From assembly GCA_015493525.1 (NCBI GenBank), contig WGCY01000049.1:62001-126000 (forward strand): a stretch of DNA of 64,000 nt, read 5' to 3'. Positions within the stretch are counted from its first letter, which is position 1. The number at the start of each line of letters is the position of its first letter. Below are positions 1 through 64,000 of this stretch, piece after piece. The stretch comes from Bacteroidales bacterium (lineage in GTDB: Bacteria > Bacteroidota > Bacteroidia > Bacteroidales > F082). The notes beneath the pieces are model-generated. The model worked only from the letters and a program-made list of their open reading frames with translations. It had not been told where the DNA came from and did not search any database. The position numbers and the translations under genes are program-made.

Positions 1-2
1 TA

Positions 3-125
3 TCAGGATTGTTAATCCTTGGTTTTAATAAAACCACCGCCTCAAAAGTACTGGATAAAGTATTAAAACAATCGGCTTTTGACAGTGTTGAGGCTTTGAT
101 AAAAGAGGCTTTGAAAAATTTATAG
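3..125 (+). CDS. ruvA: RuvA C-terminal fragment (Holliday junction branch migration), truncated by window start
   Basis: Only the last 40 residues are present; the frame runs open from the window edge to TAG at 123-125. The peptide reads LLILGFNKTTASKVLDKVLK and ends EALIKEALKNL, which fits the small C-terminal helical domain III of RuvA, the part that contacts the RuvB motor. RuvA tetramers bind four-way DNA junctions and load RuvB rings for branch migration. Its place just before sprA matches the ruvA-sprA neighbourhood known in other Bacteroidota, which supports the call. The matching ruvB lies about 28.6 kb downstream. The identification rests on a short tail plus context. Confidence 0.75.
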   Translation, partial: SGLLILGFNKTTASKVLDKVLKQSAFDSVEALIKEALKNL

Positions 126-170
126 ATACAAAAGGGCCTTTAACGGCTTCGGTTTGCTAAAAAAAATAAG

Positions 171-3100
171 TTGAGGGATATTGATTTTTACTTCTCGTGG
201 AAACTATTTTTCGTTTTGGCTGTATCGGCAGTTGCCCTGCTGACAGTAAACCCCGTTATTGCCCAAACAGCCGACAGCCTCTCCGCAGATACGCTGCACC
301 AACAGCTCATCTACCCTTTTCGGGACATGACCGGAAACCCTTATTTGGACACCCTCAACCAAAGCCCGTTATTCCTCAGGAACCCTGACAACATCAAAAA
401 AGAAATCATCTACAACCCCAAAACCAATTCGTACGAATTTGTTACCAAAGTAGGTAATTTTGAATACCGTACGCCCACTACCCTAAATTTTGAAGATTAT
501 CAGCATCTGGAAATGAAAAAGGGGATTGAGAAATACTGGCAGCAGAATACACAAACAAAAGGGACAAACAAGGGGAAAAGGCTTATTCCCAAACTTTTCA
601 TAAAAGGAAAGGCTTTTGAGCAGATTTTCGGTAGCAATGCCATTGACATACGGCCGCAAGGCTCGGCAGAAATCAGTTTTGGCGTACTCTCCAACTTTCG
701 CGATGACCCGGCTTTGGATGTGCGTCAGCGGCACACCACCAACTTCGACTTCAACGAGAAAATCCAAATGAACGTAACGGCAAAAATAGGTACAAAACTC
801 ACTTTTAAAGCCGCTTACAACACCGAATCTTCTTTTAGTTTTGAGAACCAGTTGAAGCTGAGGTACCATGGCAGCAAAGACGATATTATCCAGAGTATAG
901 AAGCCGGAAACGTAAGCCTGCCGCTCAACTCAACACTCATCACCGGGGCACAAAGCCTGTTTGGGGTAAAGACAAAACTACAGTTTGGCAAAACTACCGT
1001 TACAGCTGTTTTCTCACAACAGCAAAGCGAAACAAAAAATATCTCCGTGCAAAACGGTGCACAGCAAAACAGCTTTAAGCTAACGCCCCTCGATTACGAA
1101 GACAACCGCCATTTCTTTATCAGTCAGTTTTTCCGCGATCATTACGAAAAAGCACTGAGTACGTTGCCCATCATTTCTTCGGACATAAACATTACCAAAA
1201 TTGAAGTTTGGGTTACCAACATTGGGCCGGCCACCGAAGAAAACCGTAACATCATCGCCTTCACCGACCTTGCCGAAGGAAAACAAAAAGAAATTTACAA
1301 CAAATATGTCCATCCGAACCCCAACGGCGTTATTCCCACAAACAACTCCAACAACCTGATCCAGCGAATGGACACTGCCCAGTTGCGCAACATCAACACC
1401 GTCTCCTCGTACCTCACCGGCGACCCGCTGGGCATAGGAAGAAACAATTATTTTGTCTCCGGCCAGGATTTTGTAAAACTCGAAAATGCACGGCGGTTGA
1501 AATCTTCGGAATATACCGTGAACAAAAAACTGGGATTTATCTCACTAAACACTTCCCTCAACCAGGACCAGGTGCTTGCCGTGGCCGTCCAGTATACGGT
1601 CATTGGCCACGACAGCGTTTTTCAAATCGGTGAATTTTCGGACCAGGGCATTACTTCTCCCAAAAACCTGATTGTTAAGCTACTGAAAAGCAATACCCTC
1701 AACACGCACATGCCCATGTGGAACCTGATGATGAAAAATGTTTATTCCATTGGTGCCTACCAGGTCCAGAAAGATGGTTTTATTTTAAACGTTCTCTATT
1801 CCGGCAACAACCGGGATGTGCCCACCGGGTATTTTACCGAAGGCCCGTCCAAAGTAAAAGGGGTTCCCCTGATTCATGTGTTGGGATTGGACAATTTAGA
1901 CCAACAGCTGAACCCGATTCCGGGGGGAGATGGCTTTTTTGATTTCATCGACGGGGCGGCCACACAGGGAGGTACCTTTCAGGCCAGCAACGGTCGTTTG
2001 TTTTTTACGAAACTGGAACCTTTTGGAGAGTATATCCGCGATTCGGTTTTTCCCAACAATCCCGACCTTGCCAACAAATATGCTTTCGATTCGCTCTACA
2101 CGCTTACCAAAACGGGTGCCGAGCAGTTTCCCGACAAAAACAAATACATCATCGAAGGCTATTACAAGTCCCAGTCGGGTTCCACCATCAGCCTCAACGC
2201 CATGAACGTTCCGCCCGGTTCGGTGAAAGTTACCGCCGGCGGGGTTCCGCTTACTGAAAACGTGGATTACACCGTAGATTACACCATGGGACAGGTAACT
2301 ATCCTGAACCAGGGCATTTTAAACTCCGGGACACCCATTCATGTTTCGCTGGAGAACAACTCCATGTTCAACTTGCAACAAAAACGGATGATGGGGATTC
2401 ATGTTGACCACGAATTCAGCAAAAACCTGCATCTTGGCGGAACAATATTAAACCTTCACGAACGTCCGCTGACACAAAAAGTAAACTACGGCGAAGATCC
2501 CATTTCCAATACCATTTGGGGACTGGATCTGGCTTACAGAAAGAAGTCCAGATGGCTTTCAAAAATATTTGCCAGCCTGCCGGGAACCAACCCGAAAACG
2601 AATTCTACCATTAATTTCAATGCCGAGATGGCACAGTTCCTGCCGGGCCATTCCAAAACAGTCGGCAAGTCAGGTACCAGCTATATCGATGATTTTGAAG
2701 GGGCCAAGTCGACCATTGACCTTATGAATGTCAGCAACTGGTTTTTGGCCAGTACCCCGCAGGGGCAACCTAACCTTTTTCCCGAGGCTTATTCGCGCAG
2801 CGGGCTGGATTACGGAAAAAACAGGGCAAAATTTGCCTGGTATGTCATCGACCCGACCATCTTTTACGATACCCGGGGCATTTACCGGCCAAAAAACATC
2901 TCCAAAGATGAGATTTCCAAAAACTCCACGCGGCAGGTGCTGGAAACAGAGGTCTTCCCGAACAAAGACATTCCCAATGGAACGGTAACCAATATTCCGG
3001 TGCTAAACCTGGCATTTTATCCTTCCGACCGAGGCCCGTATAATTACGATGTAAAACCTACACCTTATTCTGCCGGGATGAACTCTGATGGCAGCCTGGC

Positions 3101-6100
3101 ACGCCCGGAAACCCGTTGGGGCGGCGTCATGCGCAGCCTCGAAACCACCGATTTTCAGGCAGCAAATATTCAGTATATCGAGTTCTGGATGATGGACCCC
3201 TTTACGGAAGACCCCAACAACAACGGGCAGTTGTACATCGATCTCGGCGATGTCTCTGAAGACCTGCTCCGCGATGGACGGAAAAGCTATGAAAACGGAC
3301 TTCCCACTTCCGCCGATGTCAAAGATGTAGATACTACCTTATGGGGGCGTGTACCTACAAAACAGGCTCTGGTAGAATCATTTAGCAATGTTCCGGGTTC
3401 ACGAAAATATCAGGATGTGGGATATGATGGCCTGAACGACAAAGAGGAAGATTCATTTTTTAATAAGGATTTCCTGAAGATGATCAACGACCGTTACGGA
3501 ACCGGTTCTGAAGCTTATAAGAAAGCAGAGAAAGACCCATCGGAGGATGATTATCACTATTACCGGGGCACGGATTACGACAACAATCCCAAATATTCGA
3601 GTATTGCCGAACGTTACAAAAACTACAACAATGCTGAGGGCAACTCACCCACTGATGCTGAAAACCCGGAAGCATACAAAACCAGTGCCACCAACCTGCC
3701 CAATCAGGAAGACCTGAACCACGACAACACCCTGAACGAATCGGAGCGCTATTTTCAGTACCGGATAAATCTTGACCCGACACAAATGGTGGTGGGGAAA
3801 AACTACATCGCCGATGTACATGAGGCGGGAAACATTCGCCTTCCCAACGGCAAGATAACCAGTGTAAAATGGTACCAGTTTAAAGTGCCTGTGCAGTTGC
3901 CGACAAAAGTTGTGGGGAATATCGACAACTTCCAGTCTATCCGTTTTATGCGCGTGTTTATGAAAGGTTTTTCCAAACCGATTATTTGTCGCTTTGCCAC
4001 TTTCGGACTGGTTCGGGGAGAGTGGCGAAATTACATGCACTCGCTGCTTGCACAGGGCGAATACCAGCCCGGTGATGCCGGAAATAACACAAAATTTGTT
4101 GTCTCCACTGTCAATGTGGAAGAAAATTCAAACCGGATTCCTGTCCCTTATGTCATCCCTCCGGGCATCGAAAGGGAAGTAAATTTCGGGACCACCAACT
4201 ATGTCAGGTTAAATGAACAATCATTACAATTTACCGTTGCTGATTTGAAAGATGGAGATGCCCGCGGAGCCTATAAAAACACCAGCTTCGACTTCCGGCA
4301 ATACAAAAAAATAAAAATGTATGTCCATGCGGAAAAACTTTATGCCAACGAAGACCTGAAAAATGGGGATTTGACCGTCTTTGTCCGGATTGGTTCCGAC
4401 TTCACACAAAACTATTACGAATACGAAATGCCAATGAAGGTTACGCCCTGGTACACCTCCTCAGCAGATCCGGATGCCATCTGGCCCGAACAAAACCGAA
4501 TGGAAATTGTTCTTGACAAGCTGATCAAAGCAAAACAAGAACGCAACACAGCCATGCGGGACCCGAACTCGAATGTTGAACTGAACAGGCCGTTTGTCGT
4601 TTATGATGGCGGGAACAAAATCACCATAGTGGGAAACCCGAGTTTCAGCGATGTGAAAGGAATATTGATTGGCGTACGAAACCCCAAACGCAAAGGCACC
4701 AACCTGAACGATGATGGCCAAAAGAAAGATGCCATTGTCTGGGTGGACGAACTTCGGCTTACCGATTTTAACAAAAAACCCGGATGGGCAGGTACCGGCA
4801 GGTTTGAAGCCAACCTCTCCGACTTTGGCCGCGTCATGGTTAACGGGGCCTATACTTCGGCCGGTTTTGGGAGCCTCGACCAGAAACTGAATGTTATTCC
4901 CCAGGATAACGTCGTCAATTATGCGGTTGCCACCGATTTGGACCTCGGCAAACTACTTCCCAAAAAGACAGGGCTGAAAATACCGGTTCATTTCGACTAT
5001 GGGAAAAGCATTAATACGCCAAAATACAACCCGTTAAACCCGGATACCAAACTCAAAGATGACCTTAATACCTATGTTGAAAAAGCCAAACGCGATTCGG
5101 TAAAAGAAATGGCCGTTGACTACACAAGGCGTACAAGCTTCAACATTATGAATTTACGCAAAGAGCGAACATACAACGGGAAGAAGAAAAACAGAAAACC
5201 ACAAATTTACGACCTGGAAAACTTTAATTTTTCATTTGCCTATTCGCAGATTTATCACCGGAACATTGACATCGCCTCCGACCGCCTGAAAACCTATCAG
5301 GGAGGGTTGGGATATAATTTTAATACAAGGCCCAAAAATTTCAAGCCCTTTGCAAAAAGCAAGTCCGTTTCATCGCCGTGGCTGAGATGGATCCGGGATT
5401 TTAATCTTTACCTCTGGCCCAAGAATTTCTCTTTCCGGTTTAGCATGAACAGGATTTTTAACAACCGGCTGTACCGCGACAAAAGCTTTGGGGACATCAT
5501 CACAAAACCCACCTACAAACGCGATTGGAAATACAACCGCGATTACTCCTTCAAATATGATTTTACCCGCTCCCTCACACTGGATTACGTGGCCGGTGCC
5601 AAAGCCTATATTCGTGAGCCTCAGATATATCCGGACAAAAATACCGAAGAATGGGCAGAATACAAACGAGCAATCTGGGATCAGATACTGAGCATGGGGA
5701 CACTCCAGAATTTTAACCAGTCGGTAAAAGTTACGTACCGGCTCCCGCTTTCCAAGCTTCCGCTTACCGACTGGCTGAACAGCTCGGCCAGTTATCAGGT
5801 GCAGTACAACTGGAACGCCTCTCCGGTGGCCATTCAGCACCGGCTGGGCAACACGGTGGAAAACGCCAGAAATATCCAGTTTAATGCCGGAGCTGATTTC
5901 AACAGGCTATACAATAAAATTCCTTACCTGAAGAAGCTGAACAGGCGAAAACAACCACGCAGACAGCAGGGCAGGGCAAATTTCAACCAGTCGAAAAAAC
6001 AGGCCTCCGTCAACGATTCCACAAAGAAAAAACGCACCGGCCCGGGGGTGGGAAAAGTGATAGGTGAAGGGTTCTTGCGGCTGCTCATGCTGGTAAAAAG

Positions 6101-7448
6101 GGCCAATTTCGTTTACAGACGCTCTGATGGTACGCAACTTCCCGGTTTTGTTCCGGTCCCCGATATTGTGGGTATTAACGTTACCAATGGTGCCCCGGGC
6201 ATGGGCTTTGTACTGGGCAGCCAGAAAGACATCCGGTTAAAAGCGGCCCAAAGCGGCTGGATCACTTACGATACCATTCTGAACCAGGCCTATATCACCA
6301 AACTTACCGAACACATGTCGTATAAGGTTAACACAAATATCCTCAACCTCATAAAGATAGATTTTGATGGCGACAGGGTCTTTTCTAAAAATTACACTTC
6401 CTATTATCGTTTTAACCCTTCGGAAAACGGTTTCGTGAATTACACACCGCAGGAAGCCGGAAATTTCAGCATATCCTACCCTTTTATTGCCACCTCTTTC
6501 GAAAAAACCAATTCGGACAACTTCTCCGCGACATTTGAACGCTTTAAAAACAACAGAAAAGAGGTGGCCGAACGCCTGGCAAAAGACAATCCGGCCTGGT
6601 CAGGGCAATATGTTTATGACAGTATTGCCGGGGATTACTATCCGTTGGGTTACAGCTCAAACCAGCAACAGGTCATGTACTATTCGTTCCTGGCGGCCTA
6701 TTCCGGAAAAGATGCCGGGAAAATAGGGATATCCAACCCGTTCCCAGGTTTCCCCCTACCCAACTGGCGTGTTACTTTCAGCGGCCTGACCAACATAAAA
6801 GCCATAGGCAACCTGTTCAGGGGATTTAACATTAGCCACGGGTACCGCTCGTTACTCAGTATTAATGCCTGGAAAACCAACGTTATTTATGACCCGGAAA
6901 ATCCCGGAAAAACTTTTAACAACAGCAACAACTTTGTCAACCAATACGACGTGGGCGTTGTCTCGTTTATTGAACAATACAGCCCGCTGATTGGGATTGA
7001 TTTTACCATGAAAAACAGCCTCGGCGGAAAACTTGAATACAAAAAATCACGAAACGTGGTTATGAGCTTTGTGAACAACCAGCTCACGGAAATTGACAGC
7101 AAAGAGATAGTGATAGGCATGAGCTACCGCATAAAAGGACTTAAATTCTCTGTGGGAAATTTTATGGGGGGAAGGACAAAAAAATACAACACCGACCTCA
7201 ACCTGAAATTAGATGTGGGCATACGGGACAACAAAACCATCCTGCGGCGGATTGACGAAAGCACCAACCAGATTTCGGCAGGTTCCAAACAATTTACGCT
7301 CAACTTCTCCGCCGACTACATGCTCAGTCAAAGCCTCCAGCTCAGGGCCTATTTCAATATGAACAAAAACGCACCGTATATCTCCTCACAACTGGCCAAC
7401 GCCACCACCAGCGGCGGTTTTACCCTGCGGTTTAACCTGGCACAATAA
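171..7448 (+). CDS. sprA: SprA (Sov), outer-membrane translocon of the type IX secretion system
   Basis: At 2425 residues this is the usual size of SprA, the very large outer-membrane beta-barrel through which type IX secretion (T9SS) cargo leaves the cell; in gliding species it also exports adhesins. A signal peptide is visible at about residues 8-31 (FFVLAVSAVALLTVNPVIAQ). The start is TTG at 171: the next in-frame Met lies beyond the signal peptide (about residue 53), so a later start would lose export. The body is rich in alternating aromatic/polar strands and Asn/Asp-rich loops, and it ends in a strand-like tail (GGFTLRFNLAQ) typical of outer-membrane barrels. The gene sits 45 bp behind ruvA, as in other Bacteroidota, but the gcvH that follows it in some relatives is absent. 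T9SS cargo is seen at 34494-35525. Identification rests on size, the sequence feel of the family and synteny. Confidence 0.93.
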   Translation: MRDIDFYFSWKLFFVLAVSAVALLTVNPVIAQTADSLSADTLHQQLIYPFRDMTGNPYLDTLNQSPLFLRNPDNIKKEIIYNPKTNSYEFVTKVGNFEYRTPTTLNFEDYQHLEMKKGIEKYWQQNTQTKGTNKGKRLIPKLFIKGKAFEQIFGSNAIDIRPQGSAEISFGVLSNFRDDPALDVRQRHTTNFDFNEKIQMNVTAKIGTKLTFKAAYNTESSFSFENQLKLRYHGSKDDIIQSIEAGNVSLPLNSTLITGAQSLFGVKTKLQFGKTTVTAVFSQQQSETKNISVQNGAQQNSFKLTPLDYEDNRHFFISQFFRDHYEKALSTLPIISSDINITKIEVWVTNIGPATEENRNIIAFTDLAEGKQKEIYNKYVHPNPNGVIPTNNSNNLIQRMDTAQLRNINTVSSYLTGDPLGIGRNNYFVSGQDFVKLENARRLKSSEYTVNKKLGFISLNTSLNQDQVLAVAVQYTVIGHDSVFQIGEFSDQGITSPKNLIVKLLKSNTLNTHMPMWNLMMKNVYSIGAYQVQKDGFILNVLYSGNNRDVPTGYFTEGPSKVKGVPLIHVLGLDNLDQQLNPIPGGDGFFDFIDGAATQGGTFQASNGRLFFTKLEPFGEYIRDSVFPNNPDLANKYAFDSLYTLTKTGAEQFPDKNKYIIEGYYKSQSGSTISLNAMNVPPGSVKVTAGGVPLTENVDYTVDYTMGQVTILNQGILNSGTPIHVSLENNSMFNLQQKRMMGIHVDHEFSKNLHLGGTILNLHERPLTQKVNYGEDPISNTIWGLDLAYRKKSRWLSKIFASLPGTNPKTNSTINFNAEMAQFLPGHSKTVGKSGTSYIDDFEGAKSTIDLMNVSNWFLASTPQGQPNLFPEAYSRSGLDYGKNRAKFAWYVIDPTIFYDTRGIYRPKNISKDEISKNSTRQVLETEVFPNKDIPNGTVTNIPVLNLAFYPSDRGPYNYDVKPTPYSAGMNSDGSLARPETRWGGVMRSLETTDFQAANIQYIEFWMMDPFTEDPNNNGQLYIDLGDVSEDLLRDGRKSYENGLPTSADVKDVDTTLWGRVPTKQALVESFSNVPGSRKYQDVGYDGLNDKEEDSFFNKDFLKMINDRYGTGSEAYKKAEKDPSEDDYHYYRGTDYDNNPKYSSIAERYKNYNNAEGNSPTDAENPEAYKTSATNLPNQEDLNHDNTLNESERYFQYRINLDPTQMVVGKNYIADVHEAGNIRLPNGKITSVKWYQFKVPVQLPTKVVGNIDNFQSIRFMRVFMKGFSKPIICRFATFGLVRGEWRNYMHSLLAQGEYQPGDAGNNTKFVVSTVNVEENSNRIPVPYVIPPGIEREVNFGTTNYVRLNEQSLQFTVADLKDGDARGAYKNTSFDFRQYKKIKMYVHAEKLYANEDLKNGDLTVFVRIGSDFTQNYYEYEMPMKVTPWYTSSADPDAIWPEQNRMEIVLDKLIKAKQERNTAMRDPNSNVELNRPFVVYDGGNKITIVGNPSFSDVKGILIGVRNPKRKGTNLNDDGQKKDAIVWVDELRLTDFNKKPGWAGTGRFEANLSDFGRVMVNGAYTSAGFGSLDQKLNVIPQDNVVNYAVATDLDLGKLLPKKTGLKIPVHFDYGKSINTPKYNPLNPDTKLKDDLNTYVEKAKRDSVKEMAVDYTRRTSFNIMNLRKERTYNGKKKNRKPQIYDLENFNFSFAYSQIYHRNIDIASDRLKTYQGGLGYNFNTRPKNFKPFAKSKSVSSPWLRWIRDFNLYLWPKNFSFRFSMNRIFNNRLYRDKSFGDIITKPTYKRDWKYNRDYSFKYDFTRSLTLDYVAGAKAYIREPQIYPDKNTEEWAEYKRAIWDQILSMGTLQNFNQSVKVTYRLPLSKLPLTDWLNSSASYQVQYNWNASPVAIQHRLGNTVENARNIQFNAGADFNRLYNKIPYLKKLNRRKQPRRQQGRANFNQSKKQASVNDSTKKKRTGPGVGKVIGEGFLRLLMLVKRANFVYRRSDGTQLPGFVPVPDIVGINVTNGAPGMGFVLGSQKDIRLKAAQSGWITYDTILNQAYITKLTEHMSYKVNTNILNLIKIDFDGDRVFSKNYTSYYRFNPSENGFVNYTPQEAGNFSISYPFIATSFEKTNSDNFSATFERFKNNRKEVAERLAKDNPAWSGQYVYDSIAGDYYPLGYSSNQQQVMYYSFLAAYSGKDAGKIGISNPFPGFPLPNWRVTFSGLTNIKAIGNLFRGFNISHGYRSLLSINAWKTNVIYDPENPGKTFNNSNNFVNQYDVGVVSFIEQYSPLIGIDFTMKNSLGGKLEYKKSRNVVMSFVNNQLTEIDSKEIVIGMSYRIKGLKFSVGNFMGGRTKKYNTDLNLKLDVGIRDNKTILRRIDESTNQISAGSKQFTLNFSADYMLSQSLQLRAYFNMNKNAPYISSQLANATTSGGFTLRFNLAQ

Positions 7449-7583
7449 GAATTAAACAGCCGGTACGGGAATAGCTCTATTTTTTCTATCTTTATTGAAA
7501 ATTTGAAAATATTTACATTTCAAGATAAGATACTTTTATTCCATAAATAGTTGTCATTTAAGTTTATATCAAAAATAAAACCA

Positions 7584-7636
7584 ATGAAAAAAATTACATT
7601 TATCTTTTTCATGCTGTTCAGCCTGACATTATCATT
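7584..7636 (+). pseudogene. 5' fragment (signal peptide) of the beta-propeller gene, cut off by the IS element
   Basis: ATG at 7584 opens MKKITFIFFMLFSLTLS, a clear signal peptide, and is broken at 7636 where the IS begins. The sequence resumes in the same frame after the IS at 8564: removing 7637-8563 (the IS plus one copy of the duplicated ATT) gives a complete signal peptide ending LSLTAQ|Q and runs into the large gene at 8637. This fragment is therefore the original start of that gene. Confidence 0.9.
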
Positions 7637-7644
7637 GAAGTTGT

Positions 7645-8447
7645 TTAAAGTTTCCGCAATAAAATAGCTGAAAAAGCCAGTAATAACAAGCCTTTCCAGT
7701 GCAAATTATTTGTTTCAAAACGTACCAAAACTGCTTTAAAGGAGTCCAGCCAGGCATTAGTTCTCTCTATTACAAAACGTGTTTTATAAAGCAGTTCATC
7801 AAAAATTGTATTGCTTTCACATGAATTTCCATTTCTTTTGTTATGGTCAATATTATCAAATATCTCATTCACATAACAATACGAACGAAAATCAGAAGTG
7901 TCAAATCCGGAATCTGCATTCAGGAACAAACCTTTCACAGGAATAGTTGCCGATTGGACTTTTCTTATCATCTTTTGGAATGTTTTTACCAGGTTAAAGG
8001 CATCATTATGGTTTCCGGCTATGGGATCACTACAGGCCAAGGGTATTCCCTGGCTATCTGTCAGGATAAGGGTATTAGTGGTTTTGCTCTTTTTACGCCC
8101 TTGATAAGCTACTGATTCCCCTCCCCGTTTTGCCGGAGTGTGTGTGCCATCAAGCTGGATACTTGATAAATCCAAAAGGTGTTTATGCCTTTTAAGAATA
8201 TTATGCCAAACCCTTTCCCAGCTACCATTTTTACTCCATTTTTGAAAATGATAGTAAACACTGCGCCAGCTATATTTATCCCTGAAAAATTGTTTCATGG
8301 GCAATTGCCTCCATTGACAGCCCGTTTTCAACCGATAAAATATCGCCATAACCACTTGATAATCCTTTACTTTTGTGTTCTTGTTGATTTTCCCAAAGTC
8401 AAGATAGGGACAAATCTCTTTTTTATTATACTTTTGCTTAACAACAT
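7645..8447 (-). CDS. IS5-family DDE transposase, read through a probable -1 frameshift
   Basis: The main frame (down to TAA at 7647-7645) encodes a DDE transposase with an N-terminal IS4/5-type region (VVMAIFYRLKTGCQWRQLP) and catalytic blocks around LDGTHTP, LNADSGFD and ERTNAW. The family N-terminus continues upstream of the first start codon in that frame (a GTG at 8355) as EICPYLDFGKINKNTKVKDY, but no usable start codon exists there. An ATG at 8447 in the neighbouring frame gives MLLSKSIIKK and meets a perfect slippery heptamer A_AAA_AAG at 8424-8418. A -1 slip there joins the two parts into one protein of about 267 residues. Without slippage the upstream frame stops after 26 residues. 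The alternative is loss of one A from a homopolymer, by mutation or sequencing error. Confidence 0.85.
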
Positions 8448-8455
8448 TGTTTTTT

Positions 8456-8507
8456 AGAAAGAATGATACAAATGATCGGCTTCCGGTTTTTTGATGTCAT
8501 TCTTTCT
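8456..8507. repeat. 11-bp perfect inverted repeat inside the IS upstream of the transposase
   Basis: AGAAAGAATGA at 8456-8466 pairs with TCATTCTTTCT at 8497-8507 across a 30-nt spacer. It lies between the IS right end and the transposase start, so it may be a transposase-binding site, an attenuating hairpin that blocks read-through transcription into the transposase, or a chance feature. Confidence 0.55.
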
Positions 8508-8636
8508 TTTCAACATTTTTTTGTTAATTGATTTCTTGATAGTTAACTTTAAACAACTTCATTATCTCTCACGGCACAACAACTTGATTTATCCAAACTT
8601 AACGGATTAAAATTCCGGAATATCGGTCCTGCCGGG

Positions 8637-11600
8637 ATGAGCGGACGCGTAACAGCCATTGATGTCAACCAAAAAGACCCGCGCATCATGTTCGTGGGAA
8701 CAGCATCGGGAGGCGTATGGCGTTCCACTGACCGGGGAACTTCGTGGAAACCCGTTTTTGACAAACAAAAAGTGATGTCCATCGGTTCCATCGCCATCGA
8801 CCAGCATAATCCGGATATTATCTGGGTGGGAACAGGCGAGGGCGACCCGCGCAACAGCGTTTCTTCCGGTTATGGATTGTACCGTTCGCTGGATGGCGGC
8901 GACACATGGCATCTCATGGGACTGGAAAAAACCCGGAATATCTACCGCATCATTGTTAGTCCCGACAACAGCAACGTGGTGTATGTGGGAGCCATTGGTT
9001 CACCGTGGGGTGCCAGCGTTCACAGGGGTTTGTACCGTACAATGGACGGTGGCAAAACATGGCAGAAAATCCTTTACGTGAACGACCAGACCGGTGTGGC
9101 CGATATGGTTATGGATCCAACCAATCCCAAAAAAATATTTGTCGCCATGTGGCAATACCACCGCTGGCCCTGGTTTTTCAAATCGGGAGGCCCCGGTTCC
9201 GGATTGTATGTTACGGATGACGGTGGCAACCATTTTAGAAAGATAACCGCCAAAGATGGTTTCCCCAAAGGAGAACTTGGCCGCATAGGTGTTGCCGTGG
9301 CCGCCAGCAACCCAAAAGTGGTTTACGCCCTCGTGGAATCGAAAAAGAACGGCCTTTACCGCTCCGAAGATGGGGGTAAAACATGGAAACTCCGTACGAC
9401 AAAGAATATGGGCGGGCGGCCTTTTTATTTTTCAAATATCTATGTGGATCCAAAAAACGAAAACAATGTCTATACACTCTTCACCCGTGTAAACAAAAGT
9501 ATCGATGGCGGCAAAACATTCCAACGGCTTATTGGCCGCAACATCCATCCCGATCATCACGCATGGTGGATTTCGCCGGTAAACCCGAAATTTATGATGG
9601 ATGGCAACGATGGCGGACTGGCCATCACTTACGACCAGGGAAAAACATGGCGTTATGTGCAAAATCTGCCGGTCGGACAGTTTTATCATGTTAACGTGGA
9701 CAACGACCTGCCTTATCATGTGTTTGGCGGCATGCAGGACAACGGCTCCTGGCGTGGTCCCGGCTATGTGTGGGCACGTGGTGGCATCGTAAATTCCTAC
9801 TGGCAAAACCTCATGGGCGGCGATGGCTTCGATGTGGTTCCCGACCCTTCAAGTGACCGCTACTGTTACGCCATGTGGCAGGAAGGCCACATCGGACGTG
9901 TAGACCTTAAAACAGGTTATGTCAAAAATATCCGGCCGGTGCTACAAAACGGAAAACTTTTGCGTTGCAACTGGAACACAGCCATTTCTGCGGATCCTTT
10001 TGACAAAAACGGCCTCTATTTCGGGAGCCAGTTCCTGTTTCACACCACCGACCACGGAAACAGCTGGCAAATCATTTCACCCGACCTTTCCACCAACGAT
10101 ACAACCAAACAAAAACAGGCCCAAAGCGGTGGATTGACTTATGACGCCACGGGTGCCGAAAATTACACCACCATTACGGCCATTGGCCCCAGCCCTGTAA
10201 AAAAGGGGATTATCTGGGCAGGTACTGATGATGGCAATGTTCAACTGACAAAAGATAGTGGAAAACACTGGGAAAACACCGTCAGAAAAATGAAAGGCCT
10301 ACCCGAAGGAAGCTGGACAGCCCAAATTGACCCTTCCACCTACCATGCCGGGGAAGCTTTTGTGGTGATGAACAATTACCGGCAACATGATTTCTATCCT
10401 TATCTATACCACACAACCAATTATGGCAAAAGCTGGGAGAACATGGTAAGCAAAGACAACATTTTTGGCTATTGCCTGTCATTTGTCCAGGACCCGGTGG
10501 AACCAAAGCTCATGTTTCTCGGCACGAGCAGTGGCCTGTATGTTAGTATTGACAGTGGTAAAACATGGACTCACTGGACAAAGAATTTTCCTGCCGGAGT
10601 TCCTGCCCGCGATATGGTTATCCAGCCACGCGAAGCAGATTTGGTGGTAGCTACATTTGGCCGTTCTATTTTTATTCTGGACGATATCCGACCTTTACGT
10701 GAACTGGCAGCCCAAGGAACAGACCTTCTCGATGATTCCATCCATGCTTTTACGCCACCGGTAGCTTATGAAGTAAGCTGGAGAGGTGAACCCGGCGTTT
10801 TTGCCGGCGGGGCAAGTTACTTCCACGGTCAAAACAAACCCATGGGTGCACTGCTTTCATTTTCGGTCAATGCCGGGGTTAAAAAACCGGTGCCGGGCAA
10901 CAAGGCAAACACCGGGCAAATGAAACATCCGGAAAATATGCATTCAAAACCAAAATCGCCCCCGGCAAAAAAGGTAACCATCAAAGTAATCGACGAAAAT
11001 GGCCGGGTCGTCCGGACACTTTCCACCGTTCCCAAAGCAGGCATCAACCGTGTCAACTGGAGGCTCGACCGCAAGGGATACCGCTTCCCGGGAAGCCCGA
11101 AACCAAAAAAACACGCCAACGAAACCGGTGGTGGTGGTTATGTCATCCCCGGAACTTACAAGCTCGTATTTTCCTACATGGGACATTCGGACTCAACAAG
11201 CCTGACGGTAAAATCCGACCCGCGCCAAAACATTTCGGCGGAAGCCATGAAAGCCAACTATGCACTGGTACAGCCCGTATTGAAAAAATTACAGTCGCTG
11301 GCCGAAGCTGTTGACAGATTGAAGGAAAGCAAAAAAACCATGCAGATGGTGAACAAACTGTTGCCACAAAACAAACCGGAGGGTTTTGCAGATTTTAAGA
11401 AGTTGTGCAAAATTACCAGCGACACGATAAAAGCGATAAATGACGATATTTTCCCGCCGAAAAACGTGCAGGGTTTATACAGCAATCCGAAACTGGTTAT
11501 GTCAAAACTCCAAAATGCTTACGGGATTATCTTTGAAAAAGAGCCGCTGAATACCACGCAGAAGCTTGTCCTTAAACAGTCTGATCATATCATTAGCAGC

Positions 11601-11705
11601 ATGTTGCAGCGTATTGATAATTTTTACAAAAATCAATGGGCAGCTTATAAGAAAGCAGCGGAAAGCATGAACCTTTCCCCTTTTCACAAAGAAGGGGAAA
11701 AATAA
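8637..11705 (+). CDS. Secreted Asp-box beta-propeller (VPS10/sialidase-like, 'glycosyl hydrolase') protein, interrupted near its 5' end by the IS
   Basis: This 1022-residue product is a large repeat protein with many Asp-box motifs of S/T-x-D-x-G-x-T/S-W form (STDRGTSW, SLDGGDTW, TMDGGKTW, SEDGGKTW), which mark beta-propeller blades of the VPS10/sortilin and sialidase-like families. Such proteins are often annotated as glycosyl hydrolases, but the substrate is unknown. The last third has a FlgD-like beta-sandwich (TIKVIDENGRVVRTL, about residue 780) and a helical tail. The frame is open upstream to 8561 and reads LTAQQLDLSKLNGLKFRNIG before the first ATG, so the true gene began at 7584 and its signal peptide is separated by the IS. 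As it stands, any product from 8637 would lack export signals, so the gene is probably inactive unless the IS excises. Confidence 0.85.
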   Translation: MSGRVTAIDVNQKDPRIMFVGTASGGVWRSTDRGTSWKPVFDKQKVMSIGSIAIDQHNPDIIWVGTGEGDPRNSVSSGYGLYRSLDGGDTWHLMGLEKTRNIYRIIVSPDNSNVVYVGAIGSPWGASVHRGLYRTMDGGKTWQKILYVNDQTGVADMVMDPTNPKKIFVAMWQYHRWPWFFKSGGPGSGLYVTDDGGNHFRKITAKDGFPKGELGRIGVAVAASNPKVVYALVESKKNGLYRSEDGGKTWKLRTTKNMGGRPFYFSNIYVDPKNENNVYTLFTRVNKSIDGGKTFQRLIGRNIHPDHHAWWISPVNPKFMMDGNDGGLAITYDQGKTWRYVQNLPVGQFYHVNVDNDLPYHVFGGMQDNGSWRGPGYVWARGGIVNSYWQNLMGGDGFDVVPDPSSDRYCYAMWQEGHIGRVDLKTGYVKNIRPVLQNGKLLRCNWNTAISADPFDKNGLYFGSQFLFHTTDHGNSWQIISPDLSTNDTTKQKQAQSGGLTYDATGAENYTTITAIGPSPVKKGIIWAGTDDGNVQLTKDSGKHWENTVRKMKGLPEGSWTAQIDPSTYHAGEAFVVMNNYRQHDFYPYLYHTTNYGKSWENMVSKDNIFGYCLSFVQDPVEPKLMFLGTSSGLYVSIDSGKTWTHWTKNFPAGVPARDMVIQPREADLVVATFGRSIFILDDIRPLRELAAQGTDLLDDSIHAFTPPVAYEVSWRGEPGVFAGGASYFHGQNKPMGALLSFSVNAGVKKPVPGNKANTGQMKHPENMHSKPKSPPAKKVTIKVIDENGRVVRTLSTVPKAGINRVNWRLDRKGYRFPGSPKPKKHANETGGGGYVIPGTYKLVFSYMGHSDSTSLTVKSDPRQNISAEAMKANYALVQPVLKKLQSLAEAVDRLKESKKTMQMVNKLLPQNKPEGFADFKKLCKITSDTIKAINDDIFPPKNVQGLYSNPKLVMSKLQNAYGIIFEKEPLNTTQKLVLKQSDHIISSMLQRIDNFYKNQWAAYKKAAESMNLSPFHKEGEK

Positions 11706-11749
11706 GGACACTTGAGGTGAAGAATCCTTCAAAAGGGAAACCGGTGGTT

Positions 11750-11782
11750 GACTTTTCAGGTCGGAAAAAGACCTGAAAAGTC
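11750..11782. repeat. 13-bp inverted repeat in the gap after the beta-propeller gene
   Basis: Arms GACTTTTCAGGTC (11750-11762) and GACCTGAAAAGTC (11770-11782) flank a 7-nt A-rich loop. It lies 45 bp after the stop at 11705 and could end transcription, but there is no following T-run on the plus strand. Its core resembles other palindromes at 11906 and 63461, so it may belong to a dispersed repeat family. Confidence 0.6.
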
Positions 11783-11905
11783 GAAAAACCATAGTGTTCT
11801 CTGGTGGGCAGGATAATTTAAAAACATGGGATTCTAAAGGCCTTTTCATGGTATGAAATGAATTTCTTTACCACAATGAGATATGATGAATATCCATGAG
11901 AAGCC

Positions 11906-11937
11906 AACCTTTCAGCGCAGATTCGAGCTGAAAGGTT
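11906..11937. repeat. 11-bp inverted repeat between convergent genes
   Basis: Arms AACCTTTCAGC (11906-11916) and GCTGAAAGGTT (11927-11937) with a 10-nt loop lie 28 bp past the 3' end of the minus-strand phosphoesterase gene. It may act as a terminator-like hairpin between the two convergent genes. The remaining sequence of this 259-bp gap shows nothing else recognisable. Confidence 0.6.
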
Positions 11938-11964
11938 AACAAAATCCTTTTTGTGGCTTGGTGG

Positions 11965-13257
11965 TTAGCTCATTCGTTCGCCTTCGTGGTGAAAAACTTC
12001 CAGCAGCGTAATTTCGGGAAGTATGCCGATGCGGCCGGGATAACCGATGGAACCCAGCCCCCGGTTGACATAAATCTGTCTTCCGGAGGACTTATCGGTA
12101 TACAACCCTGCCCACTCTTTGTACATGTACTGAGCGGGACTCCATTTGAAATCTTTAGATTCGATACCAAACTGAAAACCATGTGTATGGCCGGAAAGCG
12201 TCAAATCCATATCGAAATTTTCAGGAATTACCACATGATCCCAATACGATGGGTCGTGCGACATAAGCAATTTGAAGATGTTTGGCTCCAGCCCGTGAGC
12301 AGCTTTTTTCAGGTCTCCCCTTTTGGGAAAACGTGGATGTGCACCCCAGTTTTCCACCCCAACCAACGCTATCTGCTGGTTGCCACGGGTAAATTTCATA
12401 TGCCGGTTGTTGAGCAATTTCCAGCCAATTCGCTTGTAAAAAGCATACAACTGGTTCATGTTCCGTTGTTTGGCGGCTTTGCTGGGCCAATTCACATAAT
12501 TTCCGTAATCGTGGTTGCCGAGTGTAACGTAAACGCCCATAGGCGCTTTGATCTTTGCCAGCGTTTTCTCAAACCGGAAAGCCTCTTTGGTTGTGAAGTT
12601 GACGAGGTCGCCTGTAAACAAAACCATGTCGGGTTTAAGCAGAAGAATCCTTTGTACGGCTTCTTCCAACGGCCTCTCCGATTTCCAGGTTCCCAAATGC
12701 AAATCGGAAATCTGTACAATGCGTAAACCATCAAAGTTTTTCGGGAGCCGGTCGAAATGAAGTTTTTCGCGGGTGGTGTTAAACTCATAAACCCATTTGA
12801 ACATACCGGTCAACATTGTCCCCAGCACCAGCCCTCCCGTAAGGTAACCCATGTACTGCAAAAATTTACTCCGGCTGATTCCCTCTTTCTGTTTAATGAT
12901 ATCTTTGCGCTGCGTTTTGCTGATAATCACCGGAACTTTTTGAACCACACGCCACAAATCGGCAATCAGCAAAAAAAGCAGCGGAAACATTTTCGCCGTG
13001 TAAAACACCAGGATAAAACCCACCCAGTAAGTGCGAAGCACATCGTTCCAGTCCTGTACCGGACGAAAGATGCTTCCTGCAATCAGCACAGCCACCATCA
13101 TCAACGGCATCCAGAAAAGAAACGTTATGAGGTATTTGTGCCAGAAATGATAATTGAAAATGGTCTTGCGCAAAGCAGACCAAAGGTACAAATCGGCAAA
13201 AAAGAGCACCACAAGCAGCAGGTATTGGTGTTTATACAACGGAAGTTGATGGCCCAC
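11965..13257 (-). CDS. Membrane-anchored calcineurin-like metallophosphoesterase (YaeI-like)
   Basis: This 430-residue protein has several hydrophobic N-terminal helices (residues 10-115) and a C-terminal phosphoesterase domain facing one side of the membrane. The metal-binding motifs occur in order: ISDLHLG (D-x-H), FTGDLVN (GD), TLGNHDYG (GNHD), LMSHDPS and SGHTHGFQFG (GHTH). The binuclear metal site is therefore complete; the substrate cannot be told from sequence. GTG at 13257 is the only ordinary start codon, but the frame stays open upstream past 13347, into the end of the next gene, and encodes another hydrophobic helix (SLAGFLLIITGYFVVGHQ). The true start may therefore be a rare codon further upstream. 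It probably forms a unit with the aconitase-family gene at 13347-15134. Confidence 0.85.
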   Translation of the reverse strand: MGHQLPLYKHQYLLLVVLFFADLYLWSALRKTIFNYHFWHKYLITFLFWMPLMMVAVLIAGSIFRPVQDWNDVLRTYWVGFILVFYTAKMFPLLFLLIADLWRVVQKVPVIISKTQRKDIIKQKEGISRSKFLQYMGYLTGGLVLGTMLTGMFKWVYEFNTTREKLHFDRLPKNFDGLRIVQISDLHLGTWKSERPLEEAVQRILLLKPDMVLFTGDLVNFTTKEAFRFEKTLAKIKAPMGVYVTLGNHDYGNYVNWPSKAAKQRNMNQLYAFYKRIGWKLLNNRHMKFTRGNQQIALVGVENWGAHPRFPKRGDLKKAAHGLEPNIFKLLMSHDPSYWDHVVIPENFDMDLTLSGHTHGFQFGIESKDFKWSPAQYMYKEWAGLYTDKSSGRQIYVNRGLGSIGYPGRIGILPEITLLEVFHHEGERMS

Positions 13258-13346
13258 TACAAAATAGCCGGTAATGATAAGCAGGAATCCGGCGAGGGAA
13301 GCTATTTTAGCATTTATTTGTTTGATAGGACAGCGTTTTAACAGTA

Positions 13347-15134
13347 TTAAGTATTGTGTTCGCGAATGTAGTTGACCAGGCCATGTGCCTGGAAAATACC
13401 CATGAGTTTTTCCGGTAACGGGGCAAAGGAGAAACTTTGACCATTAATTTTCAGTACACCGATTTTAAAGTCAATGGTAACAGTATCTCCGGGATGGTAG
13501 GCATCCACCGCTTCCGGAAGCAGGATAATCGGCAGCCCCTGGTTCACCGACGAACGGTAAAAAATCCGGTTCACCGATTTACAAATCACAGCCTGCACAC
13601 CGGCATAAGACAATCCCACAGCGGGATGCTCACGCGAGCTGCCACAACCAAAATTGGCACCGGCAACAATCATATCACCTTTCTGCACCCGCTCGGTAAA
13701 ATGCACATCAAAGCCTTTGAAAAGGTAGGGCATAATCTTCTCCGGTTCCGAACTCAAGACACTGTACGTCAGGTTACCGGCAAACATTTGGTCGGTATTC
13801 AGGTCGTTGACATCGGCATAGTTCCAAACCCCGTTGATGCGGCGGTCGTCATCTTCGTCAATGGTTACCGTATTGGTTTGCTGGACGGAATAGGGAAACT
13901 TCTCATCGGTTTCCAGGCCGCGCGGGTCGGTAATTTCTCCGGCCAAAGCCGAAACAGCTACCGTGGCCGGCGAAGCAAGATAAATGGACGCTTCTTTGTT
14001 GCCCATGCGACCTTTGAAATTCCGGTTGGCAGTAGAAATCACATGGTAACCATCCGCCGGAATCCCCTGTCCTGTGCCAAGGCACGGGCCGCACGAAGCC
14101 GACAGCACATTGGCCCCGGCATCCAGAAAAATGTCAATCAAACCCTCTTTCATGGCTTGCCGGTAAATTTTTTGCGAAGCCGGCACAATCACCATTTGAA
14201 AATCCTGTGGCAGTTTTTTGCCTTTCATAATTTTTGCAGCTACCTGCAAGTCTTCCAGCCGCCCGTTGGTGCAGGTACCAACCATGGCTTCCTGGAGTTT
14301 AACGCCCCGTACTTCTGCCACGGCTTTCACATTGTCCACCTGATGCGGAGCAGCCACCACAGGGAAAAGTTCCGATAAATTAATTTCTATTTCTTTGGCA
14401 TAAACGGCCTCTTCGTCAGCCCAGACACCTTTGCCGGAATAAGTATCGCCAAGATACTCTTTTAACATGTCGTCCATGGGAAAAACCGCATTCTTGGCTC
14501 CCATTTCCGAAGCCAGGTTGGCCAGTGTCATCCGCTGCGAAACGGTGAGGTTCTTCACCCCGTCGCCGTGATATTCAATGGACATGTAATCGGCACCGCG
14601 TGCACCAATCATGCCGATAATCCACAGCGAAATATCCTTGGCATACACACCCGGCTTCAGCTTGCCGTGCAGCGTAATCTTCAGCGATTCCGGAACACGA
14701 AACCATGTTTCGCCCTGATGCCACAATCCAGCGGCCTCGGTACGGTCGATACCGGCAGCAAAAGCGTTGAAAGCTCCCGCCGTACAGGTGTGGCTGTCGC
14801 TGCCAACGATGACCATGCCCGGTTTGGCATAACCGGCCATAATCTGGTGACAAATTCCTTTACCCGCATCATGAAATTTTGTAATACCCTGTTCATGAAC
14901 GATATCACGTATTTTCTGGTACTGGTTCGCCAGCTTGGCCGTGGTGGGCGGCGCGTTGTGGTCCAGCACAATAAGCAGTTGTTCAGGATATTTCACCTGT
15001 TCGCCGTTCATTTTGCGGAACGTATTGAAAATGGAAGCCGTATTGTCGTGCGACAAAATAATATCCGGTTTTTTAAAAACGATACTCCCTGTTTTGGCAC
15101 CCAGTATTTTCTCTGCAAATGTTTGTCCGCTCAT
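13347..15134 (-). CDS. Aconitase-superfamily hydratase, fused large and small (LeuC+LeuD-type) subunits
   Basis: The 595-residue protein joins a LeuC-like catalytic part and a LeuD-like swivel part in one chain. Visible motifs are GSDSHTCTAGA (SDSHT box), GTCTNGR and SCGPCLGTG (Cys ligands of the [4Fe-4S] cluster), and GANFGCGSSREHP in the small domain. It would isomerise a citrate-, isopropylmalate- or homocitrate-like substrate through dehydration and rehydration. The total length is shorter than classical AcnA or AcnB (about 850-900 residues), and no leucine-pathway genes are adjacent, so TCA-type aconitase activity is at least as likely as leucine synthesis. The ATG at 15134 (MSGQTFAEKILG) is chosen: the frame stays open upstream to 15302 but that stretch is basic, low-quality sequence unlike the family. 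Confidence 0.85.
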   Translation of the reverse strand: MSGQTFAEKILGAKTGSIVFKKPDIILSHDNTASIFNTFRKMNGEQVKYPEQLLIVLDHNAPPTTAKLANQYQKIRDIVHEQGITKFHDAGKGICHQIMAGYAKPGMVIVGSDSHTCTAGAFNAFAAGIDRTEAAGLWHQGETWFRVPESLKITLHGKLKPGVYAKDISLWIIGMIGARGADYMSIEYHGDGVKNLTVSQRMTLANLASEMGAKNAVFPMDDMLKEYLGDTYSGKGVWADEEAVYAKEIEINLSELFPVVAAPHQVDNVKAVAEVRGVKLQEAMVGTCTNGRLEDLQVAAKIMKGKKLPQDFQMVIVPASQKIYRQAMKEGLIDIFLDAGANVLSASCGPCLGTGQGIPADGYHVISTANRNFKGRMGNKEASIYLASPATVAVSALAGEITDPRGLETDEKFPYSVQQTNTVTIDEDDDRRINGVWNYADVNDLNTDQMFAGNLTYSVLSSEPEKIMPYLFKGFDVHFTERVQKGDMIVAGANFGCGSSREHPAVGLSYAGVQAVICKSVNRIFYRSSVNQGLPIILLPEAVDAYHPGDTVTIDFKIGVLKINGQSFSFAPLPEKLMGIFQAHGLVNYIREHNT

Positions 15135-15303
15135 GGCACGTGGCTTTTCATGTTTTTTTGTCAAATGATAATTCAAACAGTAATTAACCAATTTTCCAAT
15201 TTTGGCCGCAAAGATACAAGCTTTTGATACACGTGATTTTAAGAAAGGTGATTTTTTGGGTGGCTGCGGTTGCGGCCCACCAGGCCGGCACCAACCTGTC
15301 AAG

Positions 15304-15364
15304 CTGTTTGTAAACAGGATTACAAATCCTTGTTCCCTTTTAAATTCGGATTACAAATCCGAAT
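15304..15364. repeat. Cluster of three small palindromes
   Basis: Three perfect palindromes stand side by side: 15304-15317 (arm CTGTTT), 15316-15330 (AGGATT, centre ACA, AATCCT) and 15344-15364 (ATTCGGATT, centre ACA, AATCCGAAT). The stems differ while the inner TT-centre-AA is kept. They open the repeat-rich gap between the aconitase-family gene and the RAYT gene. Confidence 0.75.
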
Positions 15365-15390
15365 AAGCAAAAATTCGTGTAACTACTCCT

Positions 15391-15477
15391 CCTCCGCGTT
15401 TGAAACGCGGAGGTATTTCTATTGCTTAACACAGTACAAACATGAAAGTAAATACGCCCGCGTTGCAAACGCGGGCG
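15391..15477. repeat. Inverted pair of REP palindromes upstream of RAYT
   Basis: The first palindrome, 15391-15413, has 11-bp arms CCTCCGCGTTT round a single central G and is followed by TATTTCT. The second, 15455-15477, has 10-bp arms CGCCCGCGTT round GCA, is preceded by AAATA and is followed by AG. Read on opposite strands, both have the form AAATAC-stem-GAG, so they are two copies of one element in inverted orientation, 41 bp apart. This is the layout of a REP doublet (REPIN). Confidence 0.82.
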
Positions 15478-15555
15478 AGAAGAATAGTTTGGATAATATC
15501 GGGCAAAAAAGGTGCTGTAATAAAGTGGTTTTTAGAACTTTGCAGGCCTATTCCT

Positions 15556-15578
15556 CCTCCGCGTTTGAAACGCGGAGG
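15556..15578 (-). repeat. REP palindrome immediately upstream of RAYT
   Basis: This is an exact copy of the 23-bp palindrome at 15391-15413 (arms CCTCCGCGTTT), again followed by TAT(C/T)TCT. It ends 42 bp before the RAYT start codon, in the same orientation as 15391. RAYT genes are commonly bordered by their cognate REP sequences. Confidence 0.82.
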
Positions 15579-15620
15579 TATCTCTAAATAATATTACAAT
15601 AATTTTCATAAATTTGCTGT

Positions 15621-16178
15621 ATGTCAGGCGACAGCTATATTATTTCAGATCAAAACGGATTGTATTTCCTCACGTTTACAGTCATCGACTGGGTGGATGT
15701 TTTTACAAGAAAAGAATACAGGTTTGTTCTGACAGATTCCATGAATTATTGTGTTGAGAAAAAGGGTTTGATAATTTATGCCTGGGTAATAATGAGTAGC
15801 CATGTCCATGTTATCTGGCAGGCGAAAGAAGGGTTTAAACTCTCAGATATTATTCGGGACTTTAAAAAATTTACTGCTAAAAAGATCATATATCTGATTG
15901 AATCAGAACCGGAAAGCAGAAGGATATGGCTTTTGAGAAAATTTGAATATGCCGGACGGAGGATTAAACGTGTTTCAAAATATAAATTCTGGAAAGACAG
16001 CAACCATGCTGTACTTCTCGAACCTAATCAAGTCAATATTATCGACCAAAAACTTAATTATATCCACCAGAATCCGGTAAGGGCCTTGATAGTTGAAAAC
16101 CCGGAAGAATATATTTTCAGTTCCGCAAAAGATTACAGTGGAGAAAAAGGCTATGTCGGTATTTCTTTGTTGCGATAA
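15621..16178 (+). CDS. REP-associated tyrosine transposase (RAYT, IS200/IS605-like Y1 transposase)
   Basis: This 185-residue protein carries the Y1 HUH-nuclease signature: the two-histidine motif MSSHVHVIW (about residue 60) and a conserved C-terminal region with HQNPVRALIV and NPEEYIFSSAKDY. Early residues YFLTFTVIDWVDVF are typical of the RAYT group. RAYTs are single-copy domesticated relatives of IS200/IS605 transposases that nick single-stranded DNA through a tyrosine and are thought to spread or maintain REP palindromes. Here REP-like palindromes lie on both sides (15391-15578 and 16208-16363), as expected for a RAYT and its substrates. There are no IS ends, so the gene itself need not be mobile. 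Confidence 0.9.
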   Translation: MSGDSYIISDQNGLYFLTFTVIDWVDVFTRKEYRFVLTDSMNYCVEKKGLIIYAWVIMSSHVHVIWQAKEGFKLSDIIRDFKKFTAKKIIYLIESEPESRRIWLLRKFEYAGRRIKRVSKYKFWKDSNHAVLLEPNQVNIIDQKLNYIHQNPVRALIVENPEEYIFSSAKDYSGEKGYVGISLLR

Positions 16179-16207
16179 ACAAAATTTTCAACGCCCCACT
16201 CAATTCT

Positions 16208-16363
16208 CCTCCGCGTTTGCAACGCGGAGGTATTTCTAAAATATTTGTCTTTCATAAAGTCCATTTTTGAAAAATGAAAAATGTGAAAAATAAATACGCC
16301 CGCGTTACAAACGCGGACGAGAGTAGAACGAGTAAAAGACGAGTAGTTACAAACGCGGACGAG
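16208..16363. repeat. REP palindromes downstream of RAYT: inverted pair plus a half copy
   Basis: The palindrome at 16208-16230 (arms CCTCCGCGTT, centre TGC) is followed by TATTTCTAAA and has the same orientation as the upstream CCTCCGCG copies. The one at 16300-16316 (CCGCGTT, ACA, AACGCGG) is preceded by AAATACG and followed by ACGAG, the opposite orientation. A half copy at about 16345-16363 keeps only the right arm (GTTACAAACGCGGACGAG). Degenerate GACGAGTA repeats fill 16320-16380. The inverted pair mirrors the one at 15391-15477. Confidence 0.8.
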
Positions 16364-16402
16364 TAAAAGAGACGAGTAGAAGTCAACCTGTCGGGCTGCC
16401 CG

Positions 16403-16424
16403 CTTCGGGCGTCCACGCCCGAAG
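16403..16424. repeat. GC-rich perfect palindrome at the 3' end of the aldo/keto reductase gene
   Basis: Ten-base arms CTTCGGGCGT and ACGCCCGAAG flank a central CC. It lies 6 bp beyond the stop codon of the minus-strand reductase gene and could fold as a strong 3'-end hairpin. A sister palindrome with centre GG, and so of opposite orientation, stands at 17615-17638 on the other side of the same gene. Confidence 0.8.
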
Positions 16425-16429
16425 ATCTC

Positions 16430-17422
16430 CTATCCCTGCTCTTCCATCAACTTCATCAACTCCACAAACTTTTCCCGGGAAAGCTGTCGGATAAAATCCA
16501 TGTCCTTTTCGGAAAGCCGGGTTAAATCGCTGGTATTTAGTTTGGCCTGTTCCGGTGTTTTAATGCCCGGAATTACCGTGGATATTTCTTCATAGCCAAG
16601 GATATAGCTGAGGGCAAGTGCCGTTTTGGAAATACTTTTCTCCTCTGCCTTTTCCCAAATGGGTTCCAGGGCATCCAGTGATTTTACCAACAAAGCCGGG
16701 GGCAGACGAAAGGCACGATGGTCATCTTTGCCAAAACGGGTCTCTTTGGCAAATTTTCCGGTAAGCAAACCAAACTGCAAAGGCATGCGGGCAATGATGC
16801 CGTAACCGGCTGCATGGGCTTTTTGTATCACCGGAAGCCCTTTTTGGTTGATGATGTTGAAAACAACCTGAAAGCCGTAACCCAGATTTCTTTCCATCAG
16901 AAAAGCAGCTTCCGTTTCCGGATGGAAAGTGTTCAGTGACAAGCCCCAGTACCGGATTTTCCCTTCTTTTTGTAGTTGTTCCATAGCTTCGATACATTCA
17001 CCTTGTTGCAAGTGTTCGATGCGGGCCGAATGGAGTTGGTAGTAATCAATAGTTTCCCTTTTCAGTCGTTTCAGGCTTGCTTCGCAGGCTTTGATGATAT
17101 ATTCTTTGGAATAATCAACCGAAAATGCTCCCTGTTCATTTAACACATGTCCTGCCTTGGAAGCGATAATCACATCCGGATGGTTACCAAATGTTTTGCC
17201 TATCAGCTCTTCGGAATGGCCCAGTCCGTATATATCAGCAGTATCATAAAAGTTCACACCTTTGTCCATGGCCGTTTTCAATGCTTTCACCGACTGGCGG
17301 TCGTCCACTTCTCCCCAGCCGATGGGGATATTACCGGCCATGGCCGGCCCGCCAATGCCCCAGGCACCAAAGCCAATACTGCTGACTTTCAAGTCTGTTT
17401 TGCCGAATTTTCTGTATTCCAT
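16430..17422 (-). CDS. Aldo/keto reductase family oxidoreductase
   Basis: The 330-residue NADPH-dependent carbonyl reductase has a TIM-barrel fold. The catalytic tetrad is visible: Asp60 and Tyr65 in FYDTADIYG, Lys89 in IIASKAG, and His131 in YYQLHSAR. The start MEYRKFGKTDLKVSSIGFGAWGIGG is typical of the bacterial AKR11/12-like group that resembles L-glyceraldehyde 3-phosphate reductase and general stress proteins. The substrate is unknown. The gene stands alone, bordered on both sides by palindromic repeats, so it is probably monocistronic. Confidence 0.88.
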   Translation of the reverse strand: MEYRKFGKTDLKVSSIGFGAWGIGGPAMAGNIPIGWGEVDDRQSVKALKTAMDKGVNFYDTADIYGLGHSEELIGKTFGNHPDVIIASKAGHVLNEQGAFSVDYSKEYIIKACEASLKRLKRETIDYYQLHSARIEHLQQGECIEAMEQLQKEGKIRYWGLSLNTFHPETEAAFLMERNLGYGFQVVFNIINQKGLPVIQKAHAAGYGIIARMPLQFGLLTGKFAKETRFGKDDHRAFRLPPALLVKSLDALEPIWEKAEEKSISKTALALSYILGYEEISTVIPGIKTPEQAKLNTSDLTRLSEKDMDFIRQLSREKFVELMKLMEEQG

Positions 17423-17504
17423 GTAGTTTATTTTTTACAAATATAAAATTTTGCACAGTTCTGCTTATCCCTTTGCCAATGGGGATTCTTTACTGGCCTT
17501 TGCT

Positions 17505-17737
17505 GGTCGGGATTTGTTATCCCGACCTAAAAATGCAGCAGGATTTCAAATCCCACACCCTAAACTTCCTGATTTCAAATCAGGAAGAGCAGTATTGAAA
17601 TTGATAATCGTAATATTTCGGGCGTGGACGCCCGAAATGGGGATGCACGAAACAGCTTCATCTGCAATAAAACAAAGGAGCACCTTTCCCGTAAGAAAAG
17701 TACTCCTTAAAAATAGGTCCGCGTTGCAAACGCGGAC
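17505..17737. repeat. Palindrome cluster filling the 428-bp gap between the reductase and clpB
   Basis: No gene is seen at 17423-17850. The gap holds perfect palindromes at 17505-17527 (arm GGTCGGGAT, centre TTGTT), 17541-17553 (GGATTT, C, AAATCC), 17565-17587 (CTTCCTGATTT, C, AAATCAGGAAG), 17615-17638 (ATTTCGGGCGT, GG, ACGCCCGAAAT) and 17717-17737 (GTCCGCGTT, GCA, AACGCGGAC). The last has AAATAG before it and GAG after it, like the RAYT-linked REP copies. The region looks like a hot spot for these small elements. Confidence 0.8.
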
Positions 17738-17785
17738 GAGTAAAGAGTGGACAAGCATAAGATATTCATTCGTGGCATTACCTTC

Positions 17786-17824
17786 AAAAAAAAGCAGGAC
17801 ACCCTCACTTTGGGGATGCCCTGC
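17786..17824 (-). terminator. Rho-independent terminator of clpB
   Basis: On the minus strand a stem GCAGGGCATCCCC / GGGTGTCCTGC (17794-17824) with a short A-rich loop is followed by a run of eight T (17793-17786). It starts 27 bp after the clpB stop codon. Confidence 0.85.
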
Positions 17825-17850
17825 AAAATTTGAAATAAAGTTGTATCGGT

Positions 17851-20439
17851 TTAATTCTCAAAGACGAAATCATCGCCTTTCACCTCTACACGGATGGGTT
17901 TTTCTGCGTTAACTTTTCCGGCCAGTATCATCTTTGACAGCTCGTTCAGTACCTCACGCTGGATAACCCGTTTCAGCGGACGGGCACCAAACTGCGGGTC
18001 GTATCCCATGGCGGCCAGCTTGGTTATGGCACCCTCTGTGATTTCCAGCCGGATACCATTTTTGGCGAGCATCTGTTTCACACGGTCAAATTGTAGTTTG
18101 ACAATGCCATGAATTTCCTTCCGCGAAAGCGGTTTGAACATGATGATCTCATCAATCCGGTTCAGGAACTCCGGGCGAATGGTTTTCTTCAACAACTCAA
18201 AAACCGCATTCCGGGTTTGGTCAACTACCTGATTTTCATTGGTATCATTCATTTTACTGAAGTTTTCCTGAATCAGGTGCGAACCAATATTTGAGGTCAT
18301 AATGATGATGGTATTTTTAAAGTCCACCACACGGCCTTTGTTGTCGGTCAGCCGGCCATCATCCAATACCTGCAACAGGATATTGAACACATCGGGATGT
18401 GCTTTTTCAATTTCGTCCAGCAGCACCACCGAATAGGGTTTACGCCGCACAGCTTCGGTCAGCTGGCCACTTTCATCGTAGCCCACATAGCCGGGAGGTG
18501 CCCCCACCAGCCGCGAGACCGAATGGCGTTCCTGGTATTCAGACATGTCGATACGTACCATGGCATTTTCGTTGTCGAACAGAAACTCGGCCAGTGCTTT
18601 GGCCAGCTCCGTTTTCCCCACGCCGGTGGTACCGAGGAAGATAAACGAACCTATAGGCCGCTTTTCGTCCTGCAAGCCGGCACGGCTGCGGCGGATAGCA
18701 TCGGCAATGGCCCCAATGGCATCCTCCTGTCCCACCACGCGCCTGTGCAGTTCATCTTCGAGGTGCAGCAGTTTCTCGCGTTCGCTCTGGAGCATACGGC
18801 TCACCGGAATGCCGGTCCACTTGGAAACCACCTCCGCCACTTCCTCAGCGGTAACCTCTTCGTTAATCATGGGTTTGTCGCCCTGGGCCTCTTTTAGTTT
18901 TTCTTTCAAAGTTTCAATTTCCGATGCGGCTTTTTGAATTTTTCCGTAACGCAACTCGGCTACTTTTCCGAAATCGCCATCGCGTTCGGCACGTTCGGCT
19001 TCAAGTTTGTAATCTTCAATCGTTTTTTTGAGTTGCTGGATTTTTTCCACCACCTCTTTTTCTGCCCGCCATTTGGCTTGCAAATCGTTATGTTTTTCGC
19101 TCAGGTTGGCCAACTCCTCGTTGATACGGCTCAGCTTCCCCTTGTCTTTTTCACGTTTTATGGCTTCTTTTTCAATTTCTAATTGCCGGATACGTCTTTC
19201 CACCGTTTCCAGTTCTTCCGGCAGGGAATTGATTTCCAACCTGAGTTTGGCCGCTGATTCATCAACCAGGTCGATGGCCTTGTCGGGAAGAAAACGATCC
19301 GTAATATAGCGTTGCGACAGCTCCACTGCTGCAATGATGGCCTCATCCAGGATACGTACTTTGTGGTAAGTTTCGTAACGCTCTTTCAATCCGCGCAGGA
19401 TAGAAACAGCCGATTCGGTATCCGGTTCATCCACCATCACCAGCTGGAAACGGCGTTCAAGTGCTTTGTCCTTTTCGAAAAATTTCTGATATTCTTTCAG
19501 GGTTGTGGCTCCGATAGCCCGCAATTCCCCGCGGGCCAGGGCCGGTTTCAAAATATTGGCTGCATCCATGGCCCCTTCCGATTTCCCGGCACCCACAAGG
19601 GTATGAATTTCATCGATAAACAGGATGATTTCGCCATCGGAATCCAAAACCTCTTTTATTACTGCTTTCAACCGTTCTTCAAATTCGCCTTTGTATTTGG
19701 CCCCGGCGACGAGTGCCCCCATGTCCAGCGAAAACAATCTTTTGGTTTTTAAGTTATCCGGCACATCACCGTTCACAATTCTATGGGCAATCCCTTCGGC
19801 GATGGCCGTTTTTCCCACACCCGGCTCACCAATCAGTATTGGGTTGTTTTTGGTACGGCGCGAAAGAATCTGCAAAACGCGCCTGATTTCATCGTCCCGT
19901 CCAATCACCGGGTCCAGCTTACCACTGGCGGCCATTTCGTTCAGGTTACGGGCATAACGGTTCAATGCGTTGTACTGGTCTTCGGCACTTTGGCTGTTGA
20001 CCGTGGAGCCTTTCCGTAAATCCTTTATGGCTGTAATCAGGGCTTTTTTTGTTATCCCATTGTCTTTCAGTAGGTCAGATGCCGTACTTTTTACTTCAAG
20101 AATGGCCAGTAGCAGGTGTTCTACCGAAACAAATTCATCCTTGAATTCGGCAAGATAAGTCGATGCTTTTTGCAACACCTCGTTGGCATCGTTGGACAAA
20201 TAAGGCTGTCCGCCCGACACCTTGGGCAAAGATTCAATAATGCGGTCTACAGCTTGTGAAAAGACCGGATAATCCACATTGAGCTTTTTTAACAGAAAAG
20301 GCGTGGCATTTTCATCGACCAGCAAAATCCCTTTTAAAAGGTGAATGCTTTCGATGGCCTGCTGGCCATGTTGCACAGCCAACTCCTGCGATTTCTGTAT
20401 TGCTTCCTGCGATTTTATGGTGAATTGATTTAAGTTCAT
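17851..20439 (-). CDS. clpB: ClpB, ATP-dependent protein disaggregase
   Basis: At 862 residues this has the length of ClpB, the Hsp100 ring that works with DnaK to pull proteins out of aggregates. In order it shows the N-terminal substrate domain (residues 1-145), first AAA+ module with Walker A GEPGVGKT (about 207), the middle coiled-coil domain (about 400-530) and the second AAA+ module with [19 protein letters not shown] (about 605). The arginine-finger segment and C-terminal Clp D2 domain ([17 protein letters not shown]) complete it. The ClpP-binding IGF loop of ClpA/ClpX is not seen, as expected. It stands alone with its own terminator, a strong Shine-Dalgarno sequence and a palindrome in the divergent promoter region. 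Confidence 0.97.
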
Positions 20440-20447
20440 ATTTTATT

Positions 20448-20454
20448 CCTCCTT
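20448..20454 (-). promoter_or_regulatory. Strong Shine-Dalgarno sequence of clpB
   Basis: On the minus strand AAAAGGAGGAATAAAAT precedes the ATG; AGGAGG ends 8 nt before the start codon. Genes of Bacteroidota usually lack such a sequence, so this one stands out and supports the start at 20439. Confidence 0.7.
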
Positions 20455-20478
20455 TTTAAATGTTTTTCCCCATATAAA

Positions 20479-20486
20479 CAAATTTA
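20479..20486 (-). promoter_or_regulatory. Putative -7 element of the clpB promoter
   Basis: TAAATTTG on the minus strand matches the Bacteroidota -7 consensus TAnnTTTG and lies 40 bp before the start codon. No good TTTG is found at the -33 distance (TTA at 20510-20508 is the nearest), so an activator or another sigma factor may be needed. Confidence 0.45.
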
Positions 20487-20526
20487 CAACCACATCCGGA
20501 AAAGGGATAACATTCAGACTTTCTGT

Positions 20527-20548
20527 CAGTTATAATCGATTATAACTG
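20527..20548. promoter_or_regulatory. 22-bp perfect palindrome between divergent clpB and CoA-binding gene promoters (candidate operator)
   Basis: Eleven-base arms CAGTTATAATC / GATTATAACTG meet without a spacer. The site lies 20 bp upstream of the -33 box of the gene at 20624 and about 40 bp upstream of the clpB -7 element, a position suited to a regulator acting on both. It does not resemble the CIRCE element. Confidence 0.55.
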
Positions 20549-20568
20549 TCATATTGACCGTAAATTAT

Positions 20569-20598
20569 TTGGTGGTCTGAAATATTTTCCGATATTTG
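20569..20598 (+). promoter_or_regulatory. Putative promoter of the CoA-binding protein gene
   Basis: TTG at 20569-20571 (within TTTG), a 19-bp spacer, then GATATTTG at 20591-20598 fits the Bacteroidota -33/-7 pattern with one mismatch. Transcription would begin about 20 bp before the ATG at 20624. Confidence 0.5.
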
Positions 20599-20623
20599 CC
20601 GTTAATCTGTAAACAGTAAATTT

Positions 20624-20989
20624 ATGCTATCGAAGAAGACCCTTGTCGTAGGTGCCAGTGAAAAACCGCACCGTTACTCAAACAAAGCTATCCGAAAACT
20701 CTTACGGTACGGCCACGAAGTAGTTCCGTTGGCCCCGAGGCCCGGACAGGTAGCCGGAGTCTCTTTTGTTACCGGATTTCCGGAAATAAAAGACATTCAT
20801 ACAGTTACGCTTTACGTTGGCCCTGCCCGGCAACCTGCTTTTTACGACTACCTGCTCGCGTTAAAACCCAGTCGCATCATTTTCAATCCGGGTACTGAAA
20901 ACGACACTTTCAGGCAAAAAGCGAAAGCACAAGGCGTTGAGATTATTCAGGATTGCACGCTGGTGATGCTGGAAACCGGCTTGTTTTGA
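20624..20989 (+). CDS. CoA-binding domain protein (YccU-like)
   Basis: The 121-residue protein is a single Rossmann-like CoA-binding domain (CoA_binding_2 group). It opens with KTLVVGASEKPHRYSNKAIRKLLRYGHEVVPLAP, the nucleotide-binding strand and glycine turn, and ends IIQDCTLVMLETGLF, where the family has a conserved cysteine and proline-poor tail. Single-domain members resemble the CoA-binding part of succinyl-CoA synthetase, but their role is unknown. It is divergent from clpB and separated from the next gene by 121 bp, so it is probably transcribed alone. Confidence 0.85.
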   Translation: MLSKKTLVVGASEKPHRYSNKAIRKLLRYGHEVVPLAPRPGQVAGVSFVTGFPEIKDIHTVTLYVGPARQPAFYDYLLALKPSRIIFNPGTENDTFRQKAKAQGVEIIQDCTLVMLETGLF

Positions 20990-21110
20990 ACCGGATAATT
21001 TTTATGATTTTTTATGGAAAATCATCGCTTTGTCAGCCCTTTTAATTCACCAAATTCTTGTATTTTAGCCATTGACAATTTAAAACTTATCTCAAGTAAA
21101 AAATGGCCCT

Positions 21111-22121
21111 ATGCAGTATCCTAAAAAAGTAGTCATTGGTGATATTACCGTCCGGGACGGTTTCCAACACGAAGAAAAATTTATCCCCACGGAAGCAAAG
21201 GTCTGGGTGCTCGAACAAATGATATTGAGTGGCGTAAAGCATCTGGAAGTAACCAACTTTGGAAACCCCAAAGGCATGCCCCAGTTTAAAGATGCCGATG
21301 AACTCTTCAAACAAATTCGTTCCAGCAAAAAGGTAAAAGACCTGTTGGATGATGTAATGCTGACTGCCGTAACCATCCGCGAACGTGCCATCGAACGGGC
21401 CATTGAAGCAAAAAAAGAAGGCTACGGCCCCGACAGAATATTGTTAATGGTTTCTACCAGCGAATCACATCAAATAAAAAATTCGGGACTGACGCTAAAA
21501 GAATATTGGAAAATGGCCGAAGAGTGGATTCCCAAAGCCAAAGCAGTGGGCATTAAAATAAATGGTACAGTCAGTACCATCTGGGGTTGTCCCATCGAAG
21601 GCCCCACAAAGCTGGAGGATGCCATTACCTTTACCAAACGATGGTTTGAGATTGGTGCCAACGATGTGGAACATGCTGACCATGACGGTTCCGCTTCGCC
21701 GGACCGGGTTTACCGTTATTTCTCCATGTTGCTTGACAGCGTGGACAATCCGCACAAACAAATTGCCCATTTCCATACCACGCGCGGCTGGGGCCTGGCC
21801 AACGTATTGGCTGCCTTGCAGGCCGGTATGACCAACTTTGAATCCACGCTGGGCGGTATCGGCGGACAGCCGGCCAACTTTGTGGATGGTGTTCCCGTGG
21901 CAGGTACCGGCGATTACTATTACAACGACCCCAACGATGTTGGTTTGGTCAGCACAGAAGATATGGCTGTTATGATGGACGAGATGGGCATTGAAACAAA
22001 CCTTGATTTGGACCGGATATTAAGAGTTGGAAAAATTGTGGAAAAAATAGCAGGCCGTCGCCTACGTTCCAAAACGGTTAACCAGGGACGTATTCCCAAA
22101 TCAATGACGGGAAGGAAATAG
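21111..22121 (+). CDS. HMG-CoA-lyase-like aldolase (pyruvate carboxyltransferase superfamily)
   Basis: The 336-residue TIM-barrel enzyme starts IGDITVRDGFQHEEKF, with Arg15-Asp16 in the position of the catalytic Arg and metal-binding Asp of DRE-TIM metallolyases. His220 and His222 (IAHFHTTRGWGLANVLAAL) supply the metal ligands. In true HMG-CoA lyases the signature GLGGCPYA carries an active-site Cys; here the same segment reads GGIGGQPANFVDG, with Gln253 in its place. It may therefore cleave or form a different acyl-CoA or hydroxy acid. No leucine-degradation genes are nearby. The family assignment is firm, but the substrate is open. Confidence 0.78.
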   Translation: MQYPKKVVIGDITVRDGFQHEEKFIPTEAKVWVLEQMILSGVKHLEVTNFGNPKGMPQFKDADELFKQIRSSKKVKDLLDDVMLTAVTIRERAIERAIEAKKEGYGPDRILLMVSTSESHQIKNSGLTLKEYWKMAEEWIPKAKAVGIKINGTVSTIWGCPIEGPTKLEDAITFTKRWFEIGANDVEHADHDGSASPDRVYRYFSMLLDSVDNPHKQIAHFHTTRGWGLANVLAALQAGMTNFESTLGGIGGQPANFVDGVPVAGTGDYYYNDPNDVGLVSTEDMAVMMDEMGIETNLDLDRILRVGKIVEKIAGRRLRSKTVNQGRIPKSMTGRK

Positions 22122-22168
22122 GCTTTCCTATTTCGGAAAAATTTTACTTTTGGTGAAAAAATTTCTTT

Positions 22169-23038
22169 ATGGAAAAGAACAGCCTCTTTACTTGTGAATT
22201 AAAATATTTTCTCCTTTTTTCTCTATTTTTCCTATTGCTTACCAACTCCTGTAACCTTTCCAAAAGGAAGCAGCTCATAGGACATGTTTATGTTATCAAA
22301 AAACGTATCCATACACCAAATGATATTGTGCCCATTCCCAATTCAATGGTAACACCTTACGTCTATACCAGCACATGTTCTTTGGACACACTACCTGTCC
22401 CGGAAAAAAAGCAGAAGTTTTTTGATATGATGCTACCTGCTATCCTGGTGGCCAAAACGAATCTTGACCTTACAAAAAAACAGGTTGAAATATTAAAAAA
22501 GAAGCAAAAGTTATCTTATTTGGAAAAGAAATTACTAAACCGGTTATTGAAAAAGTTCAACACCAACAATACCGACGTACTCATCAAGCGTTTACATACT
22601 TTTCCGGTAAGTATTGTGCTGGCACAAGCGGCCATTGAAAGCGGCTGGGGAAGTTCCCGTTTTTTCCTTCAGGCCAACAATCCGTTTGGCATCTGGTCGT
22701 TCAGCACAAAACACAACCGGATCGCTGCCTCTTCTACACGCGATGGTACCAAAGTATATCTTCGTAAATTCAATAATCTGGAACAGGCCATTGATGGCTA
22801 CTACCTTATGCTGGCCACAGGGAAGCCTTTTGTTGCTTTTCGCGAAGCCCGGTTGAAGACCAACAACCCGGACACGCTAATACAAGCACTGAAAATGTAT
22901 TCTGAAAGAAGAGAATCCTATATTGCTGATTTGGCTCAGGTTATACGCACAAACCAACTTAAAAAATACGATGTTTATCATATCGCCCCGAACTATTTAA
23001 AGAATAGCATCTTTCCGGCCAATATCCCGGGTCAATAA
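22169..23038 (+). CDS. Bax-like glucosaminidase lipoprotein (peptidoglycan hydrolase)
   Basis: This 289-residue protein has a hydrophobic N-terminus and a lipobox ending at Cys28 (FLLLTNSC), so it is probably anchored to a membrane facing the periplasm. The core PVSIVLAQAAIESGWGSSRF, followed by NNPFGIWSF and later IDGYYLMLATG, matches the Bax/LytG-type N-acetylglucosaminidase domain; Glu in AIESGWG is the likely catalytic residue. It would cut the glycan backbone of peptidoglycan. The gene overlaps the end of the convergent LRR gene by 7 bp. Confidence 0.87.
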   Translation: MEKNSLFTCELKYFLLFSLFFLLLTNSCNLSKRKQLIGHVYVIKKRIHTPNDIVPIPNSMVTPYVYTSTCSLDTLPVPEKKQKFFDMMLPAILVAKTNLDLTKKQVEILKKKQKLSYLEKKLLNRLLKKFNTNNTDVLIKRLHTFPVSIVLAQAAIESGWGSSRFFLQANNPFGIWSFSTKHNRIAASSTRDGTKVYLRKFNNLEQAIDGYYLMLATGKPFVAFREARLKTNNPDTLIQALKMYSERRESYIADLAQVIRTNQLKKYDVYHIAPNYLKNSIFPANIPGQ

Positions 23039-25659
23039 AAAATCACTTTGGTCTTTGGATGTTTTTGTTCAAAACTTTTCACCTTTCGCTCCCTCAACAA
23101 AGTGTGGTCGCAACGCAACAAGGTAAGCCGCGGTAAAAGCATAACATATTTCAGGCTGTTTACCCGTGTGTTATTGATAATCAACTCGTGCAAACCGGTC
23201 AGTTTTGCCAGCGGTTTCAGGTTTTTTATCCTGGTCCCCGAAACATTCAGCTTTTCCATATAACGTAATCCTTGTAGCGGATATAAATCTTCTATGGATG
23301 TGTTTTCAAGGTTTATACTTCTCAGTTGTTTCATGGCAGCCAACGGCGTAATGTCCCAAAGCGGACTGTTGGTAACCGAAAGTACTTTTAACCTTTTCAA
23401 ACCGGAAACAGGTGTTATATCGGTAATACTTGTGTTATCCAGTTTTAAAACTTCCAGATGAACAAACACAGTCAACGGTTCTACACCCTTAATATCCAAA
23501 TGATTGCTTATGTCCAGCTCTTTCAGGTTGACCAGTTCCTGTAGCTGTTCGGAAGTGGGTGGTCTATCCAACTCCATCTGTTGGGAAAATGCTTTTTTCC
23601 AGGATAGCCCAAGGCTGTCCCACCACAGTTTGAGCCGGGGTGTCTGAAACAGCACCAGGCACTGCGGGACGTGTTTTTCGAGTGCAAATACATCCTTTTG
23701 CCTTACCTGCGTGCTGTCGGCCAAAACAAGTTTCAAATAGCGGTTGTGTGCAAGTGGCATAAGGTTGTGGATGCCGGTATTCCGAATATCGATGGATTGA
23801 AGGTTTTTTAAGTTTTGCAAAGGTGCCAGCGAACGGACTTTTGTATTGCTGATATTGAGGTGGCGCAATGTCGTAACCTGGGCAAGTGGCTTCAGGTCGC
23901 TTACGGCCGTCCCCGAAATGTTTAGTTCTTTCAGCTGAATAAGTATTTCCAACGGTTTCAGTTGATGTAAGCTGTTATTGTTTTTAAGATTTAACTTTTT
24001 AATTAACAATATTTTATGGAGTTGCTCTTTGGTAACAGGCCGATGAATACCGGCATGGGAAACAAAAACATTCTTCCATGGCCCTGGCAATGTTTTCCAC
24101 CACTTCTCCAACTTCCCGGAATTATAAATAACCTGGCACTGCGGATTAATTTTGTTAAAAGCAGTAGCTGACCGCCCGTCAATACCTGAATTGTCGCAAT
24201 AGATATATTTTAATGCCGGTAATTTTGCAAGGGGCAACAAATCGGAAACACGGGTCCCGTTAATTTGCAATATGGAGAGTGAGTCGAGTGTATTCAGCGG
24301 ATGCAAATCAACAATAAAAGTGCTGTCGAGGTTGAGGCTTTGCAACGCCGTAAGTTTGGCAAGCGGGGCAAAATCTTTCACCGGACATTTGGCCAGGTTC
24401 AGGTTGGCAAGATGTACCAGTGAAGAAAGGGAATCAACGTTTTGCAACGAAGTGCCATTTAGTTCAAATGTTCGCAGGTTTTGCACCGCTTTCATGTCAG
24501 GAAGGGCATTTATCAGTGTATGGGCAAGGTTAAGCATCTCCAGATTTTTCAGGTTGCCGAGAACACTTACTTCGCTTAAAGAAGTATATGCCGCATCCAT
24601 TTCGCGCAAAGCGGAAACATAGCGCAAGGGATTCAATGTTTCCACAGGACATCCGGTAATATCCAGTATTTGTAACCGGCTAAGGGTACGCAAAGGGGTC
24701 AAATCTCCGATAAGGGTATGGGCACAATTCAACGAACGCAGGTTATCCATTTCACTTAACGGTGCCAGGTTTTCAATATCCAGGTTATCGGAAATATCTA
24801 TTTTACGCGTATTTCGTAAATAACGAATAAGCTGGACCATCAATTCCGTATTTGTAATTGCCAGTGTATCGTAAACAACAGCCGTAGAATCATTCCTAAA
24901 CAGTAAGCTGTCTTCAACTTGCCGGGAAGAGGTTGTATCCTGCGGCAAAGAATCGGCAGAAATTATCTTTGTTGTTTTTACCACAAGGTAATCATTGCCA
25001 AAGGCACTGATATTGTTTAGCGGAATACTGTCATATACCCGGACAGACTTCCCAAAATAATCTTTCCAGGCCGGCGAGAGGTTGTTCCACCAATATTGGA
25101 CCTCCCGGTCGTTGTTGGGTTTGTCGGTGTAAATACTGGCGATTTTCAGGCTGTTTTTTTCCAGGTCCAGGTTGATTTCCACATAACGCAACTGGTTGTT
25201 GTCCACCGTATCGCCCTCCACGGTAATGCCTTTCAGATTCCGGTTTAAAGTTACCTTGAAATAAATTTGGCCATTTTGTGCCAGCAGGGGATTAATGCCC
25301 GTTACGTAAAAGGAAAAAGTAACCTGCTTATAGAAAAAGACAACATCTTTTAAATAGGCCTGTACATCTTTGTGGATAGCTACCGCGCGATGGGCGTCGA
25401 GGTCGCCTTCTATCTGCACCTTGTCATTTTCAAAGATTTTCAGGTAGCTGTCGTCAATGATAATCTCTTTTTCAGCCGGCGGGTTGCCCGGATCGCCCAG
25501 AAAATTAAGTGTTCCCTGCAAATATTCCATCATTTGGCGGCATTGTGTTTTATAGGCAGCAACCTCTTTCGGGCTGAGTTTAACGGCACTTTGTTGAGCT
25601 GTCAGGCTGCCAAAGGAAAACAGTCCTATCCAAAAAAACAGGTTTATTTTGTTGAGCAT
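23032..25659 (-). CDS. Secreted leucine-rich-repeat protein with threefold WW...WK...F module
   Basis: This 875-residue protein has a signal peptide (residues 1-22, SLTAQ) and an N-terminal alpha/beta region of about 180 residues, possibly NTF2-like. After that come three arrays of internalin-type leucine-rich repeats (L-x2-L-x2-L-x-I-x-x-T-x-I-x-D-L-x-P-L, about 22 residues). Each array is preceded by a linker of the form WW-x2-L-x3-WK-x2-F (about residues 190, 520 and 680), suggesting triplication of a linker-plus-LRR unit. LRR surfaces bind proteins, so a role in surface or periplasmic binding is likely, but no partner is evident. It overlaps the end of the upstream gene by 16 bp, so the two are translated together. 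No sorting tail is seen. Confidence 0.78.
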   Translation of the reverse strand: MLNKINLFFWIGLFSFGSLTAQQSAVKLSPKEVAAYKTQCRQMMEYLQGTLNFLGDPGNPPAEKEIIIDDSYLKIFENDKVQIEGDLDAHRAVAIHKDVQAYLKDVVFFYKQVTFSFYVTGINPLLAQNGQIYFKVTLNRNLKGITVEGDTVDNNQLRYVEINLDLEKNSLKIASIYTDKPNNDREVQYWWNNLSPAWKDYFGKSVRVYDSIPLNNISAFGNDYLVVKTTKIISADSLPQDTTSSRQVEDSLLFRNDSTAVVYDTLAITNTELMVQLIRYLRNTRKIDISDNLDIENLAPLSEMDNLRSLNCAHTLIGDLTPLRTLSRLQILDITGCPVETLNPLRYVSALREMDAAYTSLSEVSVLGNLKNLEMLNLAHTLINALPDMKAVQNLRTFELNGTSLQNVDSLSSLVHLANLNLAKCPVKDFAPLAKLTALQSLNLDSTFIVDLHPLNTLDSLSILQINGTRVSDLLPLAKLPALKYIYCDNSGIDGRSATAFNKINPQCQVIYNSGKLEKWWKTLPGPWKNVFVSHAGIHRPVTKEQLHKILLIKKLNLKNNNSLHQLKPLEILIQLKELNISGTAVSDLKPLAQVTTLRHLNISNTKVRSLAPLQNLKNLQSIDIRNTGIHNLMPLAHNRYLKLVLADSTQVRQKDVFALEKHVPQCLVLFQTPRLKLWWDSLGLSWKKAFSQQMELDRPPTSEQLQELVNLKELDISNHLDIKGVEPLTVFVHLEVLKLDNTSITDITPVSGLKRLKVLSVTNSPLWDITPLAAMKQLRSINLENTSIEDLYPLQGLRYMEKLNVSGTRIKNLKPLAKLTGLHELIINNTRVNSLKYVMLLPRLTLLRCDHTLLRERKVKSFEQKHPKTKVIFY

Positions 25660-26507
25660 GAGCGGAAGAAGTTAATGAGTTGTGTTTTTTCATTTCCGGA
25701 AACATATTTCAGGTTGGAGATGAGCCATCCGGAGTTGCTGGTGTTCCGGTTGAAATAGCTCAACTCAAAATACCAGTGCGGTATTTGAAGAAAATGGAAT
25801 TTTACCGCATCAATACTCTTGAATGTCAACTTTCCGGTTTTCATTAAATAGAAAAACAGGGTCAGGTAATCGGGATGGTAATCCGTAGAAGCATAATATT
25901 CAATGTGCCTGGGGTCATCAAAAGCTTTGTTCAGGTTCATAAAATCCAGTTCGTGGCTTTGGGGATGCAGAAAATATTTCATATGGCCTGCTTTATTCTC
26001 AACCGGAAACAGGTTGTGCAGCGCATTGTCGTAAACATTGCTGATAATCCACTTGGAACCCAATCCGGCTTTTTCCACCGTAAGAAACAGTATCAAATGT
26101 ACCGGTTCGCCCTCATTTTCAAAAGTAGCAGAAACTTCGGCATACCAGTTTTTGTCCAGAAAATTAAGAAAAACGGGATGCTCCTTATTGGTAACATCTG
26201 CAATGAAAAATTGCTGTAATTTTCCGGAGGTACGTGGGTTTTGCCTGTCGAAAAGATAAGGAAACAACTTTTTGCGCAGTGCGTTGTTGTGGTAACGTTT
26301 GTCTGTTTTTTCCAAAGGCTTCCCATCCGGCGATTCTTCCATATTGAAGCGGTGAACAAACTGGTTTACCTGTTTGTTCATGGCGTACAGGTTGTGTTCA
26401 CCACCAAGCTGGCCGGAAGGGGCCAATGTTTGTGCCGAAAGGCTCATCCAGCCAAACGATAAAAAGGCAACTATCAAAAAATGAATTTTATAATTTTTTA
26501 TTCTCAT
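25644..26507 (-). CDS. Secreted protein of unknown function, paired with the LRR protein
   Basis: The product is 287 residues from the ATG at 26507; a TTG at 26531 would add eight residues before the signal peptide and is disfavoured. The signal peptide (IHFLIVAFLSFGWMSLSAQ) ends with AQ. The mature part is mixed alpha/beta with several aromatic-rich strands (FLDKNWYAEVSATFENEGEPVHLILFLTVEK; SKWIISNVYDN), which recall NTF2-like folds, but no known domain or catalytic motif is recognised. It lies 26 bp behind pgi and overlaps the LRR gene, so the three form one minus-strand operon. Confidence 0.7.
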   Translation of the reverse strand: MRIKNYKIHFLIVAFLSFGWMSLSAQTLAPSGQLGGEHNLYAMNKQVNQFVHRFNMEESPDGKPLEKTDKRYHNNALRKKLFPYLFDRQNPRTSGKLQQFFIADVTNKEHPVFLNFLDKNWYAEVSATFENEGEPVHLILFLTVEKAGLGSKWIISNVYDNALHNLFPVENKAGHMKYFLHPQSHELDFMNLNKAFDDPRHIEYYASTDYHPDYLTLFFYLMKTGKLTFKSIDAVKFHFLQIPHWYFELSYFNRNTSNSGWLISNLKYVSGNEKTQLINFFRSCSTK

Positions 26508-26533
26508 ATTTTTATTAAGGGGGGTATCCAATA

Positions 26534-27874
26534 TTAAAACCGCTGGCGTATTGTTTCCGTTTCCTTCTCAAAGCCGGGTTTTCCGAGCAAAGCAAACATA
26601 TTGCGTTTATAGGCTTCCACGCCCGGCTGGTTGAACGGGTTGATACCGAGCAGGTAACCACTTACGGCACAAGCCATTTCGTAAAAATAGACCAATTCGC
26701 CCAACACTTCTTCCGAAATTTCGGGAATGGTTACCTTCAGGTTGGGGACCCCGCCATCCACATGTGCCAGCGTAGTGCCCAGCTCGGCCATTTGGTTTAC
26801 CTCGTGAATCCGTTTTCCGGCAATGTAATTCAGCTTGTCCAGGTTGGCCGTATCGGATGGGATAATTAATTTATGCTTTGGTTTTTCCACCGAAAGCACT
26901 GTTTCAAACATAATCCGCATTCCCTCCTGAATGTATTGCCCCATGGAGTGCAGGTCGGTGGTATTGCTCACACCTGCCGGGAAAATACCTTTGTTTTCCT
27001 TGCCCTCACTTTCGCCATAAAGCTGTTTCCACCATTCGGTAAAATAAAACAGCTGCAGCTCATAATTCACCATGATTTCCGTGGTTTTTCCTTTGGCATA
27101 CAGCGCATTGCGCACAGCGGCATAAGCGGCAACAGGGTTTTCTTCAATCCGGGATGACGTAGCCGAAAATTCTGCCATATTTCGTGCCCCTTCTAGCAGT
27201 TGGCGTATGTTAAAACCGGCAATGGCAATGGGAAGCAATCCTACCGGTGTAAGTACGGAATAACGGCCCCCCACATCATCAGGGACGACAAACGTCTCAT
27301 AATTTTCCTCATCGGCAAGTTGTTTTAACGCGCCTTTTTCCTTGTCGGTGATGGCGATAATCCGCTGTCTGGCTTCGGTTTTTCCATATTTGTTTTCCAG
27401 ATGTTCGCGAAGAAAACGAAAAGCCAGGGCAGGCTCAGTGGTCGTCCCCGATTTGGAAACAACCGTTACCGTGTAGTCTTTTTCATCCAGTACCTGCAAC
27501 AACCCGGCAAGATAATCTTCGCTGATGTTATTGCCCGCAAAAAGCATGATGGGGTTTCCGGCTTTCTTTTTTAGCAAGTTGAAGCTTGGGGAAAGGGCCT
27601 CTATGATGGCCCTGGCACCAAGATAGGAACCACCGATACCCACGACCACGCTTACCTCCGACTTCTGGCGGAAACGGGCCGCGGCAGCTTCTATTTTGGC
27701 TATCAAAGCTTCCTCAACAGAAAAGGGCAGGTCAATCCAGCCCAAAAAATCATTGCCTTTGCCGGTACGCTCACGCAGTGCAAGAAAATGGCCGTCAATG
27801 GCTTCCTGGAAGTTGAAAATCTCTTGTTTCCCCACAAAATTCAGGGCATTATCGTAACTAAATTTCAGATTCAT
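26534..27874 (-). CDS. pgi: Glucose-6-phosphate isomerase
   Basis: At 446 residues this is the shorter type of PGI found in Firmicutes and Bacteroidota. It interconverts glucose-6-phosphate and fructose-6-phosphate. Visible motifs are VGIGGSYLGARAIIEALSP, the sugar-phosphate-binding SKSGTTTEPALAFR, GGRYSVLTPVGLLP, and the segment with the catalytic Glu, YGESEGKENKGIFPAG, followed by LHSMGQYIQEG. A conserved His and Lys (INPFNQPGVEAYK) lie near the C-terminus. It leads the operon with the two secreted proteins and complements the phosphofructokinase at 58322. Confidence 0.96.
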   Translation of the reverse strand: MNLKFSYDNALNFVGKQEIFNFQEAIDGHFLALRERTGKGNDFLGWIDLPFSVEEALIAKIEAAAARFRQKSEVSVVVGIGGSYLGARAIIEALSPSFNLLKKKAGNPIMLFAGNNISEDYLAGLLQVLDEKDYTVTVVSKSGTTTEPALAFRFLREHLENKYGKTEARQRIIAITDKEKGALKQLADEENYETFVVPDDVGGRYSVLTPVGLLPIAIAGFNIRQLLEGARNMAEFSATSSRIEENPVAAYAAVRNALYAKGKTTEIMVNYELQLFYFTEWWKQLYGESEGKENKGIFPAGVSNTTDLHSMGQYIQEGMRIMFETVLSVEKPKHKLIIPSDTANLDKLNYIAGKRIHEVNQMAELGTTLAHVDGGVPNLKVTIPEISEEVLGELVYFYEMACAVSGYLLGINPFNQPGVEAYKRNMFALLGKPGFEKETETIRQRF

Positions 27875-27987
27875 TTTGGTATAAATTTAAGGAAACAAAA
27901 ATACCAAATTATACGGAAATCATGGCTTTACTTACGGTAAAACCACAGCCAACCGGCAGTGTATTTTTGTCTGTTGGGTTTCTAAAG

Positions 27988-28494
27988 TCATTCAATACCC
28001 GCTCCCAGCGGATTTCTCTTATTTCCGGCATGCCTCCTTTTATGCATATACCTTTTTAGAAATTCCATTCGCAGCGAATCCATGGCCTGCATCTCATGCT
28101 TCATGTCAAAGACCTCTTTTTGCCACTCGTCAAAAAAATGGGCATTGTTGAAGAAGTTCAACATCATGGCCGAATCATTCAGATTGAAGTCAGGATTGCC
28201 AAAGACCTGCGACAATGAATCGGGAAGGTTTTCCCTGAAAAAAGGCATGAAATGACCCATCAGGCTGTCTAAGTTAATGTTGCCCTTACTGCTGTGGTTG
28301 CTGTATGTCCACTCATAAGTGGAATCGTAACGAATAATGTTTCCATTTTTGTCGTACGCCTTTTTTACATTTATATGAACCTGTGGTTTGTTGGCATGGC
28401 TGTCCTGTTTGTCAGTATGCACCCTTTGGGCATGCACTGCCATTCCGGCCAACAACAATAAAACTGACAAAATGATACTTTTTATCTTTTTCAT
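27988..28494 (-). CDS. Small secreted protein of unknown function
   Basis: The 168-residue product has a clear signal peptide ([23 protein letters not shown]). The mature protein has a short strand region with [19 protein letters not shown] and then a charged helical part rich in Met, Phe and Asn ([42 protein letters not shown]). It is not recognised as a known family. It stands upstream of pgi on the same strand, with a 113-bp gap, and is divergent from ruvB. Confidence 0.68.
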
Positions 28495-28683
28495 GGCATT
28501 TGGTTTTTGGTTTAAAACAGCATCACAAAATTAACGCCAGTTTTACATTACTGTTGTGGGATTTTCATCCTAAAGTGCTGGATTTAAGATTATTTAACAA
28601 TCTAAACCGGCTATTGTCATCCGAAATATTCAGGTACGGCACCGATATGTTCCCGGTTTATCCGGTCATTGACAGTTTATCCC

Positions 28684-28691
28684 TATCTTTG
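28684..28691 (+). promoter_or_regulatory. Putative -7 element of the ruvB promoter
   Basis: TATCTTTG matches the Bacteroidota -7 consensus TAnnTTTG. It lies 48 bp before the ruvB ATG, so transcription would start near 28698. No well-spaced TTTG is seen upstream. The position argues against any longer RuvB N-terminus. Confidence 0.45.
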
Positions 28692-28739
28692 CCTGACCAG
28701 CCGGAAGCGGGCTGGTTAACAGACACTGAATCGATAGAA

Positions 28740-29762
28740 ATGAATGACAATCTGGATCCTACGGGCATAACACTGAGCAAAGCTGAAAAAGAATTGGAGA
28801 ATGTGCTGCGTCCCGGGCGTTTTGAAAGCTTTGCAGGCCAGCCGAAAGTGGTGGAGAACCTGAAAATCTTTGTGCAGGCTGCCAAAGAACGCGGTGATGC
28901 GCTGGACCATGTGTTGCTGCATGGCCCTCCGGGATTGGGAAAAACCACACTGTCGCACATTATCTCCAATGAACTGGGCGTAAACATCATCACCTCTTCC
29001 GGACCGGTACTGGACAAGCCCGGCGACCTGGCCGGACTGCTTACCAACCTCGAAGAAAATGATGTACTGTTTATCGATGAAATTCACCGGCTCAGCCCGG
29101 TGGTGGAAGAGTACCTTTATTCGGCCATGGAAGATTTCAAGATTGACATCATGATTGAAACCGGCCCCAATGCACGCTCGGTACAAATCAGCCTAAACCC
29201 GTTTACGCTGGTGGGTGCCACCACACGTTCGGGGCTGCTGACGGCACCACTACGTTCACGTTTTGGCATTACTTCACGTCTTTCCTATTACAATACCAAC
29301 ACACTGGCGGGGATTGTCAAGCGGTCTGCTTCTATCATAAAGGTGGAAATAGACAATGATGCAGCGATGGAGATTGCCGGCCGCAGCCGGGGAACGCCGC
29401 GTATCGCCAACCTTTTGCTACGCCGTGTCCGTGACTTTGCACAAATAAAAGGCAATGGCAATATTGATATGGCCATTTCAAAGATTGCACTGGAAGCACT
29501 GAATGTGGATAAATACGGACTGGATGAAATGGACAACCGCATCCTGACCGCCATTATCGAGAAGTTCAAAGGAGGCCCGGTGGGCATCACCACTATTGCA
29601 ACAGCCGTGGGCGAAGAAGCCGGTACCATCGAAGAAGTTTACGAACCTTTTCTCATTCAGGAAGGCTACATCATGCGTACACCACGCGGACGGGAAGCTA
29701 CCGAACTTGCTTACACACACCTCGGGAAAACCAAAAACCCCGGGCAGGGAAAATTGTTTTAA
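28740..29762 (+). CDS. ruvB: RuvB, Holliday junction branch-migration ATPase
   Basis: The 340-residue motor forms hexameric rings that pump DNA through RuvA-bound four-way junctions. Motifs include [15 protein letters not shown] (Walker A), [18 protein letters not shown] (Walker B), [20 protein letters not shown] (sensor 1 and arginine finger), and a C-terminal winged helix with [15 protein letters not shown]. The start is the ATG at 28740 (MNDNLDP); the frame is open further upstream to 28500 but that part carries no family similarity and contains the likely promoter. It is separated from ruvA (window start), as is common in Bacteroidota. Confidence 0.97.
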
Positions 29763-29813
29763 AACTTTTTTAATTGAAATTGCCTGAAGTTTAATACATT
29801 CCTATTCACAAGA

Positions 29814-29829
29814 TTAACTTTAAACAACT
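29814..29829. repeat. Orphan 16-bp copy of the IS right-end sequence
   Basis: TTAACTTTAAACAACT is identical to 8543-8558, the inner part of the right end of the IS at 7637-8560. It sits alone in the gap between ruvB and the tRNA, with no transposase or second end nearby. It may be the scar of a related IS or a chance AT-rich match. The rest of this 219-bp gap shows nothing but the tRNA promoter. Confidence 0.5.
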
Positions 29830-29940
29830 CAATGGTTAAAAACAGAATGAAGGGACACATTTTCGAATGAAATTCGTAACACAGCCACCATGCCTGACGG
29901 GATAAAAATCCGTTACAAAAACGCAACTTAAAAAAAACTT

Positions 29941-29969
29941 TTGCAGATTGATAATGTTTATTAATTTTG
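29941..29969 (+). promoter_or_regulatory. Promoter of the tRNA-Pro gene
   Basis: TTG at 29941-29943 (within TTTTG), an 18-bp spacer and TAATTTTG at 29962-29969 form a textbook Bacteroidota promoter. Transcription would begin a few bases before the tRNA at 29982. Confidence 0.7.
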
Positions 29970-29981
29970 CCGCCTGATTTT

Positions 29982-30056
29982 CGGGGTGTAGCGCAGCCCG
30001 GTTAGCGCGCGTCGTTCGGGACGACGAGGCCGGAGGTTCGAATCCTCTCACCCCGA
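29982..30056 (+). tRNA. tRNA-Pro (anticodon CGG)
   Basis: The 75-nt sequence folds as a standard cloverleaf: acceptor stem CGGGGTG / CACCCCG, D arm GCGC-GCGC, anticodon stem CGTCG / CGACG with loop TTCGGGA (anticodon CGG, reading CCG), and T arm GGAGG-TTCGAAT-CCTCT. Discriminator base A follows, and no CCA is encoded (ACTAC follows). The C1-G72 pair is usual for bacterial tRNA-Pro. Confidence 0.97.
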
Positions 30057-30061
30057 CTACT

Positions 30062-30100
30062 AAAAGGGATAACTTGTTGAATGACAGGTTATCCCTTTTT
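30062..30100 (+). terminator. Rho-independent terminator after tRNA-Pro
   Basis: A 12-bp perfect stem AAAAGGGATAAC (30062-30073) / GTTATCCCTTTT (30088-30099) with a 14-nt loop ends in a T-run, beginning six bases past the tRNA. The A-rich left side means it can also serve the convergent gene ending at 30135. Confidence 0.88.
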
Positions 30101-30134
30101 CTTTAAAAGGCTGAATAATGGGAAAGAGCGACTT

Positions 30135-31127
30135 TTATTGTACCAGCAGGTTGCATCCCCGCACATCGCTGTTGTCGAACCGGCCGAGGACTTCGAAATC
30201 GGTGGGGGTATGGAGCTTGCCCAAATCCTGTGTGGCAAGGAAAGAACAGCTGTGAATGTTGGTTAAATCAATCACGTTTATGCCACCGCTTTTGCTTTCC
30301 GGCATAAGGCCCAACGGGTCGTTTACATCACGAATAAGCACTTTCATCCAGGGGGGTGTTGAAAAAATCCCCTGACCTTTTGAGTAAGCCTGCGACAATA
30401 ATTCTGTCATTCCGTATTCCGAATAAATATTCTTCACCCCAAAGGCATTTTGCAATAGCAAATGTAATTCTTCGCGCACCATTTCGCGCCGCTTGCCTTT
30501 CATTCCGCCTGTTTCCATGAGCATCAATTCAGGGAAATCCATGGGAAACTGTTCGGCCAAATCCAGTAAAGCATACGTTACCCCCAACAGGATCACTTTC
30601 TTTTTCTGCTTTTTCAGTTTTACCAAAATGGCTGCCAGTTTATCGTAGTCGTGAAGATAAAAACCACTGTTTTTATCCCTGCTCAGATGGATGAGCCGGT
30701 CGGCCATGTACACCAGCGATGAGCCTGAACGCTCAAGATAAGAGGGCAACAAAGCGAGAACAACATAGTCCTGTGGATCCCCAAAAAACAACTCAAAACC
30801 GCGTATCATGCTTTGTTCGTACAACTTAAGGTTTTTAACAAGATGGTGGCTGGTCATCATTCCTGTGGTGCCACTGCTTTGAAAATCGGCTTCCGGTTCA
30901 AAGTCTCCGCAAACAATTTTATGGGTTTTAAAAAATTCGATGGGCAAAAAGGGAATTTCCCGGTAATCATTTACAGAAGCGATGTCCACGCCGAGCCTAT
31001 CCACAAATTCATGGTAAACTTTGTTATTGTCATATTGAAAATAAAAAATCTCCAATGCCAAAGCTTTAAAATCAGCTTCTGATTTTATGTTGAAGATTTT
31101 TTTCTCTATGGCGGCTGTTTTGTGCAT
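30135..31127 (-). CDS. LuxE-like acyl-protein synthetase / adenylate-forming acyltransferase
   Basis: The 330-residue protein belongs to the LuxE branch of the adenylate-forming superfamily. Its motifs are FQSSGTTGMMTSHH (phosphate-binding loop), YSEYGMTELLSQAY (the adenine-binding YGMTE motif) and a C-terminal basic segment DLGKLHTPTDFEVLGRFDNSDVRG with the hinge GRxDxxD-like pattern. In Vibrio, LuxE activates fatty acids for the aldehyde-forming complex; here no luxC or luxD partner is next to it. Bacteroidota often carry such orphan genes, probably activating an acid for lipid or pigment synthesis. The substrate is unknown. It is divergent from the lipoprotein gene at 31170. Confidence 0.82.
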   Translation of the reverse strand: MHKTAAIEKKIFNIKSEADFKALALEIFYFQYDNNKVYHEFVDRLGVDIASVNDYREIPFLPIEFFKTHKIVCGDFEPEADFQSSGTTGMMTSHHLVKNLKLYEQSMIRGFELFFGDPQDYVVLALLPSYLERSGSSLVYMADRLIHLSRDKNSGFYLHDYDKLAAILVKLKKQKKKVILLGVTYALLDLAEQFPMDFPELMLMETGGMKGKRREMVREELHLLLQNAFGVKNIYSEYGMTELLSQAYSKGQGIFSTPPWMKVLIRDVNDPLGLMPESKSGGINVIDLTNIHSCSFLATQDLGKLHTPTDFEVLGRFDNSDVRGCNLLVQ

Positions 31128-31169
31128 TCTGTTCGGTGATTGTTTGAAAATATGTATTTTTACCCCGTA

Positions 31170-31715
31170 ATGAAAACAGCCACAAAAATAGTTTTTATTC
31201 TCGTCTTTCTCTCGGCACAGCTACTGCTTTCCTGTCAGAAAAAAGAGCAGTTCCCCCTTATCCCCGTAATTCATTACAGCCGCTTCCTCGTTGAAATGGA
31301 TACTGCTACCCATGTTGCCCAACGCGGGATACTGGAGTTTACTTTTAAAGATGGCGATGGCGATATCGGGCTGCGTTCCACAGATATTTACCCCCCGTTC
31401 AATCCCGGAAGCAAGTATTATTACAACTTGATTATCAAATATTTCGAAAAACAATACGGTAAGTTTGTCGAAGTACCGCTGTTGGCATGGGACCCCGATT
31501 CCGCCCGTTACGACACCATGACCTTTAACGCGCGTATTCCGTGGCTTACGCCAAATCTGGGAAACAAGGCCATCTCGGGGACCATTCAGGATACCCTGTT
31601 CATTAACAACCCACTCTCCAAATTCGACACCATCAAATTTACTTTTTTTATCTACGACCGGGCTTTGCACAAAAGCAATGTGGACAGTACGCCGGAGATT
31701 ATCAGGAGATACTGA
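31170..31715 (+). CDS. Putative lipoprotein of unknown function
   Basis: From the ATG at 31170 the product is 181 residues, starting MKTATKIVFILVFLSAQLLLSC with a lipobox Cys at residue 22, so it is probably a lipoprotein of the outer membrane or periplasm. The mature part is all-beta in appearance, with a DGDGDIGL stretch that resembles calcium-binding Asp-rich loops, and ends HKSNVDSTPEIIRRY. Similar small lipoproteins are common in Bacteroidales, without a known role. An upstream TTG at 31140 would put residues before the signal peptide and is rejected. nadB follows after 69 bp. Confidence 0.7.
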   Translation: MKTATKIVFILVFLSAQLLLSCQKKEQFPLIPVIHYSRFLVEMDTATHVAQRGILEFTFKDGDGDIGLRSTDIYPPFNPGSKYYYNLIIKYFEKQYGKFVEVPLLAWDPDSARYDTMTFNARIPWLTPNLGNKAISGTIQDTLFINNPLSKFDTIKFTFFIYDRALHKSNVDSTPEIIRRY

Positions 31716-31762
31716 CCTGAAAAACTACATGAATTGTAATGCACGGGTATTTCTCTTTACCT

Positions 31763-31770
31763 TACCTTTG
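31763..31770 (+). promoter_or_regulatory. Putative -7 element of the nadB promoter
   Basis: TACCTTTG fits TAnnTTTG and lies 14 bp before the nadB start codon. A TTG occurs at 31734-31736, but the 26-bp spacing is longer than usual. Confidence 0.35.
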
Positions 31771-31784
31771 TAAGAAAATACTCC

Positions 31785-33356
31785 ATGAAACGCAAAGTTG
31801 ATTTTCTGGTTATCGGATCTGGCAGTGCCGGGCTGATTTTTGCTTTAAAAGTAGCCCCTTACGGGAAAGTGCTTGTCCTGACCAAAGACAAAATGGAATA
31901 CACGGCCACTTCGTTTGCCCAGGGAGGGGTGGCAGCCGTTATGTATTCGCCTGACAATTACGAAAAACACATTAAAGATACCTTGGAGGCCGGAGCAAAC
32001 ATCAACGATAAAGAGATTGTGCGAATCACTATTTCCGAAGCAGCCGACAGGGTAAAGGAGTTGATTGAATGGGGAACACAATTTGACAAAGAATCCTCCG
32101 GAAAGTACTCATTGGCACGTGAAGGGGGGCACTCTGAATACCGTATTTTACATCATCAGGATAACACAGGATTTGAAATCCAGCGTGCTTTGAGCGAGAA
32201 AGCCCGGCGGCATCCCAATATTGAAATTCTTGAGGAGTATTTTGCCATCGATTTAATTACACAGCATCATTTAAACGAAGAAGTAAACCGGCGGCGGAAA
32301 GACATTGCATGTTTTGGTGCTTATGCCATGAACATGAAAACCAATTGGGTGGAGACTATCCTGGCAAAAACCACTATGGTGGCCACCGGCGGTATGGGAA
32401 ATATTTATCAAACCACCACCAACCCGCTGGTAGCTACCGGCGATGGCCTGGCCATGGCCTATCGTGCCAAAGCTTATCTGGAAAATCTGGAATTTGTGCA
32501 GTTTCATCCTACCTCCTTATACAATCCCGGGGAGAAACCTTCCTTTTTAATTACGGAAGCCCTGCGGGGGGCCGGTGCCATCTTAAAAACCAGAAAAAAG
32601 AGAGCATTCATGAAAAAATACCATGAACTGGGTTCTCTCGCACCACGCGATATTGTGGCCCGTGCCATCGACAATGAAATGAAACTGTCGGGAGATGAGT
32701 TTGTGTACCTCGATGCCCGGAAGATCAGCAAGCACGAAATATTGCACCACTTTCCTACCATTTACGCCAAGTGCCTGAGTATCGGCATTGACATTACCAA
32801 AGAGATGATTCCTGTGGTCCCGGCAGCACATTATTCGTGTGGGGGAATCAAAACAGGCCCCTACGGGAAGACCACCATTCATCATCTTTATGCTGCCGGT
32901 GAGGTAGCCTGCACCGGTTTGCATGGTGCTAACAGGTTGGCTTCAAACTCTTTGCCCGAAGCTGCCGTTTTCTCCCATCGCGCAGCCTTAAAGGCGGTTG
33001 AGGAGGCAAAAGACATTGACTTCATAAAAGAAGTTCCCGAATGGGATGCCAAAGGCAGGGTGTTAAACGAAGAGATGATTTTGATTACACAGTCCAAAAA
33101 AGAGTTACAGTCCATTATGAGCAACTATGTGGGCATTGTCCGTTCCGACCTGCGCCTGAAACGGGCACACGACAGGCTTGAGATATTATACAAAGAGACA
33201 GAAGATTTATACGACAAATCCATTGTCTCCAAAGACATTTGCGAACTGCGCAACATGATCAATGTAGCTTATCTTGTCATCAAAATGGCCATGAGCCGCA
33301 AAGAGAGTATCGGACTTCATTATTCCATTGATTATCCTGAAAAAAAGAAAGAATAA
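31785..33356 (+). CDS. nadB: L-aspartate oxidase, first step of de novo NAD synthesis
   Basis: This 523-residue flavoenzyme oxidises L-aspartate to iminoaspartate for NadA. It shows the FAD-binding start FLVIGSGSAGL, the FAD/substrate region TSFAQGGVAAV, EGGHSEYRILHHQD, the GMGNIYQTTTNP segment, the active-site region RGAGAIL, and C-terminal CGGIKT and HGANRLASNSLPEAAVFSHRA. The last motif distinguishes NadB within the succinate dehydrogenase flavoprotein family. No nadA or nadC lies nearby. The next gene begins one base after its stop, so the two are co-transcribed. Confidence 0.93.
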   Translation: MKRKVDFLVIGSGSAGLIFALKVAPYGKVLVLTKDKMEYTATSFAQGGVAAVMYSPDNYEKHIKDTLEAGANINDKEIVRITISEAADRVKELIEWGTQFDKESSGKYSLAREGGHSEYRILHHQDNTGFEIQRALSEKARRHPNIEILEEYFAIDLITQHHLNEEVNRRRKDIACFGAYAMNMKTNWVETILAKTTMVATGGMGNIYQTTTNPLVATGDGLAMAYRAKAYLENLEFVQFHPTSLYNPGEKPSFLITEALRGAGAILKTRKKRAFMKKYHELGSLAPRDIVARAIDNEMKLSGDEFVYLDARKISKHEILHHFPTIYAKCLSIGIDITKEMIPVVPAAHYSCGGIKTGPYGKTTIHHLYAAGEVACTGLHGANRLASNSLPEAAVFSHRAALKAVEEAKDIDFIKEVPEWDAKGRVLNEEMILITQSKKELQSIMSNYVGIVRSDLRLKRAHDRLEILYKETEDLYDKSIVSKDICELRNMINVAYLVIKMAMSRKESIGLHYSIDYPEKKKE

Positions 33357-33357
33357 A

Positions 33358-33876
33358 ATGGCTTTGATAAAATCCGCAAGAGGAAAAACCCCTCGTTGGG
33401 GCCGGGCGTGTTATCTCGCTGAAAATGCCACCCTGGCGGGGGATGTGGTCCTTGGCGATGGGTGCAGCGTATGGTTCAATGCCGTACTTCGCGGCGACGT
33501 GCACTATATCCGCATTGGCGATAATGTGAACATCCAGGATGGTGCTATCGTTCACTGTACCTACCAAAAATATCCCGTGAATATTGGGAACAATGTCTCC
33601 ATTGCCCACGGGGCCATTGTTCACGGCTGCACCATTCACGACAATGTTCTCATCGGCATGGGGGCCATTGTCATGGACAATGTAATCGTTGAAAGCAACT
33701 CGGTGATTGCTGCCGGAGCGGTGGTGGCGAAAAATACCGTGGTAAAATCCGGAAGTGTCTATGCCGGCATCCCTGCCAGAAAAATCAAAGAGGTTGACAA
33801 ACGGACACTGGAGGAAGATGTGCTGCGGATAGCAAAAAATTACAAGATTTATTCCGGTTGGTACCGGGAAGGGTAA
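33358..33876 (+). CDS. Gamma-carbonic-anhydrase-like hexapeptide-repeat protein
   Basis: The 172-residue left-handed beta-helix protein resembles the YrdA/PaaY/CaiE group. Hexapeptide repeats run through about residues 20-150. Three His that would bind zinc between subunits are present (IQDGAIVH, then SIAHGAIVHGC). Members are trimers; some have carbonic anhydrase or thioesterase activity, but many are unassigned. ATG at 33358 starts one base after the nadB stop; an ATG further upstream (33328) would overlap nadB and adds a basic stretch absent in relatives. The link to nadB is probably only transcriptional. Confidence 0.88.
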   Translation: MALIKSARGKTPRWGRACYLAENATLAGDVVLGDGCSVWFNAVLRGDVHYIRIGDNVNIQDGAIVHCTYQKYPVNIGNNVSIAHGAIVHGCTIHDNVLIGMGAIVMDNVIVESNSVIAAGAVVAKNTVVKSGSVYAGIPARKIKEVDKRTLEEDVLRIAKNYKIYSGWYREG

Positions 33877-33933
33877 ACGTTGCCTTTTCATTCTCCGGCA
33901 AAAGATATTACTTTTGCCCCAAAAATAATTGTC

Positions 33934-34476
33934 ATGCAGGTTGTTTCCATCATCATCCTTTTTATACTGTCGTTTCAGGTAATGCCTGTGGCCGTAGGGA
34001 TAAATACCAAAAAGACACCGGCATTTCAATGGATAAGCGGCGTTTTGTTGATTGTTTTGGGGCAACTGTTGCTGTTCCTGATAGGAATATGGCTGGGAAA
34101 CCGGTTTATGCACCTGTTGACAGGGATAAAAACATATATACTTTTCATCGGATTTTTCCTGATGTCCGTGCGTTTCAACATGGAAGCTTTTAAGGTGAGG
34201 AAAGGAGAGCGCACCTATGCCATTGGCAAAAGCACAAGGTATATCATTCCGGCGGTTGCACAGGCAGTCAATACCTTTCTTGCAGGTATTTTGTTTTATT
34301 TTATGCCGGGGACACCGGGCAACGACGTGGCTTATCTTGCCGCATTTTCTTTCGTGCTCGCTGTACTCTTTGCGATAATAAAGAATAAAAAGCTGGCTTT
34401 GCCTGCTATTTCACTTTTGTATATGATGGGCGGCGGTACACTCATGGCCGTCTCGTTTTATTTTATTTTTGTTTAA
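33934..34476 (+). CDS. Six-helix membrane protein, MntP-like
   Basis: From ATG 33934 (MQVVSIIILFILSFQVMPVAVG) the protein has 180 residues and about six hydrophobic helices. The layout, with small-residue-rich helices in two similar halves, recalls the manganese exporter MntP, but the two conserved Asp of that family's helices 1 and 4 are not clearly present, so a function cannot be assigned. Upstream starts at 33880 would add a soluble leader. It lies between the carbonic-anhydrase-like gene and the secreted nuclease, all on the plus strand with short gaps. Confidence 0.6.
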   Translation: MQVVSIIILFILSFQVMPVAVGINTKKTPAFQWISGVLLIVLGQLLLFLIGIWLGNRFMHLLTGIKTYILFIGFFLMSVRFNMEAFKVRKGERTYAIGKSTRYIIPAVAQAVNTFLAGILFYFMPGTPGNDVAYLAAFSFVLAVLFAIIKNKKLALPAISLLYMMGGGTLMAVSFYFIFV

Positions 34477-34493
34477 TTGTTAATTATCATTTT

Positions 34494-35525
34494 ATGTTTC
34501 GTTTTTTTTACAAGTTAGTCTTTGTTTTTCTAACATTCTCAGTATCCGCCCTTTACGCGCAAATACCGGCAGGATATTATGATGCTGCCCAGGGTAAAAC
34601 CGGAGAACAACTCAAAGCAGCACTTCACAACATCATTAAAGGCCATACAGAATACAGCTATAAACAGTTGTGGGATATATTGAGTGCCACGGATGAAGAT
34701 CCGAAAAACCACAACAATGTGATTTTGATTTACACCGGTATTTCAAGGGCCAAGTCAAAACACGGTGGAGACCCAGACGACTGGAACCGTGAGCATGTAT
34801 GGGCAAAATCGCATGGTAATTTTGGGACCACTCCACCTGCCGGCACGGATGCCCATCACATTCGCCCTGCCGATGTAAAAGTAAACAGCCTGCGTGGCCA
34901 TCTCGACTTCGACAACGGGGGGACGCTTGTGCCGGGAACCGACAGCTGTTACAAAGACGACAACTCTTTTGAACCCCGCGATGCCGTAAAAGGCGATGTG
35001 GCACGCATGATTTTTTATATGGCAACCCGTTACGAAGGCGACAACGGAGAACCGGATCTTGAAGTAGTTGACTATGTCAATACTTACCCCAAACCGGAGA
35101 TGGGAAAGCTCTCCACCCTGCTGCAATGGAATGCACAAGACCCGCCCGACAATTTCGAAAGGCACCGCAACAATGTGATTTACAACGATTATCAGCATAA
35201 TCGCAATCCATATATCGACCATCCTGAATACATCAGGGCTATCTGGGGAGGCCCGGAGGCCATCAATAAAAATCCGGAACTTTCCCTGTCGGTTTACCCC
35301 AATCCTGTAGTGGACAGGCTGACCATTGAAAGTGGCGAGAAACAAACCATGAATTTTAAACTCTTTAACAACCTGGGACAAGTGGTTGCCTCGGGAAAAA
35401 TCCTGAACGGACGTAACCGGATTAACCTGAACAACAAAACTCCCGGGCTTTATTTCTTAAGGCTGACCGAAGAAAACGGCCGGTGGACAAAACAATACAA
35501 AATCCTAAAAACGATTTCTTACTAA
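34494..35525 (+). CDS. Secreted endonuclease I (NucM/EndA family) with type IX secretion sorting tail
   Basis: The 343-residue protein has a signal peptide (residues 1-23, ALYAQ), then an endonuclease I domain. Its metal-finger nuclease motif WNREHVWAKSHG, followed by TDAHHIRPADVKVNSLRGHLDFDNG, carries the catalytic His and Asn. It would degrade extracellular DNA nonspecifically. The last about 75 residues (SVYPNPVVDRLTIES ... GLYFLRLTEENGRWTKQYKILK) are a type A C-terminal sorting domain that directs export by the T9SS, whose pore SprA is encoded at 171-7448. The stop overlaps the next start codon by one base. Confidence 0.93.
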   Translation: MFRFFYKLVFVFLTFSVSALYAQIPAGYYDAAQGKTGEQLKAALHNIIKGHTEYSYKQLWDILSATDEDPKNHNNVILIYTGISRAKSKHGGDPDDWNREHVWAKSHGNFGTTPPAGTDAHHIRPADVKVNSLRGHLDFDNGGTLVPGTDSCYKDDNSFEPRDAVKGDVARMIFYMATRYEGDNGEPDLEVVDYVNTYPKPEMGKLSTLLQWNAQDPPDNFERHRNNVIYNDYQHNRNPYIDHPEYIRAIWGGPEAINKNPELSLSVYPNPVVDRLTIESGEKQTMNFKLFNNLGQVVASGKILNGRNRINLNNKTPGLYFLRLTEENGRWTKQYKILKTISY

Positions 35526-35977
35526 TGAATTACCAAAAAAATATACGGATTACCAAGGCTTTCCGGTTTGAGATGGCCCATGCGCTCAAAGGTTACGATG
35601 GCCTCTGCCGAAATATCCACGGCCACACTTATGAGCTCATGGTAACTGTTCTCGGAAAACCCATTTCCGATGAAAACAGCCCCAAACTGGGCATGGTCAT
35701 GGACTTTGGCGATTTAAAAAAGATAGTCAAAGAGGTGATTGTGGATAAACATGACCATGCGCTCGTGCTTTACAATAAAATGCCCGAGCGTTTATTGTCC
35801 GAACTCAATCATAATTTTGAACGCGTTGTCCTTAAAGATTATAACCCCACCAGCGAGCTGATGCTGTTAGATTTTGCAGAGGCCATTCAAAAACACCTGC
35901 CCGAAAATATAACCCTTAAACACATGCTCCTTCGCGAAACGACCACCTCTTTTGCAGAATGGTTCGACGAGGGATAA
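35525..35977 (+). CDS. 6-pyruvoyl-tetrahydropterin synthase / 6-carboxytetrahydropterin synthase family (QueD-like)
   Basis: The 150-residue protein carries the PTPS zinc triad: His in EMAHALKG and the pair in NIHGHTYEL. The catalytic Cys is in GYDGLCRNIHGH and the Asp-His in DKHDHALVL. It makes 6-carboxytetrahydropterin for queuosine, or a tetrahydropterin, from dihydroneopterin triphosphate. Its ATG shares a base with the stop of the nuclease gene (TAATG), so the two are translationally coupled though functionally unrelated. No other queuosine genes are nearby, so QueD versus PTPS cannot be settled from the window. Confidence 0.85.
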   Translation: MNYQKNIRITKAFRFEMAHALKGYDGLCRNIHGHTYELMVTVLGKPISDENSPKLGMVMDFGDLKKIVKEVIVDKHDHALVLYNKMPERLLSELNHNFERVVLKDYNPTSELMLLDFAEAIQKHLPENITLKHMLLRETTTSFAEWFDEG

Positions 35978-36027
35978 TGTAAAATGCCCGTGGATATTTC
36001 GTATTTTTATTCCCAAAATCATAAAAC

Positions 36028-36870
36028 ATGAACGACACCATTTATGTAACCAAAGGGAATGGCGACCGCGTCCCCTTTGATGAAGATAAACTCAGAAGGG
36101 CACTGAAAAATTCAGGGGCAGGAACTTTGGATGTGGAAAGGGCACTTGCCGCCGTGAAGAAAAGCCTTTATCAGGGCATCGGGACCCACAAGATTTACCA
36201 GACGGCTTACCGTATCCTGAAAAAAAGTTCACGCCATTCTGCCGGTCGTTACCGGTTGAAAAAAGCCATCATGGAACTGGGGCCTTCGGGATATCCTTTT
36301 GAGAAATTTGTGGGCAGGCTGATGGAGTCAAGGGGCTATCAGACCAGGGTAAACCTCATTATACAAGGGAAATGTGTTCAACATGAGGTGGACGTGGTGG
36401 CGAGAAACCAACAGGAACAAATTATGATTGAATGTAAATTTCACAGCGACAGCAAACGCAACAGCGATGTGAAAGTTGCCCTGTACATACACTCCCGCTT
36501 TCAGGACGTGGCAGCATCCTGGAAACAGGATGAACCGGATGCCAACATACAATACAAGGGAATGGTTGTCAACAATACCCGTTTTTCGGACGATGCCACC
36601 CGCTATGCCAAATGTGCCGGATTGCAACTGGTTTCATGGGATTATCCCAACGGCAACAGCCTCAAAGACTGGATTGATCAATCGGGATACCATCCCATTA
36701 CCAGCCTGAGTTATCTGAAAAAAACAGAAAAACAACAGCTGCTCGACAAGAATGTCGTCCTTTGCCGGGATATAGAAAAAAACGAACCGCTGCTGAAAAC
36801 ACTGGGTATTCCTGATTACCGGATTAAAAACCTGCTTTCCGAAGCACGCCAGCTTTCGGGAAAATTATGA
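36028..36870 (+). CDS. ATP-cone domain fused to Mrr-type restriction-endonuclease-like domain
   Basis: The 280-residue protein has two parts. Residues 5-90 form an ATP-cone (VTKGNGDRVPFDEDKLRRAL ... HKIYQTAYRIL), the nucleotide-sensing module known from ribonucleotide reductase and NrdR. Residues 92-215 look like an Mrr/PD-(D/E)xK nuclease: Asp122 in HEVDVVA and the E135-x-K137 pair in IMIECKFH are the metal and catalytic residues. A helical tail ending with an HhH-like stretch (LKTLGIPDYRIKNLLSEARQLSG) follows. It could be a nuclease controlled by dNTP or ATP level in repair or defence. No methyltransferase or DNA-recognition subunit is adjacent. Confidence 0.83.
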   Translation: MNDTIYVTKGNGDRVPFDEDKLRRALKNSGAGTLDVERALAAVKKSLYQGIGTHKIYQTAYRILKKSSRHSAGRYRLKKAIMELGPSGYPFEKFVGRLMESRGYQTRVNLIIQGKCVQHEVDVVARNQQEQIMIECKFHSDSKRNSDVKVALYIHSRFQDVAASWKQDEPDANIQYKGMVVNNTRFSDDATRYAKCAGLQLVSWDYPNGNSLKDWIDQSGYHPITSLSYLKKTEKQQLLDKNVVLCRDIEKNEPLLKTLGIPDYRIKNLLSEARQLSGKL

Positions 36871-36877
36871 AAAAGAG

Positions 36878-37633
36878 ATGACAAAAGGGAAAAAACAATT
36901 CTGGCAGGAAAACCATACAGTTTCCTGGGAAGACACAGCATTAGACAATCACCTGAGCATCACCGCCATGAACAGGTTCCTGCTGCAAGCGGCAGTAAAC
37001 CATGCCGAACACCTTGGATTTGGTTTTACCGATACCAGCAAGCAGGATTTATCGTGGGTACTGCTACACATCAACCTGCAAATAAACAGGCTGCCGGCAT
37101 GGAAAGAGAGATTCAGTGTGGTTACCTGGCCCAGCCGCGTAAAAGCCATTACTGCTTTCCGTGAGTTTGAAATAAAGGGAGAGCAGGGCGAAATACTTTG
37201 TACAGCCACATCAGAATGGTCAGTGATCAACCTGAAAACACGTCGCCCGCAGCGCATGAGCAGCCTGGATAACCTGATAAACAATGTTACGGACAAAGTC
37301 AGCCTGGACATGCCTTTTTTTAAGCTGGATGCTAAACTGGCGTTTGAAGAACTGTTTTCTGTAAAAGTGCGTTACTCGGACATGGACATGAACGCGCATG
37401 CCAATGCCGGGAAATATTTCGACTGGCTGTCGGATGCTATTTATGAAATCTCCGGTACCAACGATGTGGCTTTTATCTCGTTTAATTATCTCCACGAATG
37501 TATGCTCGGCGATACGCTGACAATTGAAAAAAGTAAAGAAACTCCCCTTTTTATCAGGGGACGCAAAACCGGCGAAAACAAGATGGCTTTCTGGGCTAAA
37601 ATTGAACTGAAAAAAAGCCCGGCCCCTCTTTGA
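36878..37633 (+). CDS. Acyl-ACP thioesterase
   Basis: The 251-residue double hot-dog enzyme hydrolyses acyl-ACP to release free fatty acids. The motif YSDMDMNAHANAGKYFDWLSDAI (about residue 165) holds the Asn and His of the plant FatA/FatB-type active site, and the N-terminal hot dog (LHINLQINRLPAWKERFSVVTWPS) is complete. Bacterial members of this length are common in Bacteroidota and set chain length of released acids. It starts 7 bp after the Mrr-like gene and precedes the nucleotidyltransferase by 6 bp, so these three genes are probably one operon. Confidence 0.87.
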   Translation: MTKGKKQFWQENHTVSWEDTALDNHLSITAMNRFLLQAAVNHAEHLGFGFTDTSKQDLSWVLLHINLQINRLPAWKERFSVVTWPSRVKAITAFREFEIKGEQGEILCTATSEWSVINLKTRRPQRMSSLDNLINNVTDKVSLDMPFFKLDAKLAFEELFSVKVRYSDMDMNAHANAGKYFDWLSDAIYEISGTNDVAFISFNYLHECMLGDTLTIEKSKETPLFIRGRKTGENKMAFWAKIELKKSPAPL

Positions 37634-37639
37634 AAAATA

Positions 37640-38278
37640 ATGGATATTTTCACAAATATGGAAGCAGAAAACAGTTTACTGAAAGATTTTGCCGTACTTA
37701 TCCTTGCCGCCGGATTTTCCGGTCGTATGGGCGTTCCCAAGCTCTCTCTACGCTTCGATGAGAACCAGACTTTTGCCGAAAAAATCGTTCACACTTACCG
37801 GTCTGCCGGATGCAAAAAAATTGTGCTGGTGGTAAACCGGCAGGGGCAGGAGTTCCTCCGCCATCAAAAACTTTTTCTTTCCGATAACAAGGTGTCGGTG
37901 GTTTTTAATGCTTACCCGGAAAGGGAACGGTTTTTTTCGTTGCAAACAGGATTGAAAAGCCTTCAAAACGGAATGCCGGTTTTCATTCAAAATATTGACA
38001 ATCCGTTTGTCCGGACGGCTACCCTTCAAAAACTCACCGGGGCTTTTAAGCCGGGGGCATTTGTCGTTCCACGCTACAACCGGCACGGCGGGCATCCCAT
38101 ATTGCTTTCTGCAAAGGTTGTCAACGATCTGGTTGCTTTTCCCGATTACCGGCAGAACCTGCGAAACTTTTTGCAGGCATATCCCAAAATTATCTGTCCG
38201 GTAGAAGATAAAAACCTTCTTGCGAACATCAATACGCCGGAGGAATACAGGAAGTATTTCGGACAAGTGTCAGGCTGA
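37640..38278 (+). CDS. MobA-like nucleotidyltransferase
   Basis: The 212-residue protein opens LILAAGFSGRMGVPKLSL, the nucleotide-binding loop of the MobA/MocA/IspD-like NTP-transferases (LAAGxSxRMGxPK). The metal-binding segment QNIDNPFVRTATLQKL corresponds to the D-x-P motif, and PRYNRHGGHPILLS is typical of the MocA (molybdenum cofactor cytidylyltransferase) branch. It would transfer a nucleotide to a phosphate-bearing cofactor or sugar. No molybdenum-cofactor genes are nearby, so the substrate stays open. It begins 6 bp after the thioesterase gene. Confidence 0.8.
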   Translation: MDIFTNMEAENSLLKDFAVLILAAGFSGRMGVPKLSLRFDENQTFAEKIVHTYRSAGCKKIVLVVNRQGQEFLRHQKLFLSDNKVSVVFNAYPERERFFSLQTGLKSLQNGMPVFIQNIDNPFVRTATLQKLTGAFKPGAFVVPRYNRHGGHPILLSAKVVNDLVAFPDYRQNLRNFLQAYPKIICPVEDKNLLANINTPEEYRKYFGQVSG

Positions 38279-38350
38279 AATCAAGGTAAAACATACTTGC
38301 GGAAAGGCTGCAAAATGCAAGGTTTGGAGTAAGAAACATAAAATTGCAGG

Positions 38351-40228
38351 CTATTCCAAAACACCGACCACAACCTTGGAAGCGTATTTTTTGGAAAACC
38401 ACACACGCTGGGTGGCTTTTTTAAAGTCGCCCGGTTCGGCTTTGTAGATGTTCGTAAAAGTCTGTGGATTGACATCGAAAAACGGAAACCAGCTGCTTTG
38501 GATCTGGACCATTATCCGGTGTCCTTTTTTGAATGTGTGCAGGACGTCCTGCAACGGCAGTTTTATCTCTGTTACTTTTCCGGGGACAAACGGCGCAGGT
38601 TTTTCCGGATTGTTGCGGTATTTTCCACGCAAAATATCCCCACGGACCAACATTTGGTAACCGCCCATTTTTACTTTTGTCGGATTGGGCCTGGGGTTAG
38701 CGGCACTGTCAGGATAAACATCAATGACTTTTACCACCCAATCGGCATCCGTTCCGGTGGTGGAAACATATAAATCGGCAAGCATAGGCCCGGCCAGTGT
38801 AACCTCTTTTTCCAAAGGCTGTGTTTCAAAAACCAGCACATCGGGCCTGCGGGCGGCAAAACGCTGGTCTTCATTCATATAAGGGTGATAGTAAAATGTT
38901 TTCGAATCCATGACGTGTGCAGTATAAGGCACCGGTTTGCGGGGGTCGCTTACATATTGTTCAAAATCAGTTTTACTTTTGGCCGGCTCTCCGAAAGTCA
39001 GTTTATGGCCTGCTTCCAGCGAAAGTGCCTTTTTCTGAACAGCCTTTGGCGGCCACTGGTCAAAGGAACGCCAGCGGTTAGCTCCCGTGTTAAACATGCG
39101 GGCTTCGGGTTCGGGAAATTTTCCTTCCCCTTTTAGGTAATATTTAAAAAACGGAAGCTGGATTTCTTTCCGAAAATAATCCCCGGTATTGGAACCAAAT
39201 GGTATATCCCCCAGCCGTTCATCCTCATAGCTGCTCCACCAGCCATGCGGCCACGGCCCGATAACCAGCATATTTTTGGCATGTGGATTTTTATCTTCAA
39301 TACTTTTATACGTGTGCAGTGTCCCGTAGAAATCCTCACTGTCGTACCAGCCCCCTACCGTCAGTACTGCCGGTTTAATATTTTTGAAATGCGGAAGCGT
39401 GTTGCGCTTTTGCCAAAAAGCATCATAGTCGGGATGCCTTTTTACCTTTTCCCAGAAAGCAATGTCGTTATGAAAATAGTTTTTGTCCACATTGGGCAGC
39501 GGCTCTAGGGACAAGAAAAAGTTATATGCATCCGGCGACACACGGGGAAGGCTATGGGGCCAGTGCGATGTCAGGCTATCGCGTTTTATACCAAAAACGG
39601 CAAAGAAATTAATGGCCATTTGCATCGAGAATGCCCCATGGTGATGCATGTCGTCGTCCACAAACCAGTTGGAAATGGGAGCTTGAGGCGAAACGGCCTT
39701 CAAAGCCGGATGGGCATCAATACAGGCCATGGCGGCGTAAAAACCCGGATAAGAAATGCCAAACATACCGGCTTTTCCGTTGTTGTGTTTTATGTTTTTG
39801 ATAAGCCAGTCCACCGTGTCCCAGGCATCGCTGCTTTCGTCCGTTTGTTTTCCGGTTTTATTTGGAATATAAGGCCGCATGTTGACAAATTTGCCTTCCG
39901 ACATAAAACGGCCCCGCACATCCTGATAGACAAAGATAAACTTCTCTTTGGCCAGTTCTACCGGAAGATGGCGAAACTTGTCTTTGCCGTAAGGCCAGCA
40001 GGAATAGGGCGTCCGCCAGATCAGAATGGGATAGTTGCGGGTTGTATCTTTGGGCATGTAAACCACCGTATAAAGTTTAACGCCATCGCGCATGGGGATG
40101 CGGTACGAAGCTTTTGTATAATGATCTTTTACCGAATATGTTTCCTGTGCAGATAAAGAGACCGATGAAAAAAGCACAACGAAAAAGAAAAGAAAAAACC
40201 CTTTCGCAAGATTTATTTTTGTTTTCAT
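38351..40228 (-). CDS. Secreted CocE/NonD family hydrolase (X-Pro dipeptidyl-peptidase S15 type)
   Basis: The 625-residue protein has a signal peptide (residues 8-28, SVSLSAQ). The alpha/beta hydrolase domain carries the nucleophile in GMFGISYPGFYA (GxSYxG), the Asp in GGWYDSEDF and the His in VIGPWPHGWW. The C-terminal jelly-roll PepX domain (residues about 450-625, including LQDVLHTFKKGHRIMVQIQSSW) is typical of the family. Members cleave esters or X-Pro peptides; alpha-amino acid ester hydrolases share this layout with a conserved double-His or acidic cluster. The exact substrate is not predictable. It may be co-transcribed with msrC just upstream (37 bp gap). Confidence 0.9.
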   Translation of the reverse strand: MKTKINLAKGFFLFFFVVLFSSVSLSAQETYSVKDHYTKASYRIPMRDGVKLYTVVYMPKDTTRNYPILIWRTPYSCWPYGKDKFRHLPVELAKEKFIFVYQDVRGRFMSEGKFVNMRPYIPNKTGKQTDESSDAWDTVDWLIKNIKHNNGKAGMFGISYPGFYAAMACIDAHPALKAVSPQAPISNWFVDDDMHHHGAFSMQMAINFFAVFGIKRDSLTSHWPHSLPRVSPDAYNFFLSLEPLPNVDKNYFHNDIAFWEKVKRHPDYDAFWQKRNTLPHFKNIKPAVLTVGGWYDSEDFYGTLHTYKSIEDKNPHAKNMLVIGPWPHGWWSSYEDERLGDIPFGSNTGDYFRKEIQLPFFKYYLKGEGKFPEPEARMFNTGANRWRSFDQWPPKAVQKKALSLEAGHKLTFGEPAKSKTDFEQYVSDPRKPVPYTAHVMDSKTFYYHPYMNEDQRFAARRPDVLVFETQPLEKEVTLAGPMLADLYVSTTGTDADWVVKVIDVYPDSAANPRPNPTKVKMGGYQMLVRGDILRGKYRNNPEKPAPFVPGKVTEIKLPLQDVLHTFKKGHRIMVQIQSSWFPFFDVNPQTFTNIYKAEPGDFKKATQRVWFSKKYASKVVVGVLE

Positions 40229-40265
40229 TAGGTATGTTTTTAAACTTAATTACTATTGTATTCAA

Positions 40266-40739
40266 CTATCCTTCAGGAAAATAAACCAACCGGACAATTT
40301 TCTCCAGTTCGGCAGCATCAACCTCATCAAAACTATCCAACGACCTGCTGTCCACATCCAACACGCCACGGATAATCCCTTCCCTGTCGAAAACCGGCAG
40401 CACAATTTCAGATTTGGCCCGCCCATCACAGGCAATATGTCCGGGAAATGCATCCACATCAGGGACAATCAATATTTTTCGTTGGCTAACGGCAGCCTGG
40501 CAAACGCCGGTTCCGGCAGGCAGGTTGATACACGCCAGCGCGCCCTGGTAAGGGCCGACCTGAAGTTTGCCATCCTGAAAAAGATAGAAACCACACCAAA
40601 AAAAGGTTTCCATTTTGTGGTACAGTACCGCATTGATGGTGGCCATGTTCGACAACGGATTGTTGCTGCCCTTAACAATTAAATCCTGAATCTGTTTATA
40701 CAACCGCCGGTAGCGTTTTTCTTTTTTGTTTTTATCCAT
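40266..40739 (-). CDS. msrC: Free methionine-(R)-sulfoxide reductase (GAF-domain fRMsr)
   Basis: The 157-residue GAF-domain enzyme reduces free L-methionine-(R)-sulfoxide. The three active-site cysteines occur at 70 (GALACINL), 80 (GTGVCQAAV) and 104 (GHIACDG), in the spacing seen in E. coli YebR (C84, C94, C118), and the GPYQGALAC and SEIVLPVF motifs are conserved. It protects free methionine against oxidation in the cytoplasm. There is no signal peptide. It is followed by the S15 hydrolase on the same strand and preceded by the phosphatase gene after 76 bp. Confidence 0.9.
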   Translation of the reverse strand: MDKNKKEKRYRRLYKQIQDLIVKGSNNPLSNMATINAVLYHKMETFFWCGFYLFQDGKLQVGPYQGALACINLPAGTGVCQAAVSQRKILIVPDVDAFPGHIACDGRAKSEIVLPVFDREGIIRGVLDVDSRSLDSFDEVDAAELEKIVRLVYFPEG

Positions 40740-40815
40740 GGTTTAATCTTTGGATTTTCAAAAATAGAAAAAACCAGAGAAAGCTTTCCGGGGAATTTAT
40801 TTACTGATTTCCAAG

Positions 40816-42708
40816 CTACTTCGTGAGTACCACCTCCTCTATTTTTTCAAAGGTATCAGGATTTATGACACGAAGGGTAACTTTTTTCCCGGCCACATCA
40901 AAAAGCATCAAGGCATGTTGCGTGGTGTATTTTTTCACAAAACCGGTCCAGGGCATTTTTTGCAAACCATAATAAGGTGCCCCTGCCGAGCCATTGGTTA
41001 TTTGCCATAAACCACGCGACAGTTTAACTTCCGGCTTGTTGTAACCTTTGGGATAACGCGGTGTACTGTCATTAATCAACATACGGGTATAATTATGCTC
41101 ATCGCCACACAACAGGGCAAGGACTTTTGGATTTTTGTTGATGAGCAGGTTCAGGAACTGGTCACGCCGTTCGATAATTCCTTTTTCAACCGGTTTGCCG
41201 GCAACCCACGGCCTGATTTGGTTGTTTCCGCCATACCACATGTCATCGCCCCCATGGCCTGCGTTGGGAAAGGCAGGGGTATGCAGGGTTACAAAAATAT
41301 GGTCGATACGGTTATCGTTTTGTAATTTTGCCAACGTCTTTTTAAGCCATTTCAGTTGGTTGTCCATGATATAGGCATGAACATTCCCTCCCGTCAATGG
41401 AATTTGATGCGGGTTTGGGGTGTACCAATAGTTTGAATTCAAAACCACCATGGCAATATTGCCATAAACGTAGTAATAGGCTGTCTCTTTATAAGAAGGG
41501 AAATCCGTGGTCTTTTTATCGGGATCGTAGGTGGCACCATCTTCACTGACGGGACCGTTTTTGGGATTGACAAATTCGTCAGAAAAAACTTTTTCCGCCG
41601 AAACCTTGTCAAAAGGAAAATTATCTACCGAAACGCCGTAATGGCTTCCGTTGTCAAAGACTTTTAAAAAAGCCTCATGGTTTCCGGGAGCAATCACAAA
41701 CGGCATATAATGCCAATAAGGTTCAACCACATCTTTCCAGTTGGCATACTCCAGTTGTTGTTCCCCCAGATCAGACGAATAACCATTGATAAGGTCTCCC
41801 GTAAATTGCATAAAAACGGCTTTTTCTTTGGCAGCAAGGACAGCCATTCGTTTCAAAACATAAGCATTTACCCCGTAAATATTTCGTTCGCCACCTCCGG
41901 TAGCTTTTCTGGAATCGCTGGCATAAGCAAAGGTAAAAGGCTTGCGGCTTCCCTCTTTGGGGGCTGTTGTAAAAGAATATGTTTCAGAGAAATGGCCATA
42001 GTTTACAGTATACCGGTAAGTTTTTGACGCTTCAAGGCCGGTGATGCGAATTTCGTGATGGAGACCGGTTTCCGAAGAATTGACATATTTCTTCCCGTTT
42101 ACCACAACATTGGGCTTGCAGGGTTTGTTTGTTTCAAATGAAACGACGGCACCGTCAGTGGAAAGCAGGTTGAGCAGGGGCCCTTCGGTAATCGTTAAAT
42201 CCGGCACAAAAGGCCCTTTTCCACGCACATTTATCCTTCCATCGTAAAGGATGACCCCTTTGCTGTCAACAATACGGTAGCCCAGCTTTAACTGTCCGGT
42301 TTGTTCCCAGTGGGCAATGTCATAACGCCCGGCAGTTTGTTTCAGGTTTATGGTTGCTTTACCGTTTTTTATTGCTGCAAACTTCTTAAAATATACGGGG
42401 TAGGCATATTTTTCCGGCAATACGGAATACAAACCATAATACAACGTCCCGCTAAAAGAAGCATTCCCGAAGTCAAAAGTGATGCCATTTTCTGTTCCGA
42501 CAGGCATAACACCCAGGTTTTGCATCTGTTCAAAAGGCCTGGCCTCTTTTTGTGGTGCGAGTTTTCCGGTTTTGGGATTTTTAAAATAGAGCTTATTCCC
42601 TTTATGAATAATATTTGTGTACGGTTTGGGTATTTTCACAGCAGTGTTCTGGCTGAGCAAACCACCGGAAACGAAAAAAAATAAAAGAAGGATAAAACTA
42701 TTTTTCAT
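40816..42708 (-). CDS. Secreted metallophosphoesterase, purple-acid-phosphatase-like, with fibronectin-like N-terminus
   Basis: This 630-residue protein has a signal peptide (residues 1-20) and an N-terminal beta-rich region. A short fibronectin-like domain (about residues 200-255) precedes the phosphoesterase domain. The metal site is seen in FTGDLINGY (GD), APGNHEAF (GNHE) and LCGDEHNYTRM (GDEHN variant of GHxH), with VTLHTPAF supplying a further His. This is the order of purple acid phosphatases and calcineurin-like phosphatases. Phosphate scavenging is a plausible role, but the substrate is unknown. No sorting tail is present. It stands between the WlbA-like gene and msrC on the minus strand. 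Confidence 0.87.
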   Translation of the reverse strand: MKNSFILLLFFFVSGGLLSQNTAVKIPKPYTNIIHKGNKLYFKNPKTGKLAPQKEARPFEQMQNLGVMPVGTENGITFDFGNASFSGTLYYGLYSVLPEKYAYPVYFKKFAAIKNGKATINLKQTAGRYDIAHWEQTGQLKLGYRIVDSKGVILYDGRINVRGKGPFVPDLTITEGPLLNLLSTDGAVVSFETNKPCKPNVVVNGKKYVNSSETGLHHEIRITGLEASKTYRYTVNYGHFSETYSFTTAPKEGSRKPFTFAYASDSRKATGGGERNIYGVNAYVLKRMAVLAAKEKAVFMQFTGDLINGYSSDLGEQQLEYANWKDVVEPYWHYMPFVIAPGNHEAFLKVFDNGSHYGVSVDNFPFDKVSAEKVFSDEFVNPKNGPVSEDGATYDPDKKTTDFPSYKETAYYYVYGNIAMVVLNSNYWYTPNPHQIPLTGGNVHAYIMDNQLKWLKKTLAKLQNDNRIDHIFVTLHTPAFPNAGHGGDDMWYGGNNQIRPWVAGKPVEKGIIERRDQFLNLLINKNPKVLALLCGDEHNYTRMLINDSTPRYPKGYNKPEVKLSRGLWQITNGSAGAPYYGLQKMPWTGFVKKYTTQHALMLFDVAGKKVTLRVINPDTFEKIEEVVLTK

Positions 42709-42746
42709 GATTGGTCAAATTTTTTGATGATGGATGTTTAATACAT

Positions 42747-43694
42747 TTACTTGTTTCTCAAAAACGGATGAAAATCACCGGAGAGGCCCAGAGGCTTTAG
42801 TGTCCGGATATTATGGACAATCTCGATGCTGTTACGGGCTTCTTTAATACCAAAGCCCCTGCCGGCCAATATGGCTTTGTAGCTCTTTGTATGCAAATCA
42901 GTAAACCCGCCGCTAAATTCTATCTCTTTGTTGTCCACCGTAATGGAACGATATGTCGGCAGGCCTTTCTCTACTGCCTGTGGGGGCAAATCGCTGCTGT
43001 CGAGGCTTAAGAACCAACGGACGCGTGCATGTTTAAGCTGTAAAAATCCGGCAGCTTTATTTTCCTGATAAACATGCACTTTACTCTCTTCCACCTCACC
43101 GAAAATCCAGCTCAGCATATCAAAAAAATGAATACCGATATTGGTAACGAGGCCACCTGATTTTGCCAGGTTTCCTTTCCACGAATAGAAATACCATTTC
43201 CCGCGAGAAGTGATATAAGTCAGGTCAATATCATGTATTTTATCATTGGGCCCGGAAGCAATTTGCTTTTTCAAAGCAATGATAGAAGGGTGCAGCCTAA
43301 GTTGCAGGATATTGAAGATTTTTCTTCCATTTTCCTTTTCTATCTCCTCCAACCCTTTCAGGTTCCACGGGTTCAATACAAGCGGTTTTTCACAAATGGC
43401 ATGGGCACCGTTGCGCAAAGCCAGCCTGATGTGGGCATCGTGCAAATAATTTGGGGAGCAGATACTGACATAATCAACCTTTTTAGTCCCCTCGTGCCGG
43501 AGTTTGTCTAAATGCCGGTCAAAACGTTCAGGCTCAATAAAGAAATCTGCTTTCGGAAAAAAGGAATCTATGATACCCACACTGTCGAAAGGATCCAGTG
43601 CTGCAATGAGGTCATTGCCCGTTTCTTTTATGGCCTTCATGTGCCTTGGGGCAATGTATCCGGCAGCACCAACAAGTGCAAAATTTTTTGACAT
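42747..43694 (-). CDS. Gfo/Idh/MocA oxidoreductase, WlbA/WbpB-like (UDP-GlcNAc(A) 3-dehydrogenase type)
   Basis: The 315-residue enzyme (ATG at 43694, MSKNFALVGAAGYIAPRHMKAI) begins with a Rossmann NAD-binding segment and contains the EKP motif ICEKPLVLNP, whose Lys is catalytic. NIGIHFFDMLSWIFG and later SLDSSDLP match the WlbA/WbpB group that oxidises C3 of UDP-GlcNAc-derived sugars on the way to 2,3-diamino sugars. Because wzc and wza precede it on the same strand, it probably supplies a sugar for surface polysaccharide. The next pathway genes (acetyltransferase, aminotransferase) are not in the window. Confidence 0.87.
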   Translation of the reverse strand: MSKNFALVGAAGYIAPRHMKAIKETGNDLIAALDPFDSVGIIDSFFPKADFFIEPERFDRHLDKLRHEGTKKVDYVSICSPNYLHDAHIRLALRNGAHAICEKPLVLNPWNLKGLEEIEKENGRKIFNILQLRLHPSIIALKKQIASGPNDKIHDIDLTYITSRGKWYFYSWKGNLAKSGGLVTNIGIHFFDMLSWIFGEVEESKVHVYQENKAAGFLQLKHARVRWFLSLDSSDLPPQAVEKGLPTYRSITVDNKEIEFSGGFTDLHTKSYKAILAGRGFGIKEARNSIEIVHNIRTLKPLGLSGDFHPFLRNK

Positions 43695-43795
43695 GGAAAT
43701 ATTTCTATTTTTTTGCAAAGATGCAAAATTTCTCTATGCCAGCCGGGAAGATCTTACGAAAGAAACTGTTCTGATATTACAGAACCCATCAGTAT

Positions 43796-46261
<2,466 letters not shown>

Positions 46262-46272
46262 GGCTTTTTATA

Positions 46273-47058
46273 TTATTTTTTAAAGAAACTGATAAGAAGA
46301 AGTGTAGTTGATATGGCACCAAAGATAACACCATAAGGGAAATTGGCAAAAGTAAATTGCTTACCTTTCAACGGTGGGACATAAACAATATCATTTGGCC
46401 GGAGATAATAATAGGGAGAGGATAAAACATCTTTTTTTGTCATGTTGACATGAACCACCCTGGATCCCCCTTTGTATTGCCTGATAATGGTAACATCACT
46501 TCTTCTTGCGAAATCAGTCAAATCACCGGCCATGGAAACTGCTTCAAAAAGATTAATATTGTTCTGGTAAACCTTGTACTGCCCCGGCCTTTTCACTTCA
46601 CCCAGCAAGGTTATATTAAAATTGACCAGTTTCACAATAACAACCGACTCTTTCAGGTATTGTCCCAGTTTTTGTTGCAAGGTATCTTTCACCTGTGCCA
46701 CGGTAAGCCCTTTCACATACACATCGCCCGTCAACGGATAATGAATCATCCCCTTGGCCGAAACCATGTAACTGTCCAGATAAACCGATGCATCATTTGT
46801 ATTGCTATTACCACCCCCCATTGAATTTAAAAAGGAGTTGGTCTTTTCATCCATGCTGATAATCCGGATATACAAATTGTCGCCGGGCTGAAGGCGATAA
46901 TCAATTTTTCGCTGGTTTTTAAAGGAAGAAGTGGTATCGGTTTTTTCTGCCGACTGCATATACAGTATTTTCTTTTGCGGCACACAGGAAGCAAGAAACA
47001 AACTGATCAAACCAATAAGAAAAATATATTTAATACTAATGAACGTATGTTTTTTCAT
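46273..47058 (-). CDS. Wza-like polysaccharide export outer-membrane lipoprotein
   Basis: From the ATG at 47058 (MKKHTFISIKYIFLIGLIS) the 261-residue protein has a signal peptide with lipobox Cys25 (LFLASC). It has the poly_export motif (RKIDYRLQPGDNLYIRII) and a SLBB domain (NITLLGEVKRPGQYKVYQNNINLFEAVSMAGDL). A C-terminal hydrophobic helix (about residues 235-257) fits the outer-membrane-spanning helix of Wza octamers. It would form the outer-membrane channel that works with the Wzc at 46261. Upstream starts at 47136 are rejected because they put charged residues before the signal peptide. Confidence 0.92.
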   Translation of the reverse strand: MKKHTFISIKYIFLIGLISLFLASCVPQKKILYMQSAEKTDTTSSFKNQRKIDYRLQPGDNLYIRIISMDEKTNSFLNSMGGGNSNTNDASVYLDSYMVSAKGMIHYPLTGDVYVKGLTVAQVKDTLQQKLGQYLKESVVIVKLVNFNITLLGEVKRPGQYKVYQNNINLFEAVSMAGDLTDFARRSDVTIIRQYKGGSRVVHVNMTKKDVLSSPYYYLRPNDIVYVPPLKGKQFTFANFPYGVIFGAISTTLLLISFFKK

Positions 47059-47177
47059 TTCATGATGACTTTTGCCAATTGTATTTATCCGGATATGATT
47101 TGGCCACAAAGGTAAATGTTTTGCAAAAAACGCCAACTTTTTCCGAAAAATTCTATACTTCTGCCTGTAGCTTCTGT

Positions 47178-47744
47178 TTATCCGGCCAAAACCTTTTCGA
47201 TAACACCCGCAAAATAGTTGTATTCAAGCTGATGTATTTTCTCTGCAAGTGTCTCTGCGGTATCCGTTGATTGTACCGGAACCTCTGCCTGAAAAATAAT
47301 TTTTCCCTCGTCGTAGTGTTCATTCACATAATGAATGGTTATGCCGCTTTTCTTTTTACCGGCGGCAAGGACTGCTTCATGCACGTGCATGCCATACATG
47401 CCTTTTCCGCCAAATTCGGGCAGAAGTGCCGGGTGCAGGTTAATTATTTTTTCAGGGAACTGCCGGATGAGTGCCGCAGGGATCTTCCATAAAAATCCGG
47501 CCAATACAATAAGGTCTGTCTCTATTTTAATAAGATGCCGGACGATCTCTTCGCGCCGGGAGAAGTCCTTTCCTGAAAAAAATCGTACCGGAACATCCAG
47601 TTTTTTTGCCCGTTCTACAACGCCGGCTTCAGGATTGTTGGTCAGCACTTCGGAAACCCGAATACGCTTGCTGTGTTGGAAATAGCGGATAATATTTTCG
47701 GCATTGGTTCCGTTTCCCGAAGCAAAAATGACAATCTGCTTCAT
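47178..47744 (-). CDS. purN: Phosphoribosylglycinamide formyltransferase
   Basis: The 188-residue enzyme (ATG at 47744, MKQIVIFASGNGTNAENIIRY) transfers formyl from 10-formyl-THF to GAR in purine synthesis. The glycine-rich ASGNGTN binds substrate phosphate. The catalytic Asn-x-His is in NLHPALLPEFGGKGMYG and the Asp in YVNEHYDEGKIIFQ; these correspond to N106, H108 and D144 of the E. coli enzyme. It is divergent from acpP, a pairing common in Bacteroidota. A longer start at 47801 gives an extra basic leader and is not used. Confidence 0.95.
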   Translation of the reverse strand: MKQIVIFASGNGTNAENIIRYFQHSKRIRVSEVLTNNPEAGVVERAKKLDVPVRFFSGKDFSRREEIVRHLIKIETDLIVLAGFLWKIPAALIRQFPEKIINLHPALLPEFGGKGMYGMHVHEAVLAAGKKKSGITIHYVNEHYDEGKIIFQAEVPVQSTDTAETLAEKIHQLEYNYFAGVIEKVLAG

Positions 47745-47929
47745 TTTATCAACCTTTTTCCGACAAAAATAACCACTTTTACACTTCCGGATGTTCCCCA
47801 TATTGTCTGCTTTTGAATAAAGGTTTCAACAGCCATTTTAAAATAAAAATAAATTAGCGCAGAAATATACTTAACCCGCTGACATACAGGAATATTATTT
47901 CAAATTAACATTGAATTGTTATCTTTTTT

Positions 47930-47960
47930 TTGGTTTTTATTTCATTAATGCATTACTTTG
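47930..47960 (+). promoter_or_regulatory. Putative promoter of acpP
   Basis: TTG at 47930-47932, a 20-bp spacer and TTACTTTG at 47953-47960 resemble the Bacteroidota -33/-7 boxes, with one mismatch in the second. Transcription from here would start about 25 bp before the acpP ATG at 47990 and excludes a longer N-terminus. Confidence 0.4.
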
Positions 47961-47989
47961 CACCCTGTTTAACTAAAAAAATTAATCAT

Positions 47990-48223
47990 ATGTCAGACGT
48001 ACGTTCAAAAGTTGTCAGCATTATCGTTGACAAATTAGGAGTAGAAGAAAGTGAAGTTACCAACGAAGCAAGTTTTACTAACGACTTGGGAGCTGACTCT
48101 CTTGATACGGTTGAGTTAATCATGGAATTTGAAAAAGAGTTCAACCTTTCTATTCCTGACGAAGAAGCAGAAAAGATTGAAACAGTGGGTGATGCTGTAA
48201 CTTACATTGAAAGTCACCAGTAA
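47990..48223 (+). CDS. acpP: Acyl carrier protein
   Basis: The 77-residue acidic protein carries fatty-acid intermediates. The phosphopantetheine attachment site is Ser37 in [14 protein letters not shown], and the helix-rich sequence with [16 protein letters not shown] is typical. It lies directly ahead of fabF (18 bp) in the usual acpP-fabF-rnc order. The start at 47990 ([10 protein letters not shown]) is preferred to an in-frame codon 60 bp upstream. Confidence 0.97.
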
Positions 48224-48241
48224 AAAAGGAGAAGTGTTTTT

Positions 48242-49495
48242 ATGCAGTTAAAGCGAGTTGTTGTTACAGGTATTGGTGCAATTACTCCCGTTGGAAACAC
48301 TGCAAGTGCGTATTGGGAATCGTTGCTACAGGGGAAAAGTAGTGCTGTTCCCATTACGCATTTTGACGCATCAAAGTTTAAGACACAGTTTGCCTGTGAG
48401 GTAAAAGATTTTGATCCCACGCAGTATTTCAACAGGAAAGAGGCACGCAAATACGATCGTTATACACAATTTGGCCTGGTAGCCGCTACCGAAGCCGTTG
48501 AAGATGCCGGCCTTTTAGATCAGGATATTGACAGAAACCGTGTTGGCGTCATCTGGGCTTCCGGAATTGGTGGGATTCAAAGTTTTCATAATGAAGTGAA
48601 GAACTTTGTTGATGGTGACGGAACACCCCGGTACAATCCATTTTTTATTCCCAAGATGATTGCCGACATAGCCGCCGGACATATCTCCATAAAATTTGGT
48701 TTCAGGGGGCCTAACTTCGCAACAGTTTCCGCTTGTGCTTCTTCAGCTAACGCTTTGGCCGACGCTTTCAACTACATCCGGCTGGGGAAAGCCGATGCAT
48801 TCATTGCCGGTGGCTCCGAAGCAGCGATTACCCAGGATGGCGTAGGCGGTTTTAACGGCATGCATGCCATATCCACACGCAATGATGACCCGAAGACAGC
48901 TTCCAGGCCTTTCGACAAAGACCGCGATGGCTTTGTAATTGGCGAAGGCGGCGGCGGACTGGTTTTTGAGGAGTTGGAACATGCCCTGAAACGCGGGGCT
49001 AAAATATATGCCGAAGTGGCCGGGTCAGGCCTTTCGGGAGATGCTTATCACATGACTGCACCGCACCCGGAGGGATTGGGGGCTTTCCTTTGTATGCAGG
49101 ATGCCCTGAAAGACTCGGGCTTGCAACTAAAAGACATTCACCACATTAACACACACGGGACTTCTACCCCTGTGGGTGATATTGTAGAGCCTAAAGCCAT
49201 TGTCAGGCTTTTTGGTGAGGACGCTTATAAAATTAATATCAATTCCACAAAATCAATGACGGGCCATTTGCTGGGAGGTGCCGGTGCCATAGAGGCCATT
49301 GCCGCTTTGCTTGCCGTAAAACACGACATTGTGCCACCTACCATTAACCATTTTACGGATGACCCGCAAATTGATAACCGGTTAAACTTTACTTTCGGTA
49401 AAGCTGTGGAAAGAGAAGTCTTTGCGGCACTTAGCAATACTTTTGGCTTCGGTGGCCACAATGCTTCCATCGTTTTCAAAAAATTTAAAAAGTAA
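48242..49495 (+). CDS. fabF: 3-oxoacyl-ACP synthase II
   Basis: The 417-residue condensing enzyme elongates acyl-ACP with malonyl-ACP. The nucleophile Cys lies in VSACASSANALADAF, and the two catalytic His in INTHGTSTPVGD and NSTKSMTGHLLGGAGAIEA. The C-terminal FGFGGHNASIVFKK confirms the KAS II group. It starts 18 bp after acpP and ends 8 bp before rnc, so the three are one operon. Confidence 0.97.
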   Translation: MQLKRVVVTGIGAITPVGNTASAYWESLLQGKSSAVPITHFDASKFKTQFACEVKDFDPTQYFNRKEARKYDRYTQFGLVAATEAVEDAGLLDQDIDRNRVGVIWASGIGGIQSFHNEVKNFVDGDGTPRYNPFFIPKMIADIAAGHISIKFGFRGPNFATVSACASSANALADAFNYIRLGKADAFIAGGSEAAITQDGVGGFNGMHAISTRNDDPKTASRPFDKDRDGFVIGEGGGGLVFEELEHALKRGAKIYAEVAGSGLSGDAYHMTAPHPEGLGAFLCMQDALKDSGLQLKDIHHINTHGTSTPVGDIVEPKAIVRLFGEDAYKININSTKSMTGHLLGGAGAIEAIAALLAVKHDIVPPTINHFTDDPQIDNRLNFTFGKAVEREVFAALSNTFGFGGHNASIVFKKFKK

Positions 49496-49503
49496 GACAC
49501 GCT

Positions 49504-50226
49504 TTGTCTGTTCGCAATTTTTTAAGATTTTACCTTTCTTCCAACAGGGAGATGCGACAAGCCATAAAGAATATTTTCGGGTTTTATCCCGGGAATATTT
49601 TTTTATATAAACAGGCTTTTCGCCACAAATCTGCCAGCCTGAACCACAAAAGCGGTTCTCGTATCAACAACGAACGGCTTGAATATCTCGGCGATGCAGT
49701 CCTTGGTGTCGTGGTAGCCGATTATCTTTTCCGGCGTTACCCTTTTGAGAATGAAGGCTTTCTCACCGAAATGCGTTCTAAAATTGTCAGCCGCTCTTCG
49801 CTGAACAAACTTTCCAATAAACTGGGATTGAAGAATTTCATGCATTTCGCCAATGCCGATGTGTCACAAATGAAATCCGTGGGGGGAGATGCTTTCGAGG
49901 CTTTTGTCGGGGCTCTTTACCTTGACAAAGGGTATCATTTTACCCGAAAAATAATTATCAAACGTATTGTGGAAGTGCATTTCGACCTGGACCAGCTGGT
50001 GCAATCGGAGATAAGCTACAAAAGTAAAATTATCGAATGGGCACAGAAAAGCCGAAAAGAATACCGGTTTCAGGTACTCAGCGAAAAAACCATCAAAAAC
50101 AGAAAACAGTTCAGGGTAGCTGTTTTTATTGAAGATAAAATGTTGGCCGAAGCCTTTGACTATACCATAAAAGGAGCTGAAAACCTGTCTGCCGAAAAAG
50201 CCTGGAACGTACTTTCAGAAGTATAA
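49504..50226 (+). CDS. rnc: Ribonuclease III
   Basis: The 240-residue enzyme cuts double-stranded RNA, including rRNA precursors. The signature NNERLEYLGDAVLGVVVAD carries the conserved Glu and Asp of the metal site, with DAFEAFVGALYLDKG the second acidic cluster. The C-terminal dsRNA-binding domain follows (ISYKSKIIEWAQKSRKEYRFQV). The TTG at 49504 is used because it gives the family-like N-terminus SVRNFLRFYLSSNREMRQAIKNIFGFYPGN; the first ATG (49552) would remove 16 residues. It follows fabF by 8 bp. Confidence 0.93.
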   Translation: MSVRNFLRFYLSSNREMRQAIKNIFGFYPGNIFLYKQAFRHKSASLNHKSGSRINNERLEYLGDAVLGVVVADYLFRRYPFENEGFLTEMRSKIVSRSSLNKLSNKLGLKNFMHFANADVSQMKSVGGDAFEAFVGALYLDKGYHFTRKIIIKRIVEVHFDLDQLVQSEISYKSKIIEWAQKSRKEYRFQVLSEKTIKNRKQFRVAVFIEDKMLAEAFDYTIKGAENLSAEKAWNVLSEV

Positions 50227-50280
50227 CCGGCAAATATCGCCATCCACTGCTTTTATACTTAATTTTGGAAAAAATTCTCC

Positions 50281-50730
50281 ATGACAAAGAAACGGTATCT
50301 TGAAGGTAACTTTTTTGAAGGATATTCCCTGCTGGGCATCATTTGCGGGCTTCCCGATTTCCGTGCAACACATTTTATCAACCAATACGCCAGTGTTGAT
50401 TTCAAAAAAAAGGAAAATTTCTCCCTGTCGCAGGAAACGAAAGTAACTTTTTCGTGGTATTTTTTTCGCAACGAAGAACTCCGGCGCGACTATTATCTGA
50501 TTCAAAACAAGAACAATACCGAAATCCTTCTTCCCGCCCTGCACAACTTTGATTATCTGCTGCTGATGTACGGAAATATCTCAGCACAATACATGGGGAA
50601 ACTGCTTGCCGCCCTGCGTAAAATGCCGTATGTAACCGCTGTATTTGAACAGGACTTAAACACCCTAAAAAATGGCGATCTACTTATTGAAAAAAATGAA
50701 CTTCACGCCCTGAAACAGGGAATACAATAA
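50281..50730 (+). CDS. IPExxxVDY-family small protein
   Basis: The 149-residue protein matches the Bacteroidota-restricted family that follows rnc in many genomes; the name motif appears here as LLPALHNFDYLLLMYG. The remaining sequence is mixed alpha/beta with a central FSWYFFRNEELRRDYYLIQNKNN. The function is unknown. It lies 55 bp after rnc, on the same strand. Pyruvate kinase, which often follows in relatives, is not the next gene here. Confidence 0.75.
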   Translation: MTKKRYLEGNFFEGYSLLGIICGLPDFRATHFINQYASVDFKKKENFSLSQETKVTFSWYFFRNEELRRDYYLIQNKNNTEILLPALHNFDYLLLMYGNISAQYMGKLLAALRKMPYVTAVFEQDLNTLKNGDLLIEKNELHALKQGIQ

Positions 50731-50784
50731 TTTGAAAGACAAACTGTTATTAATTACGGGCTACAATTCCTAAAGTACCAACTA

Positions 50785-51180
50785 ATGAGCAAAGAGGAAA
50801 AATTGTCGGGTTACGATAAATATTACGATGAGGAGAAATTTCTGCGCAAGTTGAAAAAGTTGATTTTCAGACTGGGGGAGGAAGTTGTTGTTCGTATTCT
50901 GATGCTCTGGTTTTTACTTAACTCCGGAAAAGTACCGGTAAAAACCAGGTTGCTTATTATGGCAGCACTGGGATATCTCGTTATGCCCGCTGATTTGGTT
51001 TCCGATTTTATTCCCGTGCTGGGATTTACCGATGATGTGGCTTTCCTGACTTATGCCTTTAACCAGACCGCACACTACATGGACGAGAGCATCCGTAAAA
51101 AAGCGGAAGCGAAATTACAAAGCTGGATGGCCCCCGGTAAAAATCCGCAGAATACAGAGAACCTTCTCCCGGAAACCTGA
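50785..51180 (+). CDS. DUF1232 (YkvA-like) membrane protein
   Basis: The 131-residue protein has the DUF1232 signature YLVMPADLVSDFIPVLGFTDDVAFL near residue 70 to 95, with two hydrophobic segments (VVRILMLWFLLNSG; KTRLLIMAALGYLVMPADLV). The acidic motif D-x2-x-DF-x-P-x-x-G-x-x-DD is the mark of the family. The function is unknown; members are short integral membrane proteins. It stands at the end of the acpP-fabF-rnc cluster in the place where relatives carry pyruvate kinase. Confidence 0.85.
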   Translation: MSKEEKLSGYDKYYDEEKFLRKLKKLIFRLGEEVVVRILMLWFLLNSGKVPVKTRLLIMAALGYLVMPADLVSDFIPVLGFTDDVAFLTYAFNQTAHYMDESIRKKAEAKLQSWMAPGKNPQNTENLLPET

Positions 51181-51198
51181 GCTGGGGATGAAACCTGC

Positions 51199-52242
51199 TT
51201 ACGGTTGTAAAATACCTCTCAACGCCCGGGCAAAACCCTCAATGTCTTTTTCGGTAGTATCCCACGAACACATCAGCCGCACTTCCGAAGTGGCTTCATC
51301 CCAAATATGGAAAAAGTAGTGTTGCTGTAACCGGGGGATAATTTCGGGCGGAATAATGACAAAAACACCGTTGGCGTCTACGCTGCGGGTAATTTGCAGC
51401 TGCGAAAACTGTTTCAGGCTTTTTTCCAGTAACCGGGCCATCCGGTTGGCCGTTTCAGCATTTTTCTTCCACAAACCATCCGTGAGATAGCGGTCAAATT
51501 GTGCCGAGATAAACCGCATCTTTGAGTGCAGCTGCATCCCCTGCTTCCGCAAATATTCAAAATCTTTTGCCCGTTTTTTATCAAAAAATACAATGGCTTC
51601 ACCAAACATCAACCCGTTTTTTGTACCACCGAACGAAAGCACATCCACACCGGCATCGGTGGTCAGCTGACGAAAAGTGGCCCCCAAAGCTGCCGCCGCA
51701 TTACTGATACGTGCCCCATCCATGTGCAACAACAGGTTGTGGCCATGGGCAAAACCGGCCAATGCTTTGACCTCTTCGGGAGGGTAAACCGTTCCTTTTT
51801 CGGTTACTTCCGAGATAGAGATAATACGCGGCTGGGCATGATGCTGAAAGCCGATACTGTGCAAAAACGGTTCTACCTGTCCGGCATTTATTTTTCCATC
51901 TTCCGTTTCAATTTCGAGAATTTTTGTTCCGCCAAACTTCTCCGGGGCCGCACACTCATCTTCGTTCAGGTGTGCACTTTTTGCCGAAACAATGGCCTGA
52001 TAGGAGCGCAACAAATGGCCTGTTCCCAGCACGTTGGCTGCCGTACCGTTGTAAACAAAGAACACGGAAATATTTTCCCCGAAAAGCTTTCGGAACCGGT
52101 CAACAGCCTTTTGCGTAAAAAAATCGTTGGCTTCGCCATAGGCTTCCACATGGCCTGTATTGGCCTGCTGCAAGGCTTCCATAATTTCAGGGCAAACCCC
52201 TGACCAGTTGTCGCTGGCAAATGCTTTATTCAACTTTTCCAT
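51199..52242 (-). CDS. Low-specificity threonine aldolase family protein
   Basis: The 347-residue PLP enzyme is of fold type I. The Schiff-base Lys is in VDVLSFGGTKNGLMFG, and HMDGARISNAAAALG is the cofactor-binding aspartate region. It resembles LtaE, which splits threonine and allo-threonine to glycine and acetaldehyde. Its close neighbours rlmN (6 bp upstream) and DUF1232 (convergent) give no pathway hint. Confidence 0.88.
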   Translation of the reverse strand: MEKLNKAFASDNWSGVCPEIMEALQQANTGHVEAYGEANDFFTQKAVDRFRKLFGENISVFFVYNGTAANVLGTGHLLRSYQAIVSAKSAHLNEDECAAPEKFGGTKILEIETEDGKINAGQVEPFLHSIGFQHHAQPRIISISEVTEKGTVYPPEEVKALAGFAHGHNLLLHMDGARISNAAAALGATFRQLTTDAGVDVLSFGGTKNGLMFGEAIVFFDKKRAKDFEYLRKQGMQLHSKMRFISAQFDRYLTDGLWKKNAETANRMARLLEKSLKQFSQLQITRSVDANGVFVIIPPEIIPRLQQHYFFHIWDEATSEVRLMCSWDTTEKDIEGFARALRGILQP

Positions 52243-52247
52243 AGCCG

Positions 52248-53297
52248 TTATCCTTTTTTCAGTTTCTGTGCCTTAATTTCCTGTTTCATCTCACGCGTGC
52301 TCAGCAAACCACAAGCTGCATCAATATCTTGTCCGCGGGATGCCCTGATGGTCGTGATAATCCCCTTGGCATTCAGGGCTTCTTTGAACTGCATAAGCCG
52401 TTTCTCATCCGTTCCTTTCAACGGTGTGTCCGGGATAGGATGAAAGCGGATAAGGTTGATGCGGCAGTTAATGCCGTTGAGGATACGTGCCAATTCCCTG
52501 GCATGCCGCGGCGTATCGTTCAGCCCGTTGAAAACAATATATTCAAACGAAACCCGCCGTTGCCGGCCAAAATCATGCTGTTTTAATTCGGAAAGAATGG
52601 CCTGGATGGGATATTTCCGGCTAACGGGCATAAGCGTACGCCGCTCTTCTTCAAAAGGCGTGTGCAGGCTAACAGCAAGATGACATTCACTGTTTTCAAG
52701 GAAATAACGCATGGCAGGCACAACGCCAATGGTACTCACCGTGATTTTCCGCGGGCTGCGGGCAAATCCCCAGTCAGCCGTTAAAATCTCCAGGCTCTGC
52801 ATCACTGCTTCCGGATTGTCCATCGGCTCACCCATGCCCATGTAAACAAGATTGGTAACGGTGTCTTTTTCCGGCAGGCTGCGTATTTGGTTCAGGATTT
52901 CTCCTGCCGTCAGGTTGGCCTGGAACCCCTGTTTTCCGGTCATGCAAAAAAGACATCCCATTTTGCATCCCACCTGCGAGGAGAGGCAGAGCGTAGCCCG
53001 TTTATTTTCAGGAATATAAGCCGATTCGATAAAGCCGCCCCCGGCCTTGAAAAGATATTTTTTGGTACCATCGGCCGAAGCTTGTACGTTAACCGGTTTC
53101 TGCAAGCCGAAAGTGAATTCTTCAGACAAGACACCCCTTATCTTTTTTGAAAGATTGCTCATCTGGCCTATTTCGCTGATTTCTTTTTTGTACAGCCATC
53201 CGGCTATCTGTTTGGCCACAAACCGGGGGGCGCCCAGCGTGTCTGTAATTTCCTGAAGTTGCCATAGTGTTTTGCCGAAAAGCGGTTCCCGTGTCAT
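52248..53297 (-). CDS. rlmN: 23S rRNA (adenine2503-C2)-methyltransferase RlmN
   Basis: The 349-residue radical-SAM enzyme methylates A2503 of 23S rRNA and A37 of some tRNAs. The radical-SAM cluster CxxxCxxC is read in VGCKMGCLFCMTGKQG, and a conserved GMGEPMDNPEAVM segment follows. C-terminal CGLLSTREMKQEIKAQK carries the second resolving Cys. The ATG at 53297 (MTREPLFGK) is preferred to an upstream start at 53363, whose leader is a hydrophobic artefact. Confidence 0.93.
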   Translation of the reverse strand: MTREPLFGKTLWQLQEITDTLGAPRFVAKQIAGWLYKKEISEIGQMSNLSKKIRGVLSEEFTFGLQKPVNVQASADGTKKYLFKAGGGFIESAYIPENKRATLCLSSQVGCKMGCLFCMTGKQGFQANLTAGEILNQIRSLPEKDTVTNLVYMGMGEPMDNPEAVMQSLEILTADWGFARSPRKITVSTIGVVPAMRYFLENSECHLAVSLHTPFEEERRTLMPVSRKYPIQAILSELKQHDFGRQRRVSFEYIVFNGLNDTPRHARELARILNGINCRINLIRFHPIPDTPLKGTDEKRLMQFKEALNAKGIITTIRASRGQDIDAACGLLSTREMKQEIKAQKLKKG

Positions 53298-53434
53298 TCG
53301 TTTTGTTTTGCCCGGCAAAATTACAAAAAGCAACGGGAAAAGTGTGTACCAGGGAAATCGCAAGGTGCTGAAACGGTTAACTGAATATGTTTATTTTTGC
53401 AGTTCATAAAAATCGAACAGAGACTTCTATCAGG

Positions 53435-53941
53435 ATGCCCCATTCTTTAAAAATAACGCAGGTATTTTTCCTCGCTATGATTAAATATTTTTATGCCCCA
53501 CTTTACGGTGTGGCCATAGGAATGGGCTTCTGGGAGAATTTCCTCTCACTGATTTCCGGAGGAGTGCTGGCCTTTACTGTTTATTACTTTTTTTCTGATC
53601 TTGTTTTACTTTATTCCAGGCATCTGAACCCCCTGTTCATAAAAGTAATTCCGGCAAGTTGGCATCATGCTTATCTCAGGAGAAAAGTCAAAAGGCGTAT
53701 CAAACGCCGGGGCAGAAAGAAATTTACCCGAAGGACAAAATTTATGGTAAAACTACGTCGCAATTACGGCATGTGGGGCATTATCCTGCTGACACCTGTT
53801 TTACTTTCGCTCCCCATCGGAGCTTTCCTGTTAAGAAAATATTACCGGGATAACAGTACCGCCCTCCCATTTATGATTACCTCCATTATTGTGGAAGGGT
53901 TTATCCTTTGCCTTGCCTACACCGGGGCATTCAGCCTGTGA
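53435..53941 (+). CDS. Membrane protein of the small multidrug-export-like type, function unknown
   Basis: From the ATG at 53435 the protein has 168 residues and about four hydrophobic segments. A strongly basic loop (RRKVKRRIKRRGRKKFTRRTKF) is followed by GMWGIILLTPVLLSLPIGAFLLRKYY, which resembles the LTPVLLSIPIG motif of small multidrug-export-family proteins. A good TATTTTTG -7 box at 53392-53399 lies upstream, so any start earlier than about 53406 would precede the transcript; this supports 53435. No substrate is suggested. Confidence 0.62.
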   Translation: MPHSLKITQVFFLAMIKYFYAPLYGVAIGMGFWENFLSLISGGVLAFTVYYFFSDLVLLYSRHLNPLFIKVIPASWHHAYLRRKVKRRIKRRGRKKFTRRTKFMVKLRRNYGMWGIILLTPVLLSLPIGAFLLRKYYRDNSTALPFMITSIIVEGFILCLAYTGAFSL

Positions 53942-53946
53942 TTTTT

Positions 53947-54783
53947 TTAGTCTATCGTAAAAGTAAAAGCGAAAGAAAAGCCGGTAAAACGGCCAACATT
54001 TTTCCCTGCCAAATCAATGGGTGTGTAAAAGACAATCAAAAACGATTTTGCCGGTTCAATAGTAACTCCCGGATGAAAGCTCAAACCATAAGAATCGGTG
54101 CCATCGGTAACAGGTTGGTGATACCAGAAACTCCATCCTCCGGAAAGTTGTAATGTGTGGTTAAAAACATAATATCCGGCATCACAATACAGAAAATAGT
54201 TGTTCGACAGTGCCCCATCATAACAAAAGGTGTATTGATATTGCGGTGTTACATCCAATGATAAACGGTCAGTAAAATTCTCCGTAAAGGCCAACCCGGC
54301 AGCCAATCCCATATATTTACCAAAAAAACCTGTTTTTCTGGCCCCAAGATTAGAGCTGTTGAAAAAATTAAACCCCAGCAGGGCCACAGCCAAAAATTTC
54401 TTATGCTCTACGAAACGGTATTTTGCCCCAAAAGAAAACGAACTCAGCGTTGAAGTGATAAACGTCCCTATCTCCAGCCGCTTACCGGCACCATAGGTAA
54501 AACGGAAAAACAAATCTTTCAGGATAATGGCACTGTCCTGATTCGGAAAAATGTTATGCAGTTTTCCTCCCCCGTCAAAAGACTTTCGTGCATACAAATA
54601 GGCAAAAGAAGGTTCTGCCTCCAATGTCCTGGCCGATACCAGCGTAGCGTCTGTAGCGGTCAGCTTAGAGGCAGAAACGCCCAACACCTGCGCCGATACA
54701 GTATGGAAAATCATCAGAAAGCCTACCATCAGAAGCCCTCCCAGCCGGGAAAAACTTAAATATCTTTTGTGCTCAGTATTCAT
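53947..54783 (-). CDS. Putative outer-membrane beta-barrel protein of unknown function
   Basis: From ATG 54783 the 278-residue product has a signal peptide (SRLGGLLMVGFLMIFHTVSAQ). The mature sequence consists of short aromatic-rich strands separated by Gly/Asn/Asp turns (LSGGWSFWYHQPVTDG; KNVGRFTGFSFAFTFTID), a barrel pattern, and it ends in an aromatic strand. No family is recognised. It is convergent with the membrane protein gene (5 bp between stops) and separate from the acyl-CoA synthetase. Confidence 0.62.
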   Translation of the reverse strand: MNTEHKRYLSFSRLGGLLMVGFLMIFHTVSAQVLGVSASKLTATDATLVSARTLEAEPSFAYLYARKSFDGGGKLHNIFPNQDSAIILKDLFFRFTYGAGKRLEIGTFITSTLSSFSFGAKYRFVEHKKFLAVALLGFNFFNSSNLGARKTGFFGKYMGLAAGLAFTENFTDRLSLDVTPQYQYTFCYDGALSNNYFLYCDAGYYVFNHTLQLSGGWSFWYHQPVTDGTDSYGLSFHPGVTIEPAKSFLIVFYTPIDLAGKNVGRFTGFSFAFTFTID

Positions 54784-54916
54784 TATTATTCTCTGTTTTT
54801 TATTGCACAAAAATAGCCATGAACCAGAATATTCAAAATACCTACTTCACGGTAAATTTTCTCAACGAAGTTCAACGATAATTCATTCAATATTTTAGAG
54901 ACAAAGTAACCGGTAG

Positions 54917-56704
54917 TTATTTCGGGTTATAAATTTCATCTATCAGAATTTGGTATTTCTTTTTAATTACCCGTCTTTTCAGTTTGAGTGTAGGCGAAAG
55001 CTCACCTGTTTCGGTACTCCAGTTTTCAGGGACCAGCCGAAAGACCTTGATCTGTTCCACATGGTCCAATCGTTGGTTGTATTTGTCCACTTCCTCCTGA
55101 TAACGGCTGACCACTTTCGGTTTTTTTACCAGATCTTCGTTGTCGCGATAAGTGATGTTGTGCAGATGGCACCAGGTATGGAGATAATCAAAATCGGGAA
55201 CAATCAAAGCTCCTGTAAACTTCTGGTTTTCACCAATTACCATCAGTTGCTCAATAAACATGGATTCTTTCATGGTATTTTCCACCAGCTGGGGGGCCAC
55301 ATATTTCCCTCCGGAGAGTTTAAAAATTTCTTTTTTCCGATCGGTAATACGCAGAAACCGGTCTTTGTCAAGCTCGCCAATATCGCCGGTATGAAACCAA
55401 CCATCCGGTTCCAGCACCTGTCGTGTTTTTTCAGGGTCTTTGTAATAGCCTTTCATCACATTGTCGCCGCGCACCAGGATTTCGCCATCATCGGCAATCT
55501 TTACTTCAATTTCTTCCGGAACGGCACCCACCCAGCCAAAACGAATGTAGGGAAAATAGGAACGATTTCCGGCCACTACCGGCGATGTCTCCGTCAGGCC
55601 GTAGCCTTCCTGTACCGGAATACCGGCAGCCCAGAAAATCCTTGATAACCTTGGCTGGAGTGCTGCACCACCCGAAACTACACTTTTCAGCGAGCCGCCC
55701 AAAGCCTCCCGCCATTTGTCAAGCACCAGTTTACGGGCAATGGTTAGCTTCAGGTTATAGGCAGCCGTGCGATTTGCCGGGTTCGGGTCGTATTGGTCGC
55801 CAATTTTTACCGCCCAGAAAAAGATGGTTTTTTTAATCCCTTCCAGCTCCCTGCCTTTCAAAATAATTTTGTCATAAATTTTCTCAAAAACCCGCGGAAC
55901 AGTAATAAAAGCATTGGCTTTTATCTCAATCATATTTTCCACAATGGTTTCTATGCTTTCGGCGTAATACACTGAAATCCCCAACGACTGCCACACATAA
56001 CTCCCCGTACGCTCCAGTACATGGCACAATGGAAGAAAACTCAGGGCACGGTCGCCCGGCTTAAGGGCTGTAACCATCTTTTGAGACATCAGCACATTGC
56101 TTACCACATTTTTATGCGAAAGCATGACCCCTTTGGAAAGGCCGGTTGTGCCGGAAGTATAAATCAGTGTCAACAAATCCTCCGGTTTTACCGCCCTGCG
56201 CCTTTTTTCCAGCAGGGGCCTCAAAGAGGTCTTTTTGCCTTTGGCCTGTGCGGGAATTTCACGCCAGTTTGCCGCTCCGTCCACTTCATCGAAAGTATAA
56301 ATGGCTTCCAGTTTGTCAATTTCATCCACAAAATGATGCAACCTGTCGAAAAGTGCCTTGTCGGCAACCACCAGAATCCGCGAATCGGAATGGGAGAGGA
56401 TGTGCCGGTACTCTTCATCGCTGATAGTGGGATAAATACTCACATGGACACATCCTATCTGGCCCATGCCAAAATCCATGAAGTTCCACTCCGGGCGGTT
56501 GTTGCTGACGGTGGCAATTTTATCCCCTTTTTCAAATCCCATGGCCAGCAAGCCAAGGCTGACGGCATCCACATTTTTACGGTAATCGGCTGTGCTGAAG
56601 GTTTCCCATTTGCCATAGCGTTTTACGGCAAGGGCCACATCCATGGGAAAATTTTCTTCGCTGTAAGCCAGCAGGTCGAATATTCTTTTTATTTCAGTCA
56701 TCAT
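54917..56704 (-). CDS. Long-chain fatty acid-CoA ligase (FadD15-type)
   Basis: The 595-residue AMP-forming enzyme activates fatty acids. The P-loop is LIYTSGTTGLSKGVMLSHKN, the adenine-binding motif GYGLTETSPV, and the C-terminal hinge and catalytic Lys are in DGWFHTGDIGELDKDRFLRITDRKKEIFKLSGGKYVAPQ. This longer form with extra C-terminal sequence (KYQILIDEIYN) is typical of Bacteroidota/actinobacterial FadD15-like enzymes. Start: the tandem ATG ATG at 56704-56699. It is a monocistronic minus-strand gene. Confidence 0.92.
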   Translation of the reverse strand: MMTEIKRIFDLLAYSEENFPMDVALAVKRYGKWETFSTADYRKNVDAVSLGLLAMGFEKGDKIATVSNNRPEWNFMDFGMGQIGCVHVSIYPTISDEEYRHILSHSDSRILVVADKALFDRLHHFVDEIDKLEAIYTFDEVDGAANWREIPAQAKGKKTSLRPLLEKRRRAVKPEDLLTLIYTSGTTGLSKGVMLSHKNVVSNVLMSQKMVTALKPGDRALSFLPLCHVLERTGSYVWQSLGISVYYAESIETIVENMIEIKANAFITVPRVFEKIYDKIILKGRELEGIKKTIFFWAVKIGDQYDPNPANRTAAYNLKLTIARKLVLDKWREALGGSLKSVVSGGAALQPRLSRIFWAAGIPVQEGYGLTETSPVVAGNRSYFPYIRFGWVGAVPEEIEVKIADDGEILVRGDNVMKGYYKDPEKTRQVLEPDGWFHTGDIGELDKDRFLRITDRKKEIFKLSGGKYVAPQLVENTMKESMFIEQLMVIGENQKFTGALIVPDFDYLHTWCHLHNITYRDNEDLVKKPKVVSRYQEEVDKYNQRLDHVEQIKVFRLVPENWSTETGELSPTLKLKRRVIKKKYQILIDEIYNPK

Positions 56705-56814
56705 CCGTTTTTTAGTAAAATAACACCGTTTTAGCACTTGAAGCAGAACACATTATTGCCCGACTAAGATAAGGAATTTTCGGATGGTTTCCACGTAAAA
56801 CTGAAAAATGTTTT

Positions 56815-56893
56815 ATGGATGGAAGCAGGAAGACAGAAGTCAGAAGAGCGAAGCAGGAAGACGAAGTCGGAAGCCGGAAAACAGAAAACAGAG
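56815..56893. repeat. Degenerate purine-rich GAAG repeat tract
   Basis: Imperfect short units such as GGAAGACAGAAGTC, GGAAGACGAAGTCGG and GGAAGCCGGAAAACAG follow each other over about 80 bp, directly upstream of (minus strand: downstream of) the symporter stop at 56916. Tracts of this type occur between genes in many Bacteroidota; the role is unknown. Confidence 0.7.
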
Positions 56894-56915
56894 GCTTTAT
56901 TATGAATGCAGTAGG

Positions 56916-58226
56916 CTATCCATTGGCCACGGCCAGATCTATCTCATCCTCACCGGAGGCAATGATGCTGGCAATGGCAGTATCCCCTGTTACATTTACG
57001 GCAGTCCGTAACATATCCAGGGGACGGTCAACGGCAAAAATCAGGGCAATGCCTTCGGTGGGGATGCCCACAGCCGTTAGTACAATCACCAGCATAACGA
57101 TGCCTGCACCGGGAACAGCTGCCGAGCCTATGGAAGCCAGCGTTGCGGTAACAATAATAGTAAGTTGCTGTGCCAGGCCAAGATGCATCCCATAAACCTG
57201 TGCGAGGAAAACAGCAGCTACTGCCTGGTACAAACTGGTCCCATCCATATTGATGGTGGCACCCAACGGAAGTACGAAGCTGGCCGTTTCATTGGAAATA
57301 CCCAGTTTTTCTTCGGCAGTTTCCATGGTAAAAGGCAGCGTGGCAGCACTGGAACTGGTAGAAAAAGCCAATAACTGGACCGGCGAGATGGCCTTCAGAA
57401 AATTTCTGTACTTCACCTTTGTAAATATTCGGATAAAGAAGGGATAAATAACAAAAATCATCACCAGCAGGCCAATCACAACCGTTACCGCATACAGTCC
57501 GAGTGCCGCAAACAGCGAAAGCGTATCTCTGGGATGGCTGCCGGCCACATCCACCATCAGTGCGGCAATAAGGGCAAACACACCATAAGGGGCCGCTTTC
57601 ATAATGATATCTATAATCTTCAGTACCACATCGTTCATCCCGTTGATAAACTCTTTTACCGGTTTTACCTTCTCTTCCGGAACGAAAATCATGGCAATAC
57701 CAAAGAGGATAGAAAAGAAAATCACCTGGAGCATTTTGGTATTGTCCGTGAGCGAACTGAAAATATTGGAAGGGACGATGTCCACAATGGGTTGCAATGG
57801 GGAAACATTTTTCATCGCTACAGCCTCCGTTTTTTTTGAGGCCACATTTTCCGAGAACTTCTGTCTGAATTCGGCAGCTTTATCTTTTGGGAAAACTTTT
57901 CCCGGGTTTGTGATATTAACGATAATCAGCCCAACAGTAATGGCAATCACTGTGGTCAGGATATAAAATCCCAGCGTTTTCAATCCGATACGCGACAACT
58001 TCGAAATATCGGTCAGGTTACTTACCCCGCTGATGAGCGAAACAATAATCAACGGTACGGCAATCAGTTTCAACAGGCTGATAAAGATAGTTCCCCACGG
58101 TTTGATGTAAAAATCAGTAAACCGGAGCCATTGATAGTGTATGGCCAGCAGGCCCCAGATGACGCCAAATGTCATTCCCAGCAGGATCTGCCAGTGGAAA
58201 GCAAGTCTTTTCTTTTTCTGTCTCAT
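56916..58226 (-). CDS. Dicarboxylate/amino acid:cation symporter (DAACS, GltP-like)
   Basis: The 436-residue transporter has about eight transmembrane helices and the two reentrant loops of the GltPh family. The serine-rich first hairpin STSSSAATLPFTMETAEE and the NMDGT motif (LPLGATINMDGTSLYQAVAA) are both intact; the NMDGT loop binds sodium and substrate. It would take up glutamate, aspartate or dicarboxylates with protons or sodium. A conserved AVDRPLDMLRTAVNVTGD motif lies near the C-terminus. It is divergent from pfkA (95 bp apart). Confidence 0.92.
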   Translation of the reverse strand: MRQKKKRLAFHWQILLGMTFGVIWGLLAIHYQWLRFTDFYIKPWGTIFISLLKLIAVPLIIVSLISGVSNLTDISKLSRIGLKTLGFYILTTVIAITVGLIIVNITNPGKVFPKDKAAEFRQKFSENVASKKTEAVAMKNVSPLQPIVDIVPSNIFSSLTDNTKMLQVIFFSILFGIAMIFVPEEKVKPVKEFINGMNDVVLKIIDIIMKAAPYGVFALIAALMVDVAGSHPRDTLSLFAALGLYAVTVVIGLLVMIFVIYPFFIRIFTKVKYRNFLKAISPVQLLAFSTSSSAATLPFTMETAEEKLGISNETASFVLPLGATINMDGTSLYQAVAAVFLAQVYGMHLGLAQQLTIIVTATLASIGSAAVPGAGIVMLVIVLTAVGIPTEGIALIFAVDRPLDMLRTAVNVTGDTAIASIIASGEDEIDLAVANG

Positions 58227-58321
58227 AAAAATCTGTTAAAAACTATTCGAGGTATCCGGTTTGGTGAAACATCAAAAATAATAAATTTGTGATACTATTT
58301 GCTATGTAAACATTTACAAAT

Positions 58322-59356
58322 ATGGGAAAACAAAAAAAAATCGGTATCCTGACCGCCGGGGGCGATTGTCCGGGACTCAATGCCGCACTGCGCGGCGTGG
58401 GAAAAACAGCTATTTTAAAATACGGGATGGAAGTCGTGGGAATATCTTCCGGATTTCTCGGCCTGCTGCACAACGACTATATTCCGCTGGATGAGGCTTC
58501 TCTTTCCGGGATTCTGACACTGGGAGGCACTATCCTTGGGACTTCGCGCGAGAAACCCTTTAAGAAAAATCATCAGCTGGCCAACGAAAAGCCCCAGCTC
58601 ATCAAAGAGAACTACCAAAAAGAAGGTTTTGACTGCATCGTCTGTATTGGCGGCAATGGCACCATGCGCACGGCTTCGCTGTTGGCTGCCGAAGGCCTGA
58701 ATATCATAGGTATTCCCAAAACCATCGATAACGATGTGTGGGGCACCGACCAGACTTTTGGTTTCGATTCGGCACTTTATATTGCCACGGAATCCATCGA
58801 CCGGTTGCATTCTACCGCCAACTCTCACAAACGCATCATGGTGATTGAAGTAATGGGGCATCATGCCGGCTGGCTGGCCCTGTATGCCGGAATGGCCGGC
58901 GGGGGCGATGTAATTCTCATCCCCGAACTGGAGTATGACATAAAAACCATCAACAATTATTTGAAAGCAAGGGTAAAATCAGGAAAACCTTATTCGATTG
59001 TGGTGGTAGCCGAAGGGATTAAAAAACCGAAAAATAAAAATGCCGCCACTTTTATTGCCGAAAAAATCGAAGAAGGTGTGGGCATTGAAACCCGAAAAAC
59101 CATTTTGGGATATATCCAGCGCGGAGGCAGCCCCACCCCTACCGACCGTCTGCTGGCTTCGAGCTACGGTGCTTATGCCGTTGACCTGATTGCCCGCGAG
59201 GAGTATGGGAATATGGTCATGAAAAAGGGAGAGAAAATCAGTGCTTTGCCGCTGAAAAAAGTGGGTGGCAAACTGAGACTGGTTCCCAAAGATAATCCAT
59301 TGGTTGAGAAAGCCCGCGGACTGGGAGTTTGTATGGGAACGCCCGCAAACAGTTAG
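58322..59356 (+). CDS. 6-phosphofructokinase, clade III ('mixed') type
   Basis: The 344-residue enzyme phosphorylates fructose-6-phosphate. It opens KKIGILTAGGDCPGLNAALRG and contains IVCIGGNGTMRTA and IPKTIDNDVWGTDQTFGF, with catalytic Asp136. Gly113 after GGN (ATP-type; pyrophosphate enzymes have Asp) with Lys133 in PKTIDND (rather than Gly) is the combination of clade III PFKs, usually ATP-dependent though related to pyrophosphate-using enzymes. It pairs with pgi at 26534. It is transcribed alone and ends 12 bp before the convergent M50-like gene. Confidence 0.92.
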   Translation: MGKQKKIGILTAGGDCPGLNAALRGVGKTAILKYGMEVVGISSGFLGLLHNDYIPLDEASLSGILTLGGTILGTSREKPFKKNHQLANEKPQLIKENYQKEGFDCIVCIGGNGTMRTASLLAAEGLNIIGIPKTIDNDVWGTDQTFGFDSALYIATESIDRLHSTANSHKRIMVIEVMGHHAGWLALYAGMAGGGDVILIPELEYDIKTINNYLKARVKSGKPYSIVVVAEGIKKPKNKNAATFIAEKIEEGVGIETRKTILGYIQRGGSPTPTDRLLASSYGAYAVDLIAREEYGNMVMKKGEKISALPLKKVGGKLRLVPKDNPLVEKARGLGVCMGTPANS

Positions 59357-59367
59357 CGACAATGCGG

Positions 59368-60126
59368 TCAAATCAGCATTCTGTATATTATTATTGTGAT
59401 AATGGTCAATATTAAAAGCGGTTTCGAGATGAAATCAATTTTTAATCCGGCATCTTTCAAATCCAGCTTTTTATACCTTTTCATTGTACTAATATAAGTC
59501 ATCGGCATAAAAATAGTGGGCAATAAGCTAATCCAGGTAATGACGGGCAAGCTTAAAACCGTCATAAACACAATGGAACTCCAGATGGGATAAAGGAAAA
59601 GTTGTTTCCTGTTTTCGTCCTGTTTAAACAAATCTTCATTTTTATAAAACCGGAACTCTTTTGAAAGGTTTGAAAACAAATAGACAATGACAATAAATGA
59701 TATGATGGCTATGAAAACAGAAACGTAAACCGGAATATTAAAAAAATCGAAAACTTTGCCCGTGTCCCCCTCTTTTGCTATTGGGGCTATCAAAATATAT
59801 CCTAAAAACATAAGAATACCATTCATCCCAAGCCATAATGTAAAAAGCTTAAAGAGAGATGGTTTGGTGATTTTAACGGAGATGAACAGAACAATAACCC
59901 CGAAAACAAGGCTAAACAGGGGGCCGGCACCGGCAACAATCATATTCTGTAATGCGGTTGCATTGGCAGATAAATATTTCACGTAATTATGGTGCAATTC
60001 GGGTTTTAGCCCAAAATAACCTGCCATGAAAAAGTGGGCCAGTTCGTGTAAAATAGTTCCAATAATGGTCGTAGAAATAACAATCATGATTGAATTAATG
60101 GCTAAAGAGTTGTTTTTTATTTTCAT
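59368..60126 (-). CDS. M50-like zinc membrane metalloprotease
   Basis: The 252-residue protein has six hydrophobic segments and a zinc motif HELAH in the first third (TTIIGTILHELAHFFMAGYFG), the pattern of site-2-protease-like intramembrane enzymes. A second, more distant metal-ligand motif (NxxPxxxxDG) is not evident, so it belongs to an outlying M50/DUF3267-like group. No substrate is apparent. It lies convergent to pfkA and 48 bp downstream of the TGS-uridine kinase gene on the same strand. Confidence 0.75.
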   Translation of the reverse strand: MKIKNNSLAINSIMIVISTTIIGTILHELAHFFMAGYFGLKPELHHNYVKYLSANATALQNMIVAGAGPLFSLVFGVIVLFISVKITKPSLFKLFTLWLGMNGILMFLGYILIAPIAKEGDTGKVFDFFNIPVYVSVFIAIISFIVIVYLFSNLSKEFRFYKNEDLFKQDENRKQLFLYPIWSSIVFMTVLSLPVITWISLLPTIFMPMTYISTMKRYKKLDLKDAGLKIDFISKPLLILTIITIIIYRMLI

Positions 60127-60174
60127 GATGTTGCTACCTTTATGGGGAAAATTATGTTGGGCCGGTGTTGTCCA

Positions 60175-61851
60175 TTACGAATAATCAAAACTGCTGCCAT
60201 CCAGAAACTCCCGTAAAATAGACGTGGGCGGAATTTCTTTCTCGTTGATACAAACCAGATATGACAGAAATTTTAACAGCCGCCGGGCTTCGGAATATTC
60301 CGGAACATTGGGCGGTACTTCATGCAACAGGGGTTCTGCCATACGTTTCAGCACACCAAGTTCAAACAACAAAGCCGTATTGAACATCACATCCGCTTCT
60401 TCCTGATAAGGGAAAATATTTTTCTCCTCCCCTTCGCGAACACTGGGCCACCGCTGCAGGGTTTCCAAAGCCGAATATCCCCGGTAACGGGCATCGCGTA
60501 CCATGCGGCGTATCAGGCGGTTATCCGTTGTCGGAATGCGGTTGTTGGCATCGATGCTCAGCGGTGTCAGGGCCGAAACATAGACCTTAAATTTCCGTTC
60601 CGCGGGTATCAGTGCCGATATCTCCGGGTTCAGCCCGTGAATGCCTTCCACCACAATCACACTGTTGTCCTGCATTTTTAGCTTGGTACCATCGTAAAAC
60701 CGTTTTCCTTCCTGAAATGAAAATTTGGGCAAATCGATTTCTTTCCCGGCAAGGAGGTCATTTATGTTTTCATTAAAAAGCTGGATGTCGAGGGCATGGG
60801 GGCTTTCAAAATCGTAATTGCCGTTTTCGTCGCGCGGGGTCAGCTCGCGGTTCACAAAATAGTTGTCCATGGAAATGACCACCGGCTTAAAGCCGATAAC
60901 CGCCAGCTGTACGCCCAGCCGCTTGGCAAAGGTGGTTTTTCCGGAAGAGGAAGGCCCCGAGATGAAGACCACTTTGGCCGTCTCTTTTTTGTGGATCATT
61001 TCGGCCACACAAGCCAGTTTTTTCTCCTGCAGGGCTTCCGAAATCTTGATAATATCGCCTATTTTACCTTCCTGCGTTATCTCATTCAACCGTCCCACGT
61101 TGGGAACACCGATAATTTCGACCCACTCCTGAAACTCCTGAAAAATGTCGAACAGCTTGTTTTGGATAACAATATCCGCCAGCTCACTGGGGTTTTCCTT
61201 TTTCGGCAACACCAGCAACATGCCTTTGTAATATTTCACCAGGTTGAAATTTTTCAGGTAACCAGTGGAGGGGACGAGGTATCCATAAAAATAGTTGACC
61301 ACATCATCCAGTTTGTAAACCGAACTGTAAAACTGTTTCCGGGTACGCATGAGGGTGCATTTGTCTTCGAGCCCGAACTCTTCAAAGATGCGCAAAGCTA
61401 CTTCCGTACGGATTTCTTCGCGTTCAAAAGGAATGTCCTGTGCGATAATTTCCTGCATGCGCTTGTGCAACGCTTCCACCACTTCCCCGTGGTTTCCGTT
61501 CACTTTCATTCCCTCCAGTTCACAATATAGTCCTTTGGAAACAGTGTGTTCAATCCTCAATTTCAGATTGGGATAAAGATCAACCACCGCCTTGAAGAGC
61601 ACCATGGACAGCGAACGTGTGTACATGCGCTGTCCATCGGGATGGCCGTAACCGATAAAACGGACCGTTTTAGGCTTATAGAGCATGTAATCCAGCTCCT
61701 TCAGCGTATTGTTTGCCATGGCACCAAGGATGTCTTCGCCAATGTCAATTTTCTGGTCTTCGACAATGTCGGCCAGCGTGGTGCCGAACGGATATTTTTT
61801 TTCCGTTTTGGTGTTTTCACAATAAACGGCAAATTCTTTGTATTTTTTCAT
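60175..61851 (-). CDS. Nucleoside (uridine) kinase fused to TGS/ThrRS-like N-terminus
   Basis: The 558-residue protein (ATG at 61851) has a ThrRS-like N-terminal half: a TGS-type region (KKYPFGTTLADIVEDQKIDIG) and an SAD-like region (RIEHTVSKGLYCELEG, residues about 90-200). The C-terminal half is a P-loop uridine kinase, with Walker A ISGPSSSGKTTFAKRLG (about 290) and the YFVNRELTPRDENGNYDFESPHALD substrate loop. Such fusions occur in Bacteroidota and Firmicutes and are thought to phosphorylate a nucleoside. No uracil or uridine genes are adjacent. It is separated from the M1 pseudogene by a repeat-bearing 236-bp gap. Confidence 0.88.
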   Translation of the reverse strand: MKKYKEFAVYCENTKTEKKYPFGTTLADIVEDQKIDIGEDILGAMANNTLKELDYMLYKPKTVRFIGYGHPDGQRMYTRSLSMVLFKAVVDLYPNLKLRIEHTVSKGLYCELEGMKVNGNHGEVVEALHKRMQEIIAQDIPFEREEIRTEVALRIFEEFGLEDKCTLMRTRKQFYSSVYKLDDVVNYFYGYLVPSTGYLKNFNLVKYYKGMLLVLPKKENPSELADIVIQNKLFDIFQEFQEWVEIIGVPNVGRLNEITQEGKIGDIIKISEALQEKKLACVAEMIHKKETAKVVFISGPSSSGKTTFAKRLGVQLAVIGFKPVVISMDNYFVNRELTPRDENGNYDFESPHALDIQLFNENINDLLAGKEIDLPKFSFQEGKRFYDGTKLKMQDNSVIVVEGIHGLNPEISALIPAERKFKVYVSALTPLSIDANNRIPTTDNRLIRRMVRDARYRGYSALETLQRWPSVREGEEKNIFPYQEEADVMFNTALLFELGVLKRMAEPLLHEVPPNVPEYSEARRLLKFLSYLVCINEKEIPPTSILREFLDGSSFDYS

Positions 61852-61954
61852 AACGCACTTTCTGTAAAAAAGCAAAAGTAGAAAAATTTAAACGTATCGG
61901 TAAAACATAATCATCACACGTAATTTCACGTAGTTTCAAACCACCAACGTCCCC

Positions 61955-62081
61955 ATCCTGAGAAATCATTTGGGTAACCGCCTTGCGGATGGTGATTTCG
62001 TGAGGATCTCAGAACGCCGTGTTTTGTTGGGATTCTTTCACCGCTGCTTCCCACAGGGCTTTCGCAGTAGCGGTTCAGAAT
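61955..62081. repeat. Two adjacent imperfect hairpin repeats in the gap between uridine kinase and M1 pseudogene
   Basis: First, 61955-62007: outer arms ATCCT/AGGAT, then GAAATCA/TGATTTC, with an inner CCGC-CTT-GCGG hairpin. Second, 62032-62081: ATTCT/AGAAT outside ACCGCT/AGCGGT and CTGC/GCAG. Unpaired bases separate the arms. The second contains the CAGAATGACG-type end found in many interspersed bacterial repeats. No gene is visible at 61852-62087. Confidence 0.65.
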
Positions 62082-62087
62082 GACGGC

Positions 62088-62952
62088 TCATGGTTTACCC
62101 GCGGGCCAGATGTTATTGCTGTCATTAACATCAGGAAGCACCTTGTCTGGGTCAACAATTACCTTTTTGATAGCACTTGTTGGGTTAAAATGCAAAGTAT
62201 ATTTTCCACTCTTTTCCCAAATCTCCACCGGAAGCCTGACCGTATCGGTTTTTCCGTTTTCCTGAACGATTTTCAGGGTAACCGGCATGACCAGCCGGTT
62301 GAGGTTTTCCAACGTGATGAGCGCACCCTGTGCCGGATCGTTGTGTGCGTATTTTACGGAAGTTACCGCCTGGTCCAGCGTCCAGTTGTGCACAAACCAG
62401 CCTTTCCAGAACCAGTTCAAGTTTTCGCCCCCGGCATTGTTCATGGTGCGGAAAAAATCAAACGGCGAAGGATGTTTGTAAGCCCACCGCCGGATGTAAG
62501 TCCTGAAAGCATAATCGAAACGGTCGGGGCCGAGAATGTACTCGCGCAGCAAAACCAGTCCCAGTGCCGTTTTGTAATAGCTTACCGGATGCGAAAACCG
62601 GTGCGGAAAGGCATCGGCGTAAGTGATGATGGGCGGAACTTTCGGGTTGAGCATCAGGGGGACGATATCCCGTCCCGGGCTGCCGCCCTGCGGGTTGTAT
62701 TCGTGGTCGCTTTTGGGGGCAAATCCGCCGTGGTTGAACGCATCGGTGGCATAAATATCGATAAAAGTGTTGAATCCCTCATCCATCCAGGCATTTTTCC
62801 GTTCGCTGGAGCCCACCATCATGGGGAACCAATTGCGCATCAAAAAGCGGGTCGAAAGCCTGGTGCGGATCGTAACTTCCTGACTGGGCAAACAACATCC
62901 CGGCAGGCAGAAGCCAAAGCATAACAATAACGGAGAGAAACAACTTTTTCAT
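62088..62952 (-). pseudogene. M1-family aminopeptidase remnant: signal peptide plus C-terminal region, zinc site deleted
   Basis: On the minus strand ATG at 62952 starts [20 protein letters not shown], then [17 protein letters not shown], the N-terminus typical of secreted Bacteroidota M1 peptidases. At about 62840 the sequence jumps, out of frame, to [27 protein letters not shown], which in intact M1 enzymes immediately follows the zinc motif HExxH. So some hundreds of codons, including GxMEN and HExxH, are missing, and the join shifts frame. The rest runs cleanly to the stop at 62088. No functional aminopeptidase can be made. A start near 62927 in the second frame gives an artificial leader. 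Confidence 0.85.
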
Positions 62953-63018
62953 CTTTTCGGTTTTGGTGATTTTGCACTGTGAAAATTACACAAAATTTTT
63001 ATCCGCAACGATTTCTTT

Positions 63019-63399
63019 TTACCGGCAACGGCCCATCATGCCCCGGTAAGGGGGTGCTTCCTTTTCCAGCGTTTTCAGCCACAGGTAAATGCTGTTTTTT
63101 TCCTCCCGGGTCAAAAATTCAAACGACGGCATGTTGTTGCGGCCGGTTTTTAACAAGGTGGTGATTTGTTCCTTTGTCATGTGCGATTTCACTTCTTTCA
63201 GGGAAGGGAAAGCCGGTGGCCGGCCTTGCAGGTCGGTTCCGTGGCAGGCAGCACAGTTTTGCTGAAAAAGTGCTGCCCCGGTAATGCGTTGGGTAGTGTC
63301 CTGCTGCGAAAGGTTTTCGCCTTCGGGAAGGGAGTACGTTGTGAATCCAAACACCAGCATCAACGTGCCGGTAACGAATCCAATGAGTAATGTTTTCAT
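63019..63399 (-). CDS. Secreted mono-heme cytochrome c (class I)
   Basis: The 126-residue protein has a hydrophobic N-terminal signal or anchor (LLIGFVTGTLMLVFGFTTYS). The heme motif CAACH is at Cys49-Cys52-His53 (NCAACHGTDLQG) and the likely sixth ligand is Met90 (GRNNMPSFEFL). The size fits a periplasmic electron carrier. It suggests that the organism respires, or at least has an electron-transfer chain with cytochromes. No oxidase or reductase gene lies within the window. It is on the same strand as the M1 remnant. Confidence 0.9.
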   Translation of the reverse strand: MKTLLIGFVTGTLMLVFGFTTYSLPEGENLSQQDTTQRITGAALFQQNCAACHGTDLQGRPPAFPSLKEVKSHMTKEQITTLLKTGRNNMPSFEFLTREEKNSIYLWLKTLEKEAPPYRGMMGRCR

Positions 63400-63434
63400 T
63401 TTCTTTTTTGTTTTGGTTAAACTTTATTTTTTTC

Positions 63435-63626
63435 GGATTAAAAATCCTTGAACTTTGAAACTTTCAGGTTACAAACCTGAAAGAGCACCCAGGCAATGAT
63501 TTGAGCTGCCAGACAAATGGATTTCACGCAAAGTGCACAAAACTTTAACGCTGAGTACGCAAAATTTAAATCATTGTAGCAAAATAATTTGCGATCTTTG
63601 CGGAACCTTTGCGCTATTAGCGTGAA
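63435..63626. repeat. Palindromes in the 306-bp gap after cytochrome c
   Basis: No gene is seen at 63400-63705. The gap holds a small palindrome at 63435-63447 (GGATT, AAA, AATCC) and a 23-bp one at 63461-63483 (arms CTTTCAGGTT / AACCTGAAAG, centre ACA). A long AT-rich imperfect inverted repeat, 63523-63626, begins TTCACGCAAAG and ends in GCGTGAA, with CGCAAA / TTTGCG steps inside. The last type (runs of CGCAAAG ... CTTTGCG) is found between genes in many Bacteroidota. Confidence 0.75.
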
Positions 63627-63705
63627 CTTTCAAAAACTATCTTTTTGAGCACTTAGAAATTATTTGTGAAAAGCTATACCTTTAAGGGCATTGGAATAAT
63701 CCGGT

Positions 63706-63999
63706 TTATGCTTTTTTCGGCGGGTGCCAAACGGGGTGGTAAACGGAAACGTCAATGAAAATGGGATTTTCTGAAAAAAGACGTACCGGGGAAACCTGAA
63801 AATCAATGAAAAAACTTTCTGATTGCACAAAGGCGTTGTGGCCGGTATGGCAAAAGAAAAAGGGATTACAGATATCAAATGTGGAAGCCGGAGCTTGTTC
63901 CATGGTGAGTATCACGGTTTGGTTTTGGGTTGCCAAAATATCGTCCTGATCGCTGCAGGGCACAGCCGAGAGCGTGAGAATAATCAGGGATAATATGAC
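63706..63999 (-). CDS. Lipoprotein of unknown function, 5' part beyond the window
   Basis: The frame stays open from the stop at 63706 to the end of the window. Its visible start reads VILSLIILTLSAVPCSDQDD, the end of a signal peptide followed by a lipobox Cys, so the protein is probably a lipoprotein. The remaining 85 or so residues contain paired Cys/His (FDICNPFFFCHTGHNAF) and a beta-rich C-terminus ending HPVWHPPKKA. It is not recognised as a known family. Only a few N-terminal residues are likely missing. Confidence 0.65.
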   Translation of the reverse strand, partial: VILSLIILTLSAVPCSDQDDILATQNQTVILTMEQAPASTFDICNPFFFCHTGHNAFVQSESFFIDFQVSPVRLFSENPIFIDVSVYHPVWHPPKKA

Positions 64000-64000
64000 G

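Follow-up and report, generated by a model that had tools for sequence, protein, structure and literature searches.

A probable REPtron in a Bacteroidales genome and the hairpin grammar of related Bacteroidota RAYT loci

A 64,000-nucleotide stretch of a Bacteroidales genome (contig WGCY01000049.1, positions 62,001 to 126,000; here, the window) very probably contains a REPtron, that is, a single-copy RAYT gene accompanied by cognate REP hairpins which share one grammar, are in part arranged as REPINs, and which the encoded protein would cut and mobilize. Read on one strand, the REP grammar at this and related loci consists of a 5'-(G)CT foot, a 10-bp stem, and a loop that begins with T; the stem sequence is mostly free to vary between clades. 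The original prediction of a RAYT with cognate REPs in a REPIN-like layout is borne out by the repeats, the doublets and the copies across the genome, but not in its description of the locus as unusually complete: repeated hairpins (a family with at least two copies in the 600-bp flanks) are found at 59 of 80 other RAYT loci, and hairpins of this RAYT subclass are already reported in PMC6006769.

Motifs, profile match and modelled fold identify the product of the window gene as a RAYT (TnpAREP), a predicted HUH/Y1 endonuclease. The protein scores above the NCBIfam cut-off for NF047646 REP_Tyr_transpos (94.5 bits against 80) and also matches Pfam Y1_Tnp (29.9 bits, cut-off 23). Its HUH motif reads SHVH (H61, H63), the catalytic Y147 lies within YIHQNP, and the C-terminal SS corresponds to S167-S168; H61, H63, Y147, N151 and P152 are invariant in an alignment of 32 RAYTs, so that the HUH motif, the single catalytic Tyr and the YxxxNP signature are all present. 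Among PDB entries, the AF2 model (mean pLDDT 93.0) is closest in fold to 4er8, a TnpAREP bound to a REP hairpin (E 1.1e-7, TM 0.62/0.69), which likewise comes out on top by sequence profile (3.7e-8).

The genome (G000; 2.85 Mb in 53 contigs) encodes a second intact RAYT on contig C14, flanked by hairpins of another family, with GGATT stems. A truncated RAYT is located at C47:70532-70858 (L003), with no hairpins detected beside it, and three weaker Y1 transposase-like matches (L004, L005 and L006) occur in the same genome. Immediately 5' of the start of the window RAYT, TAAATTTG (15609-15616) looks like the -7 promoter box of Bacteroidota, consensus TAnnTTTG. A promoter scan around the locus returned 7 sites against 3.2 in shuffles, with a sigma-70 consensus that is of little use for Bacteroidota.

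Table 1. The RAYT gene and REP hairpins of the locus, in window coordinates
Feature	Position	Strand	Evidence
REP of the second family in this genome (stem GGATT, foot GCT), as found beside the second RAYT at G000:C14	15344..15364	-	
REP copy 1, left half of doublet 1, CT foot on + strand	15389..15418	+	palindrome and 30-nt format
REP copy 2, right half of doublet 1, AAATA end faces copy 1	15450..15479	-	palindrome and format
REP copy 3, single, closest upstream of RAYT, CT foot away from gene	15554..15583	+	palindrome and format
RAYT / TnpAREP gene, 185 aa	15621..16178	+	ORF, profile match, motifs, AF2 model, fold match
REP copy 4, left half of doublet 2	16206..16235	+	palindrome and format
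REP copy 5, right half of doublet 2, one T.G pair on CT-foot strand	16292..16321	-	format
Half REP copy, one arm lost	16345..16365	-	
Isolated REP copy, about 1.5 kb downstream of RAYT	17711..17740	-	palindrome and format

The palindromes first listed around the gene are real (Table 1). Five have perfect stems of 9-11 bp (15391-15413, 15455-15477, 15556-15578, 16208-16230 and 17717-17737), the one at 16300 has a 10-bp stem that includes one G.T pair, and the one at 16345 is a half copy. The inverted doublets 15391/15455 and 16208/16300 have their AAATA ends facing each other, as predicted, with 15556 as an extra single copy. The proposed AAATA and GAG tags fared less evenly: the ends are sharp in this genome's own copies, but AAATA is not exact (AGATA at 15556, AAATAG at 17717) and is not a tag shared across the 84 loci scored below. 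The end conserved across these loci is the one opposite AAATA: it reads (G)CT on the complementary strand and lies outermost in the doublets. AAATA was accordingly rejected as a general directional tag; it is an inner tail kept within this clade and absent from other families. An Rfam search over 15000-18000 gave 16 matches, every one below the gathering score, with microRNA models that fit the hairpin doublets at the top. A further palindrome, TTCGGGCG..CGCCCGAA, occurs in the window at 16403-16424 and 17615-17638, and also to the left of the REPIN at C15:76386.

Searched with the full 30-nt format AAATACNNCCGCGTTNNAAACGCGGNNGAG at up to three mismatches, the genome contains 25 directional copies, and the control search with the reversed pattern returned 0. 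Six copies are at the locus (17711 included) and 19 are elsewhere, so that the genome-wide count, which had been set in advance as the refuting test, came out in favour of the original prediction. The REP unit derived from 27 own copies is ARAYAC-NTCCGCGTT-RCA-AACGCGGANG-AG. At the three A positions of the tail ARAYA, A is present in 27, 27 and 26 of the 27 copies, and the opposite end AG in 27 and 26 of them, values slightly favoured by the use of the tags to orient the copies. Conservation drops outside the REP ends, mostly to 0.0-0.6 bit beyond AG and to 0.0-0.8 bit beyond the tail. With 25 directional copies and sharp tagged ends, these elements show the defining traits of REPs, that is, a short palindrome, multiple copies and one tagged end. 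By crude ORF overlap, 15 of 22 REP places are in no ORF of at least 100 aa and the other 7 are in unverified ORFs.

Nine doublets with inward AAATA ends were identified: the two in the window, two each on C15 and C27, and one each on C9, C47 and C2. A 92-bp doublet with a near-identical spacer is found at three sites, C9:117951, C15:76386 and C15:77023. The sequence beyond both outer feet of the C15:77023 doublet differs from that at the other two sites, which have about 20 more bases in common on the left, with three differences. A spacer is also common to two doublets on C27. The recurring 92-bp doublet is the trace that would be expected from dispersal of a REPIN as a unit, a movement that these sequences suggest and that other copying routes could also imitate.

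For comparison, a scan with the 32-RAYT alignment yielded at least 284 confirmed loci, the best 80 of which are the named loci used here; the record titles of 79 read as Bacteroidota lineages and one is titled Defluviitaleaceae. The same hairpin finder detected no repeated hairpin in the 600-bp flanks of 21 of the 80. Across the named loci, hairpin density up to 400 bp from the RAYT (4.60/kb) is about six times that beyond 650 bp (0.78/kb). Among oriented cases, the CT foot points outward in 61 of 79 REPs nearest upstream of the RAYT and in 67 of 82 nearest downstream; both nearest REPs are CT-outward at 49 of the 73 loci where both could be oriented (of 99; p 4.5e-14). Adjacent REP pairs within 160 bp are arranged +- (24) or -+ (26) more often than ++ (10) or -- (9), at spacings of mainly 89-130 for +- and mainly 38-62 for -+. 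The window departs from the simple bracket, because the copy at 15554 points outward upstream and the nearest downstream copy, at 16206, points the other way; insertion of a doublet within an older bracket made of 15554 and the half copy at 16345 would explain this departure. Loci that represent the same place or overlap were dropped from the bracketing, polarity and pairing counts (L093, the same site as L032; L060 and L060b, overlapping L036). At G037:C3:339700-346200 (L060), two RAYT copies about 2.9 kb apart have similar flanking hairpins, possibly through tandem duplication.

The hairpin grammar was scored at 84 of 125 aligned RAYT loci from both sets, those with a repeated hairpin that could be oriented by the loop alone (T first, not A last); loops with T first and A last, or shorter than 3, including the TGA loops of 15391 and 15556, were omitted from loop-based counts. 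In a fixed 10-bp register, T occupies position -11 at 80 of the 84 loci (1.65 bits; the next highest value outside the loop is 1.11), and after collapse to 56 distinct 8-nt arms it does so in 52, compared with 12 of 56 on the mirror strand. Without the repeat filter, T is at -11 in 270 of 358 oriented hairpins near a RAYT versus 37 of 85 far from one, a share that still exceeds the base rate of 29%. The rest of the foot varies, with CT at 57, TT at 11 and AT at 11 of the 84 loci and GCT at 38. In the 10-bp register the prevailing feet are NCT and GTT, unlike the GT[AG]G foot of GTAG-type REPs. Watson-Crick pairing falls from 86% at pair 10 to 17% at pair 11 (250 copies). The three stem positions adjoining the loop show a bias (0.63-1.11 bits), and the remaining stem is at 0.25-0.55.

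At the named loci, 82 of 167 copies have a CT foot bordering their longest stem, as do 96 of 127 in the relatives, compared with 21 of 97 far controls. Orientation by the CT foot agrees with loop polarity in 70 v 6 copies at the named loci and 78 v 3 in the relatives (far controls, 8 v 4), and G.T is favoured over A.C among mismatches (17 v 4 and 20 v 2 loci). Since a G.T pair is possible on one strand only, the foot, loop and wobble asymmetries concur on the hairpin strand. Consistently, the wobble-strand pattern of one REP family, searched with a free loop, has 42 sites in 9 of 60 genomes, all 42 with a T-first loop. Among the own copies of the GGATT family in the stretches covered, 32 of 46 were oriented by the loop, with T at -11 in 20 of the 32 and on the mirror strand in 6, under a loose pattern that includes a second, symmetric hairpin type. 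This symmetric hairpin (GGGGATT-TSA-AATCCCC) often accompanies GGATT units, about 30 bp away from their REP (L019 661-830, L022 729-792, L023 662-692), and is possibly the centre of a three-hairpin REPIN.

Position 132 of the RAYT, near the conserved W124, N128 and H129, correlates with the CT versus TT foot (0.352, against a 95% permutation level of 0.319), but with relatedness uncontrolled this is not put forward as a finding. Guide contacts of the E. coli protein were placed around W94 by Quentin et al. 2018 (PMC6006769), and we infer that the two regions correspond.

The stems follow the identity of the neighbouring RAYT, and differ by clade and between paralogs. REP arm similarity is 0.35 at 40-45% RAYT identity and 0.93 above 80%, with a Spearman correlation between the two of 0.398 that none of 2000 permutations reached. 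Among 17 within-genome paralog pairs, 16 (0.44-0.52 identity) have a best arm similarity of 0.00-0.62, and the arms of the one close pair (0.83 identity) are identical. The original proposal of one Bacteroidota-specific sequence is contradicted by these differences. Excluded from the arm-similarity and foot counts were L093, L060, L036, L105 (no repeated hairpin) and RAYTs with internal stops; the broken RAYTs of L071, L079 and L082 were left out as proteins.

The same association was assessed across 60 genomes, G000 included, 32 of which have a RAYT match. The five with a full-length RAYT of this clade contain 23, 8, 24, 7 and 2 window-type REPs, two that carry only RAYT fragments contain 13 and 3, and the other 53 have a mean of 0.47, with 40 zeros (p 8e-6; this and all other p-values given here are optimistic, the loci being related). 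Subtraction of copies within 2 kb of the RAYT leaves 17, 5, 15, 4 and 0, the fifth set to 0 because its places were unlisted (p 4e-4), and a comparison of off-locus REPs against 29 genomes of the family gives p 4e-3; ten of the 15 off-locus REPs in G012 form one array. The expected scarcity in RAYT-less relatives thus holds on average but not in every genome: those of the same genus without this RAYT have 1, 2, 3, 2, 1, 1, 0 and 6 REPs, the 6 being in G011. G013 has 7 wobble-type REPs and no RAYT match. An independent family, GCGTAGCG, is confined to G015 and G029, the two of the 60 genomes with the corresponding RAYT, and its copies are mainly at the RAYT itself (4 of 6 and 5 of 5).

The GGATT pattern, which also hits the wobble-family core, is a weak marker of its RAYT. 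It has 81, 61, 48 and 39 copies in four genomes that carry the matching RAYT, and only 15, 13 and 11 in G035, G020 and G008 despite a matching RAYT; in G002, G005, G026 and G012 the pattern occurs 30, 24, 20 and 19 times, with no matching RAYT identified. Losses, assembly gaps or loose patterns may account for these uneven counts and for REPs in genomes that lack a matching RAYT. The imperfect fit between GGATT counts and RAYT presence slightly lowers our confidence in the REPtron reading and in the more speculative one given below. A generic loop pattern, GNTTNCAAANC, was discarded as a REP counter, being too loose in the window's own genome (203/190 versus 72/77 in the control); that search led to the second hairpin family, at C14.

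REPs that persist in genomes without a matching RAYT, together with the fragmented RAYTs common among the relatives and copy numbers in the tens, would fit old, immobile relics in which RAYT and REP match through shared vertical descent only. We consider this unlikely, given that shared descent of a genome leaves unexplained the different REPs of its paralogous RAYTs, that the near-identical doublets on C9 and C15 indicate copying, and that stems which change in sequence retain their complementarity.

It is also improbable that the hairpins serve mainly to insulate the RAYT gene, as transcription terminators or as structures at mRNA 3' ends, their association with the RAYT being secondary. A scan for terminator-like sites over 15200-16450 did find 6, against a shuffle mean of 1.1, which cover four REPs, all on the CT-foot strand, and bracketing REPs are mostly oriented such that a T-rich tail would halt transcription entering the RAYT gene. 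Terminators, however, require neither an exact foot T at -11 nor a clade-specific stem nor a loop polarity that holds across genera; moreover, many hairpin families lack T-rich tails, the REP family tracks RAYT identity, and the 92-bp doublet recurs in its entirety. An ordinary IS200/IS605-like insertion sequence with the palindromes as terminal hairpins would have the same HUH/Y1 fold (the IS608 and ISDra2 transposases are among the further fold matches) and inverted hairpins often bracket RAYTs, but is very unlikely considering that the best fold match is TnpAREP, that the IS200 model NF033573 scores 23.5, below its cut-off of 55, that hairpins are also found apart from any RAYT, and that the genome has a single copy of this RAYT, the next being 53% identical, rather than multiple near-identical transposases.

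As a REPtron, the locus belongs to a known kind, and what is newly measured is its grammar: the foot, stem length, loop, strand polarity, bracketing and the matching of stem to RAYT. By sequence, the window RAYT fits TnpAY1 subclass 2.6 (Bertels RAYT group 5). Quentin et al. 2018 (PMC6006769) state that every tnpAREP is paired with a REP family of its own and that subclass 2.6 comprises mostly Bacteroidetes RAYTs with atypical hairpins that lack GT[AG]G and were found by manual inspection. The features described there for the subclass and seen here include the Bacteroidetes origin, a length of about 180 aa (listed as about 179; 185 in the window), YIH[QN]NP and the SS motif, as well as few, diverged copies per genome and flanking non-GTAG hairpins that recur elsewhere in the genome. 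The HUH motif listed for the subclass in PMC6006769 is NH[LIV]H and that of the window is SHVH, a minor departure in which both catalytic His are kept; S is also present in L041 and L058, L075 has QHKH, and the rest of the aligned RAYTs have NH.H. No hairpin consensus for subclass 2.6 was found in the text of PMC6006769, whose supplementary table may list the hairpins. A literature search, which covered parts of PMC3733652, PMC2817692 and PMC12306157 among others, returned no consensus for the hairpins of Bacteroidota group 5.

The closest characterized systems differ in foot and stem. Stenotrophomonas REPtron Sm (group 3; PMC8266576) resembles the present REPs in its short perfect palindrome and 3-nt loop, but has a GTAG foot and an 8-bp stem instead of the (G)CT foot and 10-bp stem; cutting in that system depends on foot and loop (PMC8266576). 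E. coli TnpAREP (group 2, subclass 2.2; 4er8) shares the HUH/Y1 fold, hairpin substrates, inverted REP pairs and a foot 5' of the stem, whereas E. coli REPs have a GTAG foot and a bulged stem, and those described here a (G)CT foot and a 10-bp stem without a bulge. The Pseudomonas REPINs of Bertels and Rainey, from 2011, reportedly are inverted REP doublets that recur as units, with tags at the outer ends, and are said to reach hundreds of copies; here the copies number in the tens, and both the tag and the RAYT group are different.

Judging from the biochemistry of TnpAREP and of IS608/ISDra2, the RAYT would bind the single-stranded hairpin on the CT-foot strand and would read the foot, the loop and the clade-specific stem. 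It may then cut beside the hairpin and join the ends, by which REPIN doublets would be copied or moved. The (G)CT foot would serve as the guide, as GTAG does for other RAYTs. Cleavage by the TnpAREP of E. coli and of Stenotrophomonas takes place at a CT next to the REP, and in a Marinomonas REP an altered GTAG foot shifted the cut site by cross-complementarity, although attempts at this in E. coli and Stenotrophomonas failed (PMC8266576). Given that the CT foot lies at the same place as the GTAG-type guide, a cut between A and G would be chosen by the Marinomonas cross-complementarity logic; the predicted cut is thus between A and G for CT feet, and between A and A for GTT feet.

More speculatively, and as something possible rather than probable, Bacteroidota group 5 RAYTs may be a family of naturally programmable single-strand endonucleases. 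In such enzymes, a constant foot and loop, 11 nt apart, would act as guide and register, and the swappable stem would be a private address for each paralog, allowing parallel REPIN populations without cross-talk; the foot would set the cut, between A and G or between A and A. A RAYT with its nearest outward-facing REPs would then be the autonomous parent, and REPINs its internal-deletion derivatives.

In the literature surveyed, the specificity of RAYTs, which are domesticated transposases, is established for the GTAG-type REPs of Proteobacteria only. The grammar described here allows annotation of Bacteroidota REPs that GTAG-based searches would miss. The loci also offer many naturally matched enzymes and substrates in which foot and loop are nearly constant and the stem varies, so that recognition of its own REPs by each RAYT becomes directly testable.
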